Positions 1 to 64,000 of a stretch of DNA of 64,000 bases are shown here, piece after piece. Source of the DNA: Pegea sp. RAD2-039 (Eukaryota > Chordata > Thaliacea > Salpida > Salpidae). A model generated the notes under the pieces. That model searched no databases. It worked only from the letters and a program-made list of their open reading frames with translations, and was not told the DNA's origin. Every line of letters starts with the position of its first letter. Within the stretch, counting starts at the first letter, position 1. Made by a program: the position numbers and the translations under genes. Location: the NCBI GenBank assembly GCA_034620365.1, contig JAQGEQ010000175.1, positions 1-64,000 on the forward strand, given 5' to 3'.

Positions 1-880
1 TCTTCAACAAGTTTAGCTTCAGTTTCAACTTCTTTGATTTCAATTTCTTCAACTTCTTTCAAAGATTCATCTTCTGAAGATGAAGATGAAGATGATGATG
101 ATTTGGTTTCTTCAACAAGTTTAGCTTCAGTTTCAACTTCTTTGATTTCAATTTCTTCAACTTCTTTCAAAGATTCATCTTCTGAAGATGAAGATGAAGA
201 TGATGATGATTTGGTTTCTTCAACAAGTTTAGCTTCAGTTTCAACTTCTTTGATCTCAACTTCTTCAACTTCTTTCAAAGATTCATTTTCTGAAGATGAA
301 GAAGATGAAGAGGATGAAGATGAAGATGATGAAGATGAAGATGATTTGGTTTCTTCAACAAGTTTAGCTTCAGTTTCAACTTCTTTGATCTCAACTTCTT
401 CAACTTCTTTCAAAGATTCATTTTCTGAAGATGAAGAAGATGAAGAGGATGAAGATGAAGATGATGAAGATGAAGATGATTTGGTTTCTTCAACAAGTTT
501 AGCTTCAATTTCAACTTCTTTGATTTCAACTTCTTCAACTTCTTTCAAAGATTCATCTTCTGAAGATGAAGATGATGAAGATGAAGATGATGAAGATGAT
601 GATGATTTAGTTTCTTCAACAAGTTTAGTTTCAATTTCAACTTCTTTGATTTCAACTTCTTCGACTTCTTTCAAAGATTCATCTTCTGAAGATGAAGATG
701 ATGAAGATGAAGATGAAGATAATGAAGATGATGAAGATGATGATGATTTAGTTTCTTCAACAAGTTTAGTTTCAATTTCAACTTCTTTGATTTCAATTTC
801 TTCAACTTCTTTCAAAGATTCATCTTCTGAAGATGATGAAGAAGATAATGAAGATGATTTGGTTTTTTCAACAAGTTTAG
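1..880 (-). repeat. Coding minisatellite, 108-141 bp units
   Basis: Tandem repeat inside the large exon of the left-edge gene. The landmark tcttcaacaag recurs at 1, 109, 217, 352, 487, 613 and 754, with a variant near 865, giving spacings of 108, 108, 135, 135, 126, 141 and about 111 bp. Every spacing is divisible by three. Nearly all length variation lies in the GAT/GAA triplet stretch, which is poly-Ser when read on the minus strand. The last third of each unit is nearly invariant. Confidence 0.9.
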
Positions 881-1283
881 CTTCAGTTTCAGCTTCTTCA
901 ATTTGTTTGAGTGATTCTTTTTCTAATATAAAGAAAAGAAAGAATAAGTCTTGTAAATTTCTATTATTATCACAGCGTAATTCAATTAAGTAATAATTTG
1001 TTTAAAACATTTTTTATTTTTGATGATTATTCTTTATATGTCATCATCTTTATCAATTTTGTATTATCTTATTATTTTCTTAAATTTTATTAATTTCTTT
1101 TACCTTGAATTACATCTGCTGGTCTCAACATGTCTCTTTGTGTCTGTTTCAAATATTTTCTTAATTTTTATTTTTAATAATTAATGTTTTTTCTTACTTT
1201 TTTGCTTATCTTTTGTTTCATATCTTCCTCTCTAACTGACTCTTCATAACTCTGTTTTTCTTCCTCTATCTTTTTGAAAGTCC
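1..1283 (-). CDS. Unidentified Ser/Glu-rich repeat protein (partial)
   Basis: I do not recognise the family. Three exons join in frame on the minus strand: 1198-1283, 1104-1143 and 1-923 (continuing beyond the window). Donors are GTAAGA and GTAAAA; the last acceptor is a polypyrimidine tract ending TTAG. Residues before the repeats are charged and probably helical (for example EEEKQSYEESVREEDMKQK, then RDMLRPADVIQ). The large exon then carries about seven tandem units of 36-47 residues: a run of 8-17 serines, EDESLKEVEE, then alternating acidic/basic residues ending in KLVEETK. All unit lengths are multiples of three. The first exon was not found; it should lie between 1284 and 2642. The style (Ser runs followed by EDE) resembles the Ser-rich exon of the neighbouring plakin-repeat gene, so it may be a relative or partner. 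The SSSEDE pattern would suit acidophilic kinases such as CK2 (inference). Confidence 0.6.
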
Positions 1284-2642
1284 CTGCTAATGTAAAATTA
1301 TTTTAGGTAATTTTTTTGACTACGTTTTTGAAGTAGTTCATTTTATTTTTCATACTTTATATGCTTCTGTAGATGTTTGTTATTTAAAAGTTTTTATAAA
1401 ATATTAAACAATCAATTGATTTACTAAAGTGATAATTGTATCTGTTTATAATTTGTTTAGAGTTTTGTTAATTTAATAATAATTCACCAATCATTTTACA
1501 TGCATTTTTATTAGCTTTTTGCGCATTTAATTAACAAAGTATTGAAAAAAAGAAAAACTGAAACACAAGTTGATAAATACTAAAGTTATTTTCAAAAGGT
1601 TTCTCAACTCAAATTATCACAACATGATAGAAAACTCTAACTTGACAAATATCTCTTACTTCTTGTTGAAGACAAGTTTTGTTCAAAAAAGCCAGCAGCT
1701 TTAGATATTGACTGAACTTATGGTTTGTTTCACAGTTAGTAACAGTTTAAACAACATTTTTCTCTCTATACTTGAGAATTAATAGCTCATAGGACTTATG
1801 ACCAAAATTATTTCCTGTCTAGGCTTTTTACACAATTGATTACTAAGTTTTAATGATTTTATTTTTATTTGCTATTTTTAAAGATAAGCAGAAATGAATA
1901 GTTGAAAAAGTTATAAGAGAAATATTTACGAATCTAATTAGAAAAATATTATTTATGTGAGTTTATCTATCATATTAAATGGATATTCAAGTCAGTAGTC
2001 GAAAAGCGAAATAAATATGAGCTGTTGAAAAATGAGTTTTATCTCTTATAACATATACTGCAATTCTAGAAAAACTTTATCCTTAGAAACAGTAAGAGAG
2101 TGAATCAATCAGATTAGATCATAAGAATACTTATTGTTTGTATAAACTAAATATAAACTTATTTGAATGTTGGGTTTCTGAGTTGAAACTAATATTATAG
2201 AAAAGTTACAATAAAAAAATTATATAAAATTATTTCTAATGATGACTTGAACGAGATATTTAAAGTAAACTCTTTTTGGATAGTTTGAAAATTATAATTA
2301 CTAATAAAATTTACAATTATTTTTTAAAGTATAGTTCAGAAAAAGATTTTAAAAGCAAAGATTAGCATGCAAGCAAAATATTGTGAAATAAAAAAAGCTG
2401 AAAATAAAGTGACAATTTTTACAAAAGTTTTTTATCAAGGAAAGTTTACTAAGAATTTATTAATTGAAAATTGAAACAAGAACTTTTTGAAACAATTTTT
2501 TCATGAATGAACTTCATACTGAAAGGTTTAGAACTTTAATTTATACAATTTCAACTCTACTATTATAACAGCATATACAAAATAAGCTCAAAAGTTTTAT
2601 TAGTAAAAGATATTTGATTAGATTTTGATTTAGCAGATATTG
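1284..2642. other. Intergenic / upstream intron, no clear exon
   Basis: AT-rich stretch between the left-edge gene and the 3' end of the plakin-repeat gene. It should hold the 5' exon(s) of the left-edge gene. A weak minus-strand candidate near 1650-1705 ends at a GTAAGA donor, but nothing supports it beyond that. Otherwise I see only the polyadenylation signal of the plakin gene. Confidence 0.4.
2596..2601 (-). terminator. Polyadenylation signal AATAAA
   Basis: AATAAA on the minus strand about 42 nt after the stop codon of the plakin-repeat gene, a normal position for a short 3' UTR. Confidence 0.6.
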
Positions 2643-5600
2643 TTACTCATCAGATTTTATTGTACCCTCATCAACTGGTCGTTGGTCGTCATGGAACTCT
2701 CCTTCTTGAGATAACAACTCAGCTGCACTTTCCTTAGTGATGATGTCTTGATCTAGAGCTTCTTGGATAGTGAGTTCGTTGCCAGTAATTGGATCAACAA
2801 TGAATATCTTTCGATATGAGATTGATGGAGACATCGGTCTGCTTTCTGAATCCAAAGTTAAACTTGAAAAAGAACTTGATGTAGAAGATTCTGAAATTAA
2901 AAGTGGATTTATTGATTAAAATTTAAAAATAGCTACAAAAAAACTACTAATAAATAGTATTTACTTCTTGTTTCATTGCTTCTCATGTGAGTTGATCTTT
3001 TTGACTTTTTCTTAGCTTTGACCACCTTGAAAAATTATCAGTTTTTTTAGTATTCATTTTTAAACTGATCAACTTTTTACTTGAAGCTGAGCACTTGTTG
3101 TTGTTCGTTTTTCACGAATTCTTCGAGATTCTGGGGAAGGTTCGAAAGGATAAACATTACTTGTCACTGTTTTGCCCTCGACCATCAAAAATAACAGATT
3201 TGTGTCTTTATCAAGTACACATCTGTCACAACAGAAATCTGATATCTTCATCTCAATTCAATTTAACTTTTACCTGCCCATTAGCTCAGAGTAATTGACA
3301 TTCACACCAGTCATCGGGTCGTAATAACTCTTGGTCTGTTTGGCATCCAATCTTTTACCAAGACGTGAATCTATGATTCCTCGTTTAATGGCATTTTGAA
3401 CAGGAATTCGAAGCGGGCTTGAAAATGAAATAATTCCTCCAGTAGCAATTTGAGCTTCTAATAATCTATAAAAAAAGTATATAAGAAACGGAAGTGGCAA
3501 TTCACAAATCAATTCTACCTGATTGCTTGCTTTTGAGTAACTAAATGTCGAGTCAATGCTTGACAGAGAGTAAAGGTTGTTGGGATAAAATGTCCTTGGT
3601 AACCAACTACTGCTTTGTGAGCCTCTTTGACATCAGCTTCAAATTCACTAGGAATGAATGATCTTTTTGGTGAGTATCTTTCTTGTATACTACAGCTACT
3701 TTATCACCTGCTTATAACTCCTGTGCTTAAGGCGGTTTCTATAGAAACAGCTTTACCAGATTGCACATCAATAATTTTACCAGAAGCAGCTTGTGCCTCA
3801 AGTAAATGAAAAGCAGTTTTTTTATGAATTAAACGATTTTTCTCGGCTTCTAAAATACTCATTTTTTCACCTAAGAAACAAAATATTTTCAAAATTGAAT
3901 CCTAAATATTTAAAGATGCTGCCTTAAAAGTAAATTGAATCAAACCTTTTACCTATTGTAAATTTATTATTGATTAAAATATTAAATAACTTCTTATGGA
4001 TTTCAATCATAACTTAATGTTTAAGTATTTTTCGTAATAAACTTTTTAGCAGTAATTCAGAAATATAATAAAATCTCAAGACACAAATCATAAGGACATA
4101 TTTAAGAATGAGTCAAATTCAGAATTATTTTCGTTTAAAATTGATGAATATATTTCTTATATCTTAGCACAATCTGTGTCATATATGAATATCTAAAAAT
4201 TGTGTTTCATAAAAACCTGTAACAGCGTTAATAATTCCAGCAATTGGGAACTTTCCATCTACATAAACTCTCAACTCTGCGACCATTTTAGTCACTTCTT
4301 CTCCACTCATTTTACCTCTACCAAAGTTTTCTGCTGTTTTATAATCTATCAACTCAGCAGCGAGAACGTCATTTAAAAGAACATTTTGTTGGTTTGCAGA
4401 TACAAACATCACCTTAAAGTATAAATATTGAATAATTGTATCAAGAAAAAGAGATTGGTTTACTTTTGAAGTCACTGGATTCTCAACTGTTTTTTGCTTT
4501 TCCTGTTTGTTCAAAAAGGGAAGAAAACGAAGTCCTGATTCTTTATCAACAACGCATCTTGAAAGAGTTTACAAAAAATGAGAATTTGTAATCAAAACTT
4601 TGTCGTGATTACCGTTGCATTAGTTCCAGATAGGTCAGATTTTCTTCAGTGTTAGGATCAAAAAATCCTCTAGTGTCATCAGAAGGATCTTCTAATATAT
4701 CATTCAATTCTTGATCAAATAGATTTCGTTGAAATGCTACTTCCACTGGGAGTCTGTGATTCGCATTTGGATCAATAATTCCTGTAAAAAAAATTCACTT
4801 TTGATAAATAGAAATATTTTAAGACTGATAGAACAATTTTGAATAAAATATTTTAATTAAGAACCTCCAGTAGCAATTTGAGCTTCTAGTAATCTGATCC
4901 CGTGGTTTTCTAACACTAACTTCCTCTTCATCGCTTCGAACAAGGATATTGGTTTCGGTAGAGATCGAACGCTGTATCCGTAAACAGCGTTTTCAGCACT
5001 GAAAGAAAAACAGTTTTCCGGTATAAATTTTTATTTAGAAATAAAAAAAATTATCTTAATTTTCATTTTCTATTTTTTTAATTTTTTTCCCTTTAAATTC
5101 AAAAATAAATTTAAGTTTTTTGTTGATTATAAGCATTCAGAAAATATCTAATCAATCTACAAACCGTTGCAAGGCTCTTTCAAATTGACGATCAATCAAT
5201 TTGCTCTCTGCAGCTTCCTTAACAGACATCTTTTGTCCAGAAACTGGATCAATAATTCGTCCAGTTGCTGCTTGAGCTTCCAGCAAATGAAGAGAAGTCC
5301 CTAGAAATTAAAACTTTTTAAAACTTCTTGTATATAAGTTTTAGCGACAAGATATGAATCATTTTATTAAAATTATTATCAAATATTTGATGAAAAGTTA
5401 CCATGACTTAAGAACCCTCTTTTCCATGCTTGATAAATGGAAAGCTTTTCACCAGTTTCACTCAGCAACAAACCAGCGACTGGTTCTTCTCCAACCAGAT
5501 ACATTTGTACAGATTTCTCGATTTCATCTTTTTTAATATCGCCTGAAAACATATTTTTAAATTAACAAAAGATTATCAACAAAATGAAAAGATTGTTTTG

Positions 5601-8600
5601 AAGTCACTGCTTTGCCAGGAATAGTCTCATTTATCAAATATAAGATGTTGATAAAAGCTCACCTGATTCAAGCTTTTCAATTTGTGATTCTGAAACAATG
5701 CCAGCCTCCAACAAGTTCTGTACGGAAACTTTTCTGTTCCATCCAGAAGTAAAAAATATTTCAGCTCTAGATTTTCTAGATGACAAAAATAAAAGCATAA
5801 AATCAAAACTTTGGCATCTTGGACTGTTTATATTTTTTGTTTAATTTTACCTTTTAAGCGTTTCTGTTTTTTGTGTAACAATTTCTTCTGTTATTGTTGT
5901 TATTGTTGTACTAGATTTTTGTATTTTTGAACGTAGTGGTAGAAGCCGAAAGCCTGTGTTTTCGTCAACTTTACAGCTAAAAACAAATAATTTTTAAATA
6001 TCAGAAATATTTGAGGCAAATTTAGACTAGAAACTAAAAAATTTACAAAAGAGAAAATTATTGAAAAAAACAAGTTTCTTAATAATCACCGCAACATAAG
6101 TTCGAGATAAGTTAGATTCTCTTCAGTGTTTGGATCAATAAATCCTTTAGTATCATCTGAAGGGTCATCTAGTATCTTGTTGAGACGTGCATCAAATAAA
6201 CCTCTTTCGTAAGCAACTTCAACAGGTAATCGATGATTCGCATTTGGATCAATTATACCTGAATCAATTTCAAGTTTATCAAATCTTCAAAAAGATTTCA
6301 GAATCTTACCTCCAGTTGCTATCTGAGCTTCTAGTATTCTTATTCCATTTTGCTCGACTACAATACCCTGGTTCATTGCTTCGAATAATGAGATAGGTTT
6401 TGTATGAATACTTGAACCAAATCCTGTCACTGCCTTTTCAGCTCTTTAAAGGAATTCTTTTTTAGTTTCTTAGATTTTTATAAAACAATTTTTCTACCTT
6501 CTTAATGCAAATTCAAACTGTGGTCCAATTAAGTTCTTGTTTTTAGCTTCATCAACAGACATTTTTACTCCTTGTATAGGATCAATGATTCTTCCAGTAG
6601 CTGCTTGAGCTTCTAGTAAACTTGCAGCTGTACCTGTTTAAGTACAGCTTAAGAAGACTTTTTCATAACTTTTTGATGATTTTTAAACTTTAAATTGTAT
6701 TTTTAACATAAACTATTGGATCTTGCATTAGTTCTGTCAATTTTTCATACTTCTTTTGATTAATCCTTCTTGGTATGCTTTTTGTAATGTCATAATCTTT
6801 CCTGTCTCTTCTACAATAACACCACCAACAGGTTCCTCTCCCAACAAATACAATCTCACAGCTTTTTCAACTTCCATTTCGGTAATTTCACCTGAAATTT
6901 ATTCAATTATCGACAGTCTCTTTTATGTGTCCTAATTCTGACCAATTTCCATTTTCTCAACTGTTTCTTCAGAAACTATTCCTGCCGCAAATAGGTCCTG
7001 GACTGAGACTTTTCGTTCCCAACCAGACTTGAAAAACATCTCTGTACGCGATTTTCTGAACGAAGATAAAAATTTTAATCTTCAGAAGCTTTAGAGATGA
7101 GATTTTGTTGAAGGATTTCTTGATGAATACCTGCGGGTTGGACTTGTTGTTGTTGTCGCATTCAAAGTTTGAGTTCCTTCTTCCTAAAACACAAAACAGT
7201 TTTATAGTTTGTCCAATTCTCAATCCAAATAATCAACATGTCATCAGCTGCTTATTTAGACTTGTCTCAGAACTCTAGATACTTTCTCATTCATCAAGAA
7301 GTTATTTTTAGCTTCATCGTAATATTCTAAAGATAAACTTCATCATTAATATTCTAAAGATAAACTCACATTCAAATGAACTGCACGAATCTCCGCATCT
7401 GAAGGAAGAGGAGATGTGAGACTTGATGGAGGCGAAAGATCTCTTCTAAGATCTCTTCTAAGAGTCGAAGATCGAGACGAAGTTGGCGTGATGACAATGA
7501 AATCTAAGAAGTTGGTTTGAAAGAAGTTTACAAATCAACAATCAACTCACTATCACTAGAATCTTTGTAAACATCTCTCGTGACACGATGTTCAGTAAAT
7601 TCAGACTTCGGCGAACTAGTTCTTGAAATCAGTGCTTTAGTGATTACTCGTTCTTGTGGTCTTGTTTTTACATCATAATAATATTTAGTTGAATACATTG
7701 GAGTCGAAGCAACACTTTTAGAAGATGATTCGCTTGCTACAGAGACTGCTTTCTGTGTAGTCAAACGCTTGACTCTTTTTTTTCTCGGAGTTTTTTCTTG
7801 CTTTTCGATTATCGAATATTCTTCACTTGAAGTCGTGGAGCTTGAATCAGAGGCACTCATCAAGTTAGTCTGCAGTTTTTTATTCTTTCGTTTTATCTTT
7901 CTGCTACGAACAGCTTTAACTGTTGTTGTTGATAATTCAATCATCTTTGGTTTCATTAAATTTTCAGTTTCAGTCATTGTAGAAATCGAAACCGGTTTTG
8001 GAGACTGCTTGGGTTTGTCAAAGTGAATTTTTGTTAGTTTGACTTTACGTATTTTTCTGGTATCTCCATCAGAGCTTGAAAGAGATGAAGATGATGTCGA
8101 AGAACTACTGGATGTGAAACGGATAGTTTGAAGTTTTTTGTTCTTTTTACGTTTTGGTTTTTCAGCTGTCTGAGTTTCAATTGATGCTAAAACTTTGGTT
8201 TCTTTGATTACAGGTTCTATCACCAAAACTTCTTTCTCTTCGTCTGATGATGATGAAGATGAAGATGAGGATGAGGATGAGGAGGGGCCTTCTTTCTGAG
8301 TAACGACTGTCTCAACTTCTTCAGAAGAAGAAGAGGAAGATGATGAGGAAGATGACGAGGAAGATGATTTATACTCCTTAACAACAATCTGAACTTTTTC
8401 CGATTTTTCATCATCAGATGAAGAAGATGAAGATGAAGGCAAGGTCTTTATCTCTTCCTTAACAAGAACAAGTTCCGTCACACCCTCTTCTTCTGAAGAT
8501 GATGATGATGATGAAGACTCATTTTCATCTTCTTTTGATGAACTTGATGAGCTGCTCTTTCCTTTCTCTTCTTTTTCATCTTCTGATGAAGAGCTAGATG

Positions 8601-9972
8601 AATCTTTATCATCTTCCGGTGCTTCTTTTTGTAAAGGTACAACCACAATTTCCGGAACATTATCTTCCTCCTACAGAAGTTGAAAAATAAATAATTAAGT
8701 TTGTTTTGATATAAGCTAAAGATCAATCACAAAATCATTTTTATGATTTGTCACTATAAACATTAGAAGTGGTAAAAACAAAACTTTTTAAAGTTTAACA
8801 GAAATTAGCGTTCCTCATTTTCAAATTTTTTAATATTACATTCAAAAATTCGAAATGTTTTAATGATGTTCTCATTTTCCCTAAGGCATTTGTTGGTGAG
8901 CATTTTTTTAACTGTTGGCTTTTACATCTGATTTTTTGATGAATGAGTTTTCCTTTTTAGTAAATCTATCATAACAATACAATTTTCTTACAAAGTTTGA
9001 GCTTACATTCTAAAATTTAACAAATTTCCTGGTAAGATTTCACTAATATTTTTACTTTTGTTGCTTAAATTGAGTATAAGCTAACAAAAAAAATCTAGCT
9101 TGAGTCTATATATAGCAGATATCTGGTTGTAGCAATATTGTTTATAAACATTCATGTCCAAAACCTTTTCATCTTCAGATGATGATGATGATGAAGATGA
9201 TGATGATGATTCAACTTTTATTATCGTGTCCGGTTTATTTTCAGGCTCTGTGTAAAAATTAAGAAAATGTTATCAAATGTTCCCACACTAAAAATATTTA
9301 AAATTTCTGTAGTTGGTTTTCAGAAGTTGAAAAATTGTATTTAATAACTCAAATCACCTGACTCTGGAGTTTTATTTTCCTCTTCATCAGGTTTCTGTGA
9401 TTAATTTCAATTTGATTATTATGATTCAAGCAATAAAAGTAGTTTTGTCTAACCTCAATATCTATAACTACATCTTTAGGGTCTTGGTTTTCCGGATATT
9501 TGTAATCGGTAGTAACATTCGGTTCTGGTTTCAGACATGAATCTTATCAAATAAATTGAAGTCAAAAAAGATTAAATTTTTCCAAAATATTATAGCAAGA
9601 AAATAGAAATTTGTTAAAAGCAAATTAAGTAGCTTTAATAAAATAAATCATATATTAGTTTAAGTTAAAATTATTCAAAGATCAGATAGTAGTCAGCTTA
9701 AGGTTTTATATTTGTAGAAAATTGTTTATCTTAAAAGTCGAGGGCGTGGTCTTTCTAAGTTTCCATTTCATTGAACTTTTACAAACTTAAAAGTCATGAT
9801 ATCTGTTACAGCTATTTAAAATTAGTAATTTGTAATTAATAAAATAATAATTAACACTTCAGATACCTTTCTTTTTCTTTCTTGGACGTATAAGAAGATA
9901 AGTAACAAGAACTGCAACTAGTAAAAACTCAGCTCCAATAATACCAACAAGAGCTAATTGCCCGGTATCCAT
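2643..9972 (-). CDS. Membrane-anchored protein with three plakin-repeat domains
   Basis: Twenty-six exons join in phase into about 1466 aa. Exons: 9867-9972, 9454-9542, 9358-9394, 9165-9247, 7551-8670, 7370-7503, 7131-7183, 6943-7055, 6751-6891, 6498-6633, 6310-6443, 6090-6258, 5851-5976, 5663-5775, 5402-5542, 5165-5300, 4865-4998, 4613-4781, 4464-4557, 4217-4412, 3708-3870, 3519-3689, 3274-3465, 3081-3222, 2965-3025, 2643-2890. Residues 6-28 form a transmembrane helix followed by RPRKKKK, implying a cytosolic C-terminal part. Residues 90-480 are Ser-rich with runs followed by acidic residues. From about 540 come three modules of some 270 residues with plectin/desmoplakin hallmarks ([45 protein letters not shown]), then a basic linker and a lone repeat ([17 protein letters not shown]). 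Plakin-repeat domains bind intermediate filaments in vertebrate plakins. No plakin, spectrin or coiled-coil rod is visible. Likely role: tethering filaments to a membrane (inference). Confidence 0.88.
4217..7055 (-). repeat. Duplicated exon cassette encoding plakin-repeat modules
   Basis: Modules 1 and 2 are encoded by consecutive exons of identical length and phase: 113, 141, 136, 134 and 169 nt (6943-7055 to 6090-6258), then again 113, 141, 136, 134 and 169 nt (5663-5775 to 4613-4781). Each is followed by a linker exon (126 and 94 nt). Module 3 begins with one 196-nt exon at 4217-4412 that corresponds to a fusion of the first two, and its later exons differ in length. This points to an internal duplication of a whole genomic cassette plus an older, drifted third copy. 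Confidence 0.85.
7321..7369. repeat. 27-bp direct repeat at an intron edge
   Basis: The segment aatattctaaagataaact occurs twice, 27 bp apart, in the intron immediately downstream of the donor of exon 7370-7503 of the plakin-repeat gene. Only the copy at the exon edge continues into the GTGAGT donor. Confidence 0.7.
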
Positions 9973-12900
9973 CGTCTAATATTTACTGAAAAAATATTTT
10001 CTGCTCAAAATATAAGCAACAAAAGTAAAGGAAGCTCTTGCTATAAGTTCAGGAACATACTGACATTTATCAAAAAAAAATTTCAATCGAATTTGAACGG
10101 TAAAAACGCCCACGGGCTAACACATTGGATTGAACAAAACATTTTTTAATTTATGATTGGAATGTTTAGAAATTGTTTTCTAAACATTTAAAGAATTTCT
10201 TAATAAAAACAAGTAAAAACTCGACTAACTAGTAGAAACATTCAATAGTTTTTTGATCATTTTTAAAAATAAAACTAAAATATAAAACTAAAATATTTAA
10301 ATAATCATTTGTTTATCTCACTAATTAGTATTTTTAGAAATTAAATTTAAAATGATTTCTAACAAATAAAAACTAACAAATTAATTAGTAAACAACTTCG
10401 TGCTACGATTTATCAGACAACAATTCGTTTTCTCAAAAACTAAAGTCTAGAAAAGCCTTAGGGTATTTTTAGAAGAAAAAAAAACGAAATTTGACTTCTT
10501 ATAATATTTTAAAACAATTTTGAATTGAAGCAATCTTGTCACTACTCAATCAAACATCTTTTGGTTATCTAAAAAGAAATTATCTATAAATTTGATTAAA
10601 ATTTATTTGTAAATACAAACAGATCTTCAATGTAAATTTGTAATGTTGTAATTAATCTAATCAATTAAATTTTACTTAACCTTTTAATATAAGTAGATTA
10701 TTATTTTATACAGCAGGCAAAATAGATAAACTGTTTTTTAAAAAGAGAAATTAGACCAAAAGCTCTATTTATATATACTCTTAATGAATTAGGAATTTAA
10801 TATCATAATTTCTAATAAAAAATCTTTTTGTGGAGTAATCTCAATAAGTTTTATAAAAAATAATCTTCTTTAAAATAATTACATAAAAGATAGTTAAGAT
10901 TTATAAACTGAAGAAAAATATTTGCGGTAAAGTTATAAATTGATTTGAAAAAAATAATTTAAGTTTCAATGCGTTTTTCTATTTCTTCATTGTAACTGTA
11001 AAGTCAGTAACAAACTATAATAACCTAACAACAACTTAGGAATTGTACAAAATAGTTATTAACTTATTGAAGTTGTTTCATTTTATTCTAGAAGCCAATC
11101 AACTTTGTCTTATACTTTTGACTTATTGCAAAATTTGCTGAAAATACTAAGTTGCTTTTATCTTCTTACGAGGCACAAATTTTAAAAGAAAAAAAATGGT
11201 TTTGTAAACTATATACAAGAATTGTTGACAAATAAAATTAAAGACAGACATGAAAAATAATTATAAACATTGATCAAATGTAACGTTCAGTTTTTAAGTA
11301 AGTTTTTCATCGAAAGTTTGATTAAGGGTGAACATTTCCACAAAAAGTAAATTAAAAAGTTACAATAAAAACTGAATTTTTCTCATTTTGATCAGCAACG
11401 CTTCCAGTGTTTTGGTCAGAAGGGAAATAAAACCTTTCATTTTGCTTTTAAAACTATAAGCTTTAGATATTATTCTTTATGAAGCTGTTAATTAAGAACA
11501 ATTAATCAAACTGATTCTTTGAGTTTCAAGCTTTTTGTGTTTACATATTAAATACAATAAAATATTCAATTTGCTGACAATGCTTTAATTTGAACATGAA
11601 AAACTTTTTTTAGCATTTAGTATTTGATTCTAGAACGATTAGAAGACTTCTAGCGGTATATAAGAAAATGTTGTAGTTGAATTTTGTAGCATAGAGATTT
11701 ATGTTCAATAAAAGATTAATATTCAGTGATCTTCTGATGTTTATGAAGCGTGATTCTAGTAGAAAATATAAAACTTGTTAAATATTTGTAGTGGTTGCTT
11801 CATTTCAGTTTGTTTATCTCGTAAAATTTCGTTTCAGTTAATCAAACTAAACTAACCTATGATTTTAACAAAAGTTTGAAAAGTAATTTATGACGTTAGT
11901 ATACAACTTAAAAATTAAATTCCAAGTTTATAACTTAATTTCTAATTTTGATTTTATTTTAGTGTTTGGTATATAGCACTGTAAATTACTTGTAATGGAT
12001 TTATAAAATATAAACTCAAAATAACTCTATAGATGATTGTTAATTTATTTCAGATTTTGAATATAAAATCGATAACTTAAATACAACTTTAAAAAGATTA
12101 ATATTTATTCAATTATTTTTATACAAGGATTAGTTTTATTTTTATCTTACTACTGTTTTTCCTATTTGTAAGTCTAATAATTTATGTTAGCTTTTCAGCA
12201 TAAGGATTTTTATGATCTTTTTACAAACGAGTCAACATTCAATTATTAACAGAAAGTTTTGTAAACATTGTGAACACTTGTAATATTATGCTTCATTTGG
12301 TAGTTTACAAATATTAAAAATTGTCAAAAAATTCAATTGAAAAAAGATGTTCTTTTAAGATAACTATAAGGCTTTTTTTGTTTAAAATTAGTTTTATTGA
12401 TTATTATAGTTTTAAACTAAATACTTAATTTGAAAATTTACTTTTAGATATCATTTAAGTAAAATAAAAACATTTAGAACAAAATAATTTTATTTGTAGA
12501 TTTTGAAAAATATGTTTTATGCCAGTCGGTTACTTTTATTTAATTAAATTTATAAAATTTATAATTGAAAGCTTTATTGATATTATTAGAGATGAACTTA
12601 TTCTTTAATTGGTTTGATTTTTATTTGAATAAAGTTTTTAATAAAGATAAATCAATTCATTTTCAGAAAGTTTTTTTTTATTATGGATCATTGACTTTCT
12701 GTCTCTAGCAAAAGTTGTTCATTGAAACTTAATAAAATTTGATGTAAACTGAAAATTGTTTAATTCTGATTACTGTAATCTACTATTATTAATCTTATAT
12801 ATCAAATATAATAAAGATAAGTTATAAAGTATATAATTCAATGTTCATAATTCAATTCAATGTTCATTCATTCATTAATTCAAATATAATTCAAACATTA

Positions 12901-12977
12901 AATTAAATCAATGATTGTATTTAGATTTAAATTCATTTTAGAAAACTCTTTTATTTATTTAATTGAAAGATTATGAA
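9973..12977. other. AT-rich intergenic, divergent promoters
   Basis: Lies between the divergently transcribed plakin-repeat gene (-) and the connexin gene (+), so it should contain both promoters. A TTTTTTCAG acceptor-like site at 9986-9987 lies 13 nt before the plakin start, and TCATTTTAG at 12940-12941 lies 36 nt before the connexin start. I see no coding signal, RNA gene or clear promoter motif. Confidence 0.5.
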
Positions 12978-15251
12978 ATGGCTTGGCATATTGTAGAGCG
13001 ATTAATAGATACAGTAGAAACACAATCTACTTTACTTGGTAAGTATTGGACGACGTTTTTCTTCACTCTTCGCTTTCTACTTATCGTTTCAATTGCGTAT
13101 CCTGTGTTTGATTCTGAAAGAGATGAGTTTACATGCAATACACTAACTCCTGGTTGTGAAAATTTGTGTTTCAATGAATTTAACCCGATGTCATTGCTAC
13201 GTTTATGGCAACTGCAGGTAATCAAAGTAAAAATTTAAAAAAGTTTGTTGTTTAATGAGATATATCAATTTTGTTATCAGATAAATAACATGTTTACTAA
13301 AAGGGATGTATTCTTGGTGATAATTTTTATGAGGAATATAAATTTTGTGGTTTTTAAAGGTTTTAAGTGCGGCAACACAAGCTATAATATTTGCTATATA
13401 CCTATCACATAAAAGCAATAAATTAGAAGAATCAAAAGAGAAATATATTAAAGCAAAAAAGCTTAAAAAGATTCAAAAAAATAGAAAGAAATTAGAAGAT
13501 ACTGCGGCTTATAAAATAGATTCTGAGATACATTTAACAACTAGTTACAAGGGTTTGTTACTAAACGACAATTTTGTATTTATTATGAACATTAGAATAA
13601 AGTAATAAGCAGCAAATTTATTAGTAATCGATTAATTTTATTCAGTTATATTTTATAGAAACATTAGAGAATCCTTCTATTGTAACCATATCAGATTCTG
13701 TAAGTTTATTTCTTTTATTTGTTTCAACGTTTTATTTGTAATTAATATTATTAATACAAACTTAATAATCAATAAAAAAAGTCAAATAAAAATATATTAA
13801 TTATAAAAATATATATTCTGAAATATATAGTCAGTAAAAATCTAAACTTAAGTTGTATTTGTAAACTAAAAATGAAAGAGTAATAGATTAAGTTATCAAA
13901 ATATTTAAGTATTTGCTGATCAGAAGTACGCTTTTTGTAAGTTTCAAAAAACCGTTTTGTAATTTTGGTGATTATTTGAAGTGATTTTTGTGTTTTAAAG
14001 GATTCTGAAGAAGACAGTATTGTTAACAAAACATTAGTAGCTTCAAAAATAGATTCATTTGTACCTCCAAAGGTTTTGCTTCTGTATGTAACCCAGGTAG
14101 GTTCACATTCAGATTGTCATAGAAACTAAAACTAAATTTACGATATGATCGAAAATAATTATAAAAACAATCAATAATTTTTGGCTGATTATTATTTGAC
14201 TAAATTATTTTTTAGTCATCTCTAAATTTATTTTATTTGTGAATTTTCTAAATACTTAGCTTAACATATAATTGGTATAAATTAGTTTTATGCTTGTAAA
14301 TATGCTCACTAACTAATGCTTATACTCTTTTTAAAATCGCTGTTTGCTAGAAAATAGTAACTGATTTATTATTTTAAAATGTATAAATAACACCCTATAA
14401 AATGATAATAATATAATAATAAATTGATTTATTAGAAAACTCAATCTGTGAACTGATATAAATTACATTCTATAGTAGTTTGCTGTAAATAATGAACCAA
14501 CATGAGATTTATTTGATTTTTCTAAAACTTAAGACAGATTTTAAAAAGAATATTTTTTTAAAGGCTTAGAGACTTTTAGATATTAGGAGACACAAAAGAG
14601 AATACTTTTAAAGTAACTTTTTGTGATTTTCAGATCGTTTCAAGGTTATCTATTGAAGTTCTCTTCATTTATATACAATGTACTTTATATGTTTACAAGT
14701 TTTGGGTTCCAAAGGTTTATAAGTGTACAGAATACCCATGTAAGGATATAGTGCATTGCTACATCGGCAGGTCTTATGAAAAAACTGCTTTAATATGGAT
14801 TATGTTTTGTAAGTATGATTTGTTGAAACAGTTTAATACAAGTTAATCAGAATTAAAAACTGAAATTAAACGCAGGAAATTTTATTAATAATTTTATAAC
14901 TATTTTTTTTCAATTAACTATTTAGATTATTAAATGAAAAATAATAATTATTAAATAAAAAGTTTTTAAAAATTTTGAAAATATTTATTAGCTTTTAAAC
15001 GATTTTAGTAAATAAAAAAATAATTTTTTATAACTATAATAATAAAATAAACTGATTTTTTTGTAGCTATTACCTTGGTGATGATTATATTTTCACTGAG
15101 TGAATTGATACATATAGGAAAAAAGAATATATTAAAAGCTTGGTCCTTACGTAAGGAAGACTTTGCTAAAACTCAAAAACCCAACTCAGTAAATAAAAAC
15201 AAAAAAGAAGACAAAAAACGCGAGAAATCGTACACAGCTTATTTTGATTAA
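12978..15251 (+). CDS. Connexin (gap junction channel subunit)
   Basis: Six exons, 12978-13217, 13360-13552, 13659-13699, 14001-14096, 14634-14808 and 15067-15251, join in phase into 309 aa. Connexins hexamerise into hemichannels that dock between cells. The N-terminus (MAWHIVERLIDTVETQSTLL) fits the connexin N-terminal helix. TM1 is about 22-42, TM2 74-96, TM3 182-208, TM4 240-262. Extracellular loop 1 has C53-x6-C60-x3-C64 within FTCNTLTPGCENLC; loop 2 has C221-x4-C226-x5-C232 within YKCTEYPCKDIVHC. Both are the invariant connexin patterns and differ from innexins, which have two cysteines per loop. The cytoplasmic loop is lysine-rich; the tail is short (about 45 residues) and basic. Vertebrate connexin coding regions are mostly intronless, so five coding introns are notable. 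The acceptors at 13359 and 14000 are TTTAAAG, weak ones. I cannot assign a vertebrate orthologue. Confidence 0.93.
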
Positions 15252-18200
15252 CTTTTGTGATATTTTTCCTTATATCGTTTATATATATAGTTTCTAGCAA
15301 TCACATTAATCGCTGTTCAAATAACCAAATAGTCTTTAAGTTTGTCGTTATAATTGATTTTGAGAAAAATTTTATATCAAAATTCATTTTTTATGTTTTC
15401 AAAAATTATTTTTATTATTATTAAAATATTTTCGTTTTAATAATTGCAACTACTAAAAAGTTAAAAACGACAAAAAAAGTTTATTTAAATTAAAAAAAAA
15501 TAATCTTTGAAAAAATACAAAGTGTAGAAATTAAAACAATAATTTTATAAACAAAATGCGTAAAATAAAAGTATAAAATATATAAAATATCGATATATAT
15601 ATAAAAAGTATAAGCTAATAACTTAAGTAGCTAAATTTAAATTTGAAAATAATTTGTTAAAATTGACTGATTGCTAGATAAGTTTTCTATTTTAAATGCC
15701 TTCTATCAAGTCAAAACACAGTAACTTCAAATAATGTCAGTTATTCTGCTGATAGACAAACGTTGTGAACAAATTTAAACGGTTTCTACTTTTTAAGCCA
15801 TTTAATTTTATATCAAATATAAAAAGGTTCACATTTATATATAAAAAGCTTAATAAACACTCAAAATGTTTATAAGCCTTTATAGAGGTTTGTGGATTTG
15901 ATTTAAAAAAATAAAATCTGTGAAATTATTAATAGTTAGTTTTTGGAAATTCTTAGATATGTACTTGTTGCAAACACTAAACAAATTTAAAGAGATTTGA
16001 AAATGTATTAAAATCGATTTTAACAATGAATTTTTAAAAGTATTTTAAAATTTTCTGACAAGTAGCACTTAAGTAACACTTAATACTTTTAAATCTTTCT
16101 AAGGAAATTTTTTTCTTTAAAAGAGTATACCGAAATAATACCCAATTTATACTTTTACTTCTAAAGCTATTTTTTATTTTTTTTTTCTTCATTTATAGCA
16201 AATAAAAAGCTTGTTTTGCTACTTTAAGCTTTTTTAATAATTCTGAATAATTAAACAGAAAATAATTTTTATACACAGCATCAATTTTCAAGTCTCAAAA
16301 CATCATTAATTATTTTAAATTATTATTTTTTTAACAACTACAATAAATAAATTAAAGATTACTGTTTAAACAAACAGATATTATCAAAGTTAATACAATA
16401 TTAATGAATTATATAAGTTTTATTTTAAAAAATGTATTAATGATGTCTATAAAAAAACAAAAGATTTCAAATTGATTTTTGAAACAGAATATTTTTAAAC
16501 AAGTTTTTGTTGAGAGTATAGGCCATTTTTATAATTATAAAAGTTGTTATGAAAATTTGAAAAATATATTAATAAAAGTAATAAATTCACGAAAATTTGT
16601 GTTTTATAAAAAGTACCTGTGGTAAATTACATTAAACATTAAAAAAGTATTAGTTGCGAGTCACACAGTAAAATATATTTTCTTTTATTTGCTTCTAACA
16701 GAGTTTAAAAAACTAGAAATTAAATTTAACAATTGGCTTAATATTTTCAAAGTTTATTTTCCATTAAACAGAAATTTATTTTTCAACAAAATTATCAAAA
16801 TTAAAAAATGATTTATTTAAACCAACTTTCATAAACTTAACTAGATTACTTTTCAAATAAAATATTTTCAAAAAAGTATTTAATAATAAATGTTATTTTT
16901 TTACAAACTGCAAATAAAATTAATCAATATAAAAAACAATAAAAATAAGCTGCAAAAAACTGAACAAAAAAGCTCTCATCAAGCTATTTTAAAATAACTA
17001 TTGTTTAGGGAAGTAACACGACTGATATTATTTCCTTCAGACCAAATAATATGAAAATAAAGTAACAGGAAATTTATTACAAATTCATTTGCCTAAAATC
17101 GATAAAACCGTCAAAAGTAAATTGAAGAGTGTAACTAATTTTGATTATAAGAAATCAAAAGGGAAATATTGACAAATTAAAAATTTAAATTCATTTTTGG
17201 TTGCTAGCAAAAAACTGTTTTTTTTTTAATCCTAAAAAGCAAAGTTTCTGAAGCTACAAACAGTTTTGTACGTTTTGATGTTGAGCTTATACAACTGGTC
17301 TATAGCTAAAAAATAGATCATGTCTAATAAAGTCATTACATAGAAAAGGTTCGTAAATAAAATGTATAAAAGAAACTTATCAATATTTAATTATTCTTAA
17401 ATGCCGATAAATACCTTCAAACATAAGATAAAACACCAGTAAAGCAACTTTGACGGGGATTTCTTTTATTTAAGTCAAATTGAAATCGACAATAAGCCGA
17501 AGTCGGATACTGTGTAGTTATGGGGCTAGAATTTAGTGTTAAGGTTGACAAATATTTTAAGTGATAAATATAGGTTGTAAAAATTAGTAAAAATACTTTT
17601 TTAAATTCAAATCACATCATAATTCAACCTCAAAAAACACTTGTAATTTTACGTGGTTTAGTTTTTCATTGAAACTTGTAGATGTTGATTTAAATATTTT
17701 TTAGATTTTTAATACTTATTTGCAAAGGTTACAAAATACTTTTTTTTCAAATACGACGCAAGTTAAATCTCTATGCTCTTTAAGAGAAAGAGTTGGCAAT
17801 TTCTAAAGCAAATATCACTTCATGACTAACAGGTTAGAAAAGTACTAATTAATAGAACTTTAACGAAAACATAAAAGACATTTAATTTCAATGTACAGGT
17901 ATAAGTTCACAGAAATTTATAAAGCTTAGTACATATCAAGTTTAGTTTGTATCAGTCATTCTGTACAAAAGTTTAATATGAGACATTTTAAAATGAGACT
18001 TAAAATAAAAATGGTAAACGTATTCTACTGACAAAAACAAATAAGAACAAAGATAACAAATTACAAGTAGTCACTGTACATTACAGACACATAGAAAGAA
18101 CGATCCACAAAACCGTGGAACTCATAAAAGCTAGAATAACTCAGATAATCCGATAGTAAGTTGGTAGCCACACAACAGTTTCCTTACTTTCTTTTTCGTC

Positions 18201-18298
18201 TAGCTCACCTTTAATACAAAATGGAGCTAGTCTATTAACAATATCTTATCTTTTGGCAAAAAACTTTGTGCAATAACAGAATTAAAATGAATTTTAAT
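15252..18298. other. AT-rich intergenic between convergent genes
   Basis: About 3 kb of very AT-rich sequence between the 3' ends of the connexin (+) and SALL (-) genes. It contains homopolymeric A/T runs and no reading frame, RNA gene or repeat family that I can recognise. Confidence 0.5.
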
Positions 18299-38111
<19,813 letters not shown>

Positions 38112-41100
38112 TCACTTTTGGGCTTATAGTAAGCTAACTTAAGTAACTATCGAAAGCTAGAACAGAAATCTTGAAATTAACTTAATGAGCAAACAAGAGT
38201 TTTGTTGAAACCACTTCCAGCTCAAATGACTTTTCTGCGCAAAATTATTTAACTCTAATTATTCTTCGATAAACATAAAAGAAAAAATGTGTTGCTTTTT
38301 TCATATCTCGAAAATTTACGTTAAAAATGTTAGATAAGTAGTTAACAATTAAAGAATATAAAACTTTAAAATGTAGCAGTTTTATAATGATTCTAACAAT
38401 AGTTCCAAATTGTTTCTAGAAAATCGATACTGTGTATAATGGCACCAATATATCAAGAAGAAAAGATGTTACTTTTTACTTCTTAAGCGACTTAAAAAAT
38501 CTATTCATGTAAAATAAATTTGACCTATAAGTATCATTCTATTTGCTCTAATTTAATGAGACTATTGCTGATATTTATCAAGTAGTTCGAATATAATTTT
38601 ACTTTTGTTGACCTTTTTTGTAAGAATTTTTTAATTTCTTGCTGACTAGAGCCAGATGTAGATGTAAAATTAAAACTTATGAATTAGGAAAATAACAACA
38701 ACCTTTATAAAAGCAACAATAGCTTTCGAAACTGATGTTAATAATTTAATAGATTTATAAAATAGTACAGCCAGTAAAAACTTTTTTGAATAAATTATTT
38801 CTAAATATCAATGGTTTAAACCTAAACAAAAAATGCTGGAAAAACTTTTGAAAAAAATCATAAAGAACACAGATGGATAATAAAAATATTAAAACAGATG
38901 TCAATAAATTAAATATATTCTTGTAAAAGAATTAATAAATCAATATTTACTAGATATCTTTCCAACAATGTTTCACCGCACAGAATATAAGCTAAAAAAT
39001 GGTTTCTTTGAAAAATAATAAATATTAAAGTTGCTAATAACTTATCTGTTACAGTTTTTATCAAATAACAAAAAAAATGAATTTTTTAAAGGTAATTATC
39101 ATCACATTTATACAGAAATTAAATGTTAATCTAATGTACATAAATAATCTTAAGCAAAATCTCCTTCAATAACTGTTTAAATACTTTGCTTACATATTCA
39201 AATAAAAAAAAATAGTCATCTCTAAATCAACTCCTAATACATCTAAAAAACTGCTTCTAATTCACCGCCTTTAGTGGACTTTAACTCTGTTTTAAACTGT
39301 AGTTAGCTGCCTGTTGTCTAAGAGCTTGAAACTTTTATAATACTTTAAGGGCGACAATTCTTAAGCTGTTTAAAAAAACTCTCCCGATTGAGAAATTGAC
39401 GTGAACAACGCATTTATCACTAAAGTAAGTTTTCTCGCCACAGAAAAAGTGAAAAAACTTAGTAGAAAAAAGTTGTTGCAGATTCAACTTAAGACGGATA
39501 TATGTTTAAATATTTCAATCTACCGATAGTCAGAGAGAAAAGTTTATTTTTTTTTTGCTTTTTTTAATCATTAATTATATGATCACTAAGAAATTAGAAA
39601 TGTTTTTTCTATTATTTGAAAAATTATTTAATAATTTTTAGTTTAAATTTTTAACTATTTGTAAAATTTTCCAGAAAAAAACTTTTTAATTTTTTAATAT
39701 TTTATAAATTAAAGAAAATTTAAATTTCAAAATCTATGAAATCAACTGACTTAGAGTCTTTTTAACTCTCTAATAACCTGACTTTATACAATTGTAAGTA
39801 ATTTTCCGTTTAAAGTTATAGAATACTGAAGCTGGGAAATATGGCTAATTTATATTTCTAAACTAAACAAATATAAGCTGAAAATAGTTAAATTTTATGT
39901 TGTGGCGAATTCGAAAGTAATGTTATTGTGCTAGAATAATTTATTTTTAACGAATAAGGAATTAAATGAAAATGCAATAAACCAAAAAATCTTATCGATT
40001 CAGATTTACAGAAAAAATGCCAAAAAATGAAAATCAGTTGGAAAAAATAAAAATTTAAATTTTAAATCTGCCAAACAAAATGTTTTGGATGGAAAAAGAT
40101 TTCATTCTTATCTTTAATTTCCAGTTCAGTAACCAGAGCGCTTCCAGAAAAGAAATCAAAACTAAAAAATGTTTTACTCTATTTTAAAACATTACTTTCG
40201 CTTTTACGGGGTCTAAATACTTTCAGAGTTTTATGATTTTGTTTATTAATTAACTTTCAGCTGAATTTTATCAACAAGACCAACAATTTTAATTTGTCGT
40301 AAAAAATGAAAATTATTCAATTATTTTTGGACAGATAAATTTTTCATCATATCTCTAAGCTTCAAGTAAAATCAATCAGACAGATAAGTATCGAGTTTTG
40401 TGTGTTTGGTCTAAGCAATTTTTAAGAAAAGAAACCTCTACTAAAAAATTTGGACTTAAATTGTAATTATTTTCCATAAAAGAAATAAGCAAACCATAGG
40501 ATATTAGAATGATTAATGAACCCAAAAGTTTTCTAGTTAGTTTTCTATTTAGTTACTTTTACTGTCAATTTAATTTTAAACAATTTTATCACCTAAAAAG
40601 TTTGACATTTTCCAAATAAAGTTATCTAAAAATAATAGAAGCTAAAACAAATTTTGATTTTAGATTAAATTTTATTACCTGTGAATAATTATCATCAATA
40701 CTATGCAGAAAAAAAAACAGATATATAATATACAAATATATAAATGGAGTTAGTTATAATTATAGAACTTGAAAAGTTTTGTTGGCGAATTTTCATCAAA
40801 AACTATTAAGTAAGATGCCTTAAAAAAGTATTAATGATTTTTGCAAAAGTGAAAAATTTAAATATCCACAGTAAAAACGCAAGCCTAAAGAAGTATTCAA
40901 ATTATAATGGAACTCAAGGTAGCTTTTTAGTCTTATTATTCGATTGGATTTTTTTTATAACTTTAAAATACAAATGAACAACAAATCAGCAATATTTAGT
41001 CAGAAGATTAGACTAAAATAGTTGTTTCAATCTATTAAAAAGCCAGTAAGAAATGTTTTCAAAGACATCTAGATAAGATTATTTGTTGATAAAGTCAAAA

Positions 41101-44100
41101 CAAAAATTTATTTAGGTTATCGAAGGCATAGGTCTATAATGTTAACACACATTAGTTATTTCTTTAAATTTAAAAACCTTTCATCAAAAATGAAAAACAT
41201 TATTTGATTATTTCAAAATGTTTTTCTAAATACAAAGTAACTAAATAAATTACTTAAATGGTAAAAATCTAATATAACTATACAAAAAAATTTATCTTTA
41301 ATTCTATAAAATCAAATTCTTTTAAAATGAAAATATTTTATTTTAAATTATCTGTCCAATTTCTATTTTCAATTGAAATATATTTCTGATAATTTAATAA
41401 GATATAAAAAGTTACTACTAATTTCAAACTTTTTGATTTGTCAAAATATGCCCTTCTGTCTAAACAGGCAAGTCCTCGCCACCTTCAATCACCAAGTTAT
41501 ATTTTTTTGCAAGAATGTTTTCTTATCTCGATTTTGGTTAAAAAGATTTACTTGTTAACGAAATAAATTATATATTTTGATCTTTTTGAAACTGAAAATA
41601 GTTGATTTTACAAACCAAAACATTTTATCGTTCTGTTAGAGAAAAAGAACGTTTCATCCATAAAGTAATATTTTTACAAATAACTTTTCATTAAACTTAT
41701 GAATATTGAGTTTATGGTAAAGATAAAACACTTTTTATAAAAGCTCTCAATAACCAACTTTTAAAAACTATAACACTTAAATGCTAATAACAAAAATCAA
41801 TTTTAAGCCAATAATATTAATATTAGGAAAAGTAGAAACAAATTTACATTTGAAACATTTATTAAAGGTAAAAGAATTGGGATATCAATAAAAGTTGCTT
41901 TTAGCTAACTCATAAAACTTCTTAAGTAAAATTAAAATGCTTTAATGATACATTTACAATAAAAAACAATTTTTTAGCAGACATCTCTTTTTATTTTTGT
42001 ACCAAGTGCCTTGTATACTTTTATCAGTGTAAAATAGATGTACTTTGTTTTCATTATAATTAAAAGTAAATTTCTATCACTTAGCTATCTTTCAAATTTG
42101 ATGTTAAATTTTTAGCTTTAGTGAAAATGTCAAACGTCAATAATGTAAATTTTTTTTTGTAGAGGGAGCCTATTTTTAAAACATTGGATTTTTATTTTTT
42201 TGATTATAATTTTTATTTTTTTACAGCCTGAAGACAACTATAAAGTTAATTTTTGTATCTTGTTATTACAAAAAGTGTTACATAAACCTTTACAACAGCA
42301 AAACATTTTAATTTAGGCTTTAGGCATTTAAGTTTTAATAAAATCTCATTCTGTAAGTAGGTAGTTGATTTGTGTAAACAAATAACTTTATAGAAATCAT
42401 TTCATAAAACCTAAAACTTGTTATTAAATTTCTCCAAAAAAAACTTTGCAAAATAGAAGCTTCAACTAGAAAATCAATTCTTTAATAAAAACAAAATTAT
42501 TCAAAAAATTTTATTTCAAACTAATTAGCTAAAACTTATAAACTGATGCTTGTATCACTAAACCCAATATAGCTAGAAAGATTAATGATAGAAGTTTTGA
42601 AAGAGTTTTAAAGACACAATACAAACAGGACTTTGTTTGTACAGCTAAGCTGAAACCACTATTTAAATAAATACTGATTGGTGTTATGGTTAAACTATTC
42701 AATTAAAATGTTTGAAAATGTTTTAAATAAATAAAAAAATTTATGAAATTTAACCTAATTAATAAGATTAATAGACAAGATTTGTGTTAAAATCAATAAA
42801 AGTCGAATTAGAGATTCCATTATTTCAAAAAACCTTAAAGTAAAACTTTAAAACACTTTATATTGAGATTTTGTAGGTTTAAAACGCAAAAAAAACTGAT
42901 TGAAAAATATAGAAATTGTTTTCAATTTATATAAACTATTTTCTCTATTTTTAATATATTTTTTCTACTCAAATTGTTATTTTGTTTCTACAATTTTACC
43001 GATTTAAGTGTTTTATTTAATTTTCAAACTAAGAAATCTAAAACAATCATGTAAACAATTTCCAAAAAAAATAACATTTTTCCTAACTCTTTTAAACCAA
43101 TCGATTGTAACCACTTTTAAAAAGTAAAATGATTTATAAATAAACGATTTTTTTAGGTTCTCAACCAATAGCTTTATTTTGTTAATGAATTGGTTGGAAA
43201 AATTTTTCTCTGGCGTCTTTAAATATTTATGTTTTACAATCCCGAGTAATTGTCTTGTTTTGTAAAACGGTTTTTGAACTATTCACCATCTATCTTAACA
43301 TTCGATAATAGCTTTAAATTTTCATTTAGCAACTGTTAATGATTTATTACCTAAATAAGAACAAAACCTTATGAATAAATTCGTAGAAGAAAATGTTGGA
43401 GGAACGGTTTTATTTGCTTTGAAAATTTATTCTAAAGATAAAATTTGTGTTTAATTTCAATAAATCTTAAAGACAGAAATCAATTAATAAAATCAATCTT
43501 TTAAAGGTGAAAATTCTTAAAATGATTTACTAATTATGTTTACAGAATTATAAAAAATGTTATTTCACTAAGGAATTACAAAATTCTGATTAAATTATTT
43601 TTATCTAAGTACTAAATAGATTACACAAATCACTCGTAGTTATAGTGACACAAATTATTAAGTTTAATATTTACTTTTTTATTTTGCATTTTTTTAATTC
43701 AATTTTATAAACAACATATATGATATTAAAGACTTATAGGTCGTTGACTTTGTTTTTTGCGTAATATATAATACTAATTTCATTGTAAATCACATCAAAG
43801 TGTTCATAGATACAAAATTCTTTGGTTTTGGTCAAACAATATGTTCATAACGACAAAAGTATTTTATGACAAAAATTGAACAGGTCGTTATAACGGTCGT
43901 TGAACTAAATGTAATAAAAACTTATTTCATTTGTAACGACCAATTTTATGAGTATAACTCTTCATAGGATTATTAAAATATGTTCAATTATTTTTTGGTT
44001 TTTAATTTTTTGTAAGAAGCTCTTTTTAACATATTCTATTCTTGTCTAATTTTTACTATCAAGCAGTGTTAAAAATATGAAATTTATACAAAATATTTTT

Positions 44101-47100
44101 TTAATATTAACTGACTATAACAGAGCTTTAAAAATATACGTTTGGCTTCAAAAAACAAAAATAGTTTTGCTAAAACTTTTCATTATTTTTAATCGTTCTG
44201 TAACAGATTGTTTTATTCTAATAAAAAGCTATGAATAAATAACTTTAAAAAAAAACCACTGAATTTTCGATTGTGTGTTTTTATGTTTTGTATCGTAAAA
44301 TTGAAAAGATAAAACATCAAAGCTTATTAAACATCGTAAAATATGTTTTATAATATGTATACATGAATTACAGAATTATAAATAAATCACCTAAAATAAA
44401 AAATAGCTTTAAATTAAAAGTCATTATAACTTATTGATGTTAATTTAGCCCACTAACTTGAATTTGTTTCAAATCTATATTTACAAATTAGTGTTTATAA
44501 ACAATTCAGTACTTTTAGAAAAAAGTATATGTAAATTACTTGTAAAAATTCGTGATAAGTATATTCAGTCATTATGTAAAAACTAGAAAAATTATTTGAA
44601 TTTCAGCTATTAAATTTAATTATGATTTTAGTAGATACAAAACTGTTTTATGTATCACCTAGCCTTATTTATATAACTTTTTTATATTTATTAATCAAAA
44701 ATTCACACAACTTTATTTTTTACTTTTTTTATTGTACAACCTTAAAAAATAACTTTTATAATATCTTTTTCAAAAGAGTTATTTTGTTTTAAAATCGTTT
44801 ATATAAGATCTGTACTAATTTTAGATGGATTACTTAAGTTAATATATTTTGGTTAAAATACTAATAATTTACAAAAGTGATTATTTTGTTATCATTCATA
44901 CAAAAGCAATTTTGATTTCTTTTTCAATAATCTGCAAACAAAAGTAACCAATTAATAAAAATACAACCAAACATAAGATAAAATAATTCAGTGGTTTGTA
45001 AGCTTCATAAAAATGTTGCATTATTAACTCCATTAAGCCTAGTCTAACTTATCTAATAATTTTTAAAGACTTCTTAAGAATATTTTGTAACAAAGGTTTT
45101 TAAACAAACTTTAAGTTTGAATTTGAAGGTGTTTTCCAATTCATTTCTGAAATAATTTTAGCTCAAAAGCAAATTAAGCCTAAATTTTGAAGTTATAAAA
45201 TGAATATCGTTTATTTAGGATATCTTTAAAATAGAGAATGAATTAGAAAGAAATTATAAAAGACCAGAATAAAAGATCTTTTGGTATCTATTCTTCAACA
45301 ACATTAAAGTTTAAATTGTTACTTCATCATATTTTTCTGTATTCTATGTTTTTTTGATCTTAAAGAAAGATAATATCCATTAGTCAACAATCAGATAAAA
45401 CATAAAACTTTTGGATTACTTAAAAGTTAGTTTTGCTCTTACAAAAGTAATTTTTTTTTTAATCATTTATCTTTTACTATAAACAAAATCATAATCTTGT
45501 GGTTACAAATAAAACACAAGTAAATTATCCATAAGAATATTTGGAAACTTAAAATAAAAGTATTTTTTTGAACTTAGATCAAATAACATGTAGATAGTTT
45601 TACTAAAAGGAACTCTCATATATTTCTATTTGGTGTTTTAATAGAAACAAACTAACTTTTTTCGGTATAATCAATTAATAGTAAGTTAGTTACAAGCGTC
45701 GATAGTAATAAATGACGTAATATGGTCAAAAATAAAGATAAACAATCAAACAACCATTTTGTTACCTTTAACATACTCTCAATAAAATTCATTTTTATAT
45801 CATTAAAGATAACATGCTTTTAATCACGTCAAAATATTCTTGAAAATAAGGACCTTTAAAATTGATGAAGATTTTTATTTACACAATTAATCAAAGAACT
45901 ATTTTAGTTATTGCAAAGCTTTAAGTGATAATTCAATCATTGATTAACATTTTCGTTTTTTATAGAATCAATTAAACGAAAAATAGAAATAAAAATATAT
46001 AAACGGAAATATTTATCTGCTAAAAATGTTATTAATTACATTGTAACAGATATGATTAAATGTTGCCTTATTGTGGATGCAATACAAGAATTTTTTTGTC
46101 TTTAAACTGATTTTAAATTGATTTTAATAATTACCCTGAAGATGCTTTTAAACGATTACAAGATCGCAAAATATAATTTCTTTTCCATTTACAAACAAAA
46201 ACATTTTTTATCAGATTTTCTACGAAGTGTTGTCGACTAAAAACATTTCTGTCTACTATGTTACTGTCATGTTAAAGTCACAACCACAAGTAAGTATTTT
46301 AACTCAATATTGAACATATATTCACGTAAATATATAAAACAACAAAAAGTTTTTATCGATTCCAAATTCTGAATCCACTTATAAGCTTTTTTAGTCGTTT
46401 AAAATAAAGCCGCATAATTTTACCCAAATCTCATTATCTAACCCTCATGAAGACCTATCTATCTATGATCATTTGCAAAGGCAGATGGCTTGCTAAATCT
46501 AAGTAAACATTACTTTTAATCTCTATGAATATATTCAGTAGAAAAAATAAAGTAATTATATAAGTAAAGCAACTGGTTTCTACTCAAAAGAAAAAAACAA
46601 TAAGCACTTTGCTAAATATAAACAAACAATCAATCATAAATTTGTTAATCTAATTTTTTTAATTAAGTTTATTGAATATTTTTATTTTCTTGGCATCTAT
46701 TTTTCAGCTTCAATATTAGGTCACCTATTTCTTTTCTGATTCTCAAGTGATGTTTTTACTTTTCATCTTGTCTGGCTTGTCAGCTTTTTTTAGTCATAGT
46801 TCCATACGAACATCTTTTGTCTTTTTTTATGTTGATAGGAAAATAAATCTAAAAAACTTTTAAATCCAACTAGTTTCTTGTTATTATTTCTTTTAAAATA
46901 GTTTAATAAGTTTTTAATGAAAGTTTACAGCAAATTTAAAATAAGAATTCTAATATTTTATAAGAAAACACAAATTTAGATTTCAAAATAGTTTTATTAA
47001 AATGTTTTATAAAAGATGCAACAATTGAAGTTGTCAATTTTGTGTTCTTATATTTAAATCATTTATAATTTATAACCAACTTTTAAGCTTAAATAAAAAC

Positions 47101-50022
47101 ACCAATTATTTAAGAGAATTGTTTTATCAAAAACTTACTAAGCAAAACTTGTCATATTAGTTTATTAATCCACTTATACCAACATAAAGTTTAAAAGCGT
47201 TTGGTTTTGTACTTAGAATTAAACAAGTATTTCTTCAGGTTTTAAAATCTCTAAACTTTTGTACAAAAATATTTCGATTATTTGACAGAAATTTTTCTAA
47301 AGAATAACATTTTAGTAACTCATAACAATTTGTGGTTAGTTTACAAATAACTTTCTAAGTAAACTTTTTATAGCTTAACAAAAATATAGATTTTGAAATA
47401 TTAAAATTAAAGTCTCTAGTTTTTTTTTTGACTAAATTATATAACTTTTAATTAATCTCTACGACTTACAAGCTATAAAACTTAAACTCTTTTCTCTAAA
47501 CTTTCTTAATATTTAAAAACATTTTTGGAATTATAATTATTAGTTTTTATACTTTAACCTTCAAAAAAAAATAAAAATTTAAAACAACTTTAATTTCTTA
47601 GGAATTTAAAATTCTAAATAACTAATAATATTTTTGTATATAAAATTATTAAACTTCTCTGTATCTTCTAAATTTGGTTTGATTTATGTTAATTATTAAT
47701 TAATTATTATGTTTTTAAATACTTTCTATACATAAGTTTTCTATTTATGAATATTTTATGAAAAACGTTTTTAATAATCAATAAATTTGAAAATATGTTT
47801 GTTTACTTTATTAAACTTAGCTTTTAAATACTCAGGTTCTGTAATTTTGGTATTTACATAAATCTATATAAATGAAAAATTTAAAAATTATCTAGAAGCA
47901 ATTTTCGTTGTGTTTAATTATATTTATTTTTTATTTCATTCTTTATTTTCTGTGATTGAAAACTTGATTCTAGATAGAGATGTTTTTCTAAAACAAATAA
48001 AACTGTCTAAAAAGAATAGTGCAATTTCTTTAAAAAATAAGATTTGGTAATATTAACTTTTACTATTAACTGAAATATTCATGTTGTAGCTTTTTTGACT
48101 AAAGAAAACTAGTTTAAGCTTAATTATATAAGTTTTATTATCTTACTAATTTCAACTATATTTTCAGTTACTTTACATTACTAATTTTGTTTTTTATATG
48201 CTAAATCGTATTATCTTTAATTAATTTTAAGATGTTCAACTTATTTCATACATACATAACTTTTTGTCAGAATACGTGCCTTTTATGTAACTTCAATTTG
48301 ATATGCTTCAAACTTATAAAATTTTGAATTCAACTCCTGCAGATTTTTGTCATTTCAACAAAATTGATTTAAATAATTAAAATAGTCAAACTTTTTATCA
48401 GATTGTCTTCTATATTTTAAGATAATAAAAGTTTATATTATTTAAACCATTTAACCGAAAAGTATCAACAGCTTGTAAAAAACAAGTTTTAGAAATATTT
48501 ACTATATTATAAATATTAAGAAATAAAATTACTGATAATTAATGATTTAACGTCCTTATATTTTTGGTAAACAATACTATTTGTACAACAGTAAATTTGA
48601 AAAAATAATATTTATATTTTATATCAGACATAAAAAAGTGATAATTGTAATCAAGGCCAAGAAATATATACAAATTATTTTCAATTGTTTATATAACTTT
48701 ACAATATTTAGAGCTAAATGTATTAAAATATATTTTATGTGTTGTAAAGACAATTTTATATTTGCTTATGTCATTAAAATTGAATTTACCTAAATTAAAT
48801 TTATATATCAGTTGTTGAAGTAAACGTTAAGAAAAATATCAGCTTTTTATTAAAAGCTCTAACATTTTAACAGAATTAAAATTGGATGATGAGTCACTTG
48901 ATAAGACATTACAAAAATAGTTTTTAAAATTGAAAACTAGAATAGAAATAATTAGATTATAATATAGATCTTTTAGAATTGATCATCAATTCTTCTTTTT
49001 TAGAATCGTTAAAAGTCATATTAAATTCTTTCAATGCTACCAACCTAAATAATAAATACTTTATACAAATTAATCATTTTTCAATAAATTAACATTTTGT
49101 AAAAGTACCAAAAAAATTTTACAAAAAGTTCTAAATTTAATGCAATTACTCTAATTATTTAAAACTGCGTTTATAAAAAGCATAAAATTCACAAATAAAA
49201 ATATCCAGTGAATTTATTAGCATTAAAGTCTAAGTTAAATAAAAATATATTTTTTGATGAGTTATTAACATTAAAATATAAATCTAAAAAAAGTTTACTG
49301 AATTTGTTTTTTTAAATAGTCAAATCAATTTTCACTGTTTTAATTATATCAAATTTATTTATTTTTAGTTGAAAAATTTGGTTAATAGTTTTATATAAAA
49401 AAGTTTTACTTTTTCAAAAATATATTCTTGAATTTTTTTACTCAAAAAGTTTTAGATTAAATTTAGAAAATCAAAACTACTGAGATAAACTGATAGATCA
49501 CAAAAGAAATCATTTAATGTAAAAGATTTGATCATTTCATTTAATCCATTTTACTAAGATCTGATATCAAATAACTATTTTCCTAAATAATCTTTAAAAA
49601 GTTTCATTTAAAACAACTTTTGTGAAACTTTAAAAAAGAAAATTTATTTGAATACAAAACCTACTTAGATATTTTAATAGCATTCTAAATATGATTCTAT
49701 ATTAAACACTTTTTTATTGATAATTTAATTGATGTTAATTTTTAAATACATTTAATATTATGATTATAATGTTTATAGATATTTCTTAGTAAAGTTGAAA
49801 ATAATAAAACTTTTTTCTAGTCACTTTTAATAAAATCGATTAGAATTACGTTTTTTAAAGAAAATTTTTCTTTATTTTCTGATCAAATTTTAAAACTAGG
49901 AAAATTAAACATTATTGAGCCTTGAAAAGTAACTTTTATCATTTTACTATTAATAATGGTATTAATTGTTTAACTTGTATGTTGTTTATTTTATTTAATG
50001 TTCATTTTTTTGGCCTACTTAC
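38112..50022. other. Gene desert upstream of SALL
   Basis: Nearly 12 kb with no frame longer than about 70 codons that looks like protein, no RNA gene and no clear repeat array. Very AT-rich throughout, with slightly more complex sequence near 39240-39430. It is the 5' flank of the SALL gene, so distal regulatory elements are plausible (inference). Confidence 0.6.
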
Positions 50023-50261
50023 TAATACAGGGCAGAAATGATGAAGATCCAGTTGTTGCCTTTGCAGCAGGGGATCCACGACAACAAGATTATGCAGCGG
50101 AACAGAAGGACTGATACAGCTACTGCCAGAACGATACTGATAACAGTAAAAATTTGCCTATGAGACTCTATCTTCGGGTTTAAGGCGGGAATTTTGATGT
50201 TATTAACTACTTGTTGACATATATTCAAAATTTGTTCAAAAGTCCAGGAGTTTTCTTTCAA
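50023..50261 (-). other. Exon-like frame with a membrane segment, strand ambiguous
   Basis: Minus strand: about 79 codons containing WTFEQILNICQQVV, then a hydrophobic segment (IFTVISIVLAVAVSVLLF) and a CC motif, ending exactly at a perfect GTAAGT donor. No start exon or downstream exon was found, and an in-frame TAA precedes the frame. Plus strand, same place: a branch-point-like TACTAAT and CAG acceptor at about 50030 open a 27-codon frame (GRNDEDPVVAFAAGDPRQQD...) to a TGA. Only one can be real, if either is. The block is much less AT-rich than its flanks. It could be an exon of an undetected gene or a transposable-element remnant. Confidence 0.3.
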
Positions 50262-50485
50262 TTGTTACCTTAGAGTTATAAAAGATTTGAATGGATTTAA
50301 AACCCACAGAAGTATTTCCACAAACAAGTGAATAGTACCACTACCCTGTGGTTGCTTTAAGAGGGCCAAATACTATCGGTAGACAATCTACTGACTTTGA
50401 GGTCACTGTCCTAGGTCACTGGGGCAAGTTACTGGACTGAGTCACCTAGCAGGGTCTAAAGAGTAGGGGTAGTTCATTATAATCA

Positions 50486-50497
50486 TGCGCATGCGCA
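50486..50497. promoter_or_regulatory. NRF1-type palindrome TGCGCATGCGCA
   Basis: A perfect match to the palindromic NRF1 binding site, which is strongly depleted by chance in DNA this AT-rich. NRF1 sites typically sit in promoters of housekeeping genes. It lies in a GC-richer island about 225 bp upstream (minus sense) of the exon-like frame at 50023-50261 and 357 bp beyond the MED21 stop, so its target is unclear. Confidence 0.45.
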
Positions 50498-50807
50498 GAC
50501 GGGGAAAAGGTCAACTTTCTTTCATCTACTTCTCTTTAATGAAACTGAAAAAAAGCAGAATTTCGAAATATTTACTGAAAAGTTTTTAATATTTTAAACA
50601 ACGAAAATAAAACTTCAGTTGGCTAACTATATTCAAACTCTATCAAATAGTTAAACAATTCAAAAGTGAATTTGATATAGACTTAAAATTCACCAACAAA
50701 AATCAAGATACCAAACACATGTTGGAAGATTTCAAATCAGTTAGAAAGAAATCTGATGAAGCTCTTTTACAAGAAAAATTTTATCATAATCTTAATTAAG
50801 AAAAGAG

Positions 50808-50813
50808 TTTATT
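50808..50813 (-). terminator. Polyadenylation signal AATAAA
   Basis: AATAAA on the minus strand about 41 nt after the MED21 stop codon, indicating a short 3' UTR. Confidence 0.6.
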
Positions 50814-50853
50814 CATTAAAGAGAATTTTCAAAGATCAAATAATAAAAGAAGT

Positions 50854-52344
50854 TTATCTCTGAGGAAGTTCTGAAAAATCCCCAGTAACTTCTTTTGTAG
50901 GAGGGAGATATGTTTTAGGTAAGGTTCCGCAGGTGAAGGCCGCCTACAAGAAAAAGTGTCATTTTACAAATGCTTAAAAATTTTATAATTTGATAAAATT
51001 CAAAAAAATTAAGAATTTCAAAACCTACTTGAATTTTTCTAGTTTCTAACTGCATCTTTGCAATATCTACAAGAGCTTCTTGTAACTTGTTCAATCTTTC
51101 TTCGCCTTCTTTCACTAATAATCTCAACTTTTCAGCTTCTCCATTATTTTCAATTTCTAATTTGCTGAGAAAAGAAGCCTGAAAGCAAATAAATAAAATG
51201 AAGAATGAAAAAAGTTAGACATATAAGGATTATAAAGATAATTATTATATTATTATCATATCAATATTTTAACTGATAATTACAAATGAGTTTACTTGTG
51301 ATCAGAATTTATGAAAGCTTTTTATTATGATAAAACACATGGCTGCAGATGACGAATTACACAATTGTTATAATAAACACAAAATTATATAAAATGATAA
51401 TGAAAAGGTTTCAAGTAAAACAGCTTAACATAAATAATGTATAAAAAAATAGAAGTACTGCAGAGTAGATATAAGTTAAAAATCAAAAGTAGAAAATAAG
51501 TATCACTTGCTAACAAAATTATTTTATAAACTTTTAAAAGAAGTTGTTATACACAATATAAAAATAACATGGTCACTTATACAAACTGAACCTACCTGTA
51601 ATTGGGTAGTACTTTCTTCATCAGGTAAAGAATCTATTAATACATCAATATCTTTTGAAGTCCTACTGATGACGTTGCAGAAAAGACGAACATTTTCTTG
51701 AAAAAATATGTTGTTATGAATTTGTGTTATGAAAATACAAAATGAAAGTAATAAACAAACCATCGGTTGTAATTCCTGGTTCTTTACTTGCAGATTTTTC
51801 AAATCCTACAAATGTAGATGAAGGAGCACTTTGTTGTAACAATCCGATACTATTACAGAATTGATCTGCCAGCTAAAAATAAAAATAAATTGAATAAATT
51901 TAGAAAAAAAGTATTCTTTTGTTGAACTATATATATTTATTATATAATAATAATACTCATGATTACATTTATAGTTTATTTAATAATAGAACAAATTTAT
52001 GTGAATTAAGTCAACAGAAAAAACAATATTAATAAACAACACTATAATATATATTATAATTAATATATTCATATTGAGATTATAACAAGCTTAATAAATA
52101 TATAAAAAAATATATAAAATTTAGCTTATATAAATTTAAAAAAATTTTAGTAGAAATATAACATCAGAATATTTGTTTTTTTATTGATGTTATATGTTGT
52201 GAGAAATAAAACAGTTTTATCATCTTTAAAAATAATTTAAAGAAAATTATAAAATAATTTAGTCAACAAGTAAAGATAGAAATATTTTCTTGAATTACTT
52301 ACAAGGTTTATAGCGTCTTGAAGCTGAGTTAATCTATCAGACAT
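50854..52344 (-). CDS. MED21: Mediator complex subunit 21
   Basis: Five exons, 52303-52344, 51761-51872, 51596-51696, 51029-51178 and 50854-50943, join in phase into 164 aa (human MED21 is about 144). MED21 pairs with MED7 as a coiled-coil hinge in the Mediator middle module, linking activators to RNA polymerase II. Diagnostic matches to the family: the start [20 protein letters not shown], the central motif [20 protein letters not shown], and the C-terminal helix [19 protein letters not shown]. The extra length is mainly in the linker (about residues 25-55) and a C-terminal extension rich in Pro and Thr. All introns are GT-AG. The ATG lies 23 nt after a GGTTTTTAG acceptor-like site, and CEP20 lies 271 bp upstream on the same strand, so co-transcription with trans-splicing is possible. 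Confidence 0.93.
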
Positions 52345-52615
52345 TTAGTTTATTTATCAAAACAAAACTAAAAACCAACTACACAAGATAAGAGAAGACA
52401 ATAGATTAACATATTTTTAGAATAAATTATTCAATTTAATCAATCTTTACAAAACCAGTTTCTAACAATAATTATAACATTTCTATAAATGAAAATTTTG
52501 CGAGTTAAAAAATGAATTAAAATTATCAACAAAATTTAAAAAAAAAAAACTTTAACATAAATAAGAAAAATTATCAATTGAAAAAGAAATTGACAAGATT
52601 AATAGTGATATAAAG

Positions 52616-52984
52616 TTATTTGCTTTGTTGGTTTTTTGTAGAAAATGATTGAACCAATGAATAAAGCAATGGAACAGCATAAGAGGTTTCTGTGTCTTTG
52701 ACATTAAGTTCTTGACAAAGAAATTTTCGATCTAGTCGTCCATCAGGTTGACCTGTTTCTTTTACCAGGACTGATTCAGAATATTTATAATTATTGAATA
52801 CTAAATATTCTCTGATTAATTCATTTATAATCAAATTTTCGTGAGAAAGTTTTGGTTTTGTAGCAGAAGGGTCATCTAATGCTTTGAAAATATCCGCTCT
52901 TAGCTGTGCTTTCATTTGATCTAAAACACCTTTGCTTTCCAAAGTTTCAACTAAAACATTTTTCAATGCATCAACAGTATTCAT
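52616..52984 (-). CDS. CEP20: Centrosomal LisH protein CEP20/FOPNL
   Basis: Intronless coding region of 122 aa starting at the ATG at 52984. CEP20 (FOR20, FOPNL) is a small centriolar-satellite and basal-body protein needed for ciliogenesis. The N-terminal TOF helices (VDALKNVLVETLESKGVLDQ, LRADIFKALDD) and the LisH motif around residues 46-68 (NLIINELIREYLVFNNYKYS) closely follow the human protein, as do GQPDGRLDRKFLCQELNV and VPLLYSLV. The protein is about 50 residues shorter than the human one, lacking the variable C-terminal tail. A GATATTTAG acceptor-like site sits 24 nt before the start. MED21 follows 271 bp downstream on the same strand. Confidence 0.92.
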   Translation of the reverse strand: MNTVDALKNVLVETLESKGVLDQMKAQLRADIFKALDDPSATKPKLSHENLIINELIREYLVFNNYKYSESVLVKETGQPDGRLDRKFLCQELNVKDTETSYAVPLLYSLVQSFSTKNQQSK

Positions 52985-53454
52985 AATAATCAATAAGAAT
53001 TGCCAAAGCTAAATATCATCAACTTTTACCTACAATACGACCGTTATGTTGTTGAATTTAACTAAATATTGAAATTTTGTTTTTTTGAATAATTTTGGAG
53101 CTTTATTTTTTGGAACAGCATATAAGACCAAATTTGCTAGATCAATATTTAGAAAATTTAAAAACTATTTTTGATCTCAATAAAGTAGTAACAAAAATTA
53201 TTATTAAATATTTAAAAACTTTAAGATAAATTAAAAAATGTAAAATAACTATTTCTTTACGATAAGCAAATTTTAATTCTAAAAATATGTTGTACTCTCG
53301 TTCGGCAGAATGATCAGAACTATAATTTGCTTTACAAGAAATTCTGTTTAAAACAGTTTTAATTCTATCTGGAACATATAACTTATTCAAAAAGTCAATT
53401 GAATTATTTCACAATAACTTTCGACAAGCTAGAAAAATTTCAAAATCAGCGTGT

Positions 53455-53460
53455 CACGTG
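53455..53460. promoter_or_regulatory. CACGTG E-box
   Basis: Palindromic GTCACGTGAT about 470 bp upstream of the CEP20 start, resembling USF/MiT-family sites. Six bases is a weak basis; listed as a candidate only. Confidence 0.25.
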
Positions 53461-54326
53461 ATAAAATGTTGTGCTTAAATTTGCTACAGAAATGAACTGG
53501 TTCATGCGTCAAAGCACCCTAATGGTAATTTGGATTAAAAACTCATTAAATGGGTTGTTGAACAAATATTTTCTAGACTTTTAATAAAATATTATTATAA
53601 TTTGCTCATCAGAACTGAACGTACAAATGATATTTTTACAAACATCATAAATAGCTCAAATTGTCTTCACAGGTTATTCTTATATTTCTCGAATATCATA
53701 ATATCCAATATTTTTTCCAAATACTTTAGTTAGGTGAAAACTGAACAGGTTTCAAGGCTTTATTTCTTAAAAGAAAGGAATTGATATATATTAGGGCAAT
53801 GACATTGAGATCAACAAAACTTTTCTGTCTGGATCTAGTCCCATAACTTTTGCTTTTCCCGAAGCAATCATAAGACTGTGATGAAAATCTATCCGCACTC
53901 ACTAGGTGTTTACTCTGATAAAACTATGTCTTATTTTAGTTGCTATTTATTGTTTTAGTTGAAAAAGCAGCAAGTCATCTGAACTGTTCATTCATCTCGA
54001 TGCCTTATGAAATAATAAACATTCTATAAAAATTCAACTAAAAATATTTCCTTTTAACACGACTATTATTTGGTTTTACAGTTTTTAAAATAAAATAGTG
54101 CTTTAATATTCTGTAGACAAAGTTATAATCAAAGTTTATATATCAATATTTAGCTGAATATGCATGAAAGAGGCATTATAGATCTTTTAAGATCTTATAT
54201 GAAGTTGCCCGACTACTATCTTTATTTATCATAAAAACTTATTTGTAAGTAATTAGTTTTATTAATGCTCTCTTGGCATTTAGGCTGCTTATATTTTGTG
54301 TTTAAAATAGTTTTCTTCAAAAAGAC

Positions 54327-54355
54327 TGACCTAAAGATTGACCTAAAGATTGACC
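54327..54355. repeat. 12-bp tandem repeat
   Basis: Unit tgacctaaagat present about 2.4 times in intergenic sequence. Confidence 0.7.
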
Positions 54356-55760
54356 AATAATGATTTAAACAAAGCAAAACTATAGACCTCATGAATATGA
54401 GTTTTTGCACTTAAGTAAATTAAATTGAAATAAAAATGATCAATAACGCACATAAACAAACCAATCTCTTGTTATTGTTTATCATGAGTAATTTAAACAA
54501 CAATTTAACATTGTATAAGTCAATTTCAAGAAGTTTATTATCAAGTTATTACAAAACCAAGGTCCAATTATTCTTGTAGAAAGTAAACTTTATAAATTAA
54601 CAATCGGTTCTTGATGTTGTATTAATTGAAGCAGTTCTATATTGCTAAATGTTCTAATTAACCATATCAACATTATCAGCGGTTCTCTGAAACTATCTAT
54701 CTTACAAAGATTGGAGAAACAAGAAAAATCTTCTTAAGTTGAATTTTAGTTTTTATTTAACCTATTTCTTTGTAAAGAAAAAATATATTGAAAACGTAAT
54801 AGGAATTTTTGTATAAAGGTTTTCGTCCAGTATTTTCAGTTAGAGATCTAAAATAATCTGATCTTTGAAACTTATAAAGATTTAAGAATAAAACCTATTT
54901 TTTAGCTGTTTTAGATTGTATGTCCCAAAAAATATAGTAATTTTCATTCTTTTTTGACAAATACATTGGAATAAAAATAAATTTTAATAGAAATTGGATA
55001 TTTGGATAGTTTAGTCAAAGGCAAGCTTCTAGTTCTTAAACTTATCGAGCCAGCTTATCTAGTTAAAGATTTTGTTGAAATTAGTTTATTAATCTTTGTA
55101 GTTTATTAAACACGTAAATGCTTTTGAAAATATCATAATTTCTAAATACCAATAGATTTGCTTTACTAGTTAAAAATATAAAAGTAGTATTTAAAGTAGT
55201 TTAATAGTTATTGAAAACTTGCATAAGATTTTTGATTGTTTTAATTGTGATTACAATCGGTGAAAATATTTCTTACAAAATTGCTTTATTTAAATTCCAT
55301 AAGGGACTTTCCCAAAATATTTTAAAGTAATGGCTTTTCTCAACTTGCTGCTTTTACTTTGAATCATCTTCCTTATTAATCTATTTTATTCAAAAAGTAT
55401 TTATTCAATTTAAAACTTTTTAGAGTTTTATAGAAATAGACTTTTCGTAAATATTTTTTCTACCGTATTTAGTGGCATTTTACTAAAATATTTTTTTGTT
55501 TTTTAAGTTTTCATAAAGAACACTTTTCAAAGTTTTTTTTATAGAAAAACAGATAATTTTCATCTAACTTATATATATTTCCGTTTTTTTCATATTAAAT
55601 TGAAAAAATTAATTATAAAATTTACAAAATCTGTTTTGACATTATTCTGACAAAATTATATTTTTACTTTTATTTTGGTATTTGTATATTTTAGTTAATA
55701 AAAACTTACTAACGTTTTATAAATCCTTTAAATACTTCTCTAATCTTTGTAAATTTTTAG

Positions 55761-55769
55761 ATGGAGTGA
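55761..55769 (+). promoter_or_regulatory. Two-codon upstream ORF
   Basis: ATG GAG TGA begins immediately after a TTTTTAG acceptor-like site (55754-55760) and ends 13 nt before the receptor kinase start. If the mRNA 5' region is formed by splicing at that acceptor, this minimal upstream ORF would be in the leader and could dampen translation (inference). Confidence 0.4.
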
Positions 55770-55782
55770 TTATTTTGGAATC

Positions 55783-58298
55783 ATGAAAGTTTTTATCTTT
55801 TTTTTCCTGTTAAATTGTAGTTTATTAGTTCAGTTACACTTGTGTGAGGCAATAAGATTACTTAAAGAACCAAATAATCAAGTGTGGTTGATAGGTAAGA
55901 AAAATAATTTAAAATGCCTGTCAAATTTGGAATCTAATCAAACATGCTCATGGTACAAAAACGGAAATTTTATTGGCTCTTCATCATTTTATAATAGAGA
56001 ATGCAATTATGACAAACTCACTTCACACATTAGTAATACAGGAAATTATACTTGTAAAATTGCCAGCAATTTTAGCAATACTGTTCCTGTTTTAAGTTGT
56101 AATTTTTTTGATAAACCAAATTTTACAATAGATATTTTGGAGGGAAAAATTTGTGCAAAAGTTCTGGATGACATTTTTCTAAAGTTTTCTAATAAGTGTT
56201 TGTATTCTTATCTAAAAGGATTAGATAATGAAATACTTGAAAAAAGTAAAGGGTTTTTTGTAGCTTGAAAAAAGTAAAGGGTTTAGCATTTTAGCATTCA
56301 ACAGATAGAACAGACTTTATTGTTGAGTTTAAGTTTTGTGACTGTAATGTTGAATTTAATAAATCATCTATATCTAAAAAAATAAGTGTTCTAGAATCTA
56401 TACCAATTACTGCCACTTGTCAACTAGATTTAGATGTACTAGTAACAATAAAAGATATCAGTAAACTCAATGAAACAGATCAAGATTTTAAATTCTTAAT
56501 TTTCCTTAATGGAGAGAAATATATTAAAAAATTTTCTGAATCGAACAAGATATGGATTCTGCAATCTGAACTTATGAATAAGCTACAAAGTTTTCACTCA
56601 TATAACTTAACATTTTCATATCAGTATTTCAATGAAACAACCAATAGAACCATAGGATCAGGATTATCATTTGCTCAATTTTTATGTGAAGTTAATTATC
56701 TTAAAGACATTCCAAGCTTATTAATTGATTCTGTTGGAAGTTCAAATGTTTCTTTTTGTCTTCAAAATTCAGATGGACAACTATTTAGAGATTTAACTCT
56801 ACTGGTAGAAGTTTGTTTATCTTCACAATCAGATATAGTTTATTGTGATATAAGAGTTGCAAATAATTTGACTTTTACCAATTTAAAAGAAAATACTTCT
56901 TATAAATTTACATCAGCATTTTGTAAAGAAAAACAATATAATAACACTTGTTATTCAAAAAGTGAAATAAAAAAGTTTAAGACAAAGATGATTGCAAAGA
57001 AAAATCCAGAAGAGAAATCTGGCTCAATCCCAATCTACATCATCATATCTTCAGGTATAATCCTCTTCTTTCTAATCATTCTGATGCCTTTAGTATATCA
57101 TCTTAAGAGAAGTGTAAGAACAAGATTAGATTTTGAGAATGTTGATAATTTAGGAATAGACACATTAAGATCACAACCGAATTGTTATTATACGCCAATG
57201 TCACCTCATTCTCCAACTAAGCAGAGTCTGATGGAAGACATCAAAGACCGTTTTAGTGATAAAATTATTAATAAATCTGATATTAAAGTTTTAGCTGAAA
57301 TAGGACAAGGCCAGTTTGGTTTTGTTCATGAAGGAATTTTGTCAATTCGAGATAAAGGCAAAATAGTAAAAGAACAGAAAGTAGCTGTTAAATTCACTTT
57401 GCTAAATGATTTTACTTTAAGAGAAAAGATGGAAATATTAAAAGAAGCTCATCGAATGAAAGATCTTGATCATCCAAATGTGATGAGATTAACTGGGATC
57501 TATATTCCAAAGTTTGAAACAGTTGCCTCATTTAATCCAAGCGTTGTACTACCTTACATTGAAAACGGAGATCTTAAAACTTATTTAATGCAGAAACGTT
57601 TAGCTTTTGAAACAGCTGATTTAACTTTGAATTCTTTGTTCAACTTTTGTGTTGATATTGCAAATGGTATGGATTATCTTGCTCAACATCAAATCGTGCA
57701 TAGAGATTTAGCAGCAAGAAACTGTATGTTAGATAATAATTTAAATGTAATTATCAGTGATTTTGGTTTGTCAAGACCTCTATATTCAAGTGAGTATTAT
57801 CGTCAACAAAAAGTTAGTAAACTTCCTATAAAATGGATGGCACTTGAAAGTTTAGTTGATAATATTTTCACTTTTAAAACCGATGTATGGGGCTTTGGTG
57901 TTACAGCTTGGGAAATATTTACATTTGGTCAACAACCATATCCAGGAATTTCTAATAGTGAATTAAAAGGGTTTCTGAGTAGAGGTATGAGACTAGCAAG
58001 GCCTGAAAATTGTCCAAACCAGCTTTGGTCAAGTGTGGTTTATCCTTGTTGGCAACAACAAGCTGATGATAGAAGTAATTTTTCTGAAATTATAAAAGAT
58101 CTTCAAAATATAAAGAGTCTTCTTGGTGAAGAAGTTTTAGAAGAAGCGGTAAAACTAGTTCATCTACATTCATTTGCTTCTATTGATGATAATTATTTAG
58201 GTGACGGTTATAGTTCTGTAAATCAATATATAACACCTGATACATTTATTGAACAATCATTAGATTTTGATTACAAAGAAGACATAATTGAGTTATGA
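55783..58298 (+). CDS. TAM-like receptor tyrosine kinase
   Basis: Two exons, 55783-56245 and 56305-58298, give 818 aa. Layout: signal peptide (1-23), a Cys-containing Ig-like region and further divergent ectodomain with many N-x-S/T sites, transmembrane helix about 396-420, cytoplasmic kinase about 482-760, tail. Kinase motifs are complete: GQGQFG loop, VAVKF lysine near 517, HRDLAARN near 620, DFGLS near 640, an activation loop with EYYRQ. Similarity to Axl/Mer/Tyro3 is in LDHPNVMRLTGIYI, the YYRQ...LPIKWMALESL activation segment and the PYPGISNSELKGFL region. The TAM signature KWIAIES reads KWMALES, so a TAM-like assignment is safer than orthology. Tail tyrosines (NYLGDGYSSVNQY) could be docking sites. 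The ectodomain is too divergent to count Ig and FN3 domains by eye. One intron in 2.5 kb is unusual for this family. Confidence 0.9.
56236..56284 (+). repeat. Tandem duplication across a splice donor
   Basis: The sequence cttgaaaaaagtaaagggtt occurs at 56236 and again at 56264 (28-bp offset). The first copy holds the exon end and the donor GTAAAG used at 56246; the second copy, with the same donor sequence, lies inside the 59-nt intron (56246-56304). Using the second donor would include an in-frame TAG. Confidence 0.8.
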
Positions 58299-60653
58299 AT
58301 TTTTTTTCACAATTTTCAAATTATTTATAATATTTGGCTTTGTACATTTGAATTGCTTACTTAATGCTTTTTCTACTTTTTTTGCTGATTATATTTTCTT
58401 GATTTTTAACAAATAATTTTATGAATGATTTTTGAGATTATACAAAACAAATCAGAGTAATTAATTTGTGTTTTTTTTATTCAACATATATTACACTTAG
58501 TAAAAAATCAACTTTTATTGAACTACTTATGACATTTATATATTAACAATCTGCTTATTTCAAACCAAAAACAAATTATATTGCACAATCTTTTTATTAA
58601 ATAGTTTTATCAATCATACAGTTTAAAAAATTATTCTGCAACAAAGGTTACTTGGCGCTATTTCTATTTTGCTACTGACTATTTCACTAATGTCCTTAAA
58701 ACACACTTTTACTTGTTTTTGGTGTTGCTTCTCTGTATTATGCTTTTAAGATGTTCAATCACTAAATAATTTTCTTAAATAATCAATCCAATGACTAATT
58801 ATCACAAATTGTAAAAGTGTATTTTCTTTTGCTTTGTATTTTCTAATTTCTTATGCATACTAACAATGATAATATTTTCAATGCTTAAATTTTGTTTATA
58901 TTTCGTTATAAATAAACTTTTTTCTTCATTCATAATTTTACTAGTGGTCTTTTTACAATAATTCTTTGAAATCAAATATTTACAGATAATATATTTAGTG
59001 ACTTCTTCTTTAAACTACTTATCATCATCTATAGAATCTAGAAAATATGGCTAGCTTAAGTGAGAAAGTCTAATTGTGCTATAAATGCAACTAACATAGT
59101 TTTCATAAATTTAAATTCTGTATATTAATAATAACTCTTAAATAACTAATTATCTAAGTTGACAAGTTGAAGTCATCAATCATGAAAATATAAATTATTA
59201 GTAAAACAAAATAATAATTTTATAATGTTCCATAGTTTCTAAGTTAAAAACGTCTTTAAATCTTATGTTAAGCGAAAGAATAATTGGCGTTACTCATCAC
59301 GTTAGACATTTTACTGAAAATATCTTTAAAAAAGTGATAACTTCGTAGAGTTTGTTGAAACCCTGCTAGTTTTGTTTATAAAATTCATAGTTGTATAAAA
59401 TTCAAGCTAGAAATAAGATACAAGCTAGAACAACTGACCAAACAAACGTAAATCATTAAAGGACTTTTCTTATGATAAAACCCAAAACTTAATTATGACA
59501 AGACAAATTAAATTCTGAATTTTTATTCAGATATTATTAAGGATTAAAATTCTTTACTTTATAGCGATATAAACCTTAAGTTTCAAATATAAATGATTTT
59601 TCAAAACCCTAATAAACGTTTCACATTCGCCAACGTCATAGAAAATATGGCTTTAATATGCAAAAGCGATACAATATTGTATATAAAAGTGACAATTACA
59701 GAGCTTGTAGTTTATATTTTGCTTTTACTTTTTTAATAAAAAATATGTTGCAAAATTTATCTAAAAGATGTTGAGAAAACTTTAAGAGCTAGGCGTTGCC
59801 TAAAAGTAAGCGATATCAAAATAATCTTACTTTACAAACGTGTTTTCATATTTTTGAAGCATTAAGACTTAGGTATATTCACTTGGTCAAGTTTTACTTA
59901 TATATTTTAAATAAAGAAAAAAAAAGTTAACAAATACTGGAAGTAAATTCAAATATCGACTTTAAAATGTTATGAAATAAATGAGCGTTTCTTATAAGTT
60001 TTTTAATTCGGTCTTATAACTTTTTTTCATTTATTTTTTTATGTTTTAAGGTGATTCCCCTATGTTTTTCGTTTGCCCGGTAAGATCACATACGAGCAAA
60101 GTGTGTTTTTAGCACCGCAGTTTGCATTTTAGGTCATTTAATTTCGTTTAATTCTAAAAGTTTTTTTGCAATTTGAATTTATGCAGCACACAAAATATTT
60201 TATTCATATCATTATTTTGATTATTTGTCAAATATTTTTCCTGTTTTTTAAACTTTTTAATTTTAAAACTAATGTATATCAGTCATTGGCTAAAATTAAA
60301 AATATTTTTATCATTTAAGAGTTCTTTAGTAACTTGAAATATGAAAGTATTACTTTAATTACTTCTATAAACTTCAAATATCACTACTTTTTCTGAATTG
60401 GATTATTTTTGTATTTGTTTGTGTATTTGTATTTGTTTATAACTAAGTTTGTTCAAGTTCATAATTTTATTTTTTTTTAGTTTAACATTTTTGATTGATG
60501 ATGCTTATAAATAAATAATTATTATCTTAAATAGTATTTTATACTTAAAATTATTTTTAAATATATTAATTTTATTTTTTATCATAATTTTTAATCCTTA
60601 TACTTTTCATTTAGAAAATAACTTTTTAGGTTAACTTTAGTTAGTAGGTTGTT
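58299..60653. other. AT-rich intergenic
   Basis: Between the receptor kinase and the sulfotransferase, both on the plus strand. No coding frame is visible. A patch near 60050-60140 is less AT-rich but matches no RNA gene I know. An acceptor-like ACTTTTTAG at 60621-60629 lies 24 nt before the next start codon. Confidence 0.5.
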
Positions 60654-63248
60654 ATGAGACTTAATAGGTCATATTTTGTTGTTTTTTCTGTTGTTTTAAT
60701 TCCTTTTTATATACATTCAAAATGGAATCAACCAAAAGTTTGTATAAATGAGAATAAAGAGTTAAGACAAATTAAAGATGTAGATGAAACTGCTGATAAT
60801 AAGATCTTTTTAAACATAAAAAATGATATAAATATTTTATTTGGACTTGAAAATGATTCTGACACTGTACAGGTGAGACATTTTCTAAGTTATCCTAATG
60901 TTTAGGTTATTATGATTATTATTATTTTATTATTCTATTAAAGAAAACTTTTTTGTTGCATATTACTATGTTTTGTTTTTAATAACATCAGTCATAGCAT
61001 ATCCAGCATGGTGTTTTATAATAACTTCTTTTGTTTATTAAAAATACTTCATTATAGTAAATCAGTTTAATGAATAAATTTGAGTTATTTTAAAAGTTTT
61101 ACTTTTCATTTAACAACTAATACTATATTAGATCATCTGTATTTATTTGTTAGAACTGAGAGTTTATTTTATTATGGATGCTTATATATTTTTAAGATAT
61201 AAATTTGGATAAAAATATAATTATACAAATATTTTTTGTCTGAATGTTTATTATATTGGTTGTTTTTACATTTTTGCTTGTAATTCTTGTACCTATAACT
61301 GATAAAATATTGAAGATTCATTTTTATATTAGTATATATATGAGTAATCTTTCAAGATGCAAAGGTCAGTAGAAGTATTTGTGTTTTTTAAAAGATATAT
61401 TTTCTTCTATTAAAGTTATAAATTTAACTTTGAGTTTTCTGAACAAAATAAACCAGCTAAAAGTTTTAAAAGCTTTTTTTATGAATTATATTTTGTAATA
61501 AAGTCATTTTTAGTATTTTCATAGCAAGAAAGTTTATGGCCTCACTGGATTATGCTTCATGTAACTTATTATCTAATAATTCAATAAGATAACTACTTCT
61601 AAAGATAAAGTCAAATGTAAAAACTAAAATAAAAACTTTAAATTGAAGAAAGCAGTATACTATGTATATATGTGGAGGTACTATAAATTTATTTATTTCA
61701 ATAAATGCGAAGAAGGGTGCCTGAAAAGAGCACCTCTCTCTAATAAACATTCCCACAAATAATATAAATACTATAATAATTATTTGTTTTATAATTATTT
61801 TATTCTTAATTCACAATATGACAAGCAAAAATATTAATTATTTATTTTGTTGTGCTCAATAAGTACTAACTATAGTGGTAATATTATTTGAAAAATTATA
61901 CAAATTATTTGACCTTATAAATTGCTTTCAACTTGACGTGTTTCAGTTTTTAACTCTTAATAATCTTTAGGATAAGAATTTATAGATTATTTTTTAGAAG
62001 ATATAACAAAATATAATCTTTCAATTTTAGGTCACAGCTGATGAAAGAATGGAAACTCTTAATGATATTTGTCAATATTCATTACCTCTTCCTTTAAAAT
62101 TTGAACAACTTTCTAAAAAAGAAAGAGATATTTTCACAAAACATGTGATTGTCAATGATGAATATAAATTCTTATATTGTTATACACCTAAAGTAAAGTT
62201 TTTACAACTTTTTATGATTAGTTTTTTCAAACAGTAAAAATTATTTTCTGAATTTTGTTTAAAACCAGCTTATATAAACATGAGATGCTTATAATTTGTT
62301 TAGTAATTTGTAAAATATATTTTAAGAATGTTGATTAATCAAAAAATGTGTGATATCAATTTAGTTAAAAAGCACAAAAATGTTTTCTTATAAAATTCTA
62401 GAAGACATAATTGTTGGTTTTTGAATTAGGTAGCTTGTTCTAATTGGAAAAAAGTTATCAAATATCTATATGGTCAAATTGATAATATTGATAAAATTTA
62501 TAAAATGGACCACAAAGCTGGTTTCAAGAAGCTTTCTGATTACAACATCGACGAGATTAACTTTCGAATCAGCAACTATTACAAGTTTATGTTTGTTCGA
62601 AACCCAACACGGCGTATTATATCAGCTTATCGAAATAAATTTAATGAAATCGAATCTTTTTATAAAACATATGGAAAAAAAATCAACGAAATCTTTCATC
62701 CTAAAAGACTTCATCAAAACGTAAGATACTTTTACATGTGATGCTGAAATTAATTCCTTTTTTTGGTTAGTATGAAGGCAAGGTTGTTGGAGATGACATC
62801 GCATTTCTTGATTTCATCAAATATTTGAATGAAGGAATTGAATTAATAGATATGAATGAACATTGGATGCCTATGTCTCTTTTATGTCAACCATGTGTCA
62901 TGGGATATGATTTTATTGGATCTACTGAAAATATTGATAAAGACTCTGAAGTAATTTGTGATTAGATTGTTAATGAGATACTTTTTATAATCTATAAAGT
63001 AGTTGAAAGATGTAACAATCTGTCTTTTTTTACAGACTGTTCTGCGTTCCATACAAGCACCTCCTGATGTACATTTCCCAAAAAGACAATCTTATTATAA
63101 ACCTACTAGCAAAAGCTTAGAAAACTTTTATCTTTCTCTTTTACCTCCGAAAATTTTAGATGAATTTGTTCAACGTTACAGTATCGACTATAACATGTTT
63201 TCTTATCAGAAACCTTATTTCGTTCATGAGAATGTCATCGTTCCTTAA
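60654..63248 (+). CDS. Golgi carbohydrate sulfotransferase (CHST8-14 type)
   Basis: Five exons, 60654-60872, 62031-62192, 62430-62720, 62771-62950 and 63036-63248, all separated by phase-0 introns, give 354 aa. The family transfers sulfate from PAPS to GalNAc, GlcA or similar sugars on chondroitin/dermatan chains or HNK-1 glycans in the Golgi lumen. Residues 7-24 form a type II signal anchor (YFVVFSVVLIPFYI). The 5'-phosphosulfate-binding motif is PKVACSNWKKV (about 126-136, split by an intron), and the 3'-phosphate-binding motif is FVRNPTRRIISAYRNKF (about 182-198). The family block HWMPMSLLCQPCVMGYDFIG follows near 250. Length is typical. The acceptor sugar cannot be predicted by eye. In the 3'-phosphate motif the usual RDP/REP is RNP. 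SMG5 begins 327 nt downstream on the same strand. Confidence 0.92.
60873..62030. other. Intron 1 of the sulfotransferase gene
   Basis: 1158-nt intron from GTGAGA to TTCAATTTTAG. It holds no frame or element that I can recognise; a 68-codon minus-strand frame at 61550-61756 has no supporting features. Confidence 0.6.
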
Positions 63249-63574
63249 ATTGTTCAGTTTTATTGACACAAAAACCTTTTATGTTGATCAACTTTTATTA
63301 GCTTTTGTTTTTATTAGTATAATTTTGACAAACTTTCAACCATGCACAAATATTTAACTCTCAATCGTGTCTTAACCTCTTCGTGTTTCAACATTAATGC
63401 AATTAACCGCTTGTTTTTCAGCTGAAATATTTTTGACTTAATTATTTTTGTGGTTATTTCATTTTAACTGACAAAGGATTCAACAAGTTAGTTTGTTGAT
63501 TAAATTCTGTCTCTTTTCAATCTTACTTCTTCCTCAAATTATCTTCACAATCTTCTATTTTCTATTTAGGAATA
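63249..63574. other. Short intergenic between sulfotransferase and SMG5
   Basis: No canonical AATAAA is visible after the sulfotransferase stop; an ATTAAA variant occurs near 63500. The region ends in a strong polypyrimidine acceptor (TTCTATTTAG at 63560-63569), only 5 nt before the SMG5 start codon. Confidence 0.5.
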
Positions 63575-64000
63575 ATGAGCCAACGGAATCAAGAGACATC
63601 ATCCGTAAACTCATCAGCAAATGGGAGTAAAAACAGATCAAAACGACTTTACAAGTCAGTAGCTACTACCTGATATCCACAAATCACTTCAGACTTTCAT
63701 CTTCGTTCAGACTTATTAAAGATCAGATCAAAATATTAGATGAAAAAACTAAAAATCGACGAAGTCTCGTGAGCTTGTTTCAACCGGAACAGACTCGTCT
63801 TCGGTAACTTCTAAAAGATCTTCATCTAGACTTCCTTTAACTTTATTTTTAAAGACAAAAGATCCGGGACTCCTGCGAAAAACTCCTCCTCTTACATCCT
63901 TCAGATCTAAGCAAAAAAGCGGAAGAAGTGATGTGGCGAAATGTCTTCTATGACGTCATACAAGCGGTGAAAGGTAAAAGAAAAGTACGTAATACTGCAC
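63575..64000 (+). CDS. SMG5: SMG5 nonsense-mediated decay factor, 5' end
   Basis: Partial gene, cut by the window edge. Three exons, 63575-63654, 63693-63803 and 63855-63973, join in phase (2, 2, then 1) into the first 103 residues; a GTAAAAG donor follows and the intron runs off the window. SMG5 forms a 14-3-3-like heterodimer with SMG7 that recruits dephosphorylation and decay activities to phosphorylated UPF1. Recognition rests on SKRLYK near residue 24, then SLVSLFQPEQTRLRQKIRDS and CEKLLLLHPSDLSKKAEEVM followed by WRNVFYDVIQAVK, which track human SMG5 (KLMFLHPVDYGRKAEELLWR, then KVYYEVIQLIK). The introns are very small, 38 and 51 nt. This patch is less AT-rich than the rest of the window. 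Confidence 0.85.

Follow-up and report, generated by a model that had tools for sequence, protein, structure and literature searches.

In vertebrates, a cadherin or integrin, adaptors and a rod plakin together connect an intermediate filament to the membrane. The locus described here raises the question of whether a single molecule could stand in for this chain. A tunicate gene, called gene A below, is predicted to encode a protein that begins with a membrane helix and continues into plakin repeats. The 64-kb window in which we studied it opens contig C258 of a 105.7-Mb assembly, and it is known here as a gene model, from genomic sequence alone. A search of this genome for GH6, a tunicate marker, gave one marginal match (27.5 bits, cut-off 27), and a search for COX1 gave no match. 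Cellulose synthesis is reported to be unique to tunicates among animals, and Ciona is reported to carry a transferred GH6 gene (PMC10334666).

Exon-by-exon reconstruction gave a minus-strand gene of 26 exons (9972-2643) with one frame of 1457 residues closed by a terminal stop, in agreement with the coordinates and exon count proposed in an earlier note on this DNA. All 25 introns are GT-AG (45 to 494 bases) and all phases close. Exon 1 (9867-9972) carries the start codon, the membrane helix and an RPRKKKK patch and is followed by a phase-1 intron. Exons 2-4 (9542-9454, 9394-9358 and 9247-9165; GT-AG, phases 1 to 0, 0 to 1 and 1 to 0) encode the acidic start of a linker and the first poly-Ser tract, exon 5 (7551-8670, 1120 nt) encodes Ser/acidic tracts and then basic clusters, and the linker ends in exons 6-7 (7131-7503). 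Three plakin-repeat (PRD) modules follow in exons 8-13 (5851-7055), exons 14-19 (4464-5775) and exons 20-24 (3081-4412), the third being more divergent and succeeded by a basic tail. The exons of module 1 measure 113, 141, 136, 134, 169 and 126 nt and those of module 2 measure 113, 141, 136, 134, 169 and 94 nt, so that the first five lengths are identical and the sixth differs. Together with the closing phases, these matching lengths make it unlikely that the gene A model arose by chance. Exons 25-26 (2643-3025) encode a basic stretch, a Ser-rich stretch and the stop codon; the terminal repeat that had been claimed there is visible by eye as one repeat-like segment in exon 26 but is absent from the PF00681 matches in the genome.

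An in-frame TAG lies 6 bases upstream of the gene A ATG; it may sit in a splice acceptor and is therefore weak evidence for the true start. The start codons of a paralogue on contig C177 (C177:85386) and of gene A (9972) both stand closely after AG(G)ACG (ttctaggacgATG and attagacgATG, respectively), and this motif may be an acceptor for a spliced leader or for the 5' UTR. The 64-kb window was also scanned for Rfam families and tRNAs, with no match. By eye, the window also holds zinc-finger protein ORFs with C2H2 motifs, Sall-like, on the minus strand (22075-24651), two long ORFs resembling a TAM-like receptor tyrosine kinase on the plus strand (55753-58295; extracellular part, helix and kinase with IKWMALESL), and a sulfotransferase-like ORF on the plus strand (62430-62738; FVRNPTRRIISAYRNKF).

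The hydropathy profile of gene A contains a single hydrophobic segment, at residues 3-30, and the RPRKKKK patch comes next. One helix and a net positive cytosolic flank are thus present, topology being read here from hydropathy and the charge rule rather than from a dedicated predictor. The proposed N-terminal transmembrane helix is borne out by this profile, and the proposed cytoplasmic body is supported by the charge rule and by a signal-peptide-like segment in the C177 paralogue (see below). The protein has almost no ectodomain, and any adhesion would therefore have to come from partner proteins. A Ser/acidic region of nearly 400 residues had also been described, which holds in part: the Ser exon encodes 373 residues, within a linker of 505 (residues 36-540) whose acidic character is confined to the first part. 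This linker contains 120 Ser, 86 acidic and 79 basic residues, and its net charge is -32 over residues 36-235 and +22 over 236-435. It has eight runs of at least five Ser, seven of which lead straight into an acidic or K-E-D stretch, and basic clusters that begin at residues 275-280, 309-311, 360-366 and 398-403. Enrichment of CK2-type sites was considered and rejected, as the 30 [ST]xx[DE] sites do not exceed the number in shuffles (mean 28.2).

Pfam assigned Plectin repeats to gene A over the curated cut-off (E 1.2e-111, nine stretches), and the three modules align with the solved desmoplakin structures 5dzz and 1lm7 over 233 to 235 columns, both of which confirm the three plakin-repeat modules claimed earlier. 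The best solved-structure match was 5dzz (E 6.1e-115). Identity to desmoplakin PRD-C is 48.9% over 235 columns for module 1, 51.5% over 235 for module 2 and 35.6% over 233 for module 3. The only other Pfam entry for gene A, PF04029, fell below its cut-off and was set aside.

The same protein scans covered three paralogues, on contigs C25, C21 and C177, with gene B (see below) standing outside this set. Only Plectin repeats rose above the cut-off in the three, and five sub-cut-off entries each in C177 and C25 were set aside. In these four proteins Pfam found no plakin domain (SH3 in spectrin repeats) and no spectrin or rod family, as the earlier note had held for gene A; of the two features by which the plakin family is recognised, a plakin domain and a spectrin or coiled-coil rod, Pfam detected neither in gene A. 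For the genome as a whole, a single match to PF17902, on C66, was rejected as a plakin domain since by eye it is an SH3 beside an SH2, and searches with PF18373 and PF21019 gave no match. Such an exon-wise search is insensitive to domains this divergent, and genome-wide absence of the plakin domain is not established by it. GAS2 matches on C262 and C194 make it probable that the genome has spectraplakin or GAS2-like genes on contigs other than those that carry PRDs.

Plakin repeats occur at few places in this genome. PF00681 matched five contigs, C258, C85, C177, C25 and C21 (19 matches, 30 of 30 candidates scored), and a protein search of the genome reached the same five with at least 36 matches (32 of 45 candidates scored). 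Models free of internal stops were obtained on C25 (770 residues, seven exons), C21 (538 residues, four exons) and C177 (at least 451 residues, nine exons; the 3' end was not found in the model). Each has an N-terminal helix, basic residues, a phase-1 intron right after them, a charged linker and then the repeats. The basic patch of C21 is weak, with three basic residues. In C177 a hydrophobic, signal-peptide-like segment lies ahead of the helix, which would place the repeats in the cytosol; apart from this segment, each of the three proteins has one hydrophobic region. A GC donor occurs in one intron of C25 and in one of C177; the C25 intron concerned is the one after the helix exon, but the C25 frame runs open from the ATG through the helix to the acidic stretch even when unspliced. 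Beyond the helix exon, the introns of C25 and C177 follow one phase pattern and those of gene A and C21 a different one, the agreement of the latter pair being partly by construction because exon 2 of C21 was selected by requiring phases 1 to 0 (one candidate). A single ORF, helix, charge topology and PRD modules were thus reconstructed as gene models, and the same order recurs in the three paralogues. Judged from these models, the predicted family of membrane-anchored plakin-repeat proteins has at least four members.

A further member of the locus, gene B, appears to be split by the assembly. Its 5' part lies on the minus strand at 1-1283 of the window, with candidate exons at 1283-1241 and 1159-1104 and a further one that starts at 922 and runs into a Ser/acidic tandem repeat cut by the contig end. 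Exon 2 of gene B is a candidate reading, in frame with one of two donors considered. This repeat, with units of about 108 to 141 bases, occupies window positions 1-904 (minus strand) and C85:2-1837, and the assembly breaks inside it. Contig C85 begins within the same repeat that ends C258 and carries the gene B plakin repeats, from which we infer a tandem gene B and a C258-C85 join across the Ser repeat. Four blocks within 4609-6641 match C85 at 92 to 97%, some introns included; the Ser repeats match too, and 8007-8146, in exon 5, has 79% DNA identity to gene B on C85. Beyond these regions, gene A and C85 share no match longer than 60 bases at E 1e-5. The possibility that C85 is an allele of gene A was rejected as the similarity is confined to blocks, and it was taken for a tandem paralogue.

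We consider it probable that the family consists of single-pass membrane-to-intermediate-filament tethers whose N-terminus faces outwards and whose C-terminus lies in the cytosol. Anchorage in a membrane, most likely that of the cell surface (the plasma membrane), would come from the helix and basic patch. The linker, with its length, charge and poly-Ser tracts, would act as a flexible spacer and may be phosphorylated, and the desmoplakin PRD-C-like modules at the far end would grip intermediate filaments, as their likeness to solved PRDs suggests. One molecule would then replace the chain of cadherin or integrin, adaptor, rod plakin and filament. Expression, location, phosphorylation, filament binding and load bearing all belong to the proposed part of this reading.

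Another possibility is that the proteins sit in the nuclear envelope or ER, where NLS-like clusters in the linker would direct them to the inner nuclear membrane and the repeats would hold the lamina rather than cytoplasmic filaments. An NLS combined with a long linker is the layout that sorts yeast membrane proteins, and the gene A linker, which looks disordered, has basic clusters from 275-280 to 398-403. The paralogues speak against this, however: basic clusters occur only at the membrane in C25 and C177, and those of C21 are confined to 409 and 503-504, within its PRD or beyond it. Vertebrate plakin repeats, moreover, serve cytoplasmic filaments. We therefore regard a nuclear tether as unlikely and attachment to cytoplasmic filaments as the better reading.

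How well the modules might hold a filament was approached through the basic groove by which envoplakin binds vimentin. In envoplakin, R1895, K1901, R1914, R1952 and K1994 are critical for this binding and R1876 also sits in the groove (PMC4782060). We aligned seven modules from gene A, C25, C21 and C177 (those of gene B were left out, and the C177 module was one residue shorter than in the later model) and counted the basic residues kept at these six positions. Modules 1 to 3 of gene A keep three, two and two, the two C25 modules two each, and the C21 and C177 modules three each, as compared with four in desmoplakin PRD-C and six in both desmoplakin PRD-B and plectin. The equivalent of R1952 is the only groove position common to all seven modules, and the core repeat is kept in all of them. 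A net negative charge is seen in five of the seven (PRD1 and PRD2 of gene A, each at -5, C25 module 1, C21 and C177). These counts argue against binding of envoplakin-like strength, without settling whether filaments are bound.

The same data could be read to mean that the family forms membrane scaffolds that do not bind filaments, with PRD folds retained as protein-docking modules and the groove decayed; every module compared has lost part of the basic groove and most of them are net negative, both of which are consistent with this. On the other hand, desmoplakin PRD-C, the closest solved relative, has a net charge of -10 and is itself without two of the six groove residues, and the core repeat and R1952 equivalent persist throughout the set. 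A scaffold of this kind seems improbable to us, and we retain the filament tether as the preferred reading.

To what extent helix exons of this type occur elsewhere was assessed with a scan that required an ATG, a 19-residue window of mean hydropathy of at least 2, at least three net basic residues thereafter, and a donor. It covered 556,534 strand-bases, made up of the window and 33 loci, some overlapping, of which eight were 10-kb stretches picked irrespective of content. Five distinct helix exons were found. Four lie at PRD loci, upstream of the repeats and on their strand, and the fifth, on C1, resembles by eye a cytochrome P450 anchor. Within the window, exon 1 of gene A is the sole helix exon on either strand under this rule. 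Since this rule had been derived from exons first recognised by eye, the weight of the result rests on the scarcity of other matches. Upstream of gene B no helix exon was found, looser rules included, the hydrophobic stretches there being without a matching start and donor. An error in the model, with the helix exon being part of a different gene and the plakin-repeat protein cytosolic and epiplakin-like, is highly improbable: the exon 1 donor is weak (GTATCT, 4/6), a splice acceptor may lie just before the ATG, the model comes from genomic sequence and gene B has no detected helix exon, but a helix exon with identical phase and correct strand is present at four of the five loci, whereas the remainder of the 557 kb of strand-bases yielded one unrelated exon, and the minus strand from 8670 to 13772 has no other stop-to-stop ORF of at least 100 codons.

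A membrane-to-filament tether would need filaments to hold. The intermediate-filament rod, PF00038, gave 19 matches at six places (35 of 35 candidates scored). Alone or with their neighbors, matches exceeded the cut-off at five loci (C21, C44, C8, C29 and C1 near 3.475 Mb), and the sixth place (C1 near 3.454 Mb) fell below it. Weak sub-cut-off matches were also obtained in five of 14 control genomes, as expected of coiled coils. The PF00038 loci indicate that filament partners very probably exist in this genome. The membrane-plakin gene on C21 (C21:244565-248009) lies about 55 kb from an intermediate-filament gene (C21:302999-304766).

Among known plakins, gene A is closest in its repeats to desmoplakin (PDB 5dzz, 1lm7 and 1lm5): modules 1 and 2 are about 50% identical to PRD-C and the module ending is common to both. 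The desmoplakin N-terminus binds armadillo adaptors. Gene A, in contrast, has no detected plakin domain or rod family and carries an N-terminal membrane helix instead. Epiplakin likewise has plakin repeats without a plakin or rod domain, and it is described as consisting of PRDs only, encoded by a single coding exon, present in jawed vertebrates and not found in Ciona (PMC8782857). Gene A differs from it in its membrane helix, linker and 26 exons and is not an epiplakin by these features. It resembles the envoplakin PRD (PDB 4qmd) by sequence and in the R1952-type groove arginine, whereas three of the six groove positions in module 1 and four of six in modules 2 and 3 are not basic. A possible orthologue in another tunicate is the Ciona papilla gene Cirobu.g00006733, which is described as a plectin/desmoplakin/epiplakin orthologue, the accessible part of that description mentioning no helix (PMC7397655). 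Plectin repeats are reported from deuterostome spectraplakins and plakins and from protostome spectraplakin homologues (PMC9145010). In the open-access literature searched, as far as its text was available and with subscription journals outside that scope, we met no membrane-anchored plakin-repeat protein, no paper joining plakin repeat, transmembrane and tunicate, and none on plakin, amphioxus and intermediate filament.

More tentatively, plakin repeats may have left the plakin-domain cytolinkers in this lineage and given rise to a second, adaptor-free anchoring system that replaces desmoplakin or plectin junctions; we put this forward as a possibility that is rather less likely than the tether itself. 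Were one molecule to act as the tether, this would demonstrate that direct fusion of the gripping module to a membrane helix is feasible. Tunicates are the sister group of vertebrates, and the presence of the family in one of them therefore bears on the origin of desmosome-type anchoring. Some animals, to our knowledge, have no desmosomal cadherins, and the family bears as well on how filaments are anchored to membranes in such animals. It also offers a natural minimal construct for studies of membrane-filament coupling.
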